Below, in pieces: positions 1 to 64,000 of a stretch of DNA of 64,000 nucleotides (within the stretch, counting starts at the first letter, position 1; each line of letters starts with the position of its first letter). Made by a program: the position numbers and the translations under genes. Source of the DNA: Microbacterium sp. SORGH_AS_0969 (lineage in GTDB: Bacteria; Actinomycetota; Actinomycetes; Actinomycetales; Microbacteriaceae); NCBI RefSeq assembly GCF_030818255.1, contig NZ_JAUTAG010000001.1, positions 992,001 through 1,056,000 on the forward strand, in the 5' to 3' direction. Below the pieces are notes generated by a model, which saw nothing but the letters and a program-made list of their open reading frames with translations, did not search any database and was not told where the DNA came from.

Positions 1-1
1 G

Positions 2-1192
2 TTGATCCGGCTCATCCTGCGCTTCGTCGGCAACCACCCCACGCGGCTGGTGGTGGGCACCGCGCTTCTGACGTCGATCGTGTCGCTCGACGGCGACGGA
101 TCGACGACATTCATCATCGTGACCTCGGCATTCCTGCCGATCTACCTGCGTCTCGGCATGAGCCCGGTGATCCTCACCGTGGTGGCCGCGATGTCGAACG
201 GCGTGCTCAACACCGTGCCGTGGGGCGGCTCGACCGCACGTGCGGCCGCTGCGCTGAACGTGTCGCCCATCGACATCTTCGTGCCGATGATCCCCTCGAT
301 CGCGGCGGGTATCGGCGCTGTCCTGGTCCTGGCCTACCTGATGGGCCGCTCCGAAACGAAGCGCCTCGGCCGTCTCGAACTGACCGAGTCCCCGGGCTTC
401 CTCCGACGAGCGGATGCCGTCGGCGAAGAGATCCGGGCCGGTTCCTCGCGTCGGTTCCGAGACCGCAGCGCTCAGGAGAACGCCGCTCCGACGTGGAACT
501 CCTCGGTGGTCGTCACCAACAACTTCGCCGTTCCCGTCGACGACGAGGGCAAGAACATCCTCGACCGGCCGAACGCCCGCCCGAAGCTCATCTGGTTCAA
601 CCTGGTGCTCACTCTCGCCGTCATGACCACCCTCGTCATGGACATCACGGAGCCGGTCGTCATCTTCCTCGTCGCCGCCGCCCTCGCGCTGGTCGTGAAT
701 TTCCCGCGAGTTCAGGAACAGTCCGCGCAGATCAAAGCGCACGCCTCCTCGATCGTCTCGGTCGTCGGCATGGTGTTCGCTGCCTCCGTACTCACCGGTG
801 TCATGAGCGGCACCGGAATGGTCGAGGCGATGGCCGCCTGGCTGGTCAGCGTCATCCCGCCCGTGCTCGGACCGTTCATGGCGGTGATCGCCGGCATCCT
901 GAGCATTCCGTTGACCTTCATCATGACCAACGACGCGTTCTACTTCGGGGTCCTGCCGATCCTCGCCGAGACCGCAGGGCACTTCGGTATCGAACCGGTC
1001 GAGATGGCGCGTGCCTCGCTCGTCGGTCAGGCCCTGCATCAGTCGAGCCCTCTGGTGGCGTCGTTCCTGCTGCTCATCGGTCTCGCGAACGTCAACCTCG
1101 GAGAGCACTTCAAGAAGGTGATCTGGCGCGGCACGATCGTCGCGCTGGTCATGCTCGCCGTCGGCGGCTTCATCGCCTACCCCCTCTTCTGA
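2..1192 (+). CDS. CitMHS-family citrate/carboxylate transporter, 5'-truncated by window edge
   Basis: An inner-membrane secondary transporter, probably for citrate (often as a metal complex) or a related carboxylate driven by protons. The 396 visible residues contain the family hallmark SLDGDGSTTF near the visible start, followed by many hydrophobic helices and a hydrophilic central loop at about residues 115-195. Full-length CitM relatives have roughly 90 more residues before the LDGDGSTT motif, so the true start lies before the window. The gene ends in TGA and the aldehyde dehydrogenase follows 27 bp later on the same strand, which suggests co-transcription. Substrate is inferred from family only. 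Confidence 0.8.
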   Translation: MIRLILRFVGNHPTRLVVGTALLTSIVSLDGDGSTTFIIVTSAFLPIYLRLGMSPVILTVVAAMSNGVLNTVPWGGSTARAAAALNVSPIDIFVPMIPSIAAGIGAVLVLAYLMGRSETKRLGRLELTESPGFLRRADAVGEEIRAGSSRRFRDRSAQENAAPTWNSSVVVTNNFAVPVDDEGKNILDRPNARPKLIWFNLVLTLAVMTTLVMDITEPVVIFLVAAALALVVNFPRVQEQSAQIKAHASSIVSVVGMVFAASVLTGVMSGTGMVEAMAAWLVSVIPPVLGPFMAVIAGILSIPLTFIMTNDAFYFGVLPILAETAGHFGIEPVEMARASLVGQALHQSSPLVASFLLLIGLANVNLGEHFKKVIWRGTIVALVMLAVGGFIAYPLF

Positions 1193-1219
1193 ATCCCCGC
1201 ATCACAGAAAGGCACCACC

Positions 1220-2632
1220 ATGGCCATCACCTCGGTGAATCCCGCGACCGAAGAGGTCGTCGCATCCTTCGACCTGCACACCCCCGACGAGGTCGAGCAG
1301 AAGCTGGCCGCGGCCGCTGCCGCTCAGCGCGCATGGCGGCGCACCCCCGCCGAGGAGCGCACGGCGCTGTTGAGCCGCATCGCGGAGGTGTTGCGCGAGG
1401 GCAGCGAGGAGTACGCGCAGATCATCACGCGCGAGATGGGCAAGCCCATCGCCGAGTCGCGGGCAGAGATCGAGAAGTGCGCGGTCACGCTGGACTACTA
1501 CGCCGCTCACGCGCCGAAGTTCCTCGCCAACGAGAGGGTGGACTCGAACGCGAGCGAGAGCGCGGTGGTGTTCGACCCGCTGGGGGTGGTGTTGGCGATC
1601 ATGCCGTGGAACTACCCGTTCTGGCAGTTCTTCCGCTTCGCCGCCCCCGCGCTGGCGTCCGGGAACGCGCCGTTCCTCAAGCACGCCAACAACGTGCCCG
1701 AGGCGGCGCTCGCGGTCGAGGAGATCGTTCGCAAGGCCGGCGCCCCCGAGGGCCTGTGCACGACCGTGCTCATCGATGCCGGCGACGTGAAGGCGCTGAT
1801 CGACGATGACCGCATCGCCGCGGTCACCCTGACGGGCTCGACGCAGGTGGGCCGGATCGTGGCGTCGCAGGCAGGCACCGCGTTGAAGAAGCAGGTGCTC
1901 GAGCTCGGCGGGTCGGACCCCTTCATCGTGCTCGCGGACGCCGACATCGCCGAGGCGGCGAAGGTGGCGGTGAAGGCGCGGTTCACCAACGTCGGGCAGA
2001 GCTGCGTGAACGCCAAGCGCTTCATCGTCGAGGAGGCGGTGGCCGACGAGTTCGTCGCGGCCTTCGTCGAACATGCTTCGGCGCTGAAGGTCGGCGACCC
2101 GATGGAGGACGACACGAACATCGGGCCGATGGCGCGGGCGAACCTGCGCGACGACCTGCATCAGCAGGTGCTGCGGACACTGGAGAACGAGAACACCGTG
2201 CTCAAGCTCGGCGGGGCTCCGCTCGACGGTCCCGGGTTCTTCTATCCGCCCACGGTCATCGACCACGTCCGCCCGGGCGACACCGCGTTCGAGGAAGAGA
2301 CGTTCGGTCCTGTTGCGGCGATCATCCGCGCACGCGACACCGCGCACGCGATCGAACTGGCCAACGACACCGAGTACGGCCTCGGTGCCGCCCTGTGGAC
2401 CCGAGACCTCGACCTCGCCCGGCGCCTGGTGCGAGAAATCGACGCGGGAGCGGTGTTCGTCAACGGCATGGTCGCCTCCGATGCTCGCCTGCCCTTCGGC
2501 GGCATCAAAGCGTCCGGCTACGGCCGCGAGCTCGGCATCCACGGGCTGCGGGAGTTCGTCAACGTCAAGACCATGTGGATCGGGCCCGCGAAAGCCCCCG
2601 CCCCCACCACCGGCGAGAAGATCGGCGAGTAA
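1220..2632 (+). CDS. NAD(P)-dependent aldehyde dehydrogenase, succinate-semialdehyde dehydrogenase type
   Basis: A cytosolic enzyme that oxidises an aldehyde to the acid with NAD(P)+; the closest family pattern is GabD-type succinate-semialdehyde dehydrogenase. At 470 aa it is full length. PWNYPFWQ (129-136) and TGSTQVG (205-211) match the cofactor fold. The general base is Glu228 in ELGGSDP and the catalytic thiol is Cys262 in GQSCVNAKRF, at the usual 34-residue spacing. ATG is preceded by AGAAAGG. It lies between a carboxylate transporter and a cupin-ABM protein whose start is 3 bp downstream, so the three probably form an uptake-and-oxidation operon. The precise aldehyde is not shown by the sequence. 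Confidence 0.85.
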   Translation: MAITSVNPATEEVVASFDLHTPDEVEQKLAAAAAAQRAWRRTPAEERTALLSRIAEVLREGSEEYAQIITREMGKPIAESRAEIEKCAVTLDYYAAHAPKFLANERVDSNASESAVVFDPLGVVLAIMPWNYPFWQFFRFAAPALASGNAPFLKHANNVPEAALAVEEIVRKAGAPEGLCTTVLIDAGDVKALIDDDRIAAVTLTGSTQVGRIVASQAGTALKKQVLELGGSDPFIVLADADIAEAAKVAVKARFTNVGQSCVNAKRFIVEEAVADEFVAAFVEHASALKVGDPMEDDTNIGPMARANLRDDLHQQVLRTLENENTVLKLGGAPLDGPGFFYPPTVIDHVRPGDTAFEEETFGPVAAIIRARDTAHAIELANDTEYGLGAALWTRDLDLARRLVREIDAGAVFVNGMVASDARLPFGGIKASGYGRELGIHGLREFVNVKTMWIGPAKAPAPTTGEKIGE

Positions 2633-2635
2633 CTC

Positions 2636-3373
2636 ATGAGCATCGAGAGCATCACCTCCCAGCCCGCGCACGTCTTCCGCCCCGAGCAGCTCCCTTCCAA
2701 GAACCGCGGCGGCGGCGCCCGAACGATCCCTCTCGTCACCGCTGCTCGGGGCGCGACGACCTACCTCAACGGCGTCACGATCTTCGAGCCCGGTGCCGCG
2801 ATCGGCCACCACACGCACAACGTCGCCGAGTCGGTCATGGTCATCGCCGGCCGCGCCGTCGTCGACATCGACGGAGAGCGAACCGCGCTGAACACGTTCG
2901 ACACCACGTTCGTGCCCGCCAACGTCGCCCACCACTTCGAGAACGCCTCCGACACGGAGGAGATGAGGATCTTCTGGACGTACGGATCGCTCGATGCCAC
3001 CCGCACCCTCACCGCGTCCGGGGAACACGGACGAGTGGATGCCGAATCCGCCGACACCGCTGCCGGCTCGGTACGGATGGTGACCGAGATGGCGACCATC
3101 GACGTCCTGCCCGGTCACAAGAAAGACTTCGAGGCCGCCGTGGCGAAGGCCGCCCCGCTGTTCCAGCGGGCGCGCGGGGCACGGACGCTCCGGCTGGAGT
3201 CCTCGGAGGAGAGCCCGCAGACCTACCGACTCTTCGTCGGTTGGGAAAGCATCGACGATCACGAGAGCTTCCGCGCCTCTGCGGCGTTCTCTCGCTGGCG
3301 AGAACTCATCGGCCCTCACCTGGGCGCGACGCCGCAGGTGGAACACCTGCGTAACACTCTCACTGCGTTCTGA
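2636..3373 (+). CDS. Cupin / antibiotic-biosynthesis-monooxygenase (ABM) fusion protein
   Basis: A 245-aa two-domain protein. Residues about 35-115 form a cupin barrel: HHTHNVAE supplies metal ligands, and a second motif contains FVPANVAHHF. Residues about 140-240 look like an ABM/EthD-type ferredoxin-like domain of the putative quinol monooxygenase kind, with YRLFVGWESIDDHESFRAS. Cupin-ABM fusions are uncommon; ABM proteins are usually stand-alone dimers of about 100 aa. The gene starts 3 nt after the aldehyde dehydrogenase stop, implying translational coupling. The function is likely oxidation or isomerisation of a small oxygenated molecule linked to the upstream dehydrogenase, but the substrate is unknown. 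Confidence 0.7.
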   Translation: MSIESITSQPAHVFRPEQLPSKNRGGGARTIPLVTAARGATTYLNGVTIFEPGAAIGHHTHNVAESVMVIAGRAVVDIDGERTALNTFDTTFVPANVAHHFENASDTEEMRIFWTYGSLDATRTLTASGEHGRVDAESADTAAGSVRMVTEMATIDVLPGHKKDFEAAVAKAAPLFQRARGARTLRLESSEESPQTYRLFVGWESIDDHESFRASAAFSRWRELIGPHLGATPQVEHLRNTLTAF

Positions 3374-3472
3374 CGCTGTTGATCGCGGGCACGTCGCGCA
3401 GGCAACCGCTCGGCCGGATCGCGCGAAGTACCCGAGAGCGCTGCAAAGCTGAGGCTTCTTCGGGTCGATCTC

Positions 3473-3847
3473 TCACGCGGATGAGCGACGCGCGTTGGCG
3501 AGGAGGTCCGAATAGCCCGCACCTGTGAGGTACGAGATCACCGCATCTCGACTTCTCTCGAGGCACACGATCCGGTTCTCCACGACGCGGAGCTCTCGCG
3601 CGAGTTCCGCCGCTTCGGCACGCTTCGCCGGTCCGGCGGTTTCGATGTTCAAGACGATCTTGATCATCCGGGTGGAAAGGCCCGCCTCGACGAGAGCGCG
3701 GACATGGCGGGCATGCTCGACCTGCTCATCCGAGTAGTCCCGGTACCCGTTCGCCGCGCGCGACGCGGCGATGAGGCCCTGCTGTTCGTAGTAGCGCAGC
3801 ATGCGCGCCGGCGCTCCGACCGCTTCTGCCGCCTCGCTGATCTTCAT
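3473..3847 (-). CDS. MerR-family transcriptional regulator
   Basis: A 124-aa regulator with an N-terminal MerR winged helix, MKISEAAEAVGAPARMLRYY, followed by RAANGYRDYS and a dimerisation coiled coil. The C-terminus lacks a cysteine cluster, so it does not resemble metal or SoxR-type sensors. The reading frame extends further upstream, but the start at 3847 fits the family N-terminus. It is divergent from an NmrA-type reductase and the shared spacer holds a typical MerR operator, so it probably controls that gene and itself. Confidence 0.88.
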   Translation of the reverse strand: MKISEAAEAVGAPARMLRYYEQQGLIAASRAANGYRDYSDEQVEHARHVRALVEAGLSTRMIKIVLNIETAGPAKRAEAAELARELRVVENRIVCLERSRDAVISYLTGAGYSDLLANARRSSA

Positions 3848-3876
3848 GCCGCACCACCCCGACGCGCCTTGATTTG

Positions 3877-3898
3877 ACCTTGACAGTGATGTCAAAGT
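3877..3898. promoter_or_regulatory. MerR-type operator between merR and NmrA-like reductase
   Basis: ACCTTGAC and GTCAAAGT form an imperfect inverted repeat (7 of 8 positions) around a 6-nt centre. This matches the form of operators used by actinobacterial MerR regulators inside an over-long promoter spacer. It lies in the 110-bp gap between the two divergent genes. Confidence 0.75.
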
Positions 3899-3957
3899 TT
3901 AGCCTTTCTGCGAGTGAAGGGTCCCGACCGCCGGGACCGATGAGAGGAACAGAACCC

Positions 3958-4893
3958 ATGCGCAGCTGGGATGGACAGTCACGGAGAATCCTCGTGATCG
4001 GAGCGGGAGAGCTCGGGATGCCCGTTCTTCGCAACGTCGCCCGACGTGCCGCCGCGGTCGAGGGCTCCTCGATCGACGTGCTCCTGCGAAGCACCACCAC
4101 AGAATCGCCCGCACCCGCGAAACAGCGCGATCTGGCGGAGATCCGGCAGCTCGGAATCGGCATCGTCCACGGCGATCTGGTGACGAACACTGTCGACGAC
4201 CTCGCCCGGATCTTTCGGGACTACGACACCGTGATCGGCTGCACCGGCATCACCGCCGGTCTCGACACGCCGATGAAGGTGGCGCGCGCCGCGCTGGGCG
4301 CGGAGTTGCCCCGGTACTTCCCGTGGCAGTTCGGCGTCGACTTCGACGTGATCGGTCGTGGCAGCCCGCAAGACATCTTCGACGCCCAACTCGACGTTCG
4401 CGACCTTCTCCGATCACAGCACGACACCGAGTGGGTGATCATCTCCACCGGCATGTTCATGAACTACCTCTTCGACGCCGACTCCGGCATGGTCGACCTC
4501 GCTCACGACACCGTCAACGCGCTCGGAGCCGCGGACACCACCGTCACGGTCACCACCCCGGAAGACATCGGCGCCCTCACAGCGGACATCGTGTTCGCTG
4601 CGCCGCGCATCCGCAACGAAATCCTCTATGTCGCGGGGGACACGATCTCGTACGGCCAGCTGGCCACCACCCTCGAGACGGTCCTGGGTCGGCCCTTCGA
4701 ATTGCGCGTATGGTCCGAGCCGACCCTCATGGCCGAGTTGGCTGCCGACCCCGACAACATGACCCGAAAGTACCGCGCCGCCTTCGCTCAGGGCCGCGGT
4801 GTCGCGTGGAACAAGGCAGACACCTACAACGAGCGCCACGGCATCTCGACGACGACCCTCGACGAATGGATCCGCACTCACCTCGCCGCGTGA
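3958..4893 (+). CDS. NmrA-like / aromatic alcohol (isoflavone) reductase-type NAD(P)-binding protein
   Basis: A 311-aa atypical short-chain dehydrogenase. The Rossmann motif RILVIGAGELGMPVLRN (about 10-26) binds NAD(P)H. PRYFPWQFGVDFD and WVIISTGMFMNY fit the NmrA/isoflavone reductase fold. The start at 3958 is chosen over two upstream in-frame ATGs because GAGAGGAAC precedes it at good spacing. Its expression is probably switched by the divergent MerR. The family includes redox sensors and reductases of aromatic or quinone-like compounds; the substrate here is unknown. Confidence 0.75.
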   Translation: MRSWDGQSRRILVIGAGELGMPVLRNVARRAAAVEGSSIDVLLRSTTTESPAPAKQRDLAEIRQLGIGIVHGDLVTNTVDDLARIFRDYDTVIGCTGITAGLDTPMKVARAALGAELPRYFPWQFGVDFDVIGRGSPQDIFDAQLDVRDLLRSQHDTEWVIISTGMFMNYLFDADSGMVDLAHDTVNALGAADTTVTVTTPEDIGALTADIVFAAPRIRNEILYVAGDTISYGQLATTLETVLGRPFELRVWSEPTLMAELAADPDNMTRKYRAAFAQGRGVAWNKADTYNERHGISTTTLDEWIRTHLAA

Positions 4894-4972
4894 ACCCGCC
4901 CTCCCGGTGGAGTGAACGCCGACCGCTCTGGCTGAGGAAGCCCACGCCACCGCCACCGGCGAACTCCTCGCC

Positions 4973-5006
4973 GCGAGCAGTGAGCGCGAGCAGTGAGCGC
5001 GAGCAG
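4973..5006. repeat. Short tandem repeat (TGAGCGCGAGCAG units)
   Basis: Two and a half copies of a 13-bp unit TGAGCGCGAGCAG lie in the gap between two convergent genes. Such runs expand and contract by slippage. No gene or clear terminator hairpin is seen in this gap. Confidence 0.6.
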
Positions 5007-5056
5007 GAGGCGCGAGGAGCGCGGGTGCGAACGCCGTTCCGGCCGCGGCCCGGGGC

Positions 5057-5593
5057 TCACCGCGTGGCGGTGCTCAGCGCCTTCGCGAAGCACCGCGACC
5101 CCGCGAACCGCACGTACGGCAGGAACACCGGGATCGCGCGGTAGCCGATCCGCTCGTACAGCGCGATCGCCTCGGGCTGCCGATCACCGGTCTGCAGGAT
5201 GAGGCGCTCGGCCCCGCGCGCCCGGGCGAGGCGCTCCAGCTCGGCCATGAGCGCGCGGCTCGCCCCGCGCCCGCGCGCGCGGCGATCGACGAACACGCGC
5301 TTGACCTCGAGGTCGTCGTCGAGGGCGCGAAGAGCGGCGTGGCCCATCGGGCCCCCCGAGGGGTCGAGCACGAGGATCACGTCGACGATCGTGGCCGGGT
5401 CGACCGCGAAGTCCTGCGCGAGCAGCGCGGCGGTCTCGTCATCGAACGCCGCGAACACCTCGGCGTACCGCGGGCCGATCTCGTCGTCCATCGCCGCGCG
5501 CAGCGCCACCGCTCGCTCGTCGTCCCAGTCGACGCGCTCGATCGTCCACGCGATCGACTCCACGGCTGCGCCGGAAGACACCGACCCCGTCAT
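5057..5593 (-). CDS. GNAT-family N-acetyltransferase
   Basis: A 178-aa cytosolic acetyltransferase. Motif A, VKRVFVDRRARGRGAS (about 97-112), contains the acetyl-CoA pyrophosphate loop. The C-terminal part has QPEAIALYERIGYRAIP, the usual beta-6/7 region. The start at 5593 is chosen because the open frame further upstream has poor codon use, and because a small ORF in another frame ends exactly here through an ATGA overlap. The acceptor substrate is unknown. Confidence 0.8.
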   Translation of the reverse strand: MTGSVSSGAAVESIAWTIERVDWDDERAVALRAAMDDEIGPRYAEVFAAFDDETAALLAQDFAVDPATIVDVILVLDPSGGPMGHAALRALDDDLEVKRVFVDRRARGRGASRALMAELERLARARGAERLILQTGDRQPEAIALYERIGYRAIPVFLPYVRFAGSRCFAKALSTATR

Positions 5594-5773
5594 GTCCCGC
5601 TCGCCACGATCCCGGCATCCGTCGCCACTCCCTCGGCGCGGGCGGTCGGGGTCTTCTCCCCCGCCTCCACGGCGAAGGGCAGCCGATTCTCCGCCGGCGG
5701 CAGCGGGCAGGAGGAACCCGTGCGCCTCGTGCCCCGCGGCCCACTCGCTCGCGAAGGTGTCGACTCGGGTCAT
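5590..5773 (-). pseudogene. Small frameshifted ORF upstream of the GNAT gene
   Basis: An ATG at 5773 preceded by GAGGAGAACG opens a frame beginning MTRVDTFASEWAAGHEAHGF with strongly GC-biased third positions up to about 5700. After that point good codon use moves to the +1 frame, ending ...DAGIVASGT with a stop that overlaps the GNAT start (ATGA at 5593-5590). Read together, the two halves make a small protein of about 60 aa with one frameshift near 5695-5715. Frameshift mutation, sequencing error or programmed shift cannot be told apart here. I do not recognise the family. Confidence 0.45.
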
Positions 5774-5948
5774 CGTTCTCCTCGGGTGATGGGCGGACCG
5801 GATGCCACCCCTCCAGCATGCGCCGACCTCGCCGCCGCGGCACCGGCGCCTGACACACGGCGTCGCGCGGCGTCACGCCCCGTCATGACGACCCGCTCAG
5901 ACAGGCCCACGGTTTGCGCGACGGCCATGACCGGCGCAGAGTGTCTCG

Positions 5949-6665
5949 GTGACCACCGCTCCCGCCCTCGACATCCCGCACGCCGACGCCACCGTCCTCG
6001 ACAACGCCGCCTGGCACTCGCTCGCGGGCCCGCACTCCTCGTTCGCGATCGGCGGCGACCTCGTGCGCCGGTATCCCGCCGACGTCGCGCCCTTCGTCGC
6101 GGTGCGCTCGTGGGAGGAGCCCGGCGTCTGGGACGCGCTGCGCGACCTCGTCGGCACCGGCGCCGATGTGGGGCTCTCGGGTTACGAGGGCGGCTTTCCC
6201 GACGGGTGGGAGTACCTCGGCGGCGGCGAGGGCGTCCAGCTCGTCGAGACCGACGCGCTGAAGACCCGCCCCGACGACGAGGCGATCGAGCTGGGCGCGG
6301 ACGACGCCGCCGACATGATCGCGATCGTCGACCGCAATCAGCCCGGCCCGTTCCGGCCCCGAACCTACGAGCTGGGCCGGTACATCGGCATCCGTCGTGA
6401 GGGTCGGCTCGTCGCCATGGCGGGCGAGCGCCTGCACCCGACGGGATGGACCGAGATCAGCGCTGTCGCGGTGGATGCCGATCACCGGCGCCAGGGCCTC
6501 GCCTCGCGCCTGGTGCTCGACGTAGCCTCCCACATCCAGCAGCGCGGAGACCGGGCGCTGCTGCACGCCGCGGCGGCGAACGTGAACGCGATCGCGGCGT
6601 ACGAGAAGCTCGGCTTCGCCCTGCGCCGGCGAAACAGGTTCGCGTCGGTGCGGACGCCGGCCTGA
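5949..6665 (+). CDS. GNAT-family N-acetyltransferase (FR47-like)
   Basis: A 238-aa protein with a C-terminal GNAT domain. VAVDADHRRQGLASRLV (about 173-189) is the acetyl-CoA loop, and NVNAIAAYEKLGFALRRRN is the typical beta-6/7 region. The first ~110 residues are a less conserved N-terminal half. The start is GTG at 5949. It is transcribed away from the other GNAT gene; the 175-bp spacer probably holds both promoters. Acceptor unknown. Confidence 0.78.
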   Translation: MTTAPALDIPHADATVLDNAAWHSLAGPHSSFAIGGDLVRRYPADVAPFVAVRSWEEPGVWDALRDLVGTGADVGLSGYEGGFPDGWEYLGGGEGVQLVETDALKTRPDDEAIELGADDAADMIAIVDRNQPGPFRPRTYELGRYIGIRREGRLVAMAGERLHPTGWTEISAVAVDADHRRQGLASRLVLDVASHIQQRGDRALLHAAAANVNAIAAYEKLGFALRRRNRFASVRTPA

Positions 6666-6700
6666 GCGCGAGCGAACCGGGCTCCCGCCTGCGCCTCGAC

Positions 6701-6724
6701 TTCCGAATGCATTCGGAATACAAT
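6701..6724 (+). promoter_or_regulatory. Perfect 18-bp palindromic operator plus leaderless -10 of the TA pair
   Basis: TTCCGAATG/CATTCGGAA at 6701-6718 is a perfect palindrome. It touches TACAAT (6719-6724), which sits 7 nt before the ATG at 6732, the usual leaderless spacing. Phd/YefM-type antitoxins autorepress through short palindromes at the -10, so this is the likely binding site. Confidence 0.72.
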
Positions 6725-6731
6725 GTGGGGC

Positions 6732-7193
6732 ATGGGTACCGCGACATTCCTCCCCGCTCATTCGCGGCGGTCGTCCGATCTCAGCAAGCACTCGGCCGAA
6801 GTCTTCGCCGAAGCCGAAGATCACCCCATCACCGTCACGCGACGCGACGGGCAGACGCTCGTTCTCATGTCCGAGCGCGAGGCGAACGCCCGGGCACAGC
6901 TCTTGAACTTCGCGGCGCAGCTCATCACGGTGACCCTCGACGACGACGGGCCATTGGAAGAGCGCATGGCGAAGACATTTCCGTGGATGCTGGCGCTCTC
7001 GCACGCCGATCGGACGCAGTGCGCACAAGACCTCATCGATGCCGCGCGCGCATCGTTTGCGACCGATCAGCCTCACCTCGCGCTCGCGGAACTCACCTCG
7101 TGGAAAGAGACCGCGGTCGCCGTCGCCGCCGGGCTCGGCACGACGGTGGTCGACTGGCTCGATGACGACGGCGAGACCGTCGAGCGTCCCTGA
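6732..7193 (+). CDS. Phd/YefM-like antitoxin
   Basis: A 153-aa protein whose first half resembles prevent-host-death antitoxins: an N-terminal strand, FAEAEDHPITVTRRDGQTLVL, and a helix MSEREANARAQLL. The C-terminal half is longer than classic Phd and would neutralise the toxin. The start at 6732 is preferred over 6723 because the -10 TACAAT lies 7 nt before it and the family N-terminus fits. The probable toxin starts 2 nt after the stop. Confidence 0.7.
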   Translation: MGTATFLPAHSRRSSDLSKHSAEVFAEAEDHPITVTRRDGQTLVLMSEREANARAQLLNFAAQLITVTLDDDGPLEERMAKTFPWMLALSHADRTQCAQDLIDAARASFATDQPHLALAELTSWKETAVAVAAGLGTTVVDWLDDDGETVERP

Positions 7194-7195
7194 GC

Positions 7196-7546
7196 ATGGC
7201 AGCTTCGAAGCGCGGCGAGGTCGTTCCGCGCCCTCCGAAGAAGATCGAGTACGAGGTTCGATTCGCGACGGTGGATGCCCGGCGCGGCTGGCAAGACCTG
7301 GTCGCGACGGTTCGCAACGCCATGGCCGACTGCGGGGATTTCCTCACGCGAGCCCCGCTGACGACGACACCGACGAACTACCGGCTGAAAGGCGAACTGG
7401 GAACCATCACACGTGCGGGTGTGACCCACGAGCGATGGCAGCACAAGCCGACGCTCAAGGGTGGCGCGCGCGTCTGGTTCTTTGTCGTAGACCGCACGGT
7501 GTGGCTCGAGCACGTCCACACGAGCCACCCCAACGAAACGAAGTAG
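7196..7546 (+). CDS. RelE/HigB-like toxin of the TA pair
   Basis: A 116-aa basic protein. The C-terminal pattern GGARVWFFVVDRTVWLEHVH followed by SHPNETK recalls actinobacterial RelE-superfamily toxins that sit after Phd-type antitoxins; those cut mRNA at the ribosome. Its start is 2 nt after the antitoxin stop, so it is translationally coupled. Catalytic residues cannot be assigned with confidence by eye. Confidence 0.62.
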   Translation: MAASKRGEVVPRPPKKIEYEVRFATVDARRGWQDLVATVRNAMADCGDFLTRAPLTTTPTNYRLKGELGTITRAGVTHERWQHKPTLKGGARVWFFVVDRTVWLEHVHTSHPNETK

Positions 7547-7600
7547 AGCCTCTCCGCCCCCCGGTCACGAGCCCAGAACGGCGCGGGCGGAAGGACAACC

Positions 7601-7661
7601 CTGAGTGTCCAAGAAACCCGGACAAGTTTCCTGACGCGTCCGGGTGTTGTGGACACTCAAC
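7601..7661. repeat. 60-bp palindromic element, divergent copy (family I, copy a)
   Basis: The outer arms TGAGTGTCCAAG and the matching GGACACTCA are those of the family, but the inner arm is ACCCGGAC/GTCCGGGT instead of CACGCCG/CGGCGTG. Pairing is kept although the sequence changed, which supports a selected hairpin. It lies just after the toxin gene. Confidence 0.7.
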
Positions 7662-7678
7662 GGCGTGCCCGCTCATGC

Positions 7679-7703
7679 GTGACCGCGCGTGACCGTCCGT
7701 GAC
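7679..7703. promoter_or_regulatory. Three GTGAC half-sites phased every 10 bp
   Basis: GTGAC occurs at 7679, 7689 and 7699, one per helical turn, about 30 bp upstream of the -10 of the monooxygenase gene. The complementary GTCAC series recurs at 16908-16942 in the divergent promoter of the linked catabolic genes. Direct repeats with 10-bp spacing are typical of OmpR/PhoB-type response regulators. Confidence 0.6.
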
Positions 7704-7734
7704 AGCGCGCCGACCGTGCCGCCGACGCCGCGGC

Positions 7735-7747
7735 TAGCGTGACCGAC
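7735..7747 (+). promoter_or_regulatory. Leaderless -10 element (TAGCGT) for the LLM monooxygenase
   Basis: TAGCGT at 7735-7740 lies exactly 7 nt before the ATG at 7748, and no ribosome-binding site is present. This decides the start at 7748 over the in-frame GTG at 7739, which falls in the -10. Confidence 0.65.
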
Positions 7748-8755
7748 ATGGCCCGTGCACTCCGCTCCCTCGGCTTCCTCACCATCGGTCTCTTCGACCG
7801 CGAGAACCCGCGGGCGGGGCACGAGACCACCCTGTCGATCATCGAGCGCGGCGAGAGCCTCGGCTTCGACAGCGCGTGGCTGCGCGACCGGCACCTGCAG
7901 TACGGCATCTCTTCCCCGGTCGCGGTGCTCGCCGCTGCCTCGCAGCGCACGAGCCGGATCCGGCTGGGCACCGCGGTGATCCCCCTGGGGTGGGAGAACC
8001 CGCTCCGCTTGGCCGAAGACCTCGCGACCGTCGATGTGCTGGCGGGCGGGCGCCTCGAACCGGGGTTCTCCGTCGGCCCTCCGCCGCGCCTCGACGACGT
8101 CGCGGCGGCTCTGTACCCCGACACCGTCGAGCACGAGGAGTTCGGATACGAGCGCCTCGCGCGACTGCGCCGCTTCCTCGCGGGGGAGCCCGTCAGTGCC
8201 CGCGCCGGCACCGAGGGCATCGAGGAGTATTCCGAGCGGATCGAACCGCACTCCCCCGGCCTGAGCGACCGGCTCTGGTACGGCGCCGGAAGCCCCACCT
8301 CGACGACGTGGGCAGCCGAGAACGACTTCCACCTCCTGACCAGCAGTGTGATCCAGTCGACGACATCGACCGACTTCGACGCCGAGCAGTACGCGCAGAT
8401 CCGCCTCTACCGCGACACGCACCCCGCCGGCGAGACCGCCCGGGTCTCGCAGGGTCTGGTGGTCGTGCCGACCGACTCGGCCACGCCCGATCAGCGTCGA
8501 CGCTACGAGGCCTATGCCGAAGCGCGACGCGGGCGCGTCGGCATCCCTCAGGGTCCGCGCCGGATGCTGTTCGCCGAGGATCTCGTCGGCACGTCGGAGC
8601 AGATCGCCGAGCGGTTGCTCTCGTCGCGGGCGTTCCCCGAGGTCGACGAGGCCGCCTTCGCCCTGCCGTTCTCGTTCGCCCCCGACGACTACGCGCAGAT
8701 CCTTGAGGACATCGCGGGCCGACTGGGCCCCCTCCTCGGCTGGGCGCCCGACTGA
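7748..8755 (+). CDS. Luciferase-like (LLM) flavin-dependent monooxygenase 1
   Basis: A 335-aa bacterial-luciferase-fold oxidoreductase using reduced FMN or F420-type flavin. SLGFDSAWLRDRHLQYG, RIRLGTAVIPLGWENPLRLAEDLATVDVL and GRLEPGFSVG follow the family order of strands. It stands alone on the + strand and converges with the ABC/aminotransferase operon, from which it is separated by a family I hairpin. The shared 10-bp-phased GTGAC sites suggest it belongs to the same regulon as the monooxygenase pair at 17.3-19.8 kb. Substrate unknown; LLM enzymes often cleave C-S, C-N or N-oxide bonds. Confidence 0.82.
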   Translation: MARALRSLGFLTIGLFDRENPRAGHETTLSIIERGESLGFDSAWLRDRHLQYGISSPVAVLAAASQRTSRIRLGTAVIPLGWENPLRLAEDLATVDVLAGGRLEPGFSVGPPPRLDDVAAALYPDTVEHEEFGYERLARLRRFLAGEPVSARAGTEGIEEYSERIEPHSPGLSDRLWYGAGSPTSTTWAAENDFHLLTSSVIQSTTSTDFDAEQYAQIRLYRDTHPAGETARVSQGLVVVPTDSATPDQRRRYEAYAEARRGRVGIPQGPRRMLFAEDLVGTSEQIAERLLSSRAFPEVDEAAFALPFSFAPDDYAQILEDIAGRLGPLLGWAPD

Positions 8756-8771
8756 CGCGAGCGCGGGCGAA

Positions 8772-8833
8772 GTTGAGTGTCCAAGACACGCCGTAACGGC
8801 CTCCCGCTTTACGGCGTGTCTTGGACACTCAAC
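8772..8833. repeat. 60-bp palindromic element (family I, copy b)
   Basis: Arms GTTGAGTGTCCAAGACACG and its complement, with a variable 12-15 nt loop. It sits between convergent gene ends, as a bidirectional terminator would. Confidence 0.85.
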
Positions 8834-8883
8834 GGGGACGGGCCGCGGCCGGGGGCACCACGGGCTGGGCCGCGGCGGGCGGG

Positions 8884-10068
8884 TCAGCTCTGCCGCGCCA
8901 CCGCACGCCCCAGCCGCGCCGCGGCCTCGCGCAGCAGCTCCTCCGAGGTGTCACCGTAGGCGAGGCGCAGGTGCCGGTCGGCATCCGTCCCCGGCCCCGA
9001 GGGGAAGAACGAGCCGCGCTGGTACTCCACGCCCTCGGCGCTCGCGTCGGCGGCGAGTCGGTCGGCGTCCAGCGAGTCGTCCGTCAGACGCGGCCAGAGG
9101 AACAACCCGCCGTCGGGCACGGTCACGTCGAAGGCTCCGGATGCCGAGAGCGCCTCGGCCAGGGTGTGAGCCCGCGACCGGTAGAGCGCTCGAGCCCGCC
9201 CGAGCACCCGGTCGAAGAGCCCGGCGTCGCTCGTCAGCAGTTCCGCGACCACCGCCTGCACGAAAGTCGACGAGTGCGAATCCTGGCGGCTGCGCAGGGC
9301 CACGGCATCCGGGACCAAGCGCTCGGGCAGCACGACCCACCCGAGGCGGAGCCCCGGACCCAGTGTCTTGGTGAAGGTGTTCACGTGGATGACGTGGGCG
9401 GAGTCGTGGAACGGAGCGAGCGACTCGGGCTCTCCCGCGAAGCGCAGTTCGCGGTACGGGTCGTCGGCGAACACGACGAAGCCGTACTTCTCGGCGAGGT
9501 CGACCAGCTCGCGGCGGCGGGCCGTGGGAAGAGACGACTGCGAGGGGTTGTGGAACTCCGGCACCGTGTACACCGCGGCGGGACGCGCGCCGGCCCGCAG
9601 TTCCGCGGCGAGCGCGTCGACGTCGAGTCCCTCGGCGCCGACGCGGATGGGGAGCACCCGCGCGTCGGCCAGCTCGAGGCCCCGCAGGAACAGCGGGAAC
9701 ACGGGGTTGTCGACCGCGACGAGGTCGCCGCGCTCGAGCACCGTCTGCACCGCGATCGCGAGGCCGTGGAAGCCGCCGTTCGTGATCAGCACGCGGTCCA
9801 CGGCGACGCCCTCGCGGGCCGCGATCCATTCGCGCAGCGCCGGGATGCCCTCGGTGCGCGAGTACTGCAGCGACGGCGCACCCGGCGCGCTCAGCACCCG
9901 GGCGGTCGCCTCGGCCAGCTCGGCGGTCGGCAGCACGGAGGGATCCGGGATGCCGCCGAGCAGCTCGATCGCGTCCGGGCGGCGATCGCGCAGGGTCTGG
10001 TCGCCGAAGCCTCTCGGCGCGCTGAAGGCCCGGACGAGCGCGGGTCGGGAGGGGGCGAGAACGGTCAT
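8884..10068 (-). CDS. PLP-dependent class I/II aminotransferase (2-aminoadipate/MocR-domain type)
   Basis: A 394-aa fold-type I aminotransferase. The internal aldimine lysine is Lys234 in TFTKTLGPGLRLGW. EFHNPSQ (Asn174) and ADDPY (Asp202/203, Tyr205) bind the cofactor ring. It resembles LysN-like or MocR C-terminal domains but has no N-terminal HTH. It is the last gene of the ABC operon; its ATG overlaps the ATPase stop (ATGA, 10065-10068). In this context it would remove or exchange an amino group of the imported compound after oxidation; the amino donor and acceptor are not evident. Confidence 0.85.
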   Translation of the reverse strand: MTVLAPSRPALVRAFSAPRGFGDQTLRDRRPDAIELLGGIPDPSVLPTAELAEATARVLSAPGAPSLQYSRTEGIPALREWIAAREGVAVDRVLITNGGFHGLAIAVQTVLERGDLVAVDNPVFPLFLRGLELADARVLPIRVGAEGLDVDALAAELRAGARPAAVYTVPEFHNPSQSSLPTARRRELVDLAEKYGFVVFADDPYRELRFAGEPESLAPFHDSAHVIHVNTFTKTLGPGLRLGWVVLPERLVPDAVALRSRQDSHSSTFVQAVVAELLTSDAGLFDRVLGRARALYRSRAHTLAEALSASGAFDVTVPDGGLFLWPRLTDDSLDADRLAADASAEGVEYQRGSFFPSGPGTDADRHLRLAYGDTSEELLREAAARLGRAVARQS

Positions 10069-11720
10069 CGGGAACTCCGGAGGTCAGGGGCGGGGATGGC
10101 GTCGACGAGGGCGCGGGTGTACTCCTCGCGGGGGTGCGAGAGCACGTCGGCGACGCGGCCGGCCTCGACCACCCTCCCGTCTTTCAGCACCGACACCGTG
10201 TCGGCGATCTGGCGCACGAGGGCGAGGTCGTGCGAGACGAAGAGGTACGTCAGGCCCCGCTCGCGCTGCAGGCGACGCAACACATCGAACACTCCGGCCT
10301 GCACGGTCACGTCGAGGGCCGAGGTCGGCTCATCGAGCACGATCACGTCGGGCTTGAGCACGAGGACGCGCGCGATGGCGACGCGCTGACGCTGGCCGCC
10401 CGACAGCTCGGCGGGACGGCGGCGAGCCAGATGGGGCGGGAGGCCGACGGCATCCAGAGCCTCCGTCACCTTCGCCGTCCGTTCGGCGCGCGTGCCGATC
10501 CGGTACTGGTCGAGGGGCTCGCGCACGATCCTCCCGACGCTCCATGTGGGATCGAGCGAGGTGAAGGGGTTCTGGTAGACGAGCTGGAGGTGCCGACGGA
10601 TGCCGCGGAGTTCCGCCGGCGTCCGGCCCGAGACCGCGACGCCGTCGACGAAAATCTCTCCGGCGTCCGGGCTCTCGAGTCCCAGCAGCAGACGGACCGT
10701 GGTGGTCTTGCCCGAGCCTGACTCCCCCACGAGGGCGTGCGTCGTGCCGGGCGGGACGCGGAACGAGACGCCCGAGACGGCGGCGCGGGCCACCCCGTCG
10801 ACCACGAAGCTCTTCGACACCTCGCGCACCTCGATGCGGGTCGCGGTGGTGTCGGTGGTCCATGCGTCGACACCGCGTTCGTCGGCGTCGCGGCGGTAGC
10901 GGTCGGGGTTCAGCGCGGGAGCGTCGGCCTGCAACTGCACCGTGTACGGCGAAGTGGGGGCGGCGAAGACCTCGCGGGTGGCCCCGGCCTCTTGGACCCG
11001 CCCGTCCTTCAGCACGACGATCTCGTCGGTGCGCTCGGCCGCGATGGCGAGGTCGTGGGTGACGAGTAGCAGACCGATGCCGAGATCCTCGCGCAGGTCG
11101 TCGAGCAGGTCGAGGATGCGCTTCTGGATCGTCACGTCGAGGGCGCTGGTCGGCTCGTCGGCGACGAGCAGGTCGGGGCGCGGCAGCACCGCGAGTCCGA
11201 TGAGCACGCGCTGGAGCATCCCCCCGGAGAGCTGGTGCGGGTACGCCCCGTACACGCGCGCGGGGTCAGGCAGGCCCACGCGCGCGAACACGTCGAGGAT
11301 CGCCGCGCGCTGGGCACGGGCGTCGGAGAACCCCGCGAGAGCCGCCGCCTCGTGGGCTTGCGACCCGACGGTGCGGACAGGGTTCAGCGCGTGTGACGGG
11401 TCCTGCGGGACGAAGCCGATGCGGCGCCCCCGGTACGGGCGGAACCGCGCCTCCGACAGCCCCAGCAGGTCGTCGCCGTCGAAGGCGATACGCCCCCGTG
11501 CGGTCGCCGCTCCGCGCGGCAGCAGGCGCAGGATCGACCGCGCGATCGTCGACTTGCCCGACCCCGACTCGCCGATGAGGGCGAGACTGCCGCCCCGCGG
11601 GATCGCGAACGAGACCTCGTGCACCACGGGGGTGCGGCCGTAGGCGACGGAGAGACCCTCGACCGCCAGGAGCGCGGTCGAGGTGTGCGCGTCAGAGTGC
11701 ACAGGAAGAGTGGTGGTCAT
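10065..11720 (-). CDS. Dipeptide/oligopeptide/nickel-type ABC transporter, fused dual ATPase (DppD-DppF)
   Basis: A 551-aa protein with two complete ATPase domains. Domain 1 has Walker A GESGSGKST (50-58), signature LSGGM (164-168) and Walker B LLVADEP (184-190). Domain 2 has Walker A at 332-340, LSGGQRQRVAIARVL and VIVLDEP. In many bacteria these are separate DppD and DppF; here they are one chain. The start at 11720 is set by the ATGA overlap with the permease stop; the longer open frame before it is the permease in another frame. It energises uptake with the two permeases and the lipoprotein encoded upstream. Confidence 0.92.
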   Translation of the reverse strand: MTTTLPVHSDAHTSTALLAVEGLSVAYGRTPVVHEVSFAIPRGGSLALIGESGSGKSTIARSILRLLPRGAATARGRIAFDGDDLLGLSEARFRPYRGRRIGFVPQDPSHALNPVRTVGSQAHEAAALAGFSDARAQRAAILDVFARVGLPDPARVYGAYPHQLSGGMLQRVLIGLAVLPRPDLLVADEPTSALDVTIQKRILDLLDDLREDLGIGLLLVTHDLAIAAERTDEIVVLKDGRVQEAGATREVFAAPTSPYTVQLQADAPALNPDRYRRDADERGVDAWTTDTTATRIEVREVSKSFVVDGVARAAVSGVSFRVPPGTTHALVGESGSGKTTTVRLLLGLESPDAGEIFVDGVAVSGRTPAELRGIRRHLQLVYQNPFTSLDPTWSVGRIVREPLDQYRIGTRAERTAKVTEALDAVGLPPHLARRRPAELSGGQRQRVAIARVLVLKPDVIVLDEPTSALDVTVQAGVFDVLRRLQRERGLTYLFVSHDLALVRQIADTVSVLKDGRVVEAGRVADVLSHPREEYTRALVDAIPAPDLRSSR

Positions 11721-12625
11721 GACGTCCTCCGGAGCCAGCGGCTGATGCGGTTGATCGAGAGCACGGTCGCCACCGTGATCAGGGCGGGCCAGACGACGAG
11801 CCACGGCGCGCGCGGGTAGTCTTTGCCCGCCGAGATGAGCAGACCCCAGTCGGATGCCGGGGGTGGATCGCCGTAGCCGAGGAACGCGAGCCCGGCGATC
11901 ACGAGGATCGACAGCCCGAACTGGAGCACCGCGAGGGGGATCAGCGAGCGCGAGGCATTGGGGAGCACGTGCCGGAACAGCACGTGAAGGGTCGATCCGC
12001 CCTGCAGCCGCGCCGCCTCGACGAACACCGAGGAGCGCACGCGGAGCACCTCGGACCGCATGACCCGGGCGAACACCGCCACGGCGGAGACGCCCGTCGC
12101 GATCGCGGCGTTGATGGTCTGGAAGCCCAGCGAGCTGACGATCACGACCGCGAGCAGGAACGCCGGGATCGCGAGCAGCACGTCGACGAAACGCGCGAGC
12201 ACGGTGTCGGTCCACGATCCGAGGAAGCCGGCGAGCAGGCCGATGAGCCCGCCGACGACGACCCCGATCGCCACGGCGACGAGGGCGCTGGTGACCGAGG
12301 ACTGCGCGCCGAACACGATCCGCGCGAAGAGGTCGCGACCGAGGTGGTCGGTGCCGAGCAGATGAGCGGGGCTCGGGGGCTGGAGCTTGTCGGCGGGCAC
12401 TCCCTGCGCGGGGTTCTGCGAGGTGAAGAGCGCGGGCGCGAGCGAGAAGGCCAGCACCACGGCGACGACCGCGAACGAGACGATGACGTCGATCGGGACG
12501 GAGAGACGGATGCCGCGCGCGCGGGCGAGCAGACCGCCCGGCGCCGATCCCGGTGCCGATCCCTGTGATGGGTCGACCACGGTCGGCACCGGGGCCGCGC
12601 GGCGAGACAGGGGTGCGGTGGTCAT
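11717..12625 (-). CDS. ABC transporter permease, DppC type
   Basis: A 302-aa inner-membrane subunit. The first helix begins around residue 45, then LLGTDHLGRDLFARIVFGA, the conserved N-terminal DppC motif. The EAA loop VEAARLQGGSTLHVLFRHVLPN contacts the ATPase. The long Pro/Gly-rich N-terminus is typical of actinobacterial members. It overlaps both neighbours by 4 nt. Confidence 0.92.
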   Translation of the reverse strand: MTTAPLSRRAAPVPTVVDPSQGSAPGSAPGGLLARARGIRLSVPIDVIVSFAVVAVVLAFSLAPALFTSQNPAQGVPADKLQPPSPAHLLGTDHLGRDLFARIVFGAQSSVTSALVAVAIGVVVGGLIGLLAGFLGSWTDTVLARFVDVLLAIPAFLLAVVIVSSLGFQTINAAIATGVSAVAVFARVMRSEVLRVRSSVFVEAARLQGGSTLHVLFRHVLPNASRSLIPLAVLQFGLSILVIAGLAFLGYGDPPPASDWGLLISAGKDYPRAPWLVVWPALITVATVLSINRISRWLRRTS

Positions 12626-13638
12626 ACGATGCTCACCTCCTCACGAAGCAGCGGTGCGGGCTCTTCGGCAGCCGGGGCGGCGACCGTGCGCCCGCGGGAT
12701 CCGATCGACACCCGCGGGTCGAGGAGCGGGTAGGCCAGGTCAGCGATGAGGTTGACCAGGACGAACACGATCGCCGCGAGAGAGACCACCGCCTGCAGCA
12801 CCGGGAGGTCCTGGCTGGCCACGGCCTGCTCGACGAGCGTGCCGATGCCCACGCGGCCGAAGATCGCCTCGGTGATGAGCGCGCCGCCCAGCAGCTCGCC
12901 GACGATCAGCGCGAGCACCGTCACCGTCGGCAGCGCGGAGGGCTTCACGAGGTGGCGCAGGAACAGCGCACCCTGCCCGAGGCCGCGCGAGCGGGCCACC
13001 GCGACGTACTCCTGCCGCGACTCGTGGTCGAGCGAGGCGATGAGCACCTCGGCGAGCTGCGCCGAGACCGGGATGCCGAGAGCCACCGCCGCGAAGAACG
13101 TGCCCCAGGGCGTCTCGGTGTCGATCATGCTGAACAGTCCGAGACCGAAGGCGAACACGTGGATCAGCAGCAGGCCGATCACGAAGTTCGGCACCGAGAG
13201 GAACAGCGAGGGCAGCGAGCGCAGAGCGCCCTGGCCGAAGCGCGGCGGGAGGAACTGCGTGCCGTACGCGATGACGACGGCCAGCACGATGGCGACCAGC
13301 AGGGCGGCACCCGCGAGGCTGAGTGTGGACCCCAGAGCGTCGAGCACGAGGGTTCCGACGGGCAGGTTCGAGCGCAGCGAGACGCCCAGATCTCCCACCA
13401 CGAAGCGACCCAGCGACGAGCCCAGCTGCACCCACCACGGCTGGTCGAGGCCGTAATAAGCCACGATGCGGGCGATGTCGTCTCCGGTGAAGCCGTTATC
13501 GGGATTGCGCAGGGTGCTCGTGATCGGGTCGCCGGGCAGGATGCTGATCACGAAGAACGTGAACAGGTACGCCAGCAGCACGACGACGAGCGCCTGGCCC
13601 GTGCGGCGCAGCGCGAAGCGGCCGTAGGTGCGGAGCAT
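12622..13638 (-). CDS. ABC transporter permease, DppB type
   Basis: A 338-aa membrane subunit. RFALRRTGQALVVVLLAYL opens helix 1, followed by ILPGDP. The EAA-type loop VAVARSRGLGQGALFLRHLV lies in the second half, and the C-terminal YPLLDPRVSIG is typical of DppB. Start at 13638 follows a strong GAGGAGGAGAG ribosome-binding site. It lies 70 bp after the binding-protein gene and overlaps the DppC-type permease. Confidence 0.92.
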   Translation of the reverse strand: MLRTYGRFALRRTGQALVVVLLAYLFTFFVISILPGDPITSTLRNPDNGFTGDDIARIVAYYGLDQPWWVQLGSSLGRFVVGDLGVSLRSNLPVGTLVLDALGSTLSLAGAALLVAIVLAVVIAYGTQFLPPRFGQGALRSLPSLFLSVPNFVIGLLLIHVFAFGLGLFSMIDTETPWGTFFAAVALGIPVSAQLAEVLIASLDHESRQEYVAVARSRGLGQGALFLRHLVKPSALPTVTVLALIVGELLGGALITEAIFGRVGIGTLVEQAVASQDLPVLQAVVSLAAIVFVLVNLIADLAYPLLDPRVSIGSRGRTVAAPAAEEPAPLLREEVSIV

Positions 13639-13708
13639 GCTCTCCTCCTCTCGTCTCGGTGGAACGGGTACGGGGACGGATGCCGTGGCATCCGTCCCCT
13701 GTCCGATG

Positions 13709-15355
13709 TCAGCTGTTGAGCCAGGTGCCCAGGTAGTACGCGTAGGCGAGGCCGTTGTAGCTGACGCCACTCACTTCGGGCGACTGCACGTAGACGCGCT
13801 GGACGATCTGGGTGAGGGGCACGAAGTAGCCCTGCTGGAGCACGTAGCTCTGCAGCTCGTCAGCGACCTTCGCGCGGGCGTCACGGTCGGTGGCCGTGGC
13901 GATGCGCGTCGCGAGGTCGTTGAGGGTGGCATCCGAGGTTCCGAGCTTGAACCAGTCCTCGTCGCCCTTCTTCTGCGAGGTGAGGACCCCGGCGACGGTT
14001 CCGACATCGACGAAGCTCCGGGTGATCTCTGTGGCCGGGATCGTGGCGTTGCCGATCACCTTCTGGCCGTAGGTCGGGACGTCGTAGGTCTCGAGGTTCA
14101 CCTCGAAGCCGAGGCTCGTGAGCTGCTGGTCGACGAGCTCGTCGACCGACTGCGAGGCCTGCAGGTACGGGTTGGGGTAGAGCGTGAACGACAGCTTCTG
14201 CCCGTTCTTCGTGCGCACGCCGTCGGCACCCTTCGTCCAGCCCGCCTCGTCGAGCAGGGCCGCAGCCTTGTCGGGGTCGTACGCGAAGTCGGCGCTGTGG
14301 TCGGTCGCCTCGGGCACGGTGCTCTGGAACAGCGACTCGGCCGCGTGCCAGTCCGTGGTGTAGACGGTCGAGAGGATCTGGTCGCGGTCGATGCCATGCT
14401 GCACGGCCTGGCGCACCTTCACGTCGTCGAAGGGGGCGACGGAGGTGTTGAGCGCATAGCCGTTGACGAAACCGAGGTAGCGGGGCGTCTCGACGGTCAG
14501 CCCCTCCTGCTTCAGCGCGTCGAGGTCCTGCGGGCTGGCGTTGTAGGCCACCTGCGCCTGGCCCGACTCGACCGAGGCGGTGCGCAGCGTGGGCTCCGCG
14601 ACCTGCTTGTAGGTGATCGTGTCGAGGTACGCGGCACCTTCGTGGCCGACGGCTTCGGGACCCCAGTCGTAGTCGTCGCGCTTCTTCAGAACGACGCTGT
14701 CGCCCTCGGCGACCTTCTCGACCGTGAACGGGCCGCTGCCGATGTCCTTCGTGAGGTCGGCCTGCTGGTCGGCGGGGAGCGCCAGCGTCGCCGGGGACAG
14801 GAGGATCGAGCCGTGGTACGCCAGCGTCGGGATGAAGCTGAGCGTCGGTGCCGAGAACGACACCTTCACCGTCGTGGCATCCACCGCTTCGGCACCTGCG
14901 TAGTTGGCCGAGGGGAACAGACCGATGCGGTTGATGCCCTCGTCGGGCCGACCCTTCGCCCAGATGTCGATGTTCGCGACGACCGCGGCTGCGTCGAGGG
15001 GTGTGCCGTCCGAGAAGGTCACACCCTCTTTGAGGTGGAGCGTGAACTGCGTCTTGTCGGCGTTCTCGTCCCAGCTCTCCGCGATCCACGGGCTGAGGTT
15101 GCCCTCGGCGTCGACGTAGACGAGTTTGTCGGTCACGTTGCCCCAGATCTGGCCCTGGTAGCTCGAGATGGAGCTGTTGTTGGGGATCCAGGTGGCGCCG
15201 AGCGAGTCGATGAGGAACACGAGGTCACCGCCGGGCTTCGGGGCGGCGTTCTCGGCCGGGCCGGCCGCGGTTCCCGCGCCGCAGCCGCTGAGGAGAACGG
15301 CGCCGACGGTGAGGGCGGAGGCGACGCCCAGGAGGCGTCGGAAGCGAGTGGTCAT
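13709..15355 (-). CDS. ABC transporter substrate-binding lipoprotein, family 5 (SBP_bac_5)
   Basis: A 548-aa extracytoplasmic binding protein. The signal peptide ends in a lipobox LLSGC with Cys25 as the lipid-anchored residue. Then come GGDLVFLIDS, NVTDKLVYVD and the LKEGVTFSDGTPLDAAAV motif diagnostic of the DppA/OppA/NikA class. The pocket residues do not reveal the ligand. It is encoded between the GlcD-type oxidase and the permeases, so the ligand is probably the substrate of the neighbouring flavoenzymes. Confidence 0.92.
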   Translation of the reverse strand: MTTRFRRLLGVASALTVGAVLLSGCGAGTAAGPAENAAPKPGGDLVFLIDSLGATWIPNNSSISSYQGQIWGNVTDKLVYVDAEGNLSPWIAESWDENADKTQFTLHLKEGVTFSDGTPLDAAAVVANIDIWAKGRPDEGINRIGLFPSANYAGAEAVDATTVKVSFSAPTLSFIPTLAYHGSILLSPATLALPADQQADLTKDIGSGPFTVEKVAEGDSVVLKKRDDYDWGPEAVGHEGAAYLDTITYKQVAEPTLRTASVESGQAQVAYNASPQDLDALKQEGLTVETPRYLGFVNGYALNTSVAPFDDVKVRQAVQHGIDRDQILSTVYTTDWHAAESLFQSTVPEATDHSADFAYDPDKAAALLDEAGWTKGADGVRTKNGQKLSFTLYPNPYLQASQSVDELVDQQLTSLGFEVNLETYDVPTYGQKVIGNATIPATEITRSFVDVGTVAGVLTSQKKGDEDWFKLGTSDATLNDLATRIATATDRDARAKVADELQSYVLQQGYFVPLTQIVQRVYVQSPEVSGVSYNGLAYAYYLGTWLNS

Positions 15356-15397
15356 GGAGGGGTCCTTGTGCTGTGGGAACGTGCTGCGGAGAACGGG

Positions 15398-16813
15398 TTA
15401 CAGGGCTTTGCCGGGGTTGAAGAGACCGGCGGGATCGAGTGCGTCCTTGATCGCGAGCTGAGCCGACCGCACGCGCGCGGCGAGCTCCTCGGCGGCGAGC
15501 GCGCGCTTGACCGTGCCGATGCCGTGCTCGCCGCTGACGGTTCCGCCGAGCGCGAGGGCGACGCGCACGATGTCGTCGGTGGCTTCGTGCAGCGCCGCCG
15601 GGACGAGGGAGGGGTCGGCATCCGCCGGGATCGGGAGGGTGACGACGGGATGCAGGTTGCCGTCGCCGGCGTGGGCGACGGCGCTGACCGCCACCCCGTG
15701 GCGCGCCGCGATGGCGGGGAAGCCCGCGAAGACCTCGGCGATGCGCGACTTCGGCACCGCGACGTCTCCGCCGGCGAACCAGGACCCCTCGTCGAAGCGC
15801 CGCCCCGAGCGCCGCAGTTCCCAGAGGACCTCGGCATCCGGTTCGCTCTCGACCTGCACGCGACCCCCGGCGGCGACGAGCGCCGTCGTCAGTTCGGCGG
15901 TCTGCTCGTCGATGCCGAAGCCGTCGAGTTCGATGAGCAGCAGGGCCGCGCCGCGGGCGCGGAGTCCCGAGTCCTGCGCGGCGTCGATGCCGACGAGGGT
16001 GGGTTCGTCGAGGAACTCGATGACGCTCGGACGCACGCGCGACGCGGTGATCGCCCCGATGCCCGCGGCCCCCGCCGCGGTGGAGTCGAAGAACGCCGTC
16101 ACCGTGCGCCGGGCGACGGGCAGCGGTCGGATGCGGACGGTCGCGCCGACGACGATGCCGAGGACTCCCTCGGATCCGACGAAGAGCGAGACGAGATCGA
16201 GGCCGGTCACGCCCTTGATCGAGCGGTGGCCGATCGAGACGAGGCTCCCGTCGGCGAGCACGACGTCGAGCGCGAGCACCGACTCGCGGGTGACGCCGTA
16301 CTTGGCGCAGCGGAGGCCCCCGGCGTTGGTCGCGATGTTGCCGCCGATGGTCGAGATGCGCCAGCTCGCGGGATCGGGGGCGTAGAACAGGCCGAGCGGG
16401 GCGAGGTGCTCGTTGAGCGCCGCGTTCAGGACACCCGGCTCGACGACCGCGACCTCGTCGGCGGGCGAGATCTCGACGATCCGGTTCAGGCGGTCGGTCG
16501 AGACGACGAGCTGCTCGGCGTGCGCCACGGCGCCGCCGGAGAGCCCGGTGCCGGCGCCCCGAGGAACGATGCTCACGCCGTGACGCGCGGCGAGGCGCAC
16601 GAGCTGCTGGACCTCGCCGACGGTGGTCGGGAAGGCGACCGCGGGACCGTCCGTCGCGCTGGTGCCGCTTCGAGGCGCGGTGCCCGCGTCGTGCGCGTAC
16701 TCCGCGGTGTCGGCGGACGGCGGGAGCACCTCGACGCCGGGGGCGTCACGCTCAATGTCGTCGAGCAGGGCGGACAGGCCCGTGCGCGGGGCGGTCGCGG
16801 TGGAAGCGCTCAT
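15398..16813 (-). CDS. FAD-linked oxidase, GlcD / D-2-hydroxyacid dehydrogenase type
   Basis: A 471-aa PCMH-type flavoprotein. The FAD pyrophosphate loop is VPRGAGTGLSGGAV (83-96), with ISTIGGNIATNAGG and YGVTRESVLALDVVLADG following. The C-terminal FAD-oxidase domain ends with HAGDGNLHP and SGEHGIGTVKR, both typical of glycolate or D-lactate oxidases. It would oxidise a 2-hydroxy acid to a 2-oxo acid, which could feed the aminotransferase at the other end of the operon. It is the first gene of the leftward operon, 42 bp before the lipoprotein gene. Confidence 0.88.
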   Translation of the reverse strand: MSASTATAPRTGLSALLDDIERDAPGVEVLPPSADTAEYAHDAGTAPRSGTSATDGPAVAFPTTVGEVQQLVRLAARHGVSIVPRGAGTGLSGGAVAHAEQLVVSTDRLNRIVEISPADEVAVVEPGVLNAALNEHLAPLGLFYAPDPASWRISTIGGNIATNAGGLRCAKYGVTRESVLALDVVLADGSLVSIGHRSIKGVTGLDLVSLFVGSEGVLGIVVGATVRIRPLPVARRTVTAFFDSTAAGAAGIGAITASRVRPSVIEFLDEPTLVGIDAAQDSGLRARGAALLLIELDGFGIDEQTAELTTALVAAGGRVQVESEPDAEVLWELRRSGRRFDEGSWFAGGDVAVPKSRIAEVFAGFPAIAARHGVAVSAVAHAGDGNLHPVVTLPIPADADPSLVPAALHEATDDIVRVALALGGTVSGEHGIGTVKRALAAEELAARVRSAQLAIKDALDPAGLFNPGKAL

Positions 16814-16907
16814 GGGCGTGCCTCTCTGGGTGGGGACGGGAGTGCAGCCGAAGGTAGGACGATGCCGGCGCTGCCTTCATCTCGGCGGAAACGCGCCGTC
16901 GCGATGC

Positions 16908-16942
16908 GTCACGGTCCGTCACGACGCGACACGGGGAGTCAC
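16908..16942. promoter_or_regulatory. Four GTCAC half-sites phased every 10 bp
   Basis: GTCAC at 16908, 16918 and 16938 with a one-mismatch GACAC at 16928 gives four half-sites, each 10 bp apart. On the other strand this is the GTGAC series seen at 7679-7703. It lies about 95 bp upstream of the GlcD-type oxidase start, between the two divergent transcription units. Confidence 0.6.
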
Positions 16943-16996
16943 AGTCGCCCGCCGGCGGAGGCTCGGGCGCTACCGTGCGCTCGGTCACGGGGTACC

Positions 16997-17167
16997 GGTC
17001 CCTTCGACAAGCTCAGGGACCTCAGCGGTCGCCGCCTCACGACCCTCACCCGCGCGGGGAGCGGTCGCTGAGCCTGTCGAAGCGACCACAGGCGCGCGGA
17101 GCGGTCGCTGAGCCTGTCGAAGCGACCACGGGCGCGGGAAGCGGTCGCTGAGCCTGTCGAAGCGACC
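16997..17167. repeat. Four copies of the GGTC(C/G)CT...AG(G/C)GACC hairpin (family II)
   Basis: One copy with CCCT/AGGG arms lies at 16997-17021. Three copies with CGCT/AGCG arms lie at 17063, 17103 and 17143, exactly 40 bp apart. The arm change is compensatory. The same element forms an in-frame array at 42331-42625. Confidence 0.85.
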
Positions 17168-17293
17168 GCGGACACCGACACCGTCGTAACAATGACGCCT
17201 CGCGGCGTTGTGTGACGCGCGCGATTGTGCCGACGCGGCACCGACGGCACAGTGGGCCTCTCGGCGGGACCGGCCCGCCGCGAAGGAGTCCCG

Positions 17294-18499
17294 ATGCCCG
17301 ACCGCATCCACCTCGCCGTCGCCCTGGACGGCGCCGGCTGGCACCCGGCCGCGTGGCGTGAGTCCACCGCCCGCCCCACCGAGCTCACGACGCCCGCGTA
17401 CTGGCGCGACCTCGCCCGCACGGCCGACGGCGCCGGGCTCGTCCTCGCGACCATCGAAGACGCGTTGAGCCTGGGCGGCCGATCCTCCGAACCGGATGCC
17501 GAGACCCGGCGCGACCGCGCGCGGGGCCGCCTCGACGCGGTGCTGTTGGCGTCGTTCCTGGCGCCGGTCACGCGTCGTCTGGGTCTCGTCCCGACCGCGA
17601 CCACCGCGCATCCCGAACCGTTCCACCTCGCCACCGGACTCCAGACCCTCGACCACGCCAGCCGGGGTCGCGCCGGCGTCCGCCTCGTCGCGGGCTCGAC
17701 GCCGCAGGAACGCGCGAACTTCGGGCGCCGCACCGAGGGACCGACCGGGATCCCGGCATCCGGTCGCGTCGAAGACGATCCGGCGCTGCTCGCGGCGTTT
17801 CGCGAGGCGGGTGAGGTGGCCGACGTCCTCCGCCGCCTCGCCGACTCGTGGGAGGACGACGCCATCGTGCGCGACCTCGAGACCGGGAAGTTCCTCGACC
17901 GGGACCGCGTGCACAACGTCGCCTTCGAGGGCGAGTTCTTCTCGATCACCGGCGCCTCGATCGTGCCGCGCTCCCCGCAGGGCCAGCCGCTCATCACCGC
18001 CCTCGCGCACCAGACGATCCCGTACCGTTTCGCCGCGGAGCACGCCGACCTCGTGTTCGTCACGCCCGCGGACGCGGCGGCGGTCGGCGGCATCCGGAAC
18101 GAACTGGCGGATGCCGCGGACGAGGTGCGCACGCTCGACGAGCCGCTGCGCGTGTTCGCCGACCTCCTGATCCTCGTGGAGGACACACGCCGGGAGGCCG
18201 AGGCGGTCTGGAACCGTCTCCAGGACCGCGCCCCGCTCACCACCGACGCCCGGGTCGTGGTCGGCACCGCCGACGACGTCGTGGACGAGATCCGCGCTCT
18301 CGCCGAGGCCGGGGTCGACGGCATCCGCCTGCGCCCCGCCCGCCTGCCCGCCGATCTCGAGGCGATCGCCGACCGGGTCGTGCCGCGCGCGGCGGCCGCC
18401 GGCATCCTGCTTCCCGACGACGGCGCGCCGACGTTGCGCGAACGGGTCGGACTCCCCCGCCTCGCCAGCCGTTACGCCCGTCAGGAGGTCGGCGCATGA
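17294..18499 (+). CDS. Luciferase-like (LLM) flavin monooxygenase 2
   Basis: A 401-aa LLM-fold enzyme. HLAVALDGAGWHPAAW at the N-terminus, LLASFLAPVTRRLGLVPTAT, HPEPFHLATGLQTLDHASRG and SPQGQPLI follow the NtaA/SnaA branch. The ATG at 17294 has an ideal GAAGGAG, so the longer upstream frame is rejected. It overlaps the next monooxygenase by 4 nt and heads the rightward operon opposite the ABC importer. Reaction likely an FMNH2-dependent oxygenation of the imported compound. Confidence 0.85.
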   Translation: MPDRIHLAVALDGAGWHPAAWRESTARPTELTTPAYWRDLARTADGAGLVLATIEDALSLGGRSSEPDAETRRDRARGRLDAVLLASFLAPVTRRLGLVPTATTAHPEPFHLATGLQTLDHASRGRAGVRLVAGSTPQERANFGRRTEGPTGIPASGRVEDDPALLAAFREAGEVADVLRRLADSWEDDAIVRDLETGKFLDRDRVHNVAFEGEFFSITGASIVPRSPQGQPLITALAHQTIPYRFAAEHADLVFVTPADAAAVGGIRNELADAADEVRTLDEPLRVFADLLILVEDTRREAEAVWNRLQDRAPLTTDARVVVGTADDVVDEIRALAEAGVDGIRLRPARLPADLEAIADRVVPRAAAAGILLPDDGAPTLRERVGLPRLASRYARQEVGA

Positions 18500-19845
18500 C
18501 CCGCCGCCAGATCCACCTCGCCGCCCACTTCCCAGGTGTGAACAACACCACCGTGTGGACCGACCCGAGCGCGGGCAGCCAGATCGACTTCTCATCGTTC
18601 GAGTACTTCGCCCGCACGGCCGAGCGGGGCTTCTTCGACTACCTCTTCCTCGCCGAGGGCCTGCGCCTGCGCGAGCACCGGGGGCAGCTGCACGACCTCG
18701 ATGTCGCCGGACGTCCGAACACCCTCGCGATCCTCACCGCGCTGGCCGCCGTCACCGAGCACATCGGTCTCGTCGGCACGCTCAACACGACGTTCAACGA
18801 GCCCTTCGAGCTCGCCCGCCAGCTCGGCACGCTCGACATCCTGTCGAACGGCCGGGCCGGATGGAACGCCGTGACCAGCTCCGACGCGTTCCACGGCGCG
18901 AACTTCCGCCGCGGGGGCTACCTCGACCACGCCGACCGGTACGTGCGGGCGTCGGAGTTCGCGGCGCTGTCGAAGGCGCTCTGGTCGTCGTGGCGCGACG
19001 ACGCGATCGTGGCGGATGCCGAGACCGGCGCGTTCCTCCGAGAAGACGCGATCGCGCGGGTGCGGCACGAGAGCCGCCTGTTCGACGTCGACGCGGTGTT
19101 CGACGTGCCACGCTCTCCGCAGGGGAGACCCGTGATCGTGCAGGCCGGGGACTCCCCCGACGGCCGCGACTTCGCGACCGCGCATGCCGACGTCATCTTC
19201 TCGCTGCACACCGAGTTCGCCGACGCGCAGCAGTTCTACCGCGATGTGAAGGGCCGACTCGCGGCGCACGGCCGCGACGAGGATTCGCTCAAGATCCTCC
19301 CGGCAGCCACCTTCGTGCTCGGCGACACCGCCGACGAGGCCCGCGAGCGCTCGCGCGAGATCGCCCTCGCCCAGGTTCGCCCGCAGACCGCGATCACCTA
19401 CCTCGAGCAGATCTGGAACCGCGACCTCAGCGGGTACGACCCCGAGGGTCCGCTCCCCGACGTCGAGCCCGACACGGGCGTCGAGACCGCGCAGGGCTTC
19501 GCCGGTCGACACGCGGCGATCCGCGCGCGCGTCGGGCAGCTGCGCGAGCAGGCGGCCGCTGAGAACCTCAGCATCCGGGAGCTCGTGATCCGTCTGACCG
19601 CGAAGCACACCTTCGTCGGGACGCCGGAGCACGTGGCATCCGAGATCGACCGGTACGTGCAGGAGCGCGCGACCGACGGCTTCACCGTGGTCGGGCACGT
19701 CACCCCGCACGGCCTCGACGAGTTCGCCGACCGGGTCGTGCCGCTGCTGCAGGAGCGCGGGTCGTACCGCCGCTCGTACGACGACGGGGCGACGCTGCAC
19801 GATCTGCTGGGACTGCCGCCGGTACTCGCCCCCGCCGCGCGATGA
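18496..19845 (+). CDS. NtaA/SnaA/DszA-family FMNH2-dependent monooxygenase 3
   Basis: A 449-aa protein with NtaA-family features: FDYLFLAEGLRLREH, VGTLNTTFNEPFELARQLGTLD, NGRAGWNAVTS and SPQGRPVIVQAGDS. Relatives attack nitrilotriacetate, sulfones and pristinamycin IIA. AGGAGG precedes the ATG, which overlaps the previous stop. It is likely a second oxygenation step or a partner specificity for the same substrate as monooxygenase 2; both would need reduced flavin from a reductase. Confidence 0.87.
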   Translation: MTRRQIHLAAHFPGVNNTTVWTDPSAGSQIDFSSFEYFARTAERGFFDYLFLAEGLRLREHRGQLHDLDVAGRPNTLAILTALAAVTEHIGLVGTLNTTFNEPFELARQLGTLDILSNGRAGWNAVTSSDAFHGANFRRGGYLDHADRYVRASEFAALSKALWSSWRDDAIVADAETGAFLREDAIARVRHESRLFDVDAVFDVPRSPQGRPVIVQAGDSPDGRDFATAHADVIFSLHTEFADAQQFYRDVKGRLAAHGRDEDSLKILPAATFVLGDTADEARERSREIALAQVRPQTAITYLEQIWNRDLSGYDPEGPLPDVEPDTGVETAQGFAGRHAAIRARVGQLREQAAAENLSIRELVIRLTAKHTFVGTPEHVASEIDRYVQERATDGFTVVGHVTPHGLDEFADRVVPLLQERGSYRRSYDDGATLHDLLGLPPVLAPAAR

Positions 19846-21734
19846 TCCGGGTCGTCATCGTGGGGGCCGGCCCGCGCGCGGTGATGCTGGTCGAGCGCCT
19901 GCTCGCCCGCCGGACCCGCGCGGCCAGTCCACGCCTGCACATCACGCTCGTCGACCCGCACCCGCCGGGGGCCGGTCGCATCTGGCGCCGCGATCAGTCT
20001 CCGCTGCTCAAGCTCAACTCGATGGCGCGCGACGTGACCGTGTTCACCGACGAGACGTGCGCGATCTCGGGGCCGGTGCGTTCCGGGCCGTCGCTCATCG
20101 AGTGGGCCGAGCGCGTCCGCGCCGGGACCATCCCCGACGTCGCGATCGACGATCCGGATCTGGATGCCGAGCTCCGAACGCTGCGTGCAGACAGCTTCCC
20201 CACGCGCCGACTCCAGAGCGTCTACCTCGACTGGTTCTGGCGGCGGACGGTCGCGATCGCGCCGCCCGGGGTCGAGGTGCACGAGCACCGCGGGGTCGTG
20301 CAGTGGGTCGATGACACGATCGAGGGGTACGAGGTGGCGTTGGCCGATGGCATCCGTCTTCCCGCCGACATCGTCGTGTACGCGCTCGGCCACAACGGAC
20401 GCGACCCCGACGGCGAGACGCGCGCCCTGATCACCGCAGCCGCGGACGCGGGCCTGACCTACGTGCCGCCGTCGTTCACCGCCGACGCCGACCTCTCGGT
20501 GCTCGGAGCGGGCGACGACGTCATCGTGCGCGGCATGGGGCTGGCGGCGGTGGATGCCATCGTGCTGCTGGCCGAGGGACGCGGCGGCCGCTTCGTCCGA
20601 ACGCCGGAAGGCCGCGTGCGGTACGAGCCCTCGGGGCGGGAACCGCGCCTGCACCTCGGCTCGCGCCGCGGCGTGCCGTACCGCTCGAAGGTGTCGTCGG
20701 AGCTGCGGGGCGACGCGCCCGCGCGCGAGGTGCTCACCCCCGCGGCGATCGCGGAGCTTCTGGCGCGACCGGGCACGATCGACTTCCTCGACGACGTGTG
20801 GCCGCTGATCGCCCGCGAGCTCGTGTGGGGGCACTACCGCGAGCTGTTCACCGGACACCCCGAGCGGGTCCTGGTCCCGTGGGGCGTCTTCCGCGAGACG
20901 CTGCGCGCCGTGGACGGCGACACGGCGGCCCTGCGACGCGCGGTCGCCGAGGTCGTCCCCGACCCGTTGGACCGTTTCGACGTTCCCGCGCTCGATGTGC
21001 CTCTCGGCCACGAGGCGTTCGCGGATGCCGCCGAGGTGCACCGCCGCGTGCGTGAGCACATCGCCGAAGACCTGGTCTTGCGCACGACCCCGGAACGCAG
21101 CACCGCGCAGGCCCTGTTCCTCACGATCCTGCAGTCGTTCCTCGCGGTGTCGGAGATCCCCGCCGAGCGGTGGAGCGCACGGTCGCGGGCGATCGACCTC
21201 CCCGTGACGTGGCACACCTTCTTCAGTTACGTCGCGTCGGGGCCGCCCGCACACCGTCTCGAAGAGATCGCGGCGCTCGCGGATGCCGGGATCGTGCGGT
21301 TCCTCGGACCCGAGATCGCGGTGCGGATCGACGACGGGCGATTCGTGGCATCCTCTCCACGGGTTCCCGGGGAGGTGCGCGCCGGCGCGCTCCTCGATGC
21401 GTGGCTCCCGGGCGCCGAGGCGGCCTCCAGCGACAACGCGGCCTTGCGCGAGCTGGCGACGCGGCACGGCCGCGAGGTGCACGTCGCCGACGAGACCTTC
21501 ACGGGTTCGCTCGGCCGCATCGACACCGACGCCGACGGACGCGTCGTCTCACGCGACGGCATCCCGCACGCGACCCTCTTCGCCATCGGACCGTTCACCT
21601 CGGGCATGGAGGCCGGCGCCTTCACGCGCCCGCGGTCGAACGCCCTGTCGCTCCGGCACACCGACCGCGTCGCGGGCGCGGTGTCCGAGGCGGTGGCCGC
21701 GGTGTCCGCGCGGCGCTGGGCGTTCTCGCGCTGA
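19842..21734 (+). CDS. Large FAD/NAD(P)-binding protein (NAD_binding_9 type)
   Basis: A 630-aa protein starting with a Rossmann motif VVIVGAGPRAVMLVERLL. It has further motifs seen in the NAD_binding_9 group: PPGAGRIWRRDQSPLLKLNS, VVYALGHNG and a late DAWLPG/TLFAIGPFTSGME. The role of this group is poorly known; some members are annotated as lysine/ornithine-hydroxylase relatives. Its 4-nt overlap with the NtaA-like gene makes it a probable redox partner or an oxygenase in the same pathway. Confidence 0.7.
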   Translation: MIRVVIVGAGPRAVMLVERLLARRTRAASPRLHITLVDPHPPGAGRIWRRDQSPLLKLNSMARDVTVFTDETCAISGPVRSGPSLIEWAERVRAGTIPDVAIDDPDLDAELRTLRADSFPTRRLQSVYLDWFWRRTVAIAPPGVEVHEHRGVVQWVDDTIEGYEVALADGIRLPADIVVYALGHNGRDPDGETRALITAAADAGLTYVPPSFTADADLSVLGAGDDVIVRGMGLAAVDAIVLLAEGRGGRFVRTPEGRVRYEPSGREPRLHLGSRRGVPYRSKVSSELRGDAPAREVLTPAAIAELLARPGTIDFLDDVWPLIARELVWGHYRELFTGHPERVLVPWGVFRETLRAVDGDTAALRRAVAEVVPDPLDRFDVPALDVPLGHEAFADAAEVHRRVREHIAEDLVLRTTPERSTAQALFLTILQSFLAVSEIPAERWSARSRAIDLPVTWHTFFSYVASGPPAHRLEEIAALADAGIVRFLGPEIAVRIDDGRFVASSPRVPGEVRAGALLDAWLPGAEAASSDNAALRELATRHGREVHVADETFTGSLGRIDTDADGRVVSRDGIPHATLFAIGPFTSGMEAGAFTRPRSNALSLRHTDRVAGAVSEAVAAVSARRWAFSR

Positions 21735-21832
21735 GCCCGCGCCGCGCGCTGACGTCCGCGCGCCGCCCCGCGCCCGCGCGCCGCCCCGCGCCCGCGCACG
21801 GGTCGCGCCGCCGCCGCGCCCCGTCCACTTCC

Positions 21833-21894
21833 GTTGAGTGTCCAAGACACGCCGTAACTCCCCCGCGCATGACGGCGTGTCTTGGACACTCGAC
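21833..21894. repeat. 60-bp palindromic element (family I, copy c)
   Basis: Placed between the convergent ends of the FAD/NAD(P) protein and the MarR gene. Left arm GTTGAGTGTCC pairs with GGACACTCGAC. Confidence 0.85.
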
Positions 21895-21906
21895 GCTCAG
21901 AGTCGC

Positions 21907-22362
21907 CTACGCGAGCGAGCGCGCCAGCGCCGCGGCGAGGTGCTCGACCATTGGGCGAGACGCCGTCGCGTCAGGCCCGAAGAACTGCTCGTCGACGTCC
22001 TCCACGGCGCGATTCGCCGCGCGCGCCAGCTCACGCCCGGCGGCCGTGGCCCGGACGCGGACGGCGCGGCGGTCAGTGGCATCCTGTCGCCGTTCGACGA
22101 GATCCCGCTCGGCGAGCGCGCGGATCACCTGCGACACCATCATCGGGTCGGCGCCCGCACGCTGGCTGAGCGCGGCCTGCGTCATGCCCTCGTCGGAGTC
22201 GCCGAACGTCAGCACCGCCAGCAGCACGAACTGCACGTGCGTGACCTCGTGCGGCGCCAGCGCGCGGCGGATCGCCGCCTGCCACCGGTTCGTCACCTGC
22301 CAGAGCAGGAATCCCGGGCTGGCGTCGCCGGAGGCGAACCGACTGTCGAGGGGAGTCGTCAT
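21907..22362 (-). CDS. MarR-family transcriptional regulator
   Basis: A 151-aa winged-helix regulator. TQAALSQRAGADPMMVSQVI is the recognition helix region, and RRQDATDRRAVRVRATAAG is the classic MarR wing. It follows the SRPBCC gene by 7 bp and is likely its co-transcribed repressor. Confidence 0.88.
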   Translation of the reverse strand: MTTPLDSRFASGDASPGFLLWQVTNRWQAAIRRALAPHEVTHVQFVLLAVLTFGDSDEGMTQAALSQRAGADPMMVSQVIRALAERDLVERRQDATDRRAVRVRATAAGRELARAANRAVEDVDEQFFGPDATASRPMVEHLAAALARSLA

Positions 22363-22369
22363 CCCTCGA

Positions 22370-22798
22370 TCATCGCGCGCGCACCGTCTCGACGAGAGCG
22401 ACGAGCCGGTCGAGGTCGGCAGGCACCGAGCGTTCGAACCCCGAGAACGCGGTGCGCGCCCACAGCCACGACAGCGGTCCCTCCAGCGTCACCTCGGCCG
22501 CCACCCGCGACCCGCCCGCGGTGGCGTCGACCCGGTGCCGAAACGTCAGTCGGGCTCCCGGAACGCGGCTGACGTCGGTGTAGACGCGGTCGGGCTCGAG
22601 CTCGGCGATCACGAAGGCCGTGCGCGGACCACCGACGGGCTTCAGGATGCCACGCGCCCCCTGCCGCACCTCACCCTCGACGCGCGCCCACTCGGTGTCG
22701 GGCGACCACTCGCGCCACGAGTCGTGATCGACCCAGCGCGCGAAGAACGCCGAGGGCGAGGCGGTCGATTCACGGGTGACGGAGGCAAGTGTTCGCAT
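22370..22798 (-). CDS. SRPBCC/START-fold (polyketide cyclase-like) protein
   Basis: A 142-aa lipid- or aromatic-binding fold protein. It has SPSAFFARWVDHDSWREWSP at the N-terminus, GPRTAFVIAELEPDRVYTDV in the middle and WARTAFSGFERSVPADLDRL as the long C-terminal helix. The start MRTLASVT at 22798 is chosen because the upstream frame runs into palindromic intergenic DNA. It is coupled to a MarR regulator; ligand unknown. Confidence 0.78.
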   Translation of the reverse strand: MRTLASVTRESTASPSAFFARWVDHDSWREWSPDTEWARVEGEVRQGARGILKPVGGPRTAFVIAELEPDRVYTDVSRVPGARLTFRHRVDATAGGSRVAAEVTLEGPLSWLWARTAFSGFERSVPADLDRLVALVETVRAR

Positions 22799-22856
22799 AT
22801 GTTTAGTATGCGCGCATATTACTTCCACGGCAAGGCCCCTCCCTCCCGCTCCTCTC

Positions 22857-22918
22857 GTTGAGTGTCCAGAACACGCCGCAACTCCCGCGCGCATAACGGC
22901 GTGTCTTGGACACTCAAC
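22857..22918. repeat. 60-bp palindromic element (family I, copy d)
   Basis: The left arm reads GTCCAGAACACGCCG rather than GTCCAAGACACGCCG, so one arm has drifted. The right arm is the consensus. Confidence 0.8.
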
Positions 22919-23001
22919 GAACTCGCGGCTGGCACGCGCGGCCCCGGGGCGGGGCGCTCGCTCCAAACGCCCCGCGCCGCGCGCCGCGCGCCACCCCTCC
23001 T

Positions 23002-23063
23002 GTTGGGCGTCCAAGACACGCCGTAACCCCGCACCGAATTGCGGCGTGTCTTGGACACTCAAC
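23002..23063. repeat. 60-bp palindromic element (family I, copy e)
   Basis: Left arm GTTGGGCGTCC against right arm GGACACTCAAC; the changes give G:T-type pairs in RNA for one strand. It lies 84 bp from copy d in direct orientation, just past the 3' end of the MTHFR-like gene. Confidence 0.8.
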
Positions 23064-23151
23064 GCCCATCGGCTGGCGACGGCCCGCGACGCACGACCCC
23101 ACGCCCCACGCCCCGCCCGTCCCGCCCCGCACGGCACGGCCGCCCCGCGCC

Positions 23152-24174
23152 TCACGGCAGACGCCGCGCGACCTCCGCCATCGCCTCGGCGAACGACTCC
23201 TCGGCGCCCTCGCGACCGCCGGAGAGGTTCACGCCCACCACCCCGGGGATCGCGAGCATCTCCTCCGCGAGCGCGACCGCGAGGGCGATTCCCTCGGCAC
23301 GAGGGTCTGCGGCACTGCGGACGCGCGACAGGAACCCGTCCGGCAGCACCAGCGTCGTGAACGACTCGAGCAGTGCGGCCGAGGCGTGGTCGACGACCAC
23401 CGGAACGCAGGGGATGTACCGCACCGGCTCCCCCACCTCGTCGATGAACCGCCGCACCGGCTCCGCGCCGCCCGCGTGGTTGACGAAGCACACGTCGGCA
23501 CCCGCCCGCAGCTTCTCGCGCAACCGCGCGGCGCGGCGCTCCACCGGCGGGGCCGCGGGCGACCCGGCCACCGACACGACGTGCCCCGCCGCCCGCGCGA
23601 GCGCCGCCGCCTCGGTCGAGTCGAGGTCGAACACGGGGGCGGCGTCCGGCCGGTGACCCGTCTGAGTGTGGTCCCCCGTGACGCAGTGCACCCCAGCCAC
23701 CCCCTCGACGGCAAGCGCCGCGAGCTCCCCCTCGATCGCGACGCGATTGCGGTCGCGCATGTTCAGCCCCGTCCAGACGCGCAGCCCCCGTCGCTGCAAC
23801 AGGTGCGCGCGGTAGGCGGGAGGGAACTGCACGCGCGCGGTTCCCGCGTCGCCGGCGAGGACGGCATCCACCTCTCCCGAGAGGACAGCGGCGCAGCCGT
23901 CGATGGATGCCACACTCAGCGCCCGCGCCGGCAGGTCGGCCACGACCCACGGACGGGTGTCGAGAGAGGCCAGGGTGTCCGCCGCCGCTGCGGTTCGCGG
24001 GCCGGGGCCGACCGGGGTCGTGCGGTCGACGCCGGTCCACGGCACCGTCGGACGGGGGAGGAACACGCAGCGATGGGCGGCGTCGATCTCGCACGAGCCG
24101 TCGAAGCCGACACCCCCGCACGGGCCGTATTCCATGCGCTTGGGGCACACGTCGATGAGAGGCAGCGAGCTCAT
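23152..24174 (-). CDS. Methylenetetrahydrofolate reductase-like protein with N-terminal MTHFR C-terminal-type zinc motif
   Basis: A 340-aa protein. The N-terminus DVCPKRMEYGPCGGVGFDG with a further CE matches the small cysteine-rich domain called methylene-THF reductase C-terminal. The rest resembles the MetF TIM barrel, including VHCVTGDHTQTGH and FVNHAGGAEPVRRF, but is shorter. It may handle a folate-bound one-carbon unit. It starts leaderless at 24174 (TACACT, 7 nt) and shares the 24208-24226 operator with the xanthine dehydrogenase operon, so a role in one-carbon or purine breakdown is inferred. Confidence 0.7.
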   Translation of the reverse strand: MSSLPLIDVCPKRMEYGPCGGVGFDGSCEIDAAHRCVFLPRPTVPWTGVDRTTPVGPGPRTAAAADTLASLDTRPWVVADLPARALSVASIDGCAAVLSGEVDAVLAGDAGTARVQFPPAYRAHLLQRRGLRVWTGLNMRDRNRVAIEGELAALAVEGVAGVHCVTGDHTQTGHRPDAAPVFDLDSTEAAALARAAGHVVSVAGSPAAPPVERRAARLREKLRAGADVCFVNHAGGAEPVRRFIDEVGEPVRYIPCVPVVVDHASAALLESFTTLVLPDGFLSRVRSAADPRAEGIALAVALAEEMLAIPGVVGVNLSGGREGAEESFAEAMAEVARRLP

Positions 24175-24181
24175 GGCCGCG

Positions 24182-24251
24182 AGTGTAGGGACGCCGTGTT
24201 TCGGCGAATGTTCGTGGTGGCAACATCACCGAAACGCGGCATCCCTACGCT
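24182..24251. promoter_or_regulatory. Divergent promoters around purine operator S1 (ATGTT-N9-AACAT at 24208-24226)
   Basis: The palindrome ATGTT-N9-AACAT at 24208-24226 sits midway between two -10 boxes: TACACT at 24187-24182 (minus strand) and TACGCT at 24246-24251 (plus strand). It is 19-20 nt from each, overlapping both -35 regions. The same site is found before allB and uraD. Confidence 0.72.
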
Positions 24252-24281
24252 CGGCGATAACCCCAGCCCCCGGGAGGACCC

Positions 24282-24896
24282 ATGATCACGGCCGGCACCA
24301 CCTTCGGTTCCGATGTCGACGTCACCGACGTGCTCGTCGCCGACCCGATCGCGCTCATGGTCCGGTGGCTGCCGTCGCACGACAGCGAATTGCGCCCCCT
24401 CGCCGCCCTCTCGACCATCGGGCTCGACGGCATCCCGTCCCTCCGCCATGTGCTCATCAGCGACAGGGATGCCGCGGGCCTGACCTTCCACACCGATGAG
24501 GCGAGCGCGAAGGTCGCCGAGATCGTCGCCAACCCCGTGGCCGCGATGGCCGTGGCGTGGCCCGAGGTCGGGCGCCAGCTCGTCGTCCGGGGAATCGTGG
24601 AGCGCGTGACCCCCGCGGAGGCCGCGGCGGTCTACGCCCAGCGCTCGCGCTACCTGCAGCTGCTGGCGTGGCTGAACACGCGCGAGAACGCACAGCTCGA
24701 CACCGCCGCGCGTCAGCACCTGTGGGCCGAGTTCGACGCCGCGCACCCGACGCTCGACCCGCCTCCGCGCTGGGTCGGTTTCCGCCTGCGTCCCGTCACC
24801 CTGACGTTCTGGCGCGGCGACCCGATCGGGCAGAGCACGCGCCAGCACTACACGCTCTCCGACGGCCGCTGGTCGGGCAGGATCCTGGCGGGCTGA
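24282..24896 (+). CDS. Pyridoxamine-5'-phosphate oxidase-family FMN protein
   Basis: A 204-aa split-barrel flavoprotein. PSLRHVLISDRDAAGLTFHT and a WPEVGRQLVVRGIVERV strand pair fit the PNPOx fold, and the C-terminal WVGFRLRPVTLTFWRGDP matches the PdxH-like dimerisation end. It is not clearly PdxH. GGGAGGACCC precedes the ATG. It is the first gene of the xanthine dehydrogenase operon, 1 nt before the FAD subunit, so it may provide a linked redox step. Confidence 0.75.
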   Translation: MITAGTTFGSDVDVTDVLVADPIALMVRWLPSHDSELRPLAALSTIGLDGIPSLRHVLISDRDAAGLTFHTDEASAKVAEIVANPVAAMAVAWPEVGRQLVVRGIVERVTPAEAAAVYAQRSRYLQLLAWLNTRENAQLDTAARQHLWAEFDAAHPTLDPPPRWVGFRLRPVTLTFWRGDPIGQSTRQHYTLSDGRWSGRILAG

Positions 24897-24897
24897 C

Positions 24898-25731
24898 ATG
24901 GACATCACCACCGTCACCTCGTTCCGCCCCGCGCGCACGCGCGCCGATCTCGCGCTCGCGCCCGGTGAGGTCGTCATGGCGGGCGGCACCTGGCTGATGA
25001 GCGAACCGCAACCGACGACCACCGGGTTCGTCGACCTCACGACCCTCGGCTGGCCCGACGTCGAGATCACGCCCGACGGCCTGCGCATCGGCGCGACCTG
25101 CACGATCGCCCGCCTTCTCGCCTGGGCCGAGACCGAGGCGCCCGCCGAGTGGACCTCGCTCGCGCTCGCCCGCCCGTCCGCCGATGCCCTCCTCGCGTCG
25201 TTCAAGATCTGGAACACCGCGACCGTCGGCGGCAACGTCTGCCAGGCCTTCGCGGCCGGGGCGATGATCGCGATGCTGTCGACCCTCGATGCCACGGCCC
25301 TCATCTGGACGCCCGACGGCGGCGAGCGCGTGATCGCGGTGGCCGACCTGGTGATCGACAACCAGGCGACCTCGCTCGCCCCGGGCGAGGTGGTGCGCGC
25401 CCTCGACATCCCGATGCACGCGCTGCGCTCGCGCGTCGGGCTGCAAAAGATCGCCCTCGCCGAACTCGGCCGCTCGGGGGCGGTCGTGACCGCGCGCGTC
25501 GATCCGGACGGTTCGGCGGTCTTCGTCGTCACCGCCGCCGTCCGACGCCCGCGGGTGCTGAGATTCGTCCGCGTTCCGGGTGCCGGAGAGCTTCGGGATG
25601 CCGTGGCCTCCGCGACCGACTTCTACACCGACCCGCTGGGCAGCGCCGACTGGCGGCGCGGCGTGAGCGTCGTGCTCGCCGAGCGGCTGCGCGCGGCGTT
25701 CGCCCGCGATCTCGCGGAGGGCACCGCGTGA
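24898..25731 (+). CDS. Xanthine dehydrogenase-family FAD-binding subunit
   Basis: A 277-aa FAD-binding molybdopterin dehydrogenase subunit. It carries VMAGGTWLMSEPQ (FAD loop), RIGATCTIARLL and a second loop around FKIWNTATVGGNVCQAF. It passes electrons from the 2Fe-2S centres to NAD+ or another acceptor. The stop overlaps a GTG of a short spacer ORF. In the ancestral arrangement it probably overlapped the 2Fe-2S/Mo gene directly, since a 16-bp copy of this junction recurs at 25865. Confidence 0.88.
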   Translation: MDITTVTSFRPARTRADLALAPGEVVMAGGTWLMSEPQPTTTGFVDLTTLGWPDVEITPDGLRIGATCTIARLLAWAETEAPAEWTSLALARPSADALLASFKIWNTATVGGNVCQAFAAGAMIAMLSTLDATALIWTPDGGERVIAVADLVIDNQATSLAPGEVVRALDIPMHALRSRVGLQKIALAELGRSGAVVTARVDPDGSAVFVVTAAVRRPRVLRFVRVPGAGELRDAVASATDFYTDPLGSADWRRGVSVVLAERLRAAFARDLAEGTA

Positions 25732-25880
25732 GCGCGGCACGCCGCATCGCTGTCCCGCGCTCCGGAACTCCGGGCGCCGCGGCGCGCACCGCGGGCTGCG
25801 GCACGGGGATTCTGCCGGCTTCCTCCGGAGCGCGGCACGCAGGGTGCCAGGCAAAGGCGCAACGGGAGGGCACCGCGTGA
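25732..25880. mobile_element. 149-bp insertion with 16-bp end duplication between XDH subunit genes
   Basis: The 16 bases ending at the FAD-subunit stop (25716-25731, GGAGGGCACCGCGTGA) are repeated exactly at 25865-25880, where they form the GTG start of the next gene. The DNA between carries CCGCGCTCCGGA and its inverted copy TCCGGAGCGCGG. It encodes no recognisable protein; a GTG-initiated 50-codon ORF spans it. Interpretation: a small non-autonomous palindromic element or repeat-mediated duplication that separated two overlapping genes. Confidence 0.6.
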
Positions 25881-28735
25881 AGTTCCACGTCAACGGGGAG
25901 CCGGTCGACGCCGAGCCCCGCCCCGGTCAGAGTGCGCGCACGCTGCTGCGCGAGGCCGGCCACGTCGAGGTGAAGAAGGGATGCGACGCGGGCGACTGCG
26001 GCGCGTGCTCGGTGCTGCTCGACGGGGAGCCGACGCACTCGTGCATCATCCCGGCCATGCGGCTCGAGGGGCGTGCGATCACGACCGCCGCGGGCCTCGC
26101 TCCCGGCGACGATCTGCATCCAGTGCAGGAGGCCCTCGCGTCGGGCTTCGGCTTCCAGTGCGGGTTCTGCACGCCGGGCATGAGCGTCACTGCGTCAACC
26201 CTGACCGCGGCCGATCTGCCCGACCTCGACCGTCGCATGAAGGGCAACCTCTGCCGCTGCACGGGCTACCGCCCGATCCGCGAGTCGATCCGCGAGTCGG
26301 TCCTGGGTCCCGTGCGCGAGACCGGCGCCGGTGCCGCGCAAGCGGAGCGGTCCGGATGCATGACCCATGACCGCACGGCCCTCCCTGCCGCCCCAACAGA
26401 TCACTCCTGCCCCACGGGTCATGCAAATGAACCACGCCCAGGCGCAGCAGACGGCCGCGTGGGCTCATCGACCATCCCCGAGGCCGCGCGGCGCATCGTG
26501 CAGGGCCGCGAACCGTTCACTTTCGACGAACCGGTGCCCGGCGGGCCCCCGCTCGTGCTGCGCGTCGTCACCTCGCCCCACGCGCACGCGCGGATCGTCG
26601 CGATCGACACTGCGGCAGCCCTCGCCGTCCCCGGCGTCGTCGCGGTGTTCACCCACGAGGACGTCCCCGACATCCGCTACTCCACGGGTCGCCACGAGCA
26701 CCGCACCGACGACCCCGACGACACGCGCATGCTCGATGACGTCGTGCGCCACGTCGGCCAGCGGGTCGCGGCGGTCGTGGCAGAAACGGCGGAGGCGGCG
26801 GATGCCGGCGTCCGCGCGGTCCGTGTCGTCTATGACGTGCTGCCCGCGGTCTTCGACCCCGAAGAGGCGCGAACCCCCGGCGCCCCGCTCCTGCACCCCG
26901 ACCGCACGCCCGAGGAGCGGGTGATGGATGCCGGACGCAACGTCGTCGCCGGGTTCCACACCGGCCACGGCGGCGACATCGACGCGGCTCTCGCCGCGAG
27001 CCACGCGACCGTCACGGGCGAGTGGACCTCGTCGCGCGTCACGCACGCGGCGCTCGAGACCCACGGCGCCGTCGGCTGGCTCGACGACGACGGCCGTCTC
27101 GTGATCCGCTCGTCGACGCAGGTGCCCTTCCTCGCCCGCAACGAGCTCGCGCACATTCTCGGCCTCGAACGCGACCGCATCCGCGTGTTCGCGACCCGGG
27201 TCGGCGGCGGCTTCGGCGGCAAGCAGGAGCTGTTCACCGAAGACCTCACGGCCCTCGCCGTGCTGAAACTCGGCCGCCCCGTGGCGTACGAGTTCTCGCG
27301 CACCGACCAGTTCGTGCGGGCGTCGCTCCGGCATCCGATGCGCGTGCGCACCACGCTGGGAGCGGATGCCGACGGGCGCCTGACCGCGATGAAGATCGAC
27401 GTGCTGAGCGACACCGGCGCCTACGGCAACCACGCGATCGGCGTGCTGTTCCACTCGTGCGCCGAGTCGACGACGCTGTACCGCGTGCCGACGAAGTGGA
27501 TCGACGCCGAGGCGGTGTACACGAACAACCCGCCGTCGGGCGCGTTCCGCGGCTACGGGCTGGGGCAGGTCGTGTTCGCGGTGGAGTCGGCGATGGACGC
27601 CCTCGCCCAGGAGCTCGACATCGACCCGTTCGACCTCCGCCGCATCAACGCGGTGAAGGAGGGCGACCCCCTTCACCCCGACGACGACGAGAAGTACGAG
27701 GAAGACCTGATCTGGGGCAGTTACGGCCTCGACCAGTGCCTCGATCTGGCCCAGGACGCGCTGCGCCGCGGCAACGACACCGAGGCGCCGAAGGGGTGGC
27801 TCGTCGGCGAGGGCATGGCCGCGGCGATGATCGCGACGATGGCCCCGCGCGGGCACATCGCGCACACGACCGCGACCCTGCGCCCCGACGGCACCTACTT
27901 GCTGCGGGTGGGCACCGCGGAGTTCGGCAACGGCACCTCGACCGTGCACCGGCAGATCGCGGCGACGGTGCTCGACGCGCCGCACGAGCGCCTGCAGCTG
28001 TGGACGGCCGACACCGACGCCGTGCGGCATGACACCGGAGCCTTCGCGTCGGCGGGAACCACGGTCGCGGGCAAGGCGCTGCACGTCGCCTGTTCGATGC
28101 TGCGGCGGCGCATGATCGACATCGCCGTGGAGCTGGCCGGAGGGGATGCCGCCTCCGCCGAGCTGGTGGCATCCGGTGTCCTGGCTGGAGACGAACTCGT
28201 CACGTGGGAGCGGATCGTCGCGGCCGCGCCGGCGACGATGTGCGACGAGCACGGGCTCACGGCCGACGGCGCGGAGTTCGGCGACTTCCGCTCGCTCGCC
28301 TTCAACGTCCACGCCGTGCGGGTGGCCGTCGATCCCGAGACGGGAACGGTGAAGGTGCTGCAGTCGATCCAGTCGGCCGACGCCGGCGTCGTCATCAACC
28401 CGGCGCAGTGCCGCGGGCAGATCGAGGGCGGGGCCGCGCAGGCCCTCGGCGGCGCGCTGTACGAAGAGGTGTACCTCGAGGACGGCGTGGTCCAGAACCC
28501 CGTGTTCCGCACGTATCGCGTGCCGCAGTTCGCCGACGTCCCCGACACAGAGGTGTACTTCGCCGAGACCGACGACACCCTGGGCCCCTTCGGCGCGAAG
28601 TCGATGAGCGAATCGCCCTACAACCCGGTCGGCGCCGCGATCGGCAACGCCGTCTCGCGCGCCCTCGGCCGTCGCGGCTACGAGCTGCCGTTCTCGCGCG
28701 ATCGCGTGTGGAGGTTGGCCGGCGGGACGGCGTAG
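25877..28735 (+). CDS. Xanthine dehydrogenase-type enzyme: fused 2Fe-2S and molybdopterin domains
   Basis: A 952-aa fusion. Residues 1-145 are the two-cluster 2Fe-2S domain, with Cys36, 41, 44, 56 and Cys95, 98, 126, 128. Residues about 199-952 are the Mo-cofactor subunit with GGGFGGKQE, NPPSGAFRGYG and the catalytic glutamate in AKSMSESP (about residue 912). Together with the FAD subunit it would oxidise hypoxanthine/xanthine to urate, fitting the urate genes elsewhere in the window. The start is GTG 25877. The linker (about 147-198) is unlike either domain and its DNA holds a 10-bp inverted repeat. Substrate other than purine is possible. Confidence 0.85.
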   Translation: MKFHVNGEPVDAEPRPGQSARTLLREAGHVEVKKGCDAGDCGACSVLLDGEPTHSCIIPAMRLEGRAITTAAGLAPGDDLHPVQEALASGFGFQCGFCTPGMSVTASTLTAADLPDLDRRMKGNLCRCTGYRPIRESIRESVLGPVRETGAGAAQAERSGCMTHDRTALPAAPTDHSCPTGHANEPRPGAADGRVGSSTIPEAARRIVQGREPFTFDEPVPGGPPLVLRVVTSPHAHARIVAIDTAAALAVPGVVAVFTHEDVPDIRYSTGRHEHRTDDPDDTRMLDDVVRHVGQRVAAVVAETAEAADAGVRAVRVVYDVLPAVFDPEEARTPGAPLLHPDRTPEERVMDAGRNVVAGFHTGHGGDIDAALAASHATVTGEWTSSRVTHAALETHGAVGWLDDDGRLVIRSSTQVPFLARNELAHILGLERDRIRVFATRVGGGFGGKQELFTEDLTALAVLKLGRPVAYEFSRTDQFVRASLRHPMRVRTTLGADADGRLTAMKIDVLSDTGAYGNHAIGVLFHSCAESTTLYRVPTKWIDAEAVYTNNPPSGAFRGYGLGQVVFAVESAMDALAQELDIDPFDLRRINAVKEGDPLHPDDDEKYEEDLIWGSYGLDQCLDLAQDALRRGNDTEAPKGWLVGEGMAAAMIATMAPRGHIAHTTATLRPDGTYLLRVGTAEFGNGTSTVHRQIAATVLDAPHERLQLWTADTDAVRHDTGAFASAGTTVAGKALHVACSMLRRRMIDIAVELAGGDAASAELVASGVLAGDELVTWERIVAAAPATMCDEHGLTADGAEFGDFRSLAFNVHAVRVAVDPETGTVKVLQSIQSADAGVVINPAQCRGQIEGGAAQALGGALYEEVYLEDGVVQNPVFRTYRVPQFADVPDTEVYFAETDDTLGPFGAKSMSESPYNPVGAAIGNAVSRALGRRGYELPFSRDRVWRLAGGTA
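26357..26425. repeat. Inverted repeat inside the XDH linker (TGCATGACCC/GGGTCATGCA)
   Basis: Perfect 10-bp arms at 26357-26366 and 26416-26425 enclose about 50 bp, all within the interdomain linker. The segment is translated in frame. It looks like a small palindromic element that joined or expanded the boundary between the two domains. Confidence 0.6.
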
Positions 28736-28737
28736 CC

Positions 28738-28809
28738 GGGTTTGGGGCGCGTTCGTCCGTTTGGGGCGGGGAATTTCACGCCCCAAACGGATAATCGCGC
28801 CCCAAACCC
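28738..28809. terminator. Nested palindrome between convergent genes
   Basis: Outer arms GGGTTTGGGGCGCG/CGCGCCCCAAACCC enclose inner arms TCCGTTTGGGGCG/CGCCCCAAACGGA around a GGGAATTTCA loop. The inner and outer arms share the GTTTGGGGCG core. It lies between the XDH and PhzF genes, so a bidirectional terminator is likely, although no U-tract follows. Confidence 0.6.
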
Positions 28810-28811
28810 GC

Positions 28812-29672
28812 TCACCCCGCCAGCGGCACAGCCGTTCCCGACACCCGGATGCCACCGCTCGGCGGCACGTCCACCTCGAGGATGCTCGGCCGACCGATGT
28901 GCCGCCCCTGCCGCACCGTGAACCGGAAGGGCGCGGGCACGGCGATGCGGTCGCGCAGGTAGACGCCGAGCGCGGCGGCGGCGGAGCCCGTCGCGGGGTC
29001 TTCGAGGATGTCGCCGACCGGGAAGATGTTCCGCGCCTCGACGGTCATACCGTCGCCGATCTCGCCCGCGACGTGGATCACGGTGACCGTGCCCGCCCAC
29101 CCGCGCTCGTCCATCAGCGCGCGCACCGGTAGCGGGTCGTAGCCGAACCCGTCGAAGGTGGCTGCCGAGCGCACCGACACCACGGGGTGCACGTTTCCGG
29201 CGAAGGCCTGCGCGAGTGGCATCCGCGGGTCGAGGTCGTCGTCCGCGAGGCCCAGCAGGTCGAGGAGCCGGGCGGCCACCTCGGTGTCGAGGTCGGCGAC
29301 GTGCGGCTCGACGCTGGTGAAGCCCGCGGCGATACGGCCCGGCTCCCCGGTCGTGACCACGTCGACGTCGCCCGCGGGGGTCGCGAACACCCACGAGCCG
29401 ACGCCCGACCGCTCGGCCAACGCCACCGCGGTCGCGATCGTCGCGTGGCCGCAGAAGGGCACCTCGGCATCCGGAGAGAAGTACCGCACCGACACCCTGT
29501 CGCCGTCGCGGCCCGTGACGAACGCGGTCTCGGGGTGGCCGAGCTCGGCCGCGATCCGCTGCATGTCGGCGTCGGTCAGCGCACTCGCGTCAAGCACGAC
29601 GCCCGCCGGATTGCCCCCACCGGGTTCCGCGGCGAAAGCGGTCAGATTCAGGATGCCAGGGGTCTCGGTCAT
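28812..29672 (-). CDS. PhzF-family isomerase/epimerase
   Basis: A 286-aa protein with the duplicated diaminopimelate-epimerase-like fold. It contains GGGNPAGVV at the start, HPETAF with the likely catalytic Glu48, YFSPDAEVPFCGHAT and EDPATGSAAAALG. Family members move protons on small carboxylates; only PhzF itself has a well-defined role, and no phenazine genes are nearby. Single-gene unit. Confidence 0.88.
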   Translation of the reverse strand: MTETPGILNLTAFAAEPGGGNPAGVVLDASALTDADMQRIAAELGHPETAFVTGRDGDRVSVRYFSPDAEVPFCGHATIATAVALAERSGVGSWVFATPAGDVDVVTTGEPGRIAAGFTSVEPHVADLDTEVAARLLDLLGLADDDLDPRMPLAQAFAGNVHPVVSVRSAATFDGFGYDPLPVRALMDERGWAGTVTVIHVAGEIGDGMTVEARNIFPVGDILEDPATGSAAAALGVYLRDRIAVPAPFRFTVRQGRHIGRPSILEVDVPPSGGIRVSGTAVPLAG

Positions 29673-29791
29673 GCCTCGATTCTGTCGCGCGGATCGCGAC
29701 GGGGGTGCGGGCCAGTGAAAGGTCTGTGGACCGCCGGCGGTGCCCGACGCTGCTTGCGGTTTCCCCGAACGCCGCGCATACTTGATAAGCG

Positions 29792-29822
29792 GACCCGCCC
29801 CACACTCGTGGACTAGCGGGTC
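29792..29822. terminator. GC hairpin followed by a T-rich run
   Basis: GACCCGC (29792) and GCGGGTC (29816) flank a 17-nt loop, followed on the + strand by TTGCTGTTTT. No + strand gene precedes it closely, so it may belong to an unseen transcript or mark the edge of the accessory segment that starts here. Confidence 0.4.
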
Positions 29823-29837
29823 TTGCTGTTTTCGAAA

Positions 29838-30527
29838 CTAAATCTCCTCGGGTGCGCCGTTGACGTCCTTTGCTCGCAGATAGTCCTCGTACCACTCCCA
29901 GCCGAACTGGTTCCCCTGATGCCGGTTGAGATGCGTGTAGACCGTGTACGCGACGAGGTCCGCCATCTGCACCCACTGCGAGCGCCCGGAGTCATGCATC
30001 ATCGGGTCTTCGATCACGTGACGGGTATCGAGCGACATCGACCGGTGGGCATCGAAGTACGTGCGGTCTGAACCGTCGCCATCCATGCTGATGAAAACGT
30101 AGCTGTCGGCCGCTCGGTGTTCGTCGTTCCATCGGGTGACGAGCTCACGATAAACCTCACCCCGTTCCTCGTGGTACGCGCGGCCCGTCGCGGTCGTAGC
30201 TCTCCAGACGGCACCGACCCCGATGTCCGGGTCATCGGCGAGAACCCGCAGACACTTCTCCGCGACGACGCGCCCAAGGGTCTTCCACTCTTCGGCACCG
30301 TCCCCAGTGGTGGCTGCGATACGACTCCGCCCGTTCACGAACTTCGTCGCGTGCAACTCCATTGCTGGGGGAATTTGGTGCTCCCGGTACAGCTGCTTTC
30401 GCAGTTCCAGGATGGCCCGCAGTGCGTAGCGCCAACGGTCGGGGCGAACTTCGAGCCAGCCGTAGACGATGATCCCTCGATCGACGGCACCGGAGTCGTC
30501 GACGTAGATCATGCGAGAGATGGTCAT
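29838..30527 (-). CDS. DUF3800 domain protein
   Basis: A 229-aa protein opening with RMIYVDDSG, the acidic motif of DUF3800, an RNase H-like fold group of unknown substrate that is frequent in mobile and defence loci. QMADLVAYTVYTHLNRHQ near the C-terminus is the second family motif. The codon use and GC are less extreme than in the flanking genes, which suggests transfer. Its ATG overlaps the stop of the upstream Fic-remnant frame (ATGA, 30524-30527). Confidence 0.75.
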   Translation of the reverse strand: MTISRMIYVDDSGAVDRGIIVYGWLEVRPDRWRYALRAILELRKQLYREHQIPPAMELHATKFVNGRSRIAATTGDGAEEWKTLGRVVAEKCLRVLADDPDIGVGAVWRATTATGRAYHEERGEVYRELVTRWNDEHRAADSYVFISMDGDGSDRTYFDAHRSMSLDTRHVIEDPMMHDSGRSQWVQMADLVAYTVYTHLNRHQGNQFGWEWYEDYLRAKDVNGAPEEI

Positions 30528-30866
30528 GGCTGGTCCTTCGTGATGGTGATCGACGTTCGAGCCGCCCGTTTGAGACGCTTCTTCCGTTCCTTTGCTGCGC
30601 GTCCCTGGAGGGCAAGACGCGCTTGACGACCGAACGGACCCGTGAGCGAGTGCCACATGCGGACGGTGCCGCCAGTGGCAGAGAGCGGTGCCTTCACCTC
30701 GTCGATACGTCGACGCCGCCGCATGCGCACGGCGATGCGCGAATCCAGCACCGTCAGCTCGCTCAACAGATCGCTCGCCGCCCAGACCTTGTCGCGCTTG
30801 CGGCCCGTGATCTCTTGCACGACCCCGGCTTCCTCCAGCCGTGCGAGCGCAGTGTCGAAGGCCCGT
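30524..30866 (-). pseudogene. Fic-protein C-terminal remnant
   Basis: Reading inward from 30866 the frame encodes AFDTALARLEEAGVVQEIT followed by GRKRDKVWAASDLLSELTVL, which matches the winged-helix tail of Fic AMP-transferases. The catalytic HPFxxGNGR core is absent because homology stops at the 43-bp palindrome at 30861-30903. The last ~50 residues are basic and unlike Fic. A GTG at 30820 could still start a 98-aa product coupled to the DUF3800 gene. Confidence 0.6.
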
Positions 30867-30903
30867 TAATCCAGGTTGTGGCCCACAACCTGGATTAACG
30901 GGC
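30861..30903. repeat. 43-bp near-perfect palindrome (21-bp arms, 1-nt centre)
   Basis: Arms run from GCCCGTTAATCC inwards to GTTGTGG, then C, then the exact complement. It sits exactly where Fic homology ends, suggesting that it took part in the truncation. In about 105 bp between it and the araC gene no gene is seen. Confidence 0.8.
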
Positions 30904-31008
30904 GCGTTAGTCCATGTTTGGAGCCACAACCAAGCGCAACCGGCGCGACCGTCCTGGTCGTATGACACGGCCGACAACGACAGAAGCAACGAGCCAGGGG
31001 ACGACGGA

Positions 31009-31860
31009 TCAGACCCGCGCGTCCCGCTCCCTCCGCGCCCGCGACAGAGCCCTCGCTGACGGGAAGCCCGAGCGCCGCGCAACCTCAGCGACCGGAAGGC
31101 CGCTCGCCCCGAGCGCGTCGGCGAGCTCGAGGCGTCGAGCGCGGAGGGCGGCGCTCGGGGTGTGTGCGTGCCGCGCGAAGACACGCGCGAGGTACTGCCG
31201 CGAGACGTGCAGGGCGTCGGCGAGCTCCTCGACCGTGAATCGCGGATCGGGGGCGCGTTCGGTGAGCAGGCGCGTCGCGGCGGCGAAGGTGGCTTGGGCC
31301 GAGCGGAACCCCGAGGCTTCGGCATCCGCCCCCGCCCGCCCGGCGATGAGCGCCGCGCACAGGCTCTCGATGGCGCGTCCGAGCGCGGACTCGGCATGGA
31401 CGCCCAAGCGGTGGTCGCCGTTCAGGATCGCGTTGACGGTGGATGCCAAAGCCCGCCACACCGGACCGTCATCGGCGCCGGGCAGTTGGGCCGGCTCCTC
31501 GAGCAACCGGTGGGCCGACGCGACCTCGATACGCGCCGTGGGCCGAGTGGCGCGTACCCCCACGAGGTCGGCATCGGGATAGACCAGCGCGTCCCCCGCG
31601 CCGAGATCGACGGCGGAACCCGCGAGACCGAACCCGACCGACCCCTCCGCCTGCAGCACGAGGGTCGAACCCTTTGGTGAGCTTGGCGCCGGCTCGATCG
31701 TCAGGGCGGTGTGCCAGAGGCGACGGACCACCACACCAGCAACCTCGGACTCGTCAAAGATGAGCACGGCCGGCCCCTGCGAGACGAGCGTCGCCACGAG
31801 CGAACGCTGCGCAAACCACTCGACGACCGCAGCCCCCTCGGCGCGCATGTTCCGGGTCAC
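31009..31860 (-). CDS. AraC-family transcriptional regulator
   Basis: A 283-aa regulator with a cupin-like sensor N-terminus (LVLQAEGSVGFGLAGSAVDL) and a C-terminal double HTH: FTVEELADALHVSRQYLARV and LPVAEVARRSGFPSARALSR. The start is GTG 31860; an ATG lies four codons later. The segment covering its first ~30 codons and upstream DNA is repeated at 34047-34350 before the second Tat protein. It is divergent from the first Tat protein and may control it. Confidence 0.8.
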   Translation of the reverse strand: MTRNMRAEGAAVVEWFAQRSLVATLVSQGPAVLIFDESEVAGVVVRRLWHTALTIEPAPSSPKGSTLVLQAEGSVGFGLAGSAVDLGAGDALVYPDADLVGVRATRPTARIEVASAHRLLEEPAQLPGADDGPVWRALASTVNAILNGDHRLGVHAESALGRAIESLCAALIAGRAGADAEASGFRSAQATFAAATRLLTERAPDPRFTVEELADALHVSRQYLARVFARHAHTPSAALRARRLELADALGASGLPVAEVARRSGFPSARALSRARRERDARV

Positions 31861-32077
31861 ACGGCTCCGTTCTCGAAAGATGTCGTTCCACCCTCACCGC
31901 CCTTCGCCCGCGCACTCCACCAACCCCCGAATCAATCACCTCCGCGTTCACTCTCCACAGACTCCGGATGCCAACACCACCGCTGTGTCGTCACCCTCGG
32001 CGGTGATGAAAACCCGCGTTTGGCACCTGTGTGAGAGCGCCCGAAAGCTGAGCGCCATCCCATCCGAAAGGTTCGCT

Positions 32078-33472
32078 ATGTCACACGACATCGAGCAGCA
32101 CAACACTGCCCCTTCCGCCAGTTCCCCCACGCGCCGCACGGTTCTCGCCGGTGCCGCGTGGTCCGTTCCCGTCGTCGCGGCCGCGAGCATGGCCCCGATG
32201 GCCTCCGCGTCGGACACCACTGCGCTCGCTTTCGACAAGTCGACCTACAACGGCACCCCCTGCGGCACGATCACCGGCGCCTATGTCACGGTGACCGTCA
32301 ACGGCGTCGCGACGGCGGGCAAGAGCGTGACCACGACGCTGAGCGGCGGCTACGCGTTCTCGGGCGGCTCGACCACGAACACGCAGACCAGCGGGTCGAA
32401 CGGGCGCGTGAGCCTCCCGGCGATCTCCGTGTCATCCCAAGGCGGAAGCGGAACGATCTCCGCGCTCACGGCAGGATCACCCCAAACGAGCGCGCCCCTG
32501 TCGTCGAACACCGCCTCAACGAAAATCGTCGGCATTGCGCGGAACAACAGCGCGTTCCCTGCCGTGCCCGCGGGAATCATTCCCACAGCGGTCAGCGGCG
32601 CGACCGACGGAAGCAACACCGTCTACGCCCACTTCCTCGGCAACGACGGATACCTATATCGCTCGGTGGGATACGGAGCCTGGGCGAAAACCTCGCCATC
32701 AGGAGTGACAGCATTCGCGAAGTTCGCAACCACCGACGCGATTTACACGACCGGCACCGAAGTGGGCGGGAGCTGGAACAACAACGCGTTCCCCGCCCTC
32801 CCCTCCGGCGTCACCGCGAAAGACGTCTGCGGAACGAAATCCGGAACCACCCCTTACGCCTACTTCCTGGGCAGCGACCAGCGCGTATACCAATCCGTCA
32901 ACTACGGAGCATGGACCCCGGTATCACCGAGCGGGGTTGTCGCGTTCGCAGAATTCCCCGGCGCCAGAGCCATCTACTCAACAGGTTCCACCGTGGGTGG
33001 TTCGTGGTCCAGCAGCGCCTTCCCCGCGCTTCCCGCGGGTGTGACAGCCAAAGCCGTCGGCGGCTCGACCAATGGCACGACAACCTACGCTCACTTCCTC
33101 GGAAGCGACGGCTACGCCTACAGGTCCACGGATTATGGTGCGTGGGCTACGGTCAGTTCCGGCGTCAAGTCGTTCACAGAGTTCAACGGCGGCAACGGGG
33201 GGATCATCTACACAACCGGCACCGCAGTAGCCGCTGGTTGGAGCTCATTCCCTGCCCTTCCGTCCGGCGTGACCGCCCTCGCCGCAGGTGGAGGTTCGGA
33301 CGACTACAACAATGTCGCCATCCATTTCCTTGGAAGTGACGGATACCTCTACGAGTCCAACAATTCCGGCGGTCCTTACAGCGGTTGGAGCAAGACATCG
33401 CCGTCCAAGGTCATCACATTTGGGGAGTTCAACAAAGGCGGCGCCATTTACGCCGTCAGGTCGACCTGCTAA
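32078..33472 (+). CDS. Tat-exported repeat protein A (Ig-like head, four ~77-aa repeats)
   Basis: A 464-aa predicted exported protein of unknown function. TRRTVLAGAAWSVPVVAAAS is a twin-arginine signal. Residues about 47-145 look like a beta-rich Ig/invasin-type domain with a single Cys (GTPCGTIT). Residues about 159-464 hold four ~77-aa repeats with AFPALPSGVTA, YAHFLGSDGY, YGAW and IYTTG elements, suggesting a beta-propeller-like lectin fold. The last residue is Cys (RSTC). GAAAGG precedes the ATG at 32078. The head and about 300 bp of upstream DNA are duplicated in protein B. Confidence 0.65.
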   Translation: MSHDIEQHNTAPSASSPTRRTVLAGAAWSVPVVAAASMAPMASASDTTALAFDKSTYNGTPCGTITGAYVTVTVNGVATAGKSVTTTLSGGYAFSGGSTTNTQTSGSNGRVSLPAISVSSQGGSGTISALTAGSPQTSAPLSSNTASTKIVGIARNNSAFPAVPAGIIPTAVSGATDGSNTVYAHFLGNDGYLYRSVGYGAWAKTSPSGVTAFAKFATTDAIYTTGTEVGGSWNNNAFPALPSGVTAKDVCGTKSGTTPYAYFLGSDQRVYQSVNYGAWTPVSPSGVVAFAEFPGARAIYSTGSTVGGSWSSSAFPALPAGVTAKAVGGSTNGTTTYAHFLGSDGYAYRSTDYGAWATVSSGVKSFTEFNGGNGGIIYTTGTAVAAGWSSFPALPSGVTALAAGGGSDDYNNVAIHFLGSDGYLYESNNSGGPYSGWSKTSPSKVITFGEFNKGGAIYAVRSTC

Positions 33473-33485
33473 CCCCACCCCTAAC

Positions 33486-33650
33486 CCAGCACCGCCCCGG
33501 CGAGCGCCCGGATCCCCTCCGCGACATCTGCGGCGAAGAGGGCCTCGTCGGGGTGGTGACATCCCCGTCCGGAGCACGGAGAGGCAGCACCCCACAGCAG
33601 CGATCGCGACGAGCGACAAAGCGTCATGGCCCGCGCGCAGAACAGGGAGG
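33486..33650 (-). pseudogene. allC 3'-end fragment (copy 1)
   Basis: It corresponds to about 36640-36805 in the intact allC gene, including the GCCTCGTCGGGGTGGTGAC stretch, with many substitutions and small gaps. It lies immediately after the Tat protein A stop. Confidence 0.7.
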
Positions 33651-33719
33651 GGCCACACCACCAACCACGTCCACCGCCCCGCCCAACGACGCTGGTCGCC
33701 TCACCGGCTCGCGAATCGC

Positions 33720-33871
33720 CCCAAACTTCGCCGCCCACCCTCGAATGCACCCGCACCTCATCGAAGAACACCGTCTTCGCCCGTGTGTAGTCGTCGTAGT
33801 CGGCCTTGCCGACCTGCTCCGCGCCCAGCACCTCTTCGACCCTTGTGTACCGGTCACGCTCGACGCACCAC
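33720..33871 (-). pseudogene. grpB 3'-end fragment
   Basis: Copy of 35889-36037 in grpB, encoding most of YIRVEEVLGAEQVGK and DYDDYTRAKT with a few changes. The spacer before it (33651-33719) also matches 35820-35888. Confidence 0.72.
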
Positions 33872-34038
33872 CTCGACGGGCGCGGTCGGAGAAGCTGATC
33901 GGCCCCAAGCCCCCGAGCCACTGAGGCACTTTGCAGGCCCGCGGTCGCGGTATCCGGACCCCGGCATCCATCTCGAATGGGTTGCCACCGAGGGATGCCG
34001 TCGCGTCGGCGTAGAAGAGGGCGCCCCAGGCGCGGCAG
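33872..34038 (-). pseudogene. pucG internal fragment
   Basis: Copy of about 38462-38632 of pucG. It covers the pyridoxal-lysine region (in the intact gene GLDAATAGLQKCLGGPSGS), but the copy is interrupted and cannot be translated through. Confidence 0.72.
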
Positions 34039-34046
34039 GGCTCGGA

Positions 34047-34140
34047 CGGCCCCTGCGAGACGGCCGTCGCCACGAGCGAACGCGGCGCAACGCTCCATGG
34101 AACGCAGCCCCTCGGCGCGCCTGTTCCGGGGCACGCGGCT
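34047..34140 (-). pseudogene. araC 5'-end fragment upstream of Tat protein B
   Basis: 34047 onward matches 31771 onward, and the similarity continues through the promoter region into the Tat gene start (32078 matches 34351). The coding part is broken by indels. Confidence 0.72.
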
Positions 34141-34350
34141 CCGTTCTCGAATGGTGTCGCCGCAGCTCCACCGTCCTTCGCCCGCGCTCCCCGCCAACCC
34201 CCGAATCAATCACCCCCACGTTCACTCTTTACAGATTCCGGATGCCAGCACCACCGCCGTGTCGTCACCCCTGCGGTGATGAAAACCCGCGTTTGGCGCA
34301 TGTACGCGTGCGCCCGAAAGCTAGGTGCCAATCCATCCGAAAGGTTTCTC

Positions 34351-35619
34351 ATGTCACACGACATCGAGCAGCACAATGCTGCCCCTTCTGCAACGCGCCG
34401 CACGGTTCTCGCGGGTGCCGCGTGGTCCGTCCCGGTCATCGCGGCCGCGAGCATGGCCCCGCTCGCCGCTGCGTCCGACACCGTGACGCTCACCTTCGAT
34501 AAGTCGACCTACAACGGCACCGCCTGCAGCACGATCTCCGGTGCCTACGTGACGGCGACCGTCAACAGCGTCCCGACCGCGGGGAAGAGCGTGACGACGA
34601 CGCTGAGCAACGGCTATAAGTTCTCCGATGGCACGACGACGAATACGCAGGCGAGCGGGTCGAACGGGCGCGTGAACCTGCCGGCGATCAACGTGCCCGC
34701 CCAAGGAGGCGCGGCTACCCTGACTGGGACTTCGGGCCCCTCAGCAGCAACAACAACCGCCGCCATTCTGGGCACCGCCAACAGCAAGAACTACATCTAT
34801 CGACAGGGCACATCCAGGCTCACCCCCGCCGCTCCCAATGGCTCCACACCCCTGAACGCCAGCTACTTCCTCAAGAACGGCACCCTCTACCACTGGGAGG
34901 GAGGACAGATCGCGACAAACATCGCAGAAACGTCCACCGGATGGACCTACACAAACGGGGTAGATCAGATCGGAGTTCTGACAAAAGATGGGAAAAACTA
35001 CATCTATCGCCAAGGCACATCCAAGCTCACCCCCGCCGCTCCCGATGGCTCCACACCCCTGAACGCCAGCTACTTCCTCAAGAACGGCACCCTCTACCAC
35101 TGGTCCGGAGGACAGATCGCGACAAACATCGCAGAAACGTCCACCGGATGGACCTACACAGACGGCGTCGATCACATCGCAGTTCTGACAAAAGATGGGA
35201 AGAACTACATCTATCGCCAGGGCAAATCCAGGCTCACCCCCGCCGCTCCCGATGGCTCCACGCCCTTGAACTCCGGCTACTTCCTCAAGAACGGTGCCCT
35301 CTACCACTGGTCCGGAGGACAGATCGCGACAAACATCGCAGAGACGTCCACCGGATGGACCTACACAAACGGGGTAGATCAGATCGGAGTTCTGACAAAA
35401 GATGGGAAGAACTACATCTATCGCCAGGGCACATCCAAGCTCACCCCCGCCGCTCCCGATGGCTCCACACCCCTGGACGGTAGCTACTTCCTCAAGAACG
35501 GCACCCTCTACCACTGGGAGGGAGGACAGATCGCGACAAATATCGCAGAAACCTCCACTGGATGGACCTACACAAACGGAGTAGATCAGATCGGAGTCGC
35601 TCAGCCTCAGTCCTGCTGA
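34351..35619 (+). CDS. Tat-exported repeat protein B (same head, four 69-aa repeats)
   Basis: A 422-aa predicted exported protein of unknown function. The N-terminus (MSHDIEQHNAAPS, Tat motif TRRTVLAGAAWSVPVIAAAS) and Ig-like domain to about residue 125 are close to protein A. The C-terminal half is unrelated to A: four copies of a 69-aa unit with KNYIYRQG, LTPAAPDGSTPLNASYFLKN and GTLYHWSGGQIATNIAETS. YIYR and LYHW strands suggest a tachylectin- or propeller-like sheet. It ends QPQSC, again with a terminal Cys. Start by homology and GAAAGG. Confidence 0.65.
   Translation: MSHDIEQHNAAPSATRRTVLAGAAWSVPVIAAASMAPLAAASDTVTLTFDKSTYNGTACSTISGAYVTATVNSVPTAGKSVTTTLSNGYKFSDGTTTNTQASGSNGRVNLPAINVPAQGGAATLTGTSGPSAATTTAAILGTANSKNYIYRQGTSRLTPAAPNGSTPLNASYFLKNGTLYHWEGGQIATNIAETSTGWTYTNGVDQIGVLTKDGKNYIYRQGTSKLTPAAPDGSTPLNASYFLKNGTLYHWSGGQIATNIAETSTGWTYTDGVDHIAVLTKDGKNYIYRQGKSRLTPAAPDGSTPLNSGYFLKNGALYHWSGGQIATNIAETSTGWTYTNGVDQIGVLTKDGKNYIYRQGTSKLTPAAPDGSTPLDGSYFLKNGTLYHWEGGQIATNIAETSTGWTYTNGVDQIGVAQPQSC
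34788..35600 (+). repeat. Four tandem 207-bp near-identical coding repeats
   Basis: The marker CTACATCTAT recurs at 34791, 34998, 35205 and 35412, exactly 207 bp apart. Units differ at only a few positions (for example TSKL/KSRL, WEGG/WSGG, NASY/NSGY). Such near identity implies recent expansion or homogenisation and makes copy-number change likely. Confidence 0.9.
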
Positions 35620-35654
35620 GCGACCGGGGCATACAGCGCGGCCTCAGTCCTGAC

Positions 35655-35820
35655 CCGGGTCCCACCCCGGCGAGTGCCCGGATCCCCGCCGACATCGGCG
35701 GTGGGGACGGCCTCGTCGGGGTGGTGGCTGATCCCCTCCGGATTACGGAGGAACTGCAATCCCGCAGCAGTAGTGGCCGCGATGGACAAAGCGTCCAGGC
35801 CCACACGAAGAAACAGGGTG
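35655..35820 (-). pseudogene. allC 3'-end fragment (copy 2)
   Basis: A second decayed copy of 36640-36805, placed directly after Tat protein B just as copy 1 follows protein A. It supports duplication of a Tat gene plus allC tail unit. Confidence 0.7.
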
Positions 35821-35887
35821 GGCGCGGCACCACGAATCGCTTCCGCTGCCCCGCCGAACGACGCTCGTCGTACCACCGGCTCGTGAA

Positions 35888-36490
35888 TCACTCTGAGTTC
35901 GCCGCCCACCCCTCGAAATCGGCCTGCACCTCGTCGAAAAACGCCGTCTTCGCCCGCGTGTAGTCGTCGTAGTCGGTCTTGCCGACCTGCTCCGCGCCCA
36001 GCACCTCTTCGACCCTTATGTACCGGTCACGCTCGACGGGGTGAGCCCGCAGCCAATCGCGGAACCACACCGTGTACTGACCCCAGGGCGAGTCGAGCCG
36101 CCGGACGCGGAGGATCGCTCGGGCATCCTCGTGCCAGTACAACCTCTTCTCCCACCCGGCGCGATCGACATCTGTCTGGCCGCGCGGAAGGTCGCGATCC
36201 ACACCCGGCGAGTCGGGCCTCAAGCCTCGGGCACGCACGAACCCGTGCGGCTCGAGTCGGGCGAGCAGCTCGTCTTCGACCGGGAGGGGCAAGATGCGCA
36301 CCTGAAGGTCGATGTTGGGCTTCGCCGCGAGCCCAGGAATTGCCGTCGACCCGATGCGATCGAACGCGGCGCCCTCAAAACCCTCCACACTCGCGAGGGA
36401 CGTGCGGATCTCTGTGAGGATCGCTGTCGCGTCGATCGCCCAATCCCGTCGGTGAAGGACGCGGGCGGCGGGGTTGCCATCATCGCTCAC
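35888..36490 (-). CDS. GrpB-family protein (nucleotidyltransferase-like fold)
   Basis: A 200-aa protein with RIGSTAIPGLAAKPNIDLQV, the GrpB hallmark, and LRVRRLDSPWGQYTVWFRDW. The family has a nucleotidyltransferase-like fold, sometimes fused to CoaE, with unsettled function. The start is GTG 36490, preceded at 6 nt by TAGCGT (36502-36497 on the minus strand), a leaderless pattern. A fragment of its 3' end lies at 33720-33871. Confidence 0.85.
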   Translation of the reverse strand: MSDDGNPAARVLHRRDWAIDATAILTEIRTSLASVEGFEGAAFDRIGSTAIPGLAAKPNIDLQVRILPLPVEDELLARLEPHGFVRARGLRPDSPGVDRDLPRGQTDVDRAGWEKRLYWHEDARAILRVRRLDSPWGQYTVWFRDWLRAHPVERDRYIRVEEVLGAEQVGKTDYDDYTRAKTAFFDEVQADFEGWAANSE

Positions 36491-36615
36491 GCGACGACGC
36501 TACGGTCGAACGCCGAACGTGTGCGAGGAAGGCGACAGAAGAGCGAACGACCCGAGTCAGGCCGGGGTGGTCCGGTCCGGACGCACGGGCGGTCGGCGCC
36601 TATGAGGTCACGCCG

Positions 36616-37893
36616 TCAGAGCGAGTCCGCCCCCAGGTGCAGCACCGCCTCGGCGAGTGCCCGGATCCCCGCCGCAACGTCGGCGCCGGAGACGGCCTCG
36701 TCGGGGTGGTGACTAATCCCCTCCGGGTTTCGGAGGAACAGCATCCCCACACCGGTGATCGCCCCGATCGACATGGCATCGTGCCCCGCACGACTGAACA
36801 GGGTCGGGGCCTCACCGCCGATTCCGGCCCGGACCACGTCCTGCAATAGCGGCTCGCAGAACACCGCGGGTGCCGAATGCACCTCACGGGCCCGCCACCG
36901 CAGGCCGCGGCGGCCCATGATGGCATCCAGCTCCGCTGATATCGCGTCCCAGGTGTGGTCGCGGGTCTCGTCGAACTCGCCCCGCAGATCGAGCGAGAAA
37001 TGCGCCTCACCGGGTACGACGTTCACAGCACCCGGGAACGCCTCGAGCTGCCCGACCGTGCCGATGATGTGATGCTCGCCGCGGCAGATGCGCTCCACGG
37101 CGAGTGCCGCCTCGCTCGCCCCGAGGAGGGCGTCACGGCGCATGTCGTACGGCGTGCCGCCGGCGTGCCGTGCTTCTCCCTCGACGACGAGCTGGAACCG
37201 CCGCGCAGACGCGATCGACGACACCGCCGCGAGCGAAAGACCCGCCCGGTCGAGCTCGGGCCCCTGCTCGATGTGCGCCTCGAGATAGCCCACGAGCTGG
37301 TCGGACCGACGCGCGGCCTCGCCGATGCGGCCCGGATCGAGGCCGAACTCGCGGAACGCCTCGCGGAGCGTGGAGCCGTCGGCATCCATCAGGTCCCACC
37401 ACGACTCGTCCCACTGCCCGGCGACGGCCGAGGAGCCCAGCAGCGCTTTGCCGAAGCGGGTGCCCTCCTCGTCTGAGAACGCGATCACCTCGAGAGCGAA
37501 CGGGAAGGGACTCGACACCGTGCCCTCGTCGTCCACCCGGCGGAGGAGTCGCACGACCTCGAGAGCCATCAGCACACCCACGATGCCGTCGAAGCGGCCG
37601 GCATCCGGAACCGTGTCGAGGTGCGAACCGAGCATGAGGGCGGGAGCGTCGGGGGCCCCGACGGGAGCGAGGCGGCCGACCTGATTGCCCGCCGCGTCTT
37701 GCCGGGTGGTCATGCCGAGCTCGCGCATCCACTCGGCGGCGAGGCGGTTCACCCGGGCGTGTTCGGGCGAGAGGTACACGCGCGTGATGCTGCCGGGTGT
37801 CGCGGTGACGCGCGCGAGCTCCTCGCAGCGTCCCATCACGCGGCGCGCGGCCGCCGCGATGCGCTCGGGCTCGACCTGGAGACGGGTCTTCAT
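36616..37893 (-). CDS. allC: Allantoate amidohydrolase / N-carbamoyl amidase (M20 hydantoinase-carbamoylase)
   Basis: A 425-aa dinuclear metal hydrolase. GSHLDTVPDAG (His91, Asp93), FDGIVGVL (Asp102), FSDEEGTRFG (Glu142/143) and HIEQGPELD supply the metal ligands and base. FSRAGHDAMS near the C-terminus carries the last histidine. In this context it splits allantoate to ureidoglycine, CO2 and ammonia. It is the last gene of the allB-to-allC run and overlaps pucG by 4 nt. N-carbamoyl-amino-acid specificity cannot be excluded from sequence alone. Confidence 0.85.
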   Translation of the reverse strand: MKTRLQVEPERIAAAARRVMGRCEELARVTATPGSITRVYLSPEHARVNRLAAEWMRELGMTTRQDAAGNQVGRLAPVGAPDAPALMLGSHLDTVPDAGRFDGIVGVLMALEVVRLLRRVDDEGTVSSPFPFALEVIAFSDEEGTRFGKALLGSSAVAGQWDESWWDLMDADGSTLREAFREFGLDPGRIGEAARRSDQLVGYLEAHIEQGPELDRAGLSLAAVSSIASARRFQLVVEGEARHAGGTPYDMRRDALLGASEAALAVERICRGEHHIIGTVGQLEAFPGAVNVVPGEAHFSLDLRGEFDETRDHTWDAISAELDAIMGRRGLRWRAREVHSAPAVFCEPLLQDVVRAGIGGEAPTLFSRAGHDAMSIGAITGVGMLFLRNPEGISHHPDEAVSGADVAAGIRALAEAVLHLGADSL

Positions 37894-39119
37894 CCCGCCG
37901 CCCCGTACACGTCCTGCGCGGCCTCCACGCCACCGCCCGCGGGCACCGACGCGCCGTGGCGGCGGAGCACCGTCTCGAGGGCGGCGAGGGTGGTGAGCAC
38001 TGCGTCCTTGCGCGCGTTGTAGCCCATCGTGCCGATGCGCCAGACGCGCCCGTGCAGCGGACCGAACGACGTGCCGATCTCGATCCCGAAGTCGCTCAGC
38101 AGTTCGCTGCGCACGGCGTCGCCGACGACCATCTCGGGAATCTCGACGGCGACGACGTTCGTCATCTTGTGCGCGACGTCGCCGAAGACGGTCAGGCCGA
38201 GGCCCCCGACGCCGGCAAGCATCGCGTCGCCGTGCAGCTGGTGCCGCGCGATGACCTCGTCACGACCCTCGAGCAGCAGCACGCGGGCGCACTCCCGCGC
38301 CCCGTAGAGCATCGTGGTCGCCTCGGTGTGATGGTTCAGGCGCCGCGGACCCCAGTAGTCCAGGATCATCGCCAGGTCGAAGTAGTTCGAGCGGATGAAG
38401 TCGGAGGCCACGGCATCCCCCTCCTCCCGGATCCCTGCCTCGACCCGGGCGCGCGAGCGCACAACCTCGACGGCACGGTCGGACAGGCTGATCGGCGCCG
38501 AGCCCGAGGGCCCGCCCAGGCATTTCTGCAGGCCCGCGGTCGCGGCATCCAGGCCCCAGGCATCCATCTCGAAGGCGTTGCCGCCGAGAGAGGCGGTGGC
38601 GTCGGTGTAGAACAGGGCACCGTGGGCACGGCAGATCTCGCCGATCTCGTCGAGCGGCTGGAGCATCGTGGTCGAGGTGTCGCCCTGCACGCACGCGACG
38701 AGGTGCGGCTTCACGCGCTCGACGGCCTCGCGGATCGCCGACACCGGGAACACCTCTCCCCAGGGGACCTCGATCGTGTGCACCTCGGCGAGCGCGCGCT
38801 CGGCGATCTCGGCGAGGAGGTGTCCGAAGCGGCCGAAAACCGGAACCAGGACGCGGTCACCGGGACGGATGAGCGAGACCATCGCGGCCTCGATGCCGGC
38901 GCGACTCGTGCCGTCGATGAGGAGCGTCGCGTCGTTCTCGGTGCCCCACACCTGTCGGTAGAGCTCTTGCGTCTCGTTCATCGTCGCGGTCATGAACGGG
39001 TCGTACTGCCCCACGAGCGGGGCTCCCATCGCGCGCAGCACGCTCGGGTACGCCGAGATAGGCCCGGGCCCCATCAGCAGGCGGGCGGGCGGGTCGATCG
39101 GGCCGGGGAGGTGGGTCAT
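37890..39119 (-). CDS. pucG: (S)-ureidoglycine--glyoxylate aminotransferase-like PLP enzyme
   Basis: A 409-aa fold-type I aminotransferase of the alanine-glyoxylate group. MGPGPISAYPSVLRAM, GTSRAGIEAAM, YTDATASLGG and the pyridoxal lysine in TAGLQKCLGGPSG mark the PucG branch. It would move the amino group of ureidoglycine to glyoxylate, giving glycine. GGAG precedes the ATG; the end overlaps allC. Being paired with allantoate amidohydrolase makes PucG more likely than a general serine-glyoxylate enzyme. Confidence 0.82.
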   Translation of the reverse strand: MTHLPGPIDPPARLLMGPGPISAYPSVLRAMGAPLVGQYDPFMTATMNETQELYRQVWGTENDATLLIDGTSRAGIEAAMVSLIRPGDRVLVPVFGRFGHLLAEIAERALAEVHTIEVPWGEVFPVSAIREAVERVKPHLVACVQGDTSTTMLQPLDEIGEICRAHGALFYTDATASLGGNAFEMDAWGLDAATAGLQKCLGGPSGSAPISLSDRAVEVVRSRARVEAGIREEGDAVASDFIRSNYFDLAMILDYWGPRRLNHHTEATTMLYGARECARVLLLEGRDEVIARHQLHGDAMLAGVGGLGLTVFGDVAHKMTNVVAVEIPEMVVGDAVRSELLSDFGIEIGTSFGPLHGRVWRIGTMGYNARKDAVLTTLAALETVLRRHGASVPAGGGVEAAQDVYGAAG

Positions 39120-39270
39120 CGGGACTCCGTGGTGCGGGGGTGGGTTTCAGGGATAGTGAGTCGGAGGGGACTGTGCCGGGCTCCGGAGATTTCGACGGAT
39201 CGCCGCGGCGGACGCCCGCGATGCGCGGCCAGAGGGCGGATCATCCGGAGCGCGGGACAGCGCGCGCCGG
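39120..39270. other. 150-bp gap with CCGCGCTCCGGA-type repeat
   Basis: No gene is seen. On the minus strand 39260-39246 reads CTGTCCCGCGCTCCGGA, which also occurs at 25752-25768 inside the XDH insertion and in near form at 44876. This is a third dispersed repeat type. Confidence 0.5.
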
Positions 39271-40845
39271 TCATCGCCCGCTCCCCGCCTCGACCAGCGC
39301 CGCGAGACGCCGAGCCAGACGCACCAGCGCGATGTCTGTGCCCGCGCGCGCCACGAGGCACACGCCGACGGGCGCGCCGTCGACCGTCAGCAGCGGCACC
39401 GAGATCGAGGGGAGACCCGCGATCGCGGCCGGTGCCGTCATGCGAAGAGTGGCCGCGCGGACCGCGTCGACGTCAGCGGTGCGCTGCGGCGCGGGGCCGG
39501 GCACGGTCGGGAAGATCAGCACGGCCCCGTCGACGAGCTCGGCCAGGTGCGCCGCGATCGGCTCGAGATCTCGGCGCGCATCGGCCTCGGCTGCGGCGGT
39601 GATCCGCGCGGCGATGTCGAAGCGCTCGGCGACCGCCGAACCCACGGCCCCGGGGTGCGCCCGCAGCCACTCGCCGTTGTTGCGCCAGGCTTCGGCCCCC
39701 TGCACGGTACGGAACGCCGTGAAGGCGGCATCCAAATCGCCCGCCTCGACAGCGCGGAAAGGCGGCGGTTCGTCGGATGCCGCGAGCGCGGCCAACATCT
39801 TCGAGAACGCCTCGCGGGTCGCCGGTTCGACGCACGCGAGGATCTCCTCGGGGACGAGGAACCGCCACGGCAGGTCGTCGCCGGACGCACCGTAGACGTT
39901 CTCGGTCGACGCCGACCCGTCGTAGCTCAGGCACCACTCGGCCACGCGCTCGAGCGTGTCGCCGTCACGGGTGAGCCAGCCGATCGTGTCGAACGATTGG
40001 GCGAGCGGGAGCATGCCCTGCCGCGGAACGAGGTCGTGCGTCGTCCGCAGTCCCCACAGTCCCTGGTACGACGCCGGCACGCGGATGGACCCGGCGGTGT
40101 CGGTGGCCAGGCCGATGTCGGCGTGTCCCGCGGCGACGGCGGATGCCGGTCCGCTGGAGGACCCGCCGGGGAGCGCCCCGACGACCGCGCCGTTGGGCGG
40201 GGTGCCGTAGTGCACGTTGTCGCCGGCGATCGAGTAGGCGAACTCGTCGGTGCGGGCGATGCCGCGGAGCGACGCTCCGGCGCGGAGGAGGTCGGCGACG
40301 GCGGGTGCGGTGGCTTTCTCGGGCCGTGCCCCCTCGAGGTAGGTCGGGTTGCCCGCCCCGATGCGGAAGCCCGCGATGGCGAACAGGTCTTTCACCGCGA
40401 CGGTGAGTCCCGCGAGCGGCCCCTCCCACGCGCCCTGGAGGAAGGGATCGCCCACGCTCCGCCAGATCGAACGGTCGAGGGGCGGGGTGCGCGGTGCGAC
40501 GTGGGCCGCGGTGATGAGCCAGCCGCCGTCGATGCGCTGCCACACCTGCGTCTGCAGGCCCCGGCCCCCGCCGCGGAAGCGCGAGACCGACATGAGCAGG
40601 GCGACGTCGGGCCCGAGCGGGCGGTAGTGCACGTCGGTGATGTCGCGCGGGGGGACACCGCCGCGGAGCGAGCGGAACCCGCTGATCGCGTCGTGTCCGA
40701 CGAGCAGCCCCGCGGGGTCGCCGCGGAGCGTGTCGGGCCCCGGCGCGAAGAAGGCGTCGAGGGCGTCGAGGTCATTCGCGACGATCGCGCGCTCGTACGC
40801 GTCGAAGGCGTCGCGGAGGTCGGCGGGGATCGTGGCATCTGTCAT
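39271..40845 (-). CDS. AtzH-like NTF2 domain fused to an amidase-signature hydrolase
   Basis: A 524-aa two-domain protein. Residues 1-125 are an AtzH/DUF3225 NTF2-like domain ([20 protein letters not shown]). Residues about 130-524 are an amidase-signature enzyme with triad Lys152 ([10 protein letters not shown]), cis-Ser229/230 ([11 protein letters not shown]) and Ser253 (TDTAGSIR). In atrazine and cyanurate operons AtzH, AtzG and AtzE/F act on biuret or allophanate. Here it lies in the allantoin operon and may split a ureide or oxamate-type amide. Start 40845 by the domain N-terminus. Confidence 0.82.
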
Positions 40846-41006
40846 CGCGCGCCCCTCTCGTTGCGATCGAGTGTCCAAGACACGCCGCTAGCGGCCCGGT
40901 CGATACGGCGTGTCTTGGACACTCGACCTTCAGGGGCGGGCGTCGGACCGCACGCGGCGTTGCTGGCCTCGGCGCGGGCGAGGGCGGCGGCGAGAGCGGG
41001 GGTCAT
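40842..41006 (-). CDS. 54-aa small ORF whose 3' half is a palindromic repeat
   Basis: The ATG at 41006 has an ideal GAAGGAGACGACGT leader. The first 25 residues ([20 protein letters not shown]...) look like ordinary coding sequence. The rest reads through family I copy f ([20 protein letters not shown]). The stop overlaps the amidase start (ATGA, 40845-40842), so translation through the hairpin would couple the two genes. Not recognised; an AtzG-like small subunit would be the expected neighbour but no match is evident. Confidence 0.5.
40867..40927. repeat. 60-bp palindromic element (family I, copy f)
   Basis: Arms TCGAGTGTCC/GGACACTCGA replace the TTGAG/CTCAA of most copies on both sides, a clean compensatory change. 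It lies inside the small ORF. Confidence 0.85.
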
Positions 41007-41052
41007 ACGTCGTCTCCTTCGGACTTCTGGCGCGGAAGGGGTCTCGCGGCGG

Positions 41053-41111
41053 CGAGTGTCCAAGAAACGCCGTTTGCGGCCCCCTCGATACGGCGTGTCT
41101 TGGACACTCGA
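41053..41111. repeat. 60-bp palindromic element (family I, copy g)
   Basis: Arms CGAGTGTCCAAGAAACGCCG with right arm CGGCGTGTCTTGGACACTCG. It lies in the gap between the acetamidase stop and the small ORF. Confidence 0.82.
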
Positions 41112-41136
41112 TCCTGGCGCCGACCACGCGGGGCCC

Positions 41137-42690
41137 TCATGCCGCACTCCCGTCTGCGTCGTTACCGGATGCCACGGCCTCGGGCTCCACCGACGGCACG
41201 CCCGCGAAGTCCGCCTCGCGGATCCGCGCGTGCACGCCCGAGACGATGTCGACGACCTGCGAGATGTCGAAGTCGGTTGCCGCGCTGAGGTAGGCGTAGG
41301 CGAGGTGCTCGTCCATTCCCCACCGCCCGTTCAGCAGGGAGAGCGAGGCACGCACGCACGCGCGCATCGCCTCGTCGAGGTCGACGTGCATCCCGGTGGG
41401 CACGAGGTACTCGGGCGTCCGGACCAGCGGACCCGTGACCTCGCCGAACGCCGCGCGAGCGGCATCCGCGGGGATCACCTCGAAGCGGAGCGTGGCGCGC
41501 AGCGAGGCCTCGAGAGCGGTGAGCGCCACCTCGCCGTCGCCCTGCGCGAAGTGCGGATCGCCGACGTACGCGAGCGCGCCCTCGACCTGGACGGGGAGGA
41601 ACAGGGTGGTGCCCTCGACGAGCAGGTTGATGTCGATGTTGCCGCCGTGGGTTCCCGGGGGCACCGAGTGCGGGCGTTCGTGGCCCGCGACCGCAACACC
41701 CATCGTGCCGAGGAACGGCGCGAGGGGAAACGCCACGACGGGCTCGCCGCCCTCGACGACCGGAAGGGTTCCGTGCAGGATGCCACCCCGCTCGTCGACC
41801 GCGGCGAAGACGCTGACGTTGTGCTCACCGCGCGGCAGCTCGCCGACGAGCGCGCCCTTGCCGTGGCGGTTCGAGATCACGCCGTACGGCACGCGCGGCA
41901 CGAGGGTCTCGACGGTGATCTTGAGCAGGTCGCCCGGGTGCGCTCCGGTCACGTGCACCGGACCGACGACCACGTGGGGTCCGTCGGCGACGGGGTCGCG
42001 GAGAACGGATGCCGCGATCTCGACCGCATCGTCGAGCACCTGTTCGCGCGGCACGCCGTGGGCCGCGAAGTACGCGCCGGGGTCTTTGCCCTGATCATCG
42101 AGGATTCCCTCGTGGCTGACGGTGTCGAAGGTCACGGTCTCGCCGGGCGCGATCTCGAGCACGGCGGCGTCGGTGGCGCAGGGAAGGCGACCCCAGAGGA
42201 CGGTGGTCGGGGTCGCGGCGAGGTAGTGGTCGCCGGGAATCGGGCCGGTGTGGGGTTGCAGGATCGGGAGGGGGGCGGGGCGGCCAGGGTGGCTGAGCTC
42301 GTCGGAGCCACCACCCGAGGTGGCGCGACCGGTCCCTTCGACAGGCTCAGGGACCTCGGGTGCGGCACCGGGTGCAGTGCGACCGGTCCCTTCGACAGGC
42401 TCAGGGACCTCCCCTTCGACGCCCAACGCAAAGCGACCGGTCCCTTCGACAGGCTCAGGGACCTCGGGTGCGGCACCGGGTGCAGTGCGACCGGTCCCTT
42501 CGACAGGCTCAGGGACCTCGCGTGCGGCACCGGGTGCGGCGCGACCGGTCCCTTCGACAGGCTCAGGGACCTCGGGTGCGACACCGGGTGCAGTGCGACC
42601 GGTCCCTTCGACAAGCTCAGGGACCTCGGGTGCGGCCTGACCGAGCTCAGGGACCTCGGATGCGGGCGGGCGCGCCTCGCCGCCGCTCAC
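41137..42690 (-). CDS. Acetamidase/formamidase-family hydrolase with repeat-derived N-terminus
   Basis: A 517-aa protein. Residues from about 130 on are a full FmdA/AmdA-type amidohydrolase: [53 protein letters not shown] and [16 protein letters not shown]. It would release ammonia from formamide or another short amide. The only in-frame start is GTG 42690, which overlaps the allB stop (GTGA). The first ~130 residues are therefore made of six 18-aa units ([18 protein letters not shown] type) encoded by family II repeats. Ordinary members lack this Pro/Glu-rich extension. Confidence 0.82.
42331..42625. repeat. Six family II hairpins at exact 54-bp spacing within a coding region
   Basis: GGTCCCTTCGACAGGCTC-type units start at 42331, 42385, 42439, 42493, 42547 and 42601. 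The 54-bp period equals 18 codons, so the reading frame is kept in every unit. A partial seventh copy lies at 42637-42659. The unit at 42601 carries ACAAGCTC like the intergenic copy at 16997. Confidence 0.92.
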
Positions 42691-44021
42691 GCGTCCACCG
42701 CCGCGGTCGCGCGGAGGATCTCGCGCCCCTGACGCTCCGTCACCGCGGAGCCGCGGCGGTACACCGACTCGCCGCAGAGCCAGGTCTCTCGCACGACGCC
42801 CGTGAGCGTCTGCCCATGCCACGGTGAGACCGGATTGCGGTACTCGAGGGCGGCGGCATCCACGACGAACTCCTCATCGGGAGCGAACGCGACGAGGTGC
42901 GCCGGGGCGCCCGGCTCGATGACGCCGAGCCCGTCGAGGCCCGCGATGCGGGCCGGCCCGGTCGTGAGGAGCGGCAGGATGCTCTCGAACGCCAAGCCCC
43001 GGGCGCGGGCCGTCGAGTGCACGGCCGACAATCCGGTCTGCAGGCCCGCGATCCCGCCCCAGGCGAGACCGAAATCGGGGTTGCCCTTCAGCTCGACGGT
43101 GGCCGGCGAGTGGTCGCTGACGATCGCGTCGATCGTGCCGTCGACGATCCCGGCCCACAGCAGATCGCGGTTGTCGCCGCCGCGGATGGGAGGGCAGCAC
43201 TTAAAGGCCCCCGCGCCGTCGGGCACCGCGTCGGCGTCGAGCGTCAGATAGTGCGGGCAGGTCTCGACCGTCAGCCGCACGCCCTCAGCCTTCGCGGCGC
43301 GCACGTCGTCGAGCGCTCCCCCGTCGGCCACGTGAACGATGTGTGCGCGGGCGCCCGTGCGGCGCGCCGCCTCGATGACGCGGCGGATGGCCGCCCTCTC
43401 GCTCAGGGGCGGGCGGCTGGCCTCGAAGTCGCGGTAGTGCGGCCCGAGCGCGCCGTCGGCGTGCAGGTGCGCGGGATCTTCGGCGTGGACGATCAGCAGA
43501 CCGTCGAAGATGGCGAGCTCGGCGAGGCAGCGCTCGAGCTGCTCGGCATCGAGGTGTCCGAACTCGTCGATGCCGCTCGGCGACAGGAAGCACTTGAAAC
43601 CCACGACCCCGGCGTCGGCGAGCTCGCGCAAGGATCCGAGATTCTCGGGCACCGCGCCACCCCAGTAGGCGACGTCGACCGCGAGCTTTCCCGCGGCGGC
43701 CGCGCGCTTGGCATCCAGTGCCTCGGTCGTGGTCGTCACGGGGAGGCTGTTCAGCGGCATGTCGACGATGGTCGTCACGCCGCCGGCGGCGGCTGCGGCG
43801 GTGCCGGTCGCGAAGCCCTCCCACTCGGTGCGGCCCGGTTCGTCGAGGTGCACGTGCGAGTCGACGAGGCCCGGCAGGAGCACGGAATCACCCGGCAGCA
43901 CCGTCTCGGCCGCGGCGTCGAACGGCTCGACCGCGGTGATGACCCCGCCCTCGCTCACGACTGTCGCGGGGCGGAACTCCCCGTCGAGATAGACCCGTCG
44001 TGCGGCGATCCGTGTGCTCAT
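42687..44021 (-). CDS. allB: Allantoinase
   Basis: A 444-aa cyclic amidohydrolase that opens allantoin to allantoate. Metal ligands: His56 and His58 in [17 protein letters not shown], carbamylated Lys143 in [10 protein letters not shown], the histidine of IVHAEDPAH and Asp in [20 protein letters not shown] is distinctive for AllB. Start 44021 is set by the leaderless TAGCGT (44034-44029) 7 nt upstream. It heads the operon with acetamidase, small ORF and amidase, and probably pucG-allC. Confidence 0.93.
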
Positions 44022-44028
44022 ACCGGCC

Positions 44029-44072
44029 ACGCTAAGCGCCCCGCGTTTCGCAGATGTAACCGTGATCAACAT
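44029..44072 (-). promoter_or_regulatory. allB promoter with purine operator S2
   Basis: -10 TAGCGT at 44034-44029, 7 nt from ATG. The palindrome ATGTA-N9-AACAT at 44054-44072 starts 19 nt upstream of the -10. On the minus strand it reads GAATGTT-N9-TACATC, matching S1 and S3. It abuts the stop of the racemase gene. Confidence 0.72.
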
Positions 44073-44825
44073 TCATGCAAACACCTCGAGATTCGCTGCC
44101 TGGGGAGGAAGGGTGGGCGCACCTGCCCCACGAGCGGGAAGCGCGTACTCGTCGCGCTTGCTCGTCCCGAGACCCATCCGCACCATCCCGGATGCCATCC
44201 CCACCGCCGCCGCGACCCCGTCCACGACCGGGACACCGACGCGTGCCGACAGCTCGGCGCAGAGGTCCGCCATCCCGGCACAGCCGAGCACGATGACGTC
44301 AGCCCCGCCCGCCGCAGCCTCTGCGCTGTACCGCGCGATGGTCTCCACCGCGACCGAGCCGGTGTCCTCGAGGTCGAGCACGGGGATCCCGGTCGCCGCG
44401 AGCGACACGCACGCCCGTTCCATGCCGTAGCGCGCGACGAGGTCGTGCGCCCGGCCGAGAGTGCGGCTGAGCGTCGTGACGACGCCGAAGTGCCGGCCCG
44501 ACACCGCGGCCAGGTGCATCGCGGCCTCGGCGATCCCGACGACCGGCGCGTCGACCAGCTCGCGCGCCGCGTCGAGCCCCGGGTCGCCGAAGCACGCGAT
44601 CACGTAGGCATCGGCGGGGCTGGCGCCGTCACGGTCGGCGGCGACCAGCTCGACCACGGCGGCCGCCGCGGCGACCTCGTCGACGTGGCTCTCGATCGCG
44701 GACGCCCCGACCGCGGGACACACCGCGTCGACGACCACGTCGGGTCCCGCCACCTCCCGGGCGGCGTCCGCGATCTTCGCGGTCATCGCCCGGGAGGTGT
44801 TGGGGTTGATGAGCAGGATCCTCAC
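44073..44825 (-). CDS. Allantoin/hydantoin racemase (Asp/Glu racemase family)
   Basis: A 250-aa two-cysteine racemase. INPNTSRAM at the N-terminus is the hydantoin racemase signature. Likely catalytic cysteines are in VIACFGDPGLDAARE and IVLGCAGMADL. It would interconvert (R)- and (S)-allantoin so that allantoinase can use both. It overlaps the NCS1 permease stop by 4 nt and precedes allB. Confidence 0.85.
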   Translation of the reverse strand: MRILLINPNTSRAMTAKIADAAREVAGPDVVVDAVCPAVGASAIESHVDEVAAAAAVVELVAADRDGASPADAYVIACFGDPGLDAARELVDAPVVGIAEAAMHLAAVSGRHFGVVTTLSRTLGRAHDLVARYGMERACVSLAATGIPVLDLEDTGSVAVETIARYSAEAAAGGADVIVLGCAGMADLCAELSARVGVPVVDGVAAAVGMASGMVRMGLGTSKRDEYALPARGAGAPTLPPQAANLEVFA

Positions 44826-46579
44826 GCGAGCGCCCCGCGCGGGCCGGCGGCGGTCGGGCGCCCGGGCGTTGCCGTCCCGCGCTCCGGAGTTCCGGCATCC
44901 TGAGCCGCCTTCGCGAGCACCACGGGCGCATCGGGCGCGACGGCTCCGGAGCCCGGCACCGGGGTCCCGGCATCCGCGACCGTCCGTGCCAGCACCAGGG
45001 CCTCGACCTCGGCAGCGGCCGCCACCTCGACGGTGCCGTCGGAGATCCCCTCTGTCTCACCGTCGAACGTCGGCACCCGCGGGTCGATGCGCTCGAACAG
45101 CAGGAACAGCACGTAGCCGAGGCCGCAGCCGATGAACCAGCTGTAGTCGCTGATCCACGAGACGTTGAACAGACCGAGGTCGGCGAACAGCTTCGGGAAG
45201 ACGGCGATCGCGACCGTCGGAACACCGGCCACGATGACCGCCTTGACCGCATTCGGGTTGAAGCCGTTGCGGTACCAGTAGGGGCCCTTGGCGTCCATCG
45301 TGAACATCGCGTCGACCTTCACGCGCTGGCGGGCGGAGATGTAGTAGCCGGCGATCAGGATGCCGAACAGGGGCCCGATCAGCGCGCCCAGAACGCCGAG
45401 GGAGTAGTGGATGGCGTCGGCGTTGGAGTACCAGTTCCAGGGCATGAGCAACGTCGACCCGACGGCGGCGATCATGCCGCCCGCGCGCCACGAGATCTTC
45501 TTCGGGGCGACGTTGGAAAAGTCGAAGGCGGGCGAGATGAAGTTGGCGACGATGTTAATGCCGACCGTGGCGGTGACGAAGGTCAGGCCGCCGAGCAGGA
45601 TCGCGAAGGGCGTGTCGATCTGCTCGACCGTCTTGATCGGGTCGGTGATGAGCGCGCCGAACACGGGCACGGTGGCCGACGCCGTGATGACGGTGAGCAG
45701 TGAGAAGAACATGAAGTTGATCGGGAGGCCCCAGAAGTTGCCCTTCTTCACCGCGGCGAAGCTCTTGCCGTAGCGGGCGAAGTCACCGAAGTTCAGCATC
45801 GGGCCCGAGAAGTACGACACCACCAGCGCGATCGCGGCGAACATGACCGGGATCGACGCCCAGAAGTCGAGCTGCGTCGTCGACAGGGTGAACGAGATGT
45901 TCTGGATGCCGGCCTGCGACACCAGGTAGATCGCCAGGATGATCATGACGACGTAGACCGCCGGGCCCGCCCAGTCGATGAAGCGTCGGATGACCTCCAT
46001 GCCGTTCCAGAACAGCAGGAACTGCGCGACCCACAGGATCGCGTACGAGATCCACCCGAGCGCCGACAGACCCGCGAACGAGACGTCGAGCAGCGCCGCG
46101 GATCCCGGCACGAACTTCAGGAAGATGATGTTCAGCGACTCCGCGGCGAGGAACGTCTGCACGCCGTACCAGGCGATCGCGATGAGACCGCGGATGATCG
46201 CGGGGATGTTCGCACCCCGGATGCCGAACACCACACGGTTGATCACCGGGTACGGGACACCCGTCTTCTGGCTGGGCTTGGCGACCATGTTCGCGAAGAC
46301 CTGCACGATGACGATGCCGGCGATGAGCGCGACGAGCACCTGCCACGACTGCAGACCCAGGGCGAACAGCGAACCGGCGGTGACGTAGCCGCCGACCGAG
46401 TGCACGTCGCTCATCCAGAAGGCGAAGATGTTGTAGCTCGACCACTTCTGCTTGCGCAGCGGCGCGAGGTCCTCATTGGCGAGACGGTCGTCGTAGTGGG
46501 GCTTCATGTTGCCGCCCCCGTGGGGGTGGCCGGCAGCCTCCACGAGATCGTGGGGGCCGGTGAGCGGTGTGGAAGTCAT
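44822..46579 (-). CDS. NCS1-family nucleobase/allantoin permease
   Basis: A 585-aa inner-membrane symporter. ANEDLAPLRKQKWSSYNIFAFWMSDVHS is the NCS1 start motif (loop and TM1), with GVPYPVINRVVFGIRGANIP and about 12 helices following. Best context fit is allantoin uptake. The last ~60 residues are a soluble tail with two related segments (VLARTVADAGTPVPG and VLAKAAQDAGTPERG). Part of this tail is encoded by CCGCGCTCCGGA-type repeat DNA. It is divergent from the XRE-cupin regulator. Confidence 0.88.
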   Translation of the reverse strand: MTSTPLTGPHDLVEAAGHPHGGGNMKPHYDDRLANEDLAPLRKQKWSSYNIFAFWMSDVHSVGGYVTAGSLFALGLQSWQVLVALIAGIVIVQVFANMVAKPSQKTGVPYPVINRVVFGIRGANIPAIIRGLIAIAWYGVQTFLAAESLNIIFLKFVPGSAALLDVSFAGLSALGWISYAILWVAQFLLFWNGMEVIRRFIDWAGPAVYVVMIILAIYLVSQAGIQNISFTLSTTQLDFWASIPVMFAAIALVVSYFSGPMLNFGDFARYGKSFAAVKKGNFWGLPINFMFFSLLTVITASATVPVFGALITDPIKTVEQIDTPFAILLGGLTFVTATVGINIVANFISPAFDFSNVAPKKISWRAGGMIAAVGSTLLMPWNWYSNADAIHYSLGVLGALIGPLFGILIAGYYISARQRVKVDAMFTMDAKGPYWYRNGFNPNAVKAVIVAGVPTVAIAVFPKLFADLGLFNVSWISDYSWFIGCGLGYVLFLLFERIDPRVPTFDGETEGISDGTVEVAAAAEVEALVLARTVADAGTPVPGSGAVAPDAPVVLAKAAQDAGTPERGTATPGRPTAAGPRGALA

Positions 46580-46641
46580 GTCATTCCTCTCAGGACGATG
46601 GATGCCACGACGTGGAGTCCGCGGCCGGAGTGGAGCTCTGA

Positions 46642-46732
46642 TGTGAAGTTATGGGTTCACACAACCCCGCTGGTTTCGCTCGTGTAACGAGCGTGTGAAG
46701 TCGATCCTTCACACGTTGCGGCTCCCTAGACT
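46642..46732. promoter_or_regulatory. Two TGTGAA-N8-TTCACA operators and the XRE-gene -10
   Basis: Sites at 46642-46661 and 46694-46713 have the same half-sites and spacing, with centres 52 bp apart. The second is extended to GTGTGAAG/CTTCACAC. TAGACT at 46727-46732 lies 6 nt before the regulator ATG. The spacer also serves the divergent permease. Confidence 0.75.
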
Positions 46733-46738
46733 CGGGGC

Positions 46739-47365
46739 ATGACGCAGCCGCCCCTCGCCGACGCCGTCGACCAGGGCGCGGCCGCGACGCCCCAGCCGTC
46801 GGCATCCGTCGGGGCGCGCATCCGCGATCTCCGTCAGGCCCGGGGCATCTCCGCCCGCTTTCTCGCGAAGACGCTCGGCATCTCCCCCAGCGCCGTGTCG
46901 CAGATCGAGCGCGGGGTGATGCAACCGAGCGTCTCGCGGCTCATCGCGATCACCGACGCCCTCGGCGTTCCTCTCGTGGCGGCTTTCGACCCGGCATCCG
47001 ATCGTCCCGTCGAACCCGTCGGGCCCTCGGGCTTCACCCTTCAGCGCGCGGGGCAGTCGCCCGACATCGTGCTCGACAGTGGGGTCTCGTTCCGTCGCCT
47101 GACCCCCGGATCGTCCCCCGGCGTCGACTACTTCGAATCGATCTACCCGCCCGGCGCCTCCGCCCACGGCGCTGACGGCCTGTTCCACCACGAGGGGTAT
47201 GAGGTCGGGACGGTCGTCGCCGGCGAACTCACGATCGACTTCGAGGCCGAGCGCGTGATCCTGCGGGCGGGGGATGCCATCAGCTACCCCTGCTCGGTCC
47301 CCCACCGCCTGCACAACACCGGCGAGACGGATGCCGTGGCGCACTGGTTGATCGTGCACGCCTGA
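46739..47365 (+). CDS. XRE-family regulator with C-terminal cupin domain
   Basis: A 208-aa regulator: HTH at about 22-76 (IRDLRQARGISARFLAKTLG, SPSAVSQIERG) and a cupin sensor at about 125-205 (EGYEVGTVVAGELTIDFEAE, SYPCSVPHRLHN). Such proteins sense small metabolites. It is divergent from the permease and the two palindromes between them are its likely targets. The leaderless ATG is at 46739. Confidence 0.87.
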   Translation: MTQPPLADAVDQGAAATPQPSASVGARIRDLRQARGISARFLAKTLGISPSAVSQIERGVMQPSVSRLIAITDALGVPLVAAFDPASDRPVEPVGPSGFTLQRAGQSPDIVLDSGVSFRRLTPGSSPGVDYFESIYPPGASAHGADGLFHHEGYEVGTVVAGELTIDFEAERVILRAGDAISYPCSVPHRLHNTGETDAVAHWLIVHA

Positions 47366-47382
47366 ACGGCAGATTTCACACG

Positions 47383-47430
47383 AGGAGAATTTTCCTTGCG
47401 CGAAAGATCTCCTTGTAGGAGAATTTTCCT
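47383..47430 (+). promoter_or_regulatory. Paired operator-like repeats before the abiE genes
   Basis: AGGAGAATTTTCCT occurs at 47383-47396 and exactly again at 47417-47430, 34 bp apart. Each is an imperfect inverted repeat, and the region is AT-richer than its surroundings. Studied AbiEi proteins repress their operon through two repeats upstream of abiEi. Confidence 0.65.
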
Positions 47431-47441
47431 CGGAGGAAATC

Positions 47442-48440
47442 ATGGACAGCGAGAAGATTCGGAGCCGTGCGCGAGACTACGGCATCGACCTCATCGGAAA
47501 CATGCCGACGGTGAACAGCCCGGTCACCTCTCTCGTCGTTTCACGCGGGAAGCAGCAGCAGACGGTCACCGCGGTTGCGGTGTCGCCTCTGACCCTCACG
47601 GAGCTGGAGCACATCCTCCCTCTCCCCGTGAAAGGTCCTGTCGTCGCGCTGAGCAGCCGAGTCACGCCGCGCAACGCGGACGCGCTCCGAAACATCGGCG
47701 TCAACTTCATCGACGAGGCAGGTAACGGCTACCTGTCGCTCGGAGACACGCTGATCGACGTGCGCGGGCGGACGCCCGACTCCGCCACCGGCCTCCGTAA
47801 ACCCGCGAAGAGCGCCTCCCTGTTCACGGAAAAGCGGTCGCAGGTCATCCTTGCGGTGATCAGTTGGCCGGACCTCCTCGCTGCACGGCTCCAAGACCTC
47901 GCGCGAGCCGCCGGAGCCTCCGTGAGCTTCACGCAGAAGACGCTGGTGGCTCTCGAATCAGCCAACTTCCTCGACCGCTTCGGCCCACGCGACCACGGTT
48001 CCCTGAGGAACATCGACTCGCTGATCGATGGATGGGCGGCAGCATTTACGAGCGGACTCGGCTCGCGGGAGAACACTCGAGCCTTTCGTGGGACTTTCGA
48101 CCCGTCCCGCCTCTCTCCGGACGGCCCACCGCTCTATCTCAGCGGAGAAGCCGTCGCACCGTGGATCGCACGCAACATCACATGGACCATCTACGCCGAC
48201 GGCATCCCCCGCGATGCAGCCCAAGCGGGGCGCTGGGCGCGCGATGACGAGTCACCGACCCTGTTCCTTCGCGAGAAGTTCTGGACCGAGCCTGTCCCGG
48301 CGCGCACGCGAGAATCTGCCCGACTACGAGAAGCGCCGCCTTTGCTGGTCTACGCCGATCTCCTGGCATCCGGTGATTCTCGCGAACGAGAAGCAGCCCA
48401 GCGTCTGAGAAACGACAATGCTCGACTGCGCGCGCATTGA
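47442..48440 (+). CDS. abiEi: AbiEi-like antitoxin of a type IV toxin-antitoxin (abortive infection) system
   Basis: A 332-aa protein. The middle part GASVSFTQKTLVALESANFL is a winged-helix segment, and the C-terminal part (RAFRGTFDPSRLSPDGPPLY, SGEAVAPWI) resembles AbiEi C-terminal regions. It is paired with an AbiEii-like nucleotidyltransferase and preceded by two repeated operator-like sites. GGAGGAAATC is a strong ribosome-binding site. Less GC-biased codon use than neighbours suggests acquisition. The call leans on the partner gene. Confidence 0.6.
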   Translation: MDSEKIRSRARDYGIDLIGNMPTVNSPVTSLVVSRGKQQQTVTAVAVSPLTLTELEHILPLPVKGPVVALSSRVTPRNADALRNIGVNFIDEAGNGYLSLGDTLIDVRGRTPDSATGLRKPAKSASLFTEKRSQVILAVISWPDLLAARLQDLARAAGASVSFTQKTLVALESANFLDRFGPRDHGSLRNIDSLIDGWAAAFTSGLGSRENTRAFRGTFDPSRLSPDGPPLYLSGEAVAPWIARNITWTIYADGIPRDAAQAGRWARDDESPTLFLREKFWTEPVPARTRESARLREAPPLLVYADLLASGDSREREAAQRLRNDNARLRAH

Positions 48441-49245
48441 CCTCCGACTGCTGGACGATGTCGCGGCGGCCGTCCACGATCTGGTCACGACGACGGGTAT
48501 CGATCCTCGGAAAATCCTGCTGGTCGGGGCACGGTGTCGCGATGCCATCCATTCCGCCTTGGGAAGAACGACACCGACGCGCCTGACCACAGACCTCGAC
48601 CTCGGAATCGCCATCGCCTCATGGAACGAGTTCGAGCGGATCGGATCGGCATTCACCTCCATCCAGTCGAACGGAATCGCCTTTCGCGTCGCCGGTATGC
48701 ATGTCGATGTCGTCCCGTTCGGCGATGTCGCTGAGGAACCCCGCGGCCTCAGCCGACCATCGACCCGCAATGACGACATCGTCGTCTTCGGATTCCAGGA
48801 GGTGTTCGACCGAGCATCAATCCTGACGCTTCCCACCGGGGAAGCTGTCCGTCTTCCTCAACCCTCGGGGTATGCATTGCTCAAAACCCGCGCGTGGGCG
48901 GATAGAAGTGCGCACGGCGACCATCGCGACGCACAGGATCTGGCTGTTGCCTTCGACTGGTATGCGCAGGATCCGTCAACGAGCGATCGTCTCTTCAGCG
49001 CCGACATCGACATCAGCGAACTGTACGGCTTCGACGCTAACCAGAGCAGCGCGCATCTCCTCGGCCGTGACATTCGGCGGCATCTCATCCCCTCAGACGC
49101 GAACGACCTGGTGAGCCGGTTCACCGGCCTGGACGTGCGGCCGCTCACTGGCCACCTGCTCAACCTGCCGCAGGACCGGTCGCGACGACTCGATATCGTC
49201 GAGGCGTTCACGCGCGGTCTCCGCGACGCGCAACCGCCCGCCTGA
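48418..49245 (+). CDS. abiEii: AbiEii-like nucleotidyltransferase toxin
   Basis: A 275-aa protein of the minimal nucleotidyltransferase superfamily. RTTPTRLTTDLDLGIAIASW holds the DxD metal motif, and GMHVDVVPFGDV the third acidic residue. PSGYALLKTRAWADR with HRDAQDLAVAF continues the AbiEii pattern. AbiEii toxins act as nucleotide-binding growth inhibitors after phage infection. It overlaps abiEi by 23 nt. Confidence 0.7.
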   Translation: MLDCARIDLRLLDDVAAAVHDLVTTTGIDPRKILLVGARCRDAIHSALGRTTPTRLTTDLDLGIAIASWNEFERIGSAFTSIQSNGIAFRVAGMHVDVVPFGDVAEEPRGLSRPSTRNDDIVVFGFQEVFDRASILTLPTGEAVRLPQPSGYALLKTRAWADRSAHGDHRDAQDLAVAFDWYAQDPSTSDRLFSADIDISELYGFDANQSSAHLLGRDIRRHLIPSDANDLVSRFTGLDVRPLTGHLLNLPQDRSRRLDIVEAFTRGLRDAQPPA

Positions 49246-49312
49246 CGCCTGATGGCCGGAGCGGACGACGGAGCCCCCGCCGACCCGGACGTCGGCGAGG
49301 GCCCCGCGTGTT

Positions 49313-52300
49313 CTACTTCGCGATCAGCGTCAGCGTCAGCGTCGAGTGGTAGACACCGACGGGCGCATCCTTGGGCGGTGTGAAGTCCAGGCCCGCGTCG
49401 AAGCGCGCGCCGCCGACCCCCGTGGACACGCCGGCCGCGCCCGTGGCGATGACCCCTCCGCCCGTGCCGACGGCGAGACCCGGCAGCAGGACCTCGCCCG
49501 CGAACGACATCGGTCGGATGCCGAGCGCGTCCGCCGGGGCGGAGTAGGTGCCGCTGGTGAAAGGCGTGGCCGTCGCGGTGAGCGTCCATCCCGTCAGCGC
49601 GGCACGATCATCCACGACGGTGACCTTGCCGAGGTTCGCCGTCGCACGCGTCCCCCGCTCGACCGAGCCGAAGTCCACCGAGGACTTCTGCGCATCGAGA
49701 GACCACAGATCGCTCGCGGTCACCGTGGTGCGCAGCTCCGTGTTGTCGCGCAGCGTGGTCGGGTGCACCGGGATCTCGAACGTGCCCCAGGCGAGGACGG
49801 TCGGATCGTTCGGCTGCGTGAGCGCGACGGTGTGGCGGCCCGCTTCGAGCGCGGAGACATCGACGATCGCGTCGCCCGCGGCATCCGTCGTCACCTGTCC
49901 GAGATCCGTCGGCGAGGACCACGCCCACGCCCGCAGGACCTGACCCTTGTGCGCCGCGCCCGCGTGCACCGTCACGGTGGTCCCCCCGTCGAGAGGACCC
50001 GTGACGTCCACGGGAGCCAGGTCCGAAGAGGACGGCAAAGACGGCGTCGGATCGATGACGGTGAGGGTCGCCGCCGCCGACACGGTCTTGCCGCCCTCGA
50101 CGTTGGAGGCCACGGCGCGGAACTTGCGGCCGTTCATCTCGGTCGTGGCATCCTTCACCGTCAGGGTCGACGAGGTGACCTCCGCGACATCCGTCCAGGC
50201 AGACCCGTCCGCGGACGACTGCCAGGCGACGGTCGGAGCGGGCGATCCCCCCGCGGTCACCGAGAACGTCGCCGTTCCCCCCACAAGCACGCGCTGGTCC
50301 GACGGGTCGGTGAGCGTCGGCACGGGTGCCGAGATGGTCACCGTCGCCTCGAGCGCCTTCCCGTCACGACTGCCCAGCGACTGCACAAAGCTCAGCGGGT
50401 GGGCGCCGGCGCCGGAGACGGGGCTCTCGAGGGCCACGTGCCAGGTGCCGTCCGCGGCGACCGCTGCCCGACCGATCGTGCGGCCCCGGTCGACGACGCG
50501 CACGTCGGCGCCGGCGAGCCCGGTGCCGTCGAACGACGCGAGAGACGCCCCCGCCGGCTGTGCCGACGACACGTCCGTCACCAGGGCGAACTGCGGTCCG
50601 CCAGCGTCGATGTTCTGACGCTGGTACAGGAACTGGTCGGTGGTCAGGGCGTGGTCGACGATGCGCGTCTCACCGACGCAGCCGTACCAGCCGTGCTCGG
50701 GCTCCTCGTTCCACGTCGAGGCGCCGATGATCCACGGCATGAAGTCGGCCGCCATCATCCCGCCGACCTGCGAGGCGTTGCGGAGCACCGGAACGCCGTC
50801 GACGTACATGATGACCGTTCCCGAGGCCGGGTTGTTCACGATCGCGACGTGGTGCCACGCCCCGGGCATGATCTCGCCCGACCAGAGGGTGTACGAGTTC
50901 TTCGAGCGCGGATCCGCTGCCGAGTACTGGTACTCGCGGAGGTTGGAGATGCCCAGCCATGCCGCACCGGCACCGGCGTCGGAGGAGTCGTTGATGCCCA
51001 TCCACTGGCGGGCACCGCCGCGCGTGATGGCTGCTCCCCAGCGGTTGGCCGCCTCGGTCCAGTTGGTGTCCATCTGAAGGAACGTCTCGAGCGTGTAACC
51101 GGTCGTCGCGTCGAGGTGCGCGAAGGTGGCCGGGGCTCCGTACTCGGTGGTGATGTAGCCGAGGTTGTCGCGCGCGCCCGCATTACGGTGGACGTCGGTG
51201 AAGCACACCGCGCCCTTGTCGGCCGAGTAAACCGGCACGTTGGCGTGCGAGATCGAGACGTCGTCGCTCGTGTCGGGCGCGTCGGTGTCGTCCACGGGGT
51301 TGCGGTACATCGGGCTCGACCCGGCGATGTCGGGGATCTCGGTCGTGTCCGTCATGTCGCCCCCGGCGACGCCGCCGAACCGCCAGTGCGCGATCGTCCC
51401 GTCGACGCGCACGTAGTCGCTGTCGTTCCCGGCGACGGCGAGCTGCTGCTCCTTCCCCTGTCCGGTCCATCCCGCCGACACGATCTGCTTGGCTCGCTCC
51501 GACAGATCGACGTTGTCGGCCTGCGCCGCGGTGGGGGCCGACCATCCGAAGCGGGCGCCGAAGTCGATCGGGAGGCTGAACTGCTGCCACTTCCCGTCGA
51601 GCACGGGGGTGTCCGTCGACGTGAGTGCATCGGCGTGCTTCTTCGACACCCAGGGCGAGACGGTGTCGACGTCGATGCTGTTGTTCGTGAGGTCGAACTC
51701 GAACAGCGTCATGATGCCGTTACCGCCGTCCGCGGCCATCTGGTAGTCCGTCAGCACCTCGAACACGGGGTGTCCGAAGTCGTTGGTCAGCGTTCGCTGG
51801 GTCGCCCCGTGGAAGTGACCGTTCAGGGTCAGGACGATCTGGTCGTTCTTGCGGATGAGCTTGTCCCACAGCAGGTCGCCGTACCACCAGCTCGTGGGAG
51901 AGATCTGGTCCTGGTCGATGCCGATGATCGCGTGCGAGTTCAAGATCACGGGGACACCGGGGTGGGCGTCGAGGATGCCCTGCGCCCACGCGAACGTGTC
52001 GTCGGAGGCGTTCCAGCCGAGCGAGAGGACGATCCAGTCGTGTCCCTCCGCCTGGAAGTCGTAAGCCGAGGAGTACCCGTTCTGGAAGGTGCCGAGCAGC
52101 GTTCCTCCGGCCTGCCGCTTCAGCGTCGTCGCCCCGAAGTTCGACAGGTAGTTCGCCGCGTTGGCCTCCGACGAACGTGCGCCCTGGTCTGCCACGTCGT
52201 GGTTGCCCGGGATGATCGAGTACGGCACGCCCCCGTCCTCGAGGATCCGCATGGCCTTCGACGCGGCGGTCCACTGATCGCCCACCCACTGCTGGTCGAC

Positions 52301-52648
52301 GACGTCGCCGAGCTGCACGGCGAACGGGATGTTCAGGTCGTTCTTGTGGTCGACGACCCACTGCGTCTGCGCCTCGAACGGGTTCGTTCCGTACTGGGGG
52401 TAGAACTGCGACGCGCTGTAGCGCGAGTAGAACTGCGTGTCGGGGAGGACGGGCAGGAGGAAGCTGGATCGGTCCGCGGTGGCGGGCGCGTCGGCTGATG
52501 CGGCGGCGGACGGGGCCGACGAGGGGGTGTTCCCGTCAGCCGCCAGCGCGACGGAGGCATTGCCGAGGACGAGGGTGGACAGGGCGAACGCCGTCACGGC
52601 GGCGACCACGGAACGTGCGCGCGAGGCGCGACGAGGCTGGATGGACAT
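49313..52648 (-). CDS. Large exported metallophosphoesterase with LamG-like and Ig-like domains
   Basis: A 1111-aa secreted protein. A signal peptide ends near ALAADG (about 37). The calcineurin-like phosphoesterase domain (about 62-330) shows DTQ (70-72), GDVVD (114-118), GNHD (148-151), NSHAIIG and GHFHG. A LamG/concanavalin-like domain spans about 490-720, then Ig-like modules to about 900. The C-terminal segment DLWSLDAQKSSVDFG to YHSTLTLTLIAK resembles WxL-type surface domains. Start 52648 follows AGAAGAGAG. Likely substrate: extracellular phosphoesters or phosphodiesters. Confidence 0.8.
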   Translation of the reverse strand: MSIQPRRASRARSVVAAVTAFALSTLVLGNASVALAADGNTPSSAPSAAASADAPATADRSSFLLPVLPDTQFYSRYSASQFYPQYGTNPFEAQTQWVVDHKNDLNIPFAVQLGDVVDQQWVGDQWTAASKAMRILEDGGVPYSIIPGNHDVADQGARSSEANAANYLSNFGATTLKRQAGGTLLGTFQNGYSSAYDFQAEGHDWIVLSLGWNASDDTFAWAQGILDAHPGVPVILNSHAIIGIDQDQISPTSWWYGDLLWDKLIRKNDQIVLTLNGHFHGATQRTLTNDFGHPVFEVLTDYQMAADGGNGIMTLFEFDLTNNSIDVDTVSPWVSKKHADALTSTDTPVLDGKWQQFSLPIDFGARFGWSAPTAAQADNVDLSERAKQIVSAGWTGQGKEQQLAVAGNDSDYVRVDGTIAHWRFGGVAGGDMTDTTEIPDIAGSSPMYRNPVDDTDAPDTSDDVSISHANVPVYSADKGAVCFTDVHRNAGARDNLGYITTEYGAPATFAHLDATTGYTLETFLQMDTNWTEAANRWGAAITRGGARQWMGINDSSDAGAGAAWLGISNLREYQYSAADPRSKNSYTLWSGEIMPGAWHHVAIVNNPASGTVIMYVDGVPVLRNASQVGGMMAADFMPWIIGASTWNEEPEHGWYGCVGETRIVDHALTTDQFLYQRQNIDAGGPQFALVTDVSSAQPAGASLASFDGTGLAGADVRVVDRGRTIGRAAVAADGTWHVALESPVSGAGAHPLSFVQSLGSRDGKALEATVTISAPVPTLTDPSDQRVLVGGTATFSVTAGGSPAPTVAWQSSADGSAWTDVAEVTSSTLTVKDATTEMNGRKFRAVASNVEGGKTVSAAATLTVIDPTPSLPSSSDLAPVDVTGPLDGGTTVTVHAGAAHKGQVLRAWAWSSPTDLGQVTTDAAGDAIVDVSALEAGRHTVALTQPNDPTVLAWGTFEIPVHPTTLRDNTELRTTVTASDLWSLDAQKSSVDFGSVERGTRATANLGKVTVVDDRAALTGWTLTATATPFTSGTYSAPADALGIRPMSFAGEVLLPGLAVGTGGGVIATGAAGVSTGVGGARFDAGLDFTPPKDAPVGVYHSTLTLTLIAK

Positions 52649-52686
52649 CTCTCTTCTCATCAGATGCGGGAAAGCGGAACGGCGAG

Positions 52687-54261
52687 TCAGGAAGCGGGGG
52701 TGCGGGGCCCGTAGGCCTCGACCTCCGAGAGGGTCATCCACGTGCCGGACGACTTGTTGCCGACAATCACGCGCAGGCCGGTGGCGAGCACGGGGGTGGA
52801 GGTGACCTCCAGGGAGAGGTTGGCGGTCGCGTTGGTGACGGGCCAGCCCGACGCGGTCGGCAGGTTCTTCCACCCGCCGAGCAGGGTGCGGTACTGGACG
52901 GTCACGGTGCCGATGTTCTGCTTCCCGCCGATGTCGTAGACGTTCACCCCGGTGATCTGGCGAGGCTGATCGAACGAGAACGACACACGGTTGGGGTTGA
53001 CCCGGTTGGCGGCTCCACCGCTGCGCCAGTCGGCGAAACCGACGGCGTTGCGGTTGCCATCGGTGAGGGCGAACGTCGTGCCGTCCTTGAACGTCCAGTC
53101 CGGACGCACACCGTTCTGCCGCAGCAGGTTCACGCGCTCGGGTGCGACGAGCGTGATGATCAGTCGAGCGCTGAAGCCCGATCCGGCGACCGCCTCGACC
53201 GTGACGGTTCCGGGCTGCGCGAGCGCGGCATCCGTGAGAGCCGACCAGTCCCACGACACCGGGGAGGTCACGGTCGCCGCCGTTCCACTGACCTTGCGCA
53301 CGACCGTGCGCGGGGCGAGCATCCGCAGTTCCTTCACGCTCACACCCGCGTAGGACTTCAGCGCCGCGTCGTCCGCCTGACCGGGCGAACCGACGGAGAA
53401 GTGCGCCGTGACCGCGACCGCCTCACCGAAGAAACCGGATGCCGTTCCGGTCACGTCGACCTCGCCGCTGCTGTTCCAGACCGATCGATCGGGCATGCGC
53501 CAGGCGATCGACGTCAGAGGAACCGATCCTCCCCAGCCGTATCGGGCTGCAAGGCTCGTCGGCATCGACGGCGCCGACCCCGCGGGGACCACCGCGCTGG
53601 GGACCGCCACGGTGGCCTGCAGCGTGTGCATCCGCCACTTCTGCACGGCGGCACCGGTGTTGAGCGTGTACGTCTGCACCTCCGAGCCGTCGGTGGTCTT
53701 CCAGTTGTACAGATCGAGCGCGGCGGATTGCGACGACGGATCCGGCTGCACGTTCACGAGGTTGACGGTGCCGTCGCCGGCGTCGCGCGCCTCCCACTGG
53801 GCGTAGGGATCTGACGCGGAGTCCGCGACATCGGCGAGCTGGAGGTAGCGGAAGGCCGTCTCGCTGTTGCGGGAACGGACGAGGACCCGGTCCTGCTGAT
53901 CGGCGATCAGGTAGGTGTTGGCCGACCCCGTGACGGGAAAGAAGCGCAACGCCTGCGCCTTCAGCGACGCTGCGTTGCCGGTCCTCATGGTCTCGATCGC
54001 GGCGGCGGCGCGGTCCGTCGCGCCGGGCGCCGATGACACCTGCGCGTTCGTGTCGCCGATCTGCAGGACCTTTCCTGCCGCGTTCACGCTCTCCAGCAGC
54101 AGGAGCGTGGGAGCCCCGACCCCCGAGGGGAGGGCGGAGGTGGATGCCTGGAAGCGGTCGATCGGCGCGGCTGAAGCCGGTGCGGCGACCATCAGCCCGA
54201 CGAGTGAGACGGCGACGGCGGCGAGAAGTCGCAGGGACCGTCTCGGAGACGTGGGGGGCAT
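52687..54261 (-). CDS. Exported protein with ricin-like region, Ig-like domain and C-terminal discoidin (F5/8C)-like domain
   Basis: A 524-aa secreted protein. The signal peptide ends at ASAAP (about 33). Residues about 45-210 have a beta-trefoil look (YLIADQQDRVLVRSR, WEARDAGDGTVNLVN). About 240-380 are Big_4/Ig-like (EVDVTGTASGFFGEAVAVT). About 395-520 match F5/8C carbohydrate-binding domains (FSFDQPRQITGVNVYDIGG, MTLSEVEAYG). No catalytic domain is evident. It lies 38 bp before the phosphoesterase, so the two exported proteins are probably co-expressed. Confidence 0.7.
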   Translation of the reverse strand: MPPTSPRRSLRLLAAVAVSLVGLMVAAPASAAPIDRFQASTSALPSGVGAPTLLLLESVNAAGKVLQIGDTNAQVSSAPGATDRAAAAIETMRTGNAASLKAQALRFFPVTGSANTYLIADQQDRVLVRSRNSETAFRYLQLADVADSASDPYAQWEARDAGDGTVNLVNVQPDPSSQSAALDLYNWKTTDGSEVQTYTLNTGAAVQKWRMHTLQATVAVPSAVVPAGSAPSMPTSLAARYGWGGSVPLTSIAWRMPDRSVWNSSGEVDVTGTASGFFGEAVAVTAHFSVGSPGQADDAALKSYAGVSVKELRMLAPRTVVRKVSGTAATVTSPVSWDWSALTDAALAQPGTVTVEAVAGSGFSARLIITLVAPERVNLLRQNGVRPDWTFKDGTTFALTDGNRNAVGFADWRSGGAANRVNPNRVSFSFDQPRQITGVNVYDIGGKQNIGTVTVQYRTLLGGWKNLPTASGWPVTNATANLSLEVTSTPVLATGLRVIVGNKSSGTWMTLSEVEAYGPRTPAS

Positions 54262-54430
54262 GGGAAACGGGGTCCTCTCGCGGATGGGGCGCCCTTTCCG
54301 GGCGTCGGCCCTCGGGCGGGCCGGACAGAAGCTATCCACGCGATCTGCCCGGCAACTCTCACGGGCGGTATCTAGAGATGAACGGCGGGTTCTCGCCGCG
54401 TGGACGGGCGCGGCCGGTCGCCGCACACGA

Positions 54431-54495
54431 ATGTTCCCCACAGCAACATCGCCGACACATCCCGCCACAGCCCCGTAACGCGGCGCGCCTAGCCT
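54431..54495 (+). promoter_or_regulatory. uraD promoter with purine operator S3
   Basis: ATGTT-N9-AACAT at 54431-54449, flanked by CGA on the left and C(G)CC on the right as in S1. TAGCCT (54490-54495) lies 7 nt before the ATG at 54503, a leaderless start. Here the operator is about 40 nt from the -10, roughly two turns farther than at S1 and S2. Confidence 0.7.
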
Positions 54496-54502
54496 GACCG
54501 GC

Positions 54503-55030
54503 ATGCACTTGCACCACTTCAACGCGGCCTCGACGGCGGATGCCACGGCCGTCGTCCGCGTCTGGGCCGACATCCCGGGCTGGGTCGATGCCGTCGTCGC
54601 GGGTCGCCCCTACGCCGACGTCGACGCCCTCGCCGCGTACGCCGGAGACCTCGCCGCGGTCTGGTCGCCGGACGACCTCGAGGCGGCGCTGCACGCGCAC
54701 CCCCGCATCGGCGCGAAGGTCGCGGGCGACGGCGCCGAGGCCGCGGCATCCCGTCGCGAACAGGGGTCCATGGCCTCCGCCGCCGACGACGACGTCGCCG
54801 CGATCGCCGCCGGGAACGCGGCATACGAGGAGCGGTTCGGCCGCGTCTTCCTCATCCGCGCGGCCGGACGCACGCCGAGCGAGATGCGCACCGAACTCGA
54901 ACGCCGCCTCGGCAACGACCCCGACACCGAGATCGTCGAAGCCACCCGTCAGCTCGCCGAGATCGCCCTGCTCCGCCTGCGGACGACGTTCGCCGACGAG
55001 GCACCGGCCGAACCCGAGGACGCCGAATGA
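54503..55030 (+). CDS. uraD: OHCU decarboxylase
   Basis: A 175-aa all-helical enzyme that converts 2-oxo-4-hydroxy-4-carboxy-5-ureidoimidazoline to (S)-allantoin. AHPRIG with catalytic His66 is the signature, followed by SRREQGSM and FGRVFLIRAAGR. First gene of uraD-uraH-hpxO; its stop overlaps uraH by 4 nt. Confidence 0.92.
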   Translation: MHLHHFNAASTADATAVVRVWADIPGWVDAVVAGRPYADVDALAAYAGDLAAVWSPDDLEAALHAHPRIGAKVAGDGAEAAASRREQGSMASAADDDVAAIAAGNAAYEERFGRVFLIRAAGRTPSEMRTELERRLGNDPDTEIVEATRQLAEIALLRLRTTFADEAPAEPEDAE

Positions 55031-55347
55031 CCCACCTCACCACCCACATCCTGGATGCCACGGCGGGCACGCCCGCGACCGGCGTCACCGTCGCGCTGGC
55101 CCGGCTCGACGGCACCCCCGTCGCCGAGGGCACGACCGACGGAGACGGCCGCCTCGCCCTCGGATCCGATCGCCTCGAGGACGGCGACTACGCGCTGACC
55201 TTCGGCACCGGTGCCTACTTCCGCGCGCGCGGAGTCGCGTCGTTCCACCCGATCGCGACGGTCGCGTTCACCGTGAGCGGCGAGGCGCACCTGCACGTGC
55301 CCCTGCTGCTGAGCCCGTTCGCCTACTCGACCTACCGCGGCAGCTGA
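55027..55347 (+). CDS. uraH: 5-hydroxyisourate hydrolase (transthyretin-like)
   Basis: A 106-aa transthyretin-fold enzyme that opens 5-hydroxyisourate. THILDATAGTPATGVTVAL at the N-terminus and the C-terminal YRGS tetrapeptide are diagnostic. It acts between HpxO and UraD, encoded on either side. Confidence 0.95.
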   Translation: MTHLTTHILDATAGTPATGVTVALARLDGTPVAEGTTDGDGRLALGSDRLEDGDYALTFGTGAYFRARGVASFHPIATVAFTVSGEAHLHVPLLLSPFAYSTYRGS

Positions 55348-55355
55348 GGAGAGGC

Positions 55356-56540
55356 ATGAGAGTCATCGTGATCGGGGCGGGAGTCGGCGGAACGTCCGCG
55401 GCGCTCGCCCTGCAGAAGCTCGGCCACGAAGTCGTCGTGTACGACCGCATGCGCGAGAACCGTCCGGTCGGCGCCGCGCTGTCGCTGTGGTCGAACGGCG
55501 TGAAGGTGCTCAACTGGCTGGGCCTCGGCCCCGAAGTCGCTGCCCTCGGCGGTCGCATGGACGACATGGCCTACTACGACGGCCACACCGGCGACGAGCT
55601 CTGCCGCTTCAGCCTCGCGCCCGTCACCGAGCAGACGGGTCAGCGCCCCTACCCGGTCGCGCGAGCGGATCTCCAGCAGCTGATGATGGATGCCGTCGGC
55701 CCCGCCCACATCCACCTCGGCAAGCAGCTGACCGGCGTGTCCGAGACCGACGGCGTGGTCACCGCCACCTTCGCCGACGGCACCACCGACACGGCCGATC
55801 TGCTGATCGGGGCCGACGGGGCGCGCTCGATCGTGCGCGACTACGTCACCGAGCCCACCGGCATCCGTCCCGAGAGGTCGTACTCGGGATACGTGAACTA
55901 CAACGGTCTCGTGCGCGCCGACGAGCGGATCGGACCGCTCGATCAGTGGACGACCTACGTCGGCGACGGCAAGCGGTGCGCCGTCATGCCGGTCGCGGGC
56001 GACCGGTTCTACTTCTTCGTCGACGTACCCGGGCCGTCGGGAGTGGTCGAGGACCGCATGGCCGCGCTCGAGGCGGCATTCGGATCGTGGGACGCACCGG
56101 GAGTGCGCGCGCTCCTCGACGGCATCGACCCGGACGAGTCGCTCAACCGCGTCGAGATCTGGGACATCGACCCCTTCGACACGTGGGTGCGCGGGCGCGT
56201 CGCGATCCTCGGCGACGCCGCCCACAACACCGCACCCGACATCGGCCAGGGGGCGTGCTCGGCGCTCGAGGACAGCTTCGCTCTCGGCATCGTGTTCGCC
56301 ACGACGACGCTCGGCGTCGCGGACTCGCTGAAGCGCTACGAGCGCATCCGCACCGAGCGGGCCGGCGACCTCGTGCTGCGCGCCCGTAAGCGCGCGCACG
56401 AGACGCACGCGTTCGACGTCGCCGCGACGCAGGCCTGGTACGACGGCCTGCGCCGCGAGGACGGGACGGGGGTCATCCGCGGGATCATCGGCAACATCGA
56501 GGGAAGCCCCGTGGAGCTGGGCGCGAGCGTGATGCGCTGA
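55356..56540 (+). CDS. hpxO: FAD-dependent urate hydroxylase
   Basis: A 394-aa class A flavin monooxygenase that hydroxylates urate to 5-hydroxyisourate using NADH and O2. VIVIGAGVGGTSAALAL is the FAD Rossmann motif, GDAAHNTAPDIGQGAC the second FAD motif. PVGAALSLWSNGVKVLNWLG, SGYVNYNGLV and RFYFFVDVPGP match Klebsiella HpxO closely, as does its place after uraH. It replaces a cofactor-free uricase. GGAGAGG precedes the ATG at 55356. Confidence 0.9.
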   Translation: MRVIVIGAGVGGTSAALALQKLGHEVVVYDRMRENRPVGAALSLWSNGVKVLNWLGLGPEVAALGGRMDDMAYYDGHTGDELCRFSLAPVTEQTGQRPYPVARADLQQLMMDAVGPAHIHLGKQLTGVSETDGVVTATFADGTTDTADLLIGADGARSIVRDYVTEPTGIRPERSYSGYVNYNGLVRADERIGPLDQWTTYVGDGKRCAVMPVAGDRFYFFVDVPGPSGVVEDRMAALEAAFGSWDAPGVRALLDGIDPDESLNRVEIWDIDPFDTWVRGRVAILGDAAHNTAPDIGQGACSALEDSFALGIVFATTTLGVADSLKRYERIRTERAGDLVLRARKRAHETHAFDVAATQAWYDGLRREDGTGVIRGIIGNIEGSPVELGASVMR

Positions 56541-56577
56541 GCCGAGGGCGGGCGCGGCCGGCACGCGAAGCGGGCGA

Positions 56578-56662
56578 AACTCCTGAGAAACGGATGCTGG
56601 GCACCCGTCGAGCGCGGGAACCTGCGGCATCCAGCCCCGAAGAGTCCGAAAACTCAGGAGTT
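56578..56662. terminator. Inverted repeat AACTCCTGAG/CTCAGGAGTT between convergent genes
   Basis: Perfect 10-bp arms with a 65-nt interior separate the hpxO end and the amidohydrolase end. The arms are less GC-rich than the surroundings. Long loop; may be a mobile palindromic element rather than a true terminator. Confidence 0.5.
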
Positions 56663-56740
56663 CGGCGCACCGTCGCCGAGGGACGGAGGCGGTGGCCCCG
56701 CGAGGCGCGAGCGTCCTGCCCCTGACCCGGCGTGGACGCG

Positions 56741-58369
56741 TCACCTCCGCACGGCCACCGCCGTCCGGTCCACCTCGACGACACCGCCGACGACCGTCAG
56801 CAGCACATCGGCGGTCGCGAAGGCATCCGGATCCGCCGACAGCGGGTTGGCGGAGAACACGGTGAGGAACGCCGGCATCCCCTCCTCGATCGTGCCGCCC
56901 GCCTCGCCGACCGAACGCCACCAGCCACGCGTGTGCGCGTCGAGGGCGACCGGGGCGCCGAGGGCCTGATCCAGCAGGACGGGCGTGACATCCGTACGTC
57001 CGGCCGGTCGGCGGAGCATCGCCGCGGCGAGGGTTGCCCGTGCGTCGTACGGGGCCACCGGCCAGTCCGATCCGAGGGCCACGACCACGCCCTTCTCGTG
57101 CAAGTCGCGCGTGCGCCACGCGCGGTCGGCGCGCTCGTCGCCGAGGCGGCGCGACCAGTTGTCGGTGTGGTCCGCGCGTGTGAAGTGCGTGCAGTGCGTG
57201 GGCTGCATGCTGACCGAGACGTCCGCTTCGACAATGAGATCCAGCACGTCGTCGGGCAGCGTCTCGATGTGCTCCATGCGGTGCGGGACACCGGTGCGCT
57301 CGAGGCCGTTCAACGTCGCGGCCACGAACTCGATGCCGCGATCGCCGATCGCGTGAGTCGCCGTCGGGATGCCGCGGGCGTGGAAATACTCGACGGCGGC
57401 GGCGTACTCGGACGGGCTGAGCCAGAGCGACTCGGTCGACTCGCCCAGAGTGTCGGGCTCTCGCAACCACGCGGTGCCGTTGTCGATGGTGCCGTCGATC
57501 ATGAGCTTGATGCCGCGCACTTCCCAGCGGCGACCGTGCCGGCCCTGCAGGTCGGCGAGCTGCGCCCAGTCCGCCTCGGTGGAACCCGGAACGGCCATGG
57601 GCGAGACGCGAAGACGGATCGGCAGCTCCCCCTCGGCCTCGATCGCGTCGAAGAGGTCGAAGGCGTCGGGGTCTGACGAGTCGAGCATCTGCCCGATCGT
57701 CACGCCCGTCTCGGCCATGCCACGCAGGATGGCGACGAGGGCATCACGCCGCTCCTCGAACGTCAGGGCGGGGATGATGCGTGTGACGCGCCCCATGGCG
57801 CGATGCTCGAGGAGATACCCCGTGGGCGTGCCCTCGGCGTCGACGGCGATCGACGAGGCGTCGTCGAAGGTCTCGGCGCCCGTGACACCCGCGCGGGCCA
57901 GGGCCGCCCCGGATGCAACGGCCGAGTGCGCGTCGAACAGCTGCACGAACGCGAGGCGGTCCTGCGACAGCCGGTCGAAAAGTCGCATCGACGGTGCCGC
58001 CGCGCCGAAGACGTTCGGGTTGAGACCCCACCCGAACACCCATTCGCCCGCGTCGGCGGACTCCGCGGCCAGCGCCTGCTGGGCCTCCTCGAGGGTCTCC
58101 GCCTCGCTCAGGTCAACGCCTCTCGTCATCCCGATCCCCGCGACGGGGTGGATGTGCGCATCGACGATGCCGGCGGTGAGCGTCGCGTCACCCAGGTCGA
58201 CGACCCGCTGAGCGCGCGGTTTCCACGAGTCCGCGGCATCCGGAGTCCCCACCCCCACGATCACGCCGTCGCGGATCGCCACGAACCCGGCCTCCGCAGG
58301 CGCGCCGGCGAGGGCCGTCGGCGTGAGGACCGCTCCCGCGAGGACCAGCAGGTCGGTGTTCTCGGGCAT
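56741..58369 (-). CDS. YtcJ-type metal-dependent amidohydrolase
   Basis: A 542-aa Amidohydro_3 enzyme. AGIVDAHIHPVAGIGMTRGV provides the HxH ligands, IKLMIDGTIDNGTAWL the lysine region, THAIGDRGIEF and HRMEHIETLPDD the further histidines, and ALGSDWPV the final aspartate. It likely hydrolyses an N-acyl or cyclic amide. GGGAGGC precedes the ATG at 58369. It follows an APC permease by 50 bp, so both probably serve uptake and hydrolysis of one substrate under the divergent TetR. Confidence 0.85.
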   Translation of the reverse strand: MPENTDLLVLAGAVLTPTALAGAPAEAGFVAIRDGVIVGVGTPDAADSWKPRAQRVVDLGDATLTAGIVDAHIHPVAGIGMTRGVDLSEAETLEEAQQALAAESADAGEWVFGWGLNPNVFGAAAPSMRLFDRLSQDRLAFVQLFDAHSAVASGAALARAGVTGAETFDDASSIAVDAEGTPTGYLLEHRAMGRVTRIIPALTFEERRDALVAILRGMAETGVTIGQMLDSSDPDAFDLFDAIEAEGELPIRLRVSPMAVPGSTEADWAQLADLQGRHGRRWEVRGIKLMIDGTIDNGTAWLREPDTLGESTESLWLSPSEYAAAVEYFHARGIPTATHAIGDRGIEFVAATLNGLERTGVPHRMEHIETLPDDVLDLIVEADVSVSMQPTHCTHFTRADHTDNWSRRLGDERADRAWRTRDLHEKGVVVALGSDWPVAPYDARATLAAAMLRRPAGRTDVTPVLLDQALGAPVALDAHTRGWWRSVGEAGGTIEEGMPAFLTVFSANPLSADPDAFATADVLLTVVGGVVEVDRTAVAVRR

Positions 58370-58419
58370 GGGCGCCTCCCTTCTCAGTGCGCGACAGGTG
58401 TCGCTTCGATCGGATGCCG

Positions 58420-59835
58420 TCACTTCTGCCCCAGGAACGACTCGCGCGGCAGCTGGTCGATCGCCTCGGTGGTGGGTTCGACCTCCGAGAAGTCGAGCTT
58501 CGGAACCGGGCGCCGGAACATCCCCGTCTTGATCGCGAGGATCACCACGCCCAGCAGTGCCCAGATGCCGCCGATGACCCACGTCCCGCCCTCGAGCGAG
58601 CTCAACAGCCAGAGCGTGAGCGCGAATCCGATCGCGGGGACGATCCCGTACCGCACGAGGCGTCCCGCGGTGAGCGCGCGACGCTCCGCGCGCGGCGGGA
58701 AGAGATAGGTGCGGATGACCGAGAGATTCACCATCGCGAAGGCGACGAGCGCGCCGAAGCTGATCATGAACGCCGCCTGGGACAACGTCACGAACAGGCC
58801 CGCGAGAGCCACGAGCGACACGAGAGCGGTGGCGACCACCGGGGTTCCGTACTTCTTGGACAGGCCGCCGAGCGGACGCGGCAGGATGCCGTCGCGCCCC
58901 ATCGAGAACAGGATGCGAGACACCGCCGCCTGTCCCGCGAGCCCGGCGCCGAGGGTGCCGATGACGGTGATGAAGACGAAGCTGCCGGCGAGGATCGGTC
59001 CCCCGACGTGGTCGAAGAGCACCGCACCCGCGGCATCCAGGAGCGCCTGCGGCGCCGCGCTCCAGTCGGGGAGGTGGTACGCCAGAGCACCCAGCCAGGC
59101 GACCACGATGAAGAGCAGTCCGCCGACGATGGTGGTGACCATGATCGCGATCGGGATGTCGCGCCGGGGGCGCTTCGCCTCCTCGGAGAGGGTCGACACG
59201 GCGTCGAAGCCCAGGAACGACAGCGAGAGCACCGCGGCACCCGTCAGAACCGGGCTGAACTGCGCGCTGCCCGGCAGGAACGGCTCGAAGACGCCGGGGG
59301 CGTCGGGGTCTCCGATCGCGGTCTTGATGGCGAAGAAGGCGAAGACCACGACCGCGGCGAACGAGATCAGCACGACCGCGGCGTTCACCTTGCTCACCAG
59401 GGAGATGCCGAGGACGTTCAGGATGAGCGCGACGATGATCGCGCCGAGGGTGAACACCCAGACGGGCACGTCGGGGAACTGGGTGTTGGCGTACAGCCCG
59501 AGGATGAGGAAGTTGATCATCGGGATGAACAGGTAGTCCAGCAGCAGGATCCACCCGGTGAGGAAGCCGACGCCCCCGCCGAACGACTGCTGTGCGTAGG
59601 TGTACGCCGAACCGGCGACCGGGTAGCGGCGGACCATCGCGGCGTAGCTCGAGGCGGTGAACAGCATGACGATCAGGGCGACGGCGTAGGACGCGACGAG
59701 GTGCCCCTCGGTCAGCTGGTTCACGATGCCGTACGTGGTGAAGACCGTGCCGATGGCCATGTACGAGATGCCGAAGAGCGTGAGGCCGACGACGCCCATC
59801 GAGCGGGGAAGGGAGGTGCGGGAACGCTGAGACAT
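58420..59835 (-). CDS. APC-superfamily amino acid/polyamine permease
   Basis: A 471-aa membrane protein with 12 likely helices. GLTLFGISYMAIGTVFTTYG (TM1), YPVAGSAYTYAQQSFGGGVGFLTGW (TM3) and SFLGFDAVSTLSEEAKRPRRDIP (TM6 and the conserved loop) are typical. AAGGAG precedes the ATG at 59835. The substrate is presumably an amino acid, amine or N-acyl derivative handled by the amidohydrolase. Confidence 0.9.
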   Translation of the reverse strand: MSQRSRTSLPRSMGVVGLTLFGISYMAIGTVFTTYGIVNQLTEGHLVASYAVALIVMLFTASSYAAMVRRYPVAGSAYTYAQQSFGGGVGFLTGWILLLDYLFIPMINFLILGLYANTQFPDVPVWVFTLGAIIVALILNVLGISLVSKVNAAVVLISFAAVVVFAFFAIKTAIGDPDAPGVFEPFLPGSAQFSPVLTGAAVLSLSFLGFDAVSTLSEEAKRPRRDIPIAIMVTTIVGGLLFIVVAWLGALAYHLPDWSAAPQALLDAAGAVLFDHVGGPILAGSFVFITVIGTLGAGLAGQAAVSRILFSMGRDGILPRPLGGLSKKYGTPVVATALVSLVALAGLFVTLSQAAFMISFGALVAFAMVNLSVIRTYLFPPRAERRALTAGRLVRYGIVPAIGFALTLWLLSSLEGGTWVIGGIWALLGVVILAIKTGMFRRPVPKLDFSEVEPTTEAIDQLPRESFLGQK

Positions 59836-59878
59836 GAGCGAACTCCTTGGGTGAGGTGCGATCACCTGTGATCGCGTA

Positions 59879-59913
59879 AAACGAACATAGTTCGATTTGC
59901 CCGCACGTACAAT
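59879..59913. promoter_or_regulatory. TetR operator and promoter between permease and tetR
   Basis: CGAAC-ATA-GTTCG at 59882-59894, within a larger AAAxCGAAC...GTTCGxTTT symmetry, precedes TACAAT (59908-59913) on the tetR side. The palindrome covers the -35 position of tetR and lies about 45 bp from the permease start, fitting two-way repression. Confidence 0.72.
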
Positions 59914-59958
59914 GTTTCTCCGGCTCGGATTTCTCCGGCTCGACGGCGAGGAAACAGC

Positions 59959-60648
59959 GTGAGTGCAGTAGGGAAGACAGCGTCCGAGGCCGCCGCACGA
60001 CCCCGCCCGGTGGGGCGTCCGCGGGTCGGAGTGCTCTCTCGCCGCCTCATCGGCGAGACCGCCCTACGCCTGCTCGGCGACGATCGCGACACCGGGTTCC
60101 GCATGAGCGATCTGGCGCGAGCGCTCGGCGTGCGCGTGTCGTCGCTGTACAACCACGTCGAGAACAAGACGGCGGTGTTCGCGGAGATCCGAGAGATCCT
60201 CGCCGAACACATCGACGCCGACGCAGCTCCCGATCCCCGATGGGACCACGCTCTCCGCAACTGGGCGCACGCCTATCGCGCGGCCTTCGCCGCCCACCCC
60301 TCGACGGTCGCGTACCTGTCGGCGCTCCCCCTGGACGCGACCTCGACGGTCGGCAGATCGTACGACCACCTGGCATCCCAGCTTCAGGATGCCGGCTGGT
60401 CAGCCGCAGAATCGATGAGCGTCATCGTGGCCGTGGAGTCCTTCGTGCTGGGTTCGGCGCTCGACGCCTCGGCCCCGCAGGACATGCTCGATCCGGGGGA
60501 TCGGGCCGACGTCCCCACGTTCGCCGCGGCCTATCACGCGCGCCGGGAACTCGCCGAGGCTCAGGGCGCCACCCCCGCCGACCTCGCGTTCGCCCTCGGC
60601 CTCGACGCGCTGCTCGAGGGCCTCCGGCTGCGCGCGGGCTGCGGGTAG
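59959..60648 (+). CDS. TetR-family transcriptional regulator
   Basis: A 229-aa regulator with GTG start at 59959 (GAGGAAACA ribosome-binding site). The HTH is GFRMSDLARALGVRVSSLYNHVENKTAVF (about 46-74), followed by a TetR_C-like helical domain. Divergent from the permease-amidohydrolase operon and presumably its repressor. Confidence 0.88.
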   Translation: MSAVGKTASEAAARPRPVGRPRVGVLSRRLIGETALRLLGDDRDTGFRMSDLARALGVRVSSLYNHVENKTAVFAEIREILAEHIDADAAPDPRWDHALRNWAHAYRAAFAAHPSTVAYLSALPLDATSTVGRSYDHLASQLQDAGWSAAESMSVIVAVESFVLGSALDASAPQDMLDPGDRADVPTFAAAYHARRELAEAQGATPADLAFALGLDALLEGLRLRAGCG

Positions 60649-60701
60649 CGGGGGCGCGGCGCGCGGGGGTGCCCGGGCTGGCGCGGGGGCGCCGCTCTCA
60701 C

Positions 60702-60763
60702 GTTGAGTGTCCAAGACACGCCGTCATGGGTGACCGCGTTACGGCGTGTCTTGGACACTCAAC
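60702..60763. repeat. 60-bp palindromic element (family I, copy h)
   Basis: Consensus arms with loop CATGGGTGACCGC, between the convergent ends of tetR and apt. Confidence 0.85.
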
Positions 60764-60804
60764 GGGGGCGCTTGGGCGCCGCGCCCGCGCGGGCGGGAGA
60801 CCCG

Positions 60805-61329
60805 TCAGACGTGGAAGACCGCGTGCACGTCGCCGCCGAGAGCCTCGCGGCCGCCGAGGCCGTCGATCTCGAGCAGCGTCGCGACGCCGATGACCTCGCC
60901 GCCCACAGCCTCGAGCAGCTCGCGCCCCGCGCTGAGCGTGCCGCCCGTGGCGAGCACGTCGTCGAGCAGCAGCACGCGCGCGCCGGCGGCGTTGTCGTCG
61001 TGCATCTCGATCGTCGCCGAGCCGTACTCGAGGTCGTACTCGACCGCCGCGGCGGGCCGGGGCAGCTTCCCGGCCTTGCGGATCGGCATGAGCCCGACGT
61101 TCGCGGCGATGGCCGCGGCCCCCGCGAGGAGGAAGCCGCGCGCCTCGACTCCCGCAACGGCGTCGAACCGGCCCGCGAAGGGCTCGACGAGCGCCTCGAC
61201 GACGGTGCGCAGGGCCGCGGCATCCGTCAGCAGGGGCGTGATGTCGCGGAACATGATCCCGGGCTTGGGGTAGTCGGGGATGCTCGTGATGAGCGATTCG
61301 GCACGGGCGAGGGCGGAGGCGTCGGGCAC
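60805..61329 (-). CDS. apt: Adenine phosphoribosyltransferase
   Basis: A 174-aa salvage enzyme making AMP from adenine and PRPP. IPDYPKPGIMFRDITPLL at the N-terminus, GVEARGFLLAGAAA, RKAGKLP and the PRPP loop VLLLDDVLATGGTL are all diagnostic. GTG start at 61329 with TAGGCT (61341-61336) 6 nt upstream suggests a leaderless mRNA. Confidence 0.95.
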   Translation of the reverse strand: MPDASALARAESLITSIPDYPKPGIMFRDITPLLTDAAALRTVVEALVEPFAGRFDAVAGVEARGFLLAGAAAIAANVGLMPIRKAGKLPRPAAAVEYDLEYGSATIEMHDDNAAGARVLLLDDVLATGGTLSAGRELLEAVGGEVIGVATLLEIDGLGGREALGGDVHAVFHV

Positions 61330-61396
61330 CGCCCCAGCCTAATCGCGCCCCTCGCGCCCGCGCCCTCGCGCGCCCTTCCCCGCATGACCCCAGCCG

Positions 61397-61558
61397 TGAC
61401 TTGCGCCGTATGCCCGCCGGAACACGCACCGAGCGAACATACGACGCAACTCACCGTCGACGGCCGAGGCACCCGCGCGATCGCGCGAGGCCCCGCCATG
61501 ACTTGCGCCATAAGTCCGCCGAAACGCGCGTCGAGCGAACATACGACGCAACTCACCG
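61397..61558. repeat. Two direct copies of a palindromic unit (TGACTTGCGCC...CATACGACGCAACT)
   Basis: Each 60-bp copy starts TGACTTGCGCC and ends CATACGACGCAACTCACCG; the starts are 102 bp apart. Within a copy TTGCGCCGTATG pairs with CATACGACGCAA at 11 of 12 positions. The second copy has lost part of its left arm (CCATAAG). A fourth repeat type in this window. Confidence 0.75.
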
Positions 61559-61636
61559 CCGCGCGGGACGGGAGCGACGAGCAAAGAGCGAAGAGCGGGG
61601 TGGGAGCGCGGGGGGCGACGACAACGCGGGGCGCGC

Positions 61637-61667
61637 TTGACGCCGATGTAAGCGCTTGCAGTACGGT
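61637..61667 (+). promoter_or_regulatory. LacI-type operator within the alpha-glucosidase promoter
   Basis: TTGACG (61637-61642) and TACGGT (61662-61667) form -35/-10 with a 19-bp spacer. TGTAAGCGCTTGCA (61647-61660) between them is the classic LacI-family operator. TACGGT is 7 nt from the ATG at 61675, so the mRNA is probably leaderless. The LacI gene at 63381 is the likely repressor. Confidence 0.8.
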
Positions 61668-61674
61668 GTACCGC

Positions 61675-63354
61675 ATGACTTTCACGCAGCAGGACTCGCG
61701 CCCCGAACTCGCGTCCGCACCCGGCTCGGAGTGGTGGCGCACCGCCGTCATCTACCAGATCTACCCCCGCTCTTTCGCCGACGCCTCGGGCGACGGCCTC
61801 GGCGACCTGCCCGGCGTCACCGCTCACCTCGACGACCTGAAGCAGTTGGGGGTGGATGCCATCTGGCTCAGCCCCTTCCAGCGGTCGCCGCAGAAGGACG
61901 CGGGGTACGACGTCGCCGACTACCGCGACGTCGACCCGATCTTCGGCACCCTGGCCGACTTCGACGCGATGCTCGCGGGCGCGCACGAGCGTGGCATCCG
62001 GGTCATCGTCGATCTCGTCCCGAACCACTCGAGCGATCAGCACGTCTGGTTCCAGGAGGCCCTGAAGGCAGCGCCCGGCAGCCCCGAGCGCGCGCGGTAC
62101 ATCTTCCGCGACGGCAAGGGTGAGAACGGGGAGCTGCCCCCGAACAACTGGGAGAGCGTGTTCGGCGGCGGCATGTGGAAGCGCGTGACCGAGGCCGACG
62201 GCACGCCGGGCCAGTGGTACCTGCACATCTTCGACGAGAGCCAACCCGACTTCGACTGGACCAACCCCGAGGTGCGTGCGGAGTTCCGCGACATCCTGCG
62301 CTTCTGGCTCGACCGCGGGGTCGACGGCTTCCGCGTCGACGTCGCGCACGGCCTCATCAAGGCCGAGGGTCTCCCCGACTTCACGCCCGACCCCGACGCG
62401 GGCTCCATGGGCGGCGACGCCGAAGAGGTGCCGTACTGGGGTCAGCCCGGCGTGCACGAGGTGTGGCGCGAGTGGCACGAGGTGCTCGCGGAGTACGCCG
62501 GCGACCGCGCTCTGTGCGCCGAGGCGTGGCTCCCCACCGTCGCGCAGACCGCGCTGTGGGTGCGGCCCGACGAGATGCACCAGGCGTTCAACTTCCACTA
62601 CCTCGAGACGACCTGGGATGCCGCGGCTCTCCGCGACGTGATCTCGGAGTCGCTCGAGGAGTACGCCGCCGTGGGCGCCCCCAGCACCTGGGTGCTGTCG
62701 AACCACGACGTCGTGCGCCACGCCTCGCGCCTCGCGCTGACGGCGGAGAACCCGCAGGGGGCGGGTATCGGACCGAAGTCGCCCGGCCAGCCCGACCCCG
62801 TGAAGGGCCTGCAGCGCGCCCGCGCCGCGACCTCGCTCATGCTCGCGCTCCCCGGCTCGTCGTACCTGTACCAGGGCGAGGAGCTGGGCCTCCCCGAAGT
62901 CATCGATCTGCCCGACGACGCCCGTCAGGACCCGACGTGGTTCCGCACGAACGGCGAGCGCTATGGCCGCGACGGCTGCCGCGTCCCGATCCCGTGGACC
63001 GCCGACGGCCCCGCCTACGGCTTCAACACCACGGGTGAGTCGTGGCTCCCCCAGCCCGCGGAGTGGGCCGCGCTCGCGCGGGACGTGCAGGTCGACGACC
63101 CCGCCTCGACCCTGTCGCTGTACCGCTCGCTGCTCGCCGAGCGTCGCGAGCGCAACCTCGGCGCGGGGGCGCTCGACTGGCTCGACGGGTACGGCGACGA
63201 CGTCGTGGCCTTCCGCAACGGATCGCTCACCGTCATCGCCAACCTCGGCGACGAGCCGGTCGAGCTCCCCGCGGGTGAGGTCCTCGTGGCAAGCGGCCCC
63301 CTCGACGGCGACGCCCTGCCGACCGACACGACCGTCTGGATCGCGGCGGCGTAA
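61675..63354 (+). CDS. GH13 alpha-glucosidase (oligo-1,6-glucosidase type)
   Basis: A 559-aa cytosolic glycoside hydrolase releasing glucose from alpha-glucosides. AVIYQIYPRSFADASGDGLGDLPG is the GH13_23/31-type start. The catalytic residues are nucleophile Asp222 (GFRVDVAHG), acid/base Glu283 (CAEAW) and Asp345 (SNHD). The short C-terminal domain has SLTVIANLGDEPVELP. It is controlled through the LacI operator in its promoter and followed 26 bp later by the regulator gene. Confidence 0.93.
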   Translation: MTFTQQDSRPELASAPGSEWWRTAVIYQIYPRSFADASGDGLGDLPGVTAHLDDLKQLGVDAIWLSPFQRSPQKDAGYDVADYRDVDPIFGTLADFDAMLAGAHERGIRVIVDLVPNHSSDQHVWFQEALKAAPGSPERARYIFRDGKGENGELPPNNWESVFGGGMWKRVTEADGTPGQWYLHIFDESQPDFDWTNPEVRAEFRDILRFWLDRGVDGFRVDVAHGLIKAEGLPDFTPDPDAGSMGGDAEEVPYWGQPGVHEVWREWHEVLAEYAGDRALCAEAWLPTVAQTALWVRPDEMHQAFNFHYLETTWDAAALRDVISESLEEYAAVGAPSTWVLSNHDVVRHASRLALTAENPQGAGIGPKSPGQPDPVKGLQRARAATSLMLALPGSSYLYQGEELGLPEVIDLPDDARQDPTWFRTNGERYGRDGCRVPIPWTADGPAYGFNTTGESWLPQPAEWAALARDVQVDDPASTLSLYRSLLAERRERNLGAGALDWLDGYGDDVVAFRNGSLTVIANLGDEPVELPAGEVLVASGPLDGDALPTDTTVWIAAA

Positions 63355-63380
63355 GCCGCGGCATCCGGAATCGCGAGACC

Positions 63381-64000
63381 GTGGCCGGTATCGACGACGT
63401 CGCCCGCCGGGCGGGAGTGTCGACGGCCACGGTCTCGCGCGCGTTGAGCGGGCGCGGTCCGGTGTCGACCGCGACGCGCGATCGCGTGCTCGCGGCGGCC
63501 GAAGAACTCGGGTACGTCGTCTCGGCGGCGGCGTCGAGCCTCGCGACCGGGCGGGCGCGGGCCGTCGGCGTCGTCGTGCCGTTCCTCGACCGGTGGTTCT
63601 TCAGCACCGTGCTCGCCGGCATCTCCGACGCGCTCGTGCGCGAGGGCTACGACATCACGCTCTACAGCGTGAGCGCCGACCCCGCGGAACGTCGCCGTGT
63701 ATTCGAGGACCACCTCCGCCGCAGGCGCATCGACGCCGTCATCACCATCGCGATCGAGATGGATGCCGCCGAGTCGGCGCTGCTTCGCACCCTCGATGTC
63801 CCGGTGGTCTCGATCGGGGGGCCGAACCCGCTGCTGACGACACTCACGGTCGACGACCGCGCGGTCGGCCGCCTCGCGACCGAACACCTCCTCGCGCTCG
63901 GGCACCGCCGCGTCACCCACATCGGCGCCGACACGACGACCAACGCGGCATCGTCGGTTCCCGCACTCCGCCGCCTCGGCTTCACCGAGACGATGGATGC
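63381..64000 (+). CDS. LacI-family transcriptional regulator, cut by the window end
   Basis: GTG 63381 opens a frame that stays open to the window edge (about 206 codons). GIDDVARRAGVSTATVSRAL is the LacI HTH, with AAASSLATGRARAVGVVVP as hinge and start of the sugar-binding domain, then YDITLYSVSADPAERRRVF. It lies just after the alpha-glucosidase, whose promoter holds a LacI palindrome. The inducer is probably an alpha-glucoside. Confidence 0.88.
   Translation, partial: MAGIDDVARRAGVSTATVSRALSGRGPVSTATRDRVLAAAEELGYVVSAAASSLATGRARAVGVVVPFLDRWFFSTVLAGISDALVREGYDITLYSVSADPAERRRVFEDHLRRRRIDAVITIAIEMDAAESALLRTLDVPVVSIGGPNPLLTTLTVDDRAVGRLATEHLLALGHRRVTHIGADTTTNAASSVPALRRLGFTETMD

Follow-up and report, generated by a model that had tools for sequence, protein, structure and literature searches.

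The window, the whole 64,000-nucleotide stretch of Microbacterium sp. SORGH_AS_0969 DNA analysed here, carries on its minus strand an acetamidase gene that overlaps the end of an allantoinase-like gene. The minus-strand frame is open from position 42690 to the acetamidase stop, and the product scored 103.7 bits against PF03069 (FmdA_AmdA, curated cut-off 27), which places it in that family. Solved relatives found by sequence were distant (6 sequences, best E 1e-28). The name allB for the upstream gene was taken from a preliminary description of this DNA, and it was checked at family level only. Pfam matches identified the neighbours as an NCS1-type permease, an Asp/Glu/hydantoin racemase, an amidase with an AtzH-like domain, and a class V aminotransferase. 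Because of this permease, racemase, amidase and aminotransferase, the locus looks like a purine/allantoin operon, and the neighbours suggest that the acetamidase may serve purine or allantoin use. One related protein, P0090, has an acetamidase fused to an amidase domain. Past the acetamidase stop (40900-41130 of the window) lies a second palindromic repeat family, with cores like GTGTCTTGGACACTCG. The C-terminal tail VSKTP..FLGHSTPE of the 96% relative P0001 looks, by eye, like this second family read in frame. The features of the locus are as follows:

41137..42690, minus strand: acetamidase gene of the FmdA/AmdA family, read from GTG 42690 (517 aa); the repeats fall within its first 142 residues (PF03069 1.3e-29, no in-frame stop)
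42687..44072, minus strand: allantoinase-like gene allB, its stop overlapping the acetamidase start as GTGA (Pfam Amidohydro_1 7.8e-23)
about 42636-42657, minus strand: 5' half element GAGGTCCCTGAGCTCGG (EVPELGQ), preceding the six units (from the sequence)
42627-42574, 42573-42520, 42519-42466, 42465-42412, 42411-42358 and 42357-42304, minus strand: six 54-bp units (TRF, core positions, unit translations)
42424..42426, minus strand: TTG, in-frame alternative start, with two units downstream
42293-42307, minus strand: decayed inverted copy, 43 bp past the last forward core
17002..17162, no strand assigned: four intergenic copies of the core (TRF, motif positions, gene calls)

The array in the acetamidase leader is real. 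Read on the plus strand, the core CTTCGACARGCTCAG occurs exactly at 42336, 42390, 42444, 42498, 42552 and 42606, and TRF reported a tandem repeat at 42325-42636 with period 54, 5.8 copies and a score of 505. On the minus strand each of the six units carries the core CTGAGCYTGTCGAAG and reads, in frame with the acetamidase, as 18 amino acids that are nearly the same from unit to unit. Motif positions, TRF and translations thus bear out what the preliminary description had read here, six hairpins exactly 54 bp apart that encode in-frame 18-aa units. Over the whole window 11 core matches with at most 2 mismatches were found against 0.28 expected, a number reached in 0/100 shuffles. The same description had placed purely intergenic copies at 17 kb, and four cores do lie there between called genes (17002, 17068, 17108 and 17148); the three tandem ones share the core of the array, but have the stem GGTCGC/GCGACC in the TRF consensus. 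A stretch resembling the half element, EVPELGE, is found in the relative G070 (L011). Elsewhere in the window (34786-35597) there is a 207-bp tandem repeat of 3.9 copies with 92% matches, and its unit is a multiple of 3.

Alignment of 126 non-redundant copies gave the element consensus CCGGTSSCTTCGACARGCTCAGSSACCT, 27-28 bp long. The five stem positions adjoining the core are complementary in 98, 94, 66, 91 and 89% of these copies, and the outer stems occur in compensatory versions: GGTCC/GGACC in 37 copies, GGTGG/CCACC in 22, GGACC/GGTCC in 4, and GGGGG/CCCCC in 3. Since the stem covaries, the element is a real stem-loop family. This genome (G000) holds 221 exact cores; across the genus at least one exact core was present in 60 of 99 genomes, with a range of 0 to 559 (559 in G063, 256 in G088), and the reversed control pattern occurred once each in 2 of the 99. 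Gene context was scored with our own codon-usage gene caller in 357.6 kb, made up of the window and 40 stretches chosen from among the copies listed. This sample is enriched, because the stretches were chosen for holding copies. In it, 123 of 190 copies (at most 1 mismatch) were intergenic, 15 lay inside coding segments (4 of those in the doubtful gene call L188), and 12 in C-terminal tails. N-side copies were counted separately for genes with a start downstream of the copy (32/190) and genes with none (8/190).

The element thus has the general properties of a REP, being a palindrome within the 20-40 bp range that can form a stem-loop, is present in high copy and is mostly intergenic. PMC3733652 describes GTAG and CGTC REPs as palindromes of 20-40 bp in high copy, mostly intergenic, occurring as dimers and clusters and unevenly spread between species. 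It also reports REPs within ORFs in several phyla, Rickettsia prominently, including clusters that code for 43-82 aa. The Microbacterium element resembles these REPs in its short palindrome, its copy number, its mostly intergenic position, its clusters and its occasional place in ORFs, but it has neither the GTAG nor the CGTC tag. GTAG/CTAC appeared in the 65-nt context of 8/126 copies with no conserved column, and CGTC/GACG flanked 51/126 copies, as against 68% of random windows. In the same source, CGTC REPs are without a dedicated transposase and have A-T pairs at stem positions 1 and 2; such pairs are absent here, where the outer stems of the main types start with GG/CC. Rickettsia palindromic elements (RPEs) are, according to PMC10969869 and PMC2229807, about 105-150 bp long (105-146 bp in PMC2229807) with an ORF of their own. 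They lie in frame within conserved enzymes of Rickettsia, and for one such enzyme both translation and activity were demonstrated. Our element is like them in being both intergenic and in frame inside conserved enzymes, where it is absent from most orthologues compared, and unlike them in being 25-28 bp long and in being read in at least four frames. MIRU, a mycobacterial repeat, sits at a -4 nt coupled stop/start junction and contributes an ORF that is coupled to the gene downstream (PMC12548453). The acetamidase array is likewise an actinobacterial repeat at a -4 nt, probably coupled junction; it differs in lying inside the downstream ORF, past GTG 42690, where it would lengthen the downstream protein. 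Palindromic repeats as such have been reported in Actinomycetota, since the RepRanger table lists palindrome candidates in three genomes of that phylum (PMC12306157); none of the three is a Microbacterium, a name with 0 occurrences in that source. A text search of mostly open-access papers, motif strings included and with figures and supplements set aside, came upon no account of this family.

REP/RAYT systems and REPINs are made of short palindromes, inverted pairs and arrays. The Microbacterium element forms all three, and it departs from REP/RAYT systems in the transposase: Y1_Tnp (PF01797), the RAYT domain, had 0 matches in this genome and was not found in 98 of 99 genus genomes, and the single genome that bears it holds one motif copy. 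Mobilisation by a RAYT was rejected on these grounds. We also considered that the element might be specially built for readability. Five of its six frames are open, but 5 or 6 open frames occur in 73.5% of shuffles, and this idea was likewise rejected. As the element behaves like the known kinds but does not fit their tags or lengths, we file it as a REP-like palindrome family of its own in Microbacterium. Intragenic REPs are already known from elsewhere (PMC3733652).

GTG 42690 had been taken as the only in-frame start, which does not hold: the longest ORF begins at GTG 42822, and TTG 42426-42424 is in frame. This TTG is the sole other in-frame ATG, GTG or TTG from GTG 42690 to the conserved core. 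Between it and the core the window has no ATG, GTG or TTG; a start at the TTG would therefore still bring at least two units into the protein, and all six would be translated if the conserved GTG 42690 is used.

To compare orthologues we took 80 named relatives (the best 80 of 538 confirmed stretches) and 30 genus-genome loci, our own included. A close set was formed from the window and 29 named loci (L069-L097, from the best 80 of 538) with a core identity of at least 87%. An ATG or GTG start of the acetamidase overlapped the allB stop by 4 nt in 30 of the 30 close loci. Across the best 80 of 538 the overlap was present in 67 (64 by 4 nt, 3 by 1 nt); the remaining 13 comprised 4 without a usable allB match, 2 with allB and acetamidase in a single frame, and 7 gapped. 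The in-frame leaders of the close loci had 23 different lengths, the shortest 4 aa (MSVP) and the longest 142 aa, and in some relatives MSVP or MSAVP is the entire leader, followed by the conserved ILQP core. The start looks fixed because the 4-nt overlap is kept in all 30 close loci, including these relatives. The earlier statement that the start overlaps the allB stop, so that the repeats would be translated if the native start is used, is supported by this comparison, which gives indirect evidence for translation of the leader in this gene. The acetamidase N-terminus itself tolerates additions, since allB and acetamidase form a single reading frame in L032, L103 and L107 and in protein P0117.

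The preliminary description had also proposed comparing orthologues for the presence and copy number of the array, and its content did vary among the close loci. Element copies with at most 3 substitutions numbered 28, in 13 of the 30 close leaders. The 19 forward copies shared one frame, VPEPVEGT, and the 9 inverted ones another, GGFDxLSH, with no exception even among eroded copies; EVREPVEGTG, EVTEPVDGTG and VVFEPVEGIG are examples of eroded copies still in frame. Frame 0 of the leaders is partly open through the way in which the leaders were taken; the result is the overlapping start in that frame, 30/30. If there was a single ancestral insertion, the shared frame counts as one event, not 28. 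A forward-to-inverted spacing of 43 bp is common to the window, L074, L075, L080 and L081, and two state changes are enough to account for where the element is present on a tree of allB plus core with 18 rows. The shared pair in five loci and the two changes on the tree fit one old in-frame insertion that was followed by growth, erosion and loss. More than four copies were found in no other leader, either among the 30 close loci or in the 17 other genus genomes of the tree. No copy was detectable in L069 and L070 (core 95%; leaders of 13 and 16 aa), in protein P0001 (96% over 72% of the query), or in the leaders of the 51 loci further away (L098-L148) within the best 80 of 538. Outside the element copies the leader is weakly coding-like in composition, with a mild third-position GC excess (GC by codon position 0.79/0.76/0.86, vs 0.78/0.48/0.92 in the core). 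Among 18 genomes, which are not phylogenetically independent, those with more exact motifs overall tended to have longer leaders (Spearman 0.69, p = 0.0017) and more element copies in the leader (0.75, p = 0.0003). The five zero-copy genomes are one clade, and the correlation was not significant on the four independent pairs; as there are only four, it is not independent evidence.

Hairpins in the mRNA between the two coupled genes had been proposed as well. The array mRNA folded no better than its shuffles (z -1.12, 15 of 100 shuffles at least as stable), and an unusual degree of structure in this mRNA was rejected. Between 42200 and 42800 no match to an Rfam family came up to the gathering score. 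The AlphaFold2 model of the protein was poor overall (mean pLDDT 53.6, 37 sequences) and too weak for placing the leader. In it the leader has no secondary structure and block means of pLDDT 37-45, which is only suggestive of disorder.

These observations can be brought together in one scenario, which we hold with good confidence to be the best explanation: an element that settled in frame, expanded, and was tolerated in the acetamidase leader. A small REP-like stem-loop element would have multiplied in some Microbacterium genomes, and in the ancestor of an M. testaceum-like clade a forward-inverted pair would have settled in frame just past the acetamidase start codon. The acetamidase would be translationally coupled to allB, its start set by the allB stop and its body without another start nearby, and for this reason only in-frame changes would have survived. 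The leader may later have grown, shrunk and decayed. In this genome the 54-bp unit would have been duplicated in tandem to six, giving a 142-residue tail rich in Pro, Glu, Gly and Ala that would be translated throughout and is probably disordered, and most likely tolerated as a neutral addition. The preliminary description had left it between expansion that is tolerated and expansion that is used. The first fits better because leader content varies widely and decays, includes no detectable copy in the close relatives L069 and L070, and rises with the genome-wide load; use of the extension fits less well.

Selection for the extension would mean that the repeated unit or its hairpins tune the amidase in stability, assembly or ratio to allB, the number of units acting as a length dial. 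The eroded EP(V/I)(E/D)G units kept in frame in several species speak for this, as do the six nearly identical 54-bp units here, although near-identity is also expected from recent duplication. With relatives that manage on 4-5 aa leaders, with wide variation and decay, and with the link to the genome-wide element load, we consider selection unlikely. Still less probable is an array that is untranslated or mostly so, with a start downstream (TTG 42426 or a non-standard codon near the core) and repeats that serve as spacer or mRNA hairpins. Shorter homologues do exist and the TTG is in frame, and Di Nocera et al. (2013, PMC3733652) regarded the majority of N-terminal REPs in P. putida, C. koseri and S. 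maltophilia as possibly not coding. Against this stand the overlap with the allB stop in 30 of 30 close loci, those with 4-5 aa leaders among them and each leader in frame, and the unexceptional mRNA fold. The TTG start would still leave two units translated, and the 25 nt ahead of it hold GAAGGGA only far upstream of the usual Shine-Dalgarno distance. That study, in which the word Actinobacteria is absent, doubted most N-terminal cases of its three species, while here a conserved overlapping start supports one; for the acetamidase its caution thus appears to be answered, by indirect evidence. An assembly or sequencing artefact, named earlier as a possible refutation, is scarcely credible. Tandem repeats are prone to miscounting, but the genome is one 3.94-Mb contig, and independent genomes hold copies, in other versions, at the same place and in the same frame.

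A tolerated in-frame expansion of this kind would offer, for an actinobacterium, a clear comparative example of a REP-like repeat inside a protein whose start is apparently fixed by overlap with an upstream stop. It suggests that such repeats can lengthen proteins without breaking them. As the leaders form a natural graded series from 4 to 142 aa, what these additions cost, or what use they are, is directly measurable.

In-frame copies are also present inside at least three other enzymes. Three genes with inside copies were compared with 17 clade genomes; fragmentary or weak matches were left out (G009 for the carboxyltransferase, G007 and G044 for the dehydrogenase). In RlmN (L178:3001, G000) the stretch GGKTLRQAQGPGQVPERV stands against GGKKRDDHSLDRV or close to it in most orthologues, an addition of 15 nt found in 2 of 18 rows, this genome and its sister G070. 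An AccD-type carboxyltransferase (L152:5688, G000) has IVDPSTGSGTGEFLEV where others have IVDAGEFLEV or close to it (+18 nt), in 2 of 17 rows, this genome and G063. In an acyl-CoA dehydrogenase (L157:3001, G000) an element stretch takes the place of ATRTADGWSL or close to it (+18 nt), in 2 of 16 rows, this genome and G058. Counting the acetamidase leader as well, the element occurs in no fewer than four reading frames (VPEPVEGT, GGFDxLSH, STGSGT and LRQAQGP).

In the carboxyltransferase and the dehydrogenase the copies lie at the same aligned nucleotide in non-sister species, and the sisters G070 and G073 and the G006/G072 group lack them. Flank identity was not raised at these same-site copies (G084 left out for the carboxyltransferase), and gene trees rejected a G000+G063 clade for the carboxyltransferase (AU 3e-8) and a G000+G058 clade for the acyl-CoA dehydrogenase (AU 0.002). 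Transfer of whole genes was rejected on both counts. The same-site copies may stem from independent insertion, at a site that is preferred or uniquely permissive, from short gene conversion, or from old presence followed by losses. A bolder reading would make the element a coding-compatible mobile palindrome that still moves by a non-RAYT process. In separate lineages it would repeatedly hit the same nucleotide of a permissive loop in a conserved enzyme, and it would be a standing source of short in-frame insertions and disordered tails. We put this forward tentatively, and think it rather doubtful. With an element that has no known transposase and copies at identical nucleotides in non-sister species, the question of how REPs multiply becomes testable.

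A P-type ATPase-like gene (L169:2448-5105) holds five copies of the element in more than one frame, two of them ahead of the E1-E2 ATPase domain and the other three in the part that matches the Hydrolase domain.
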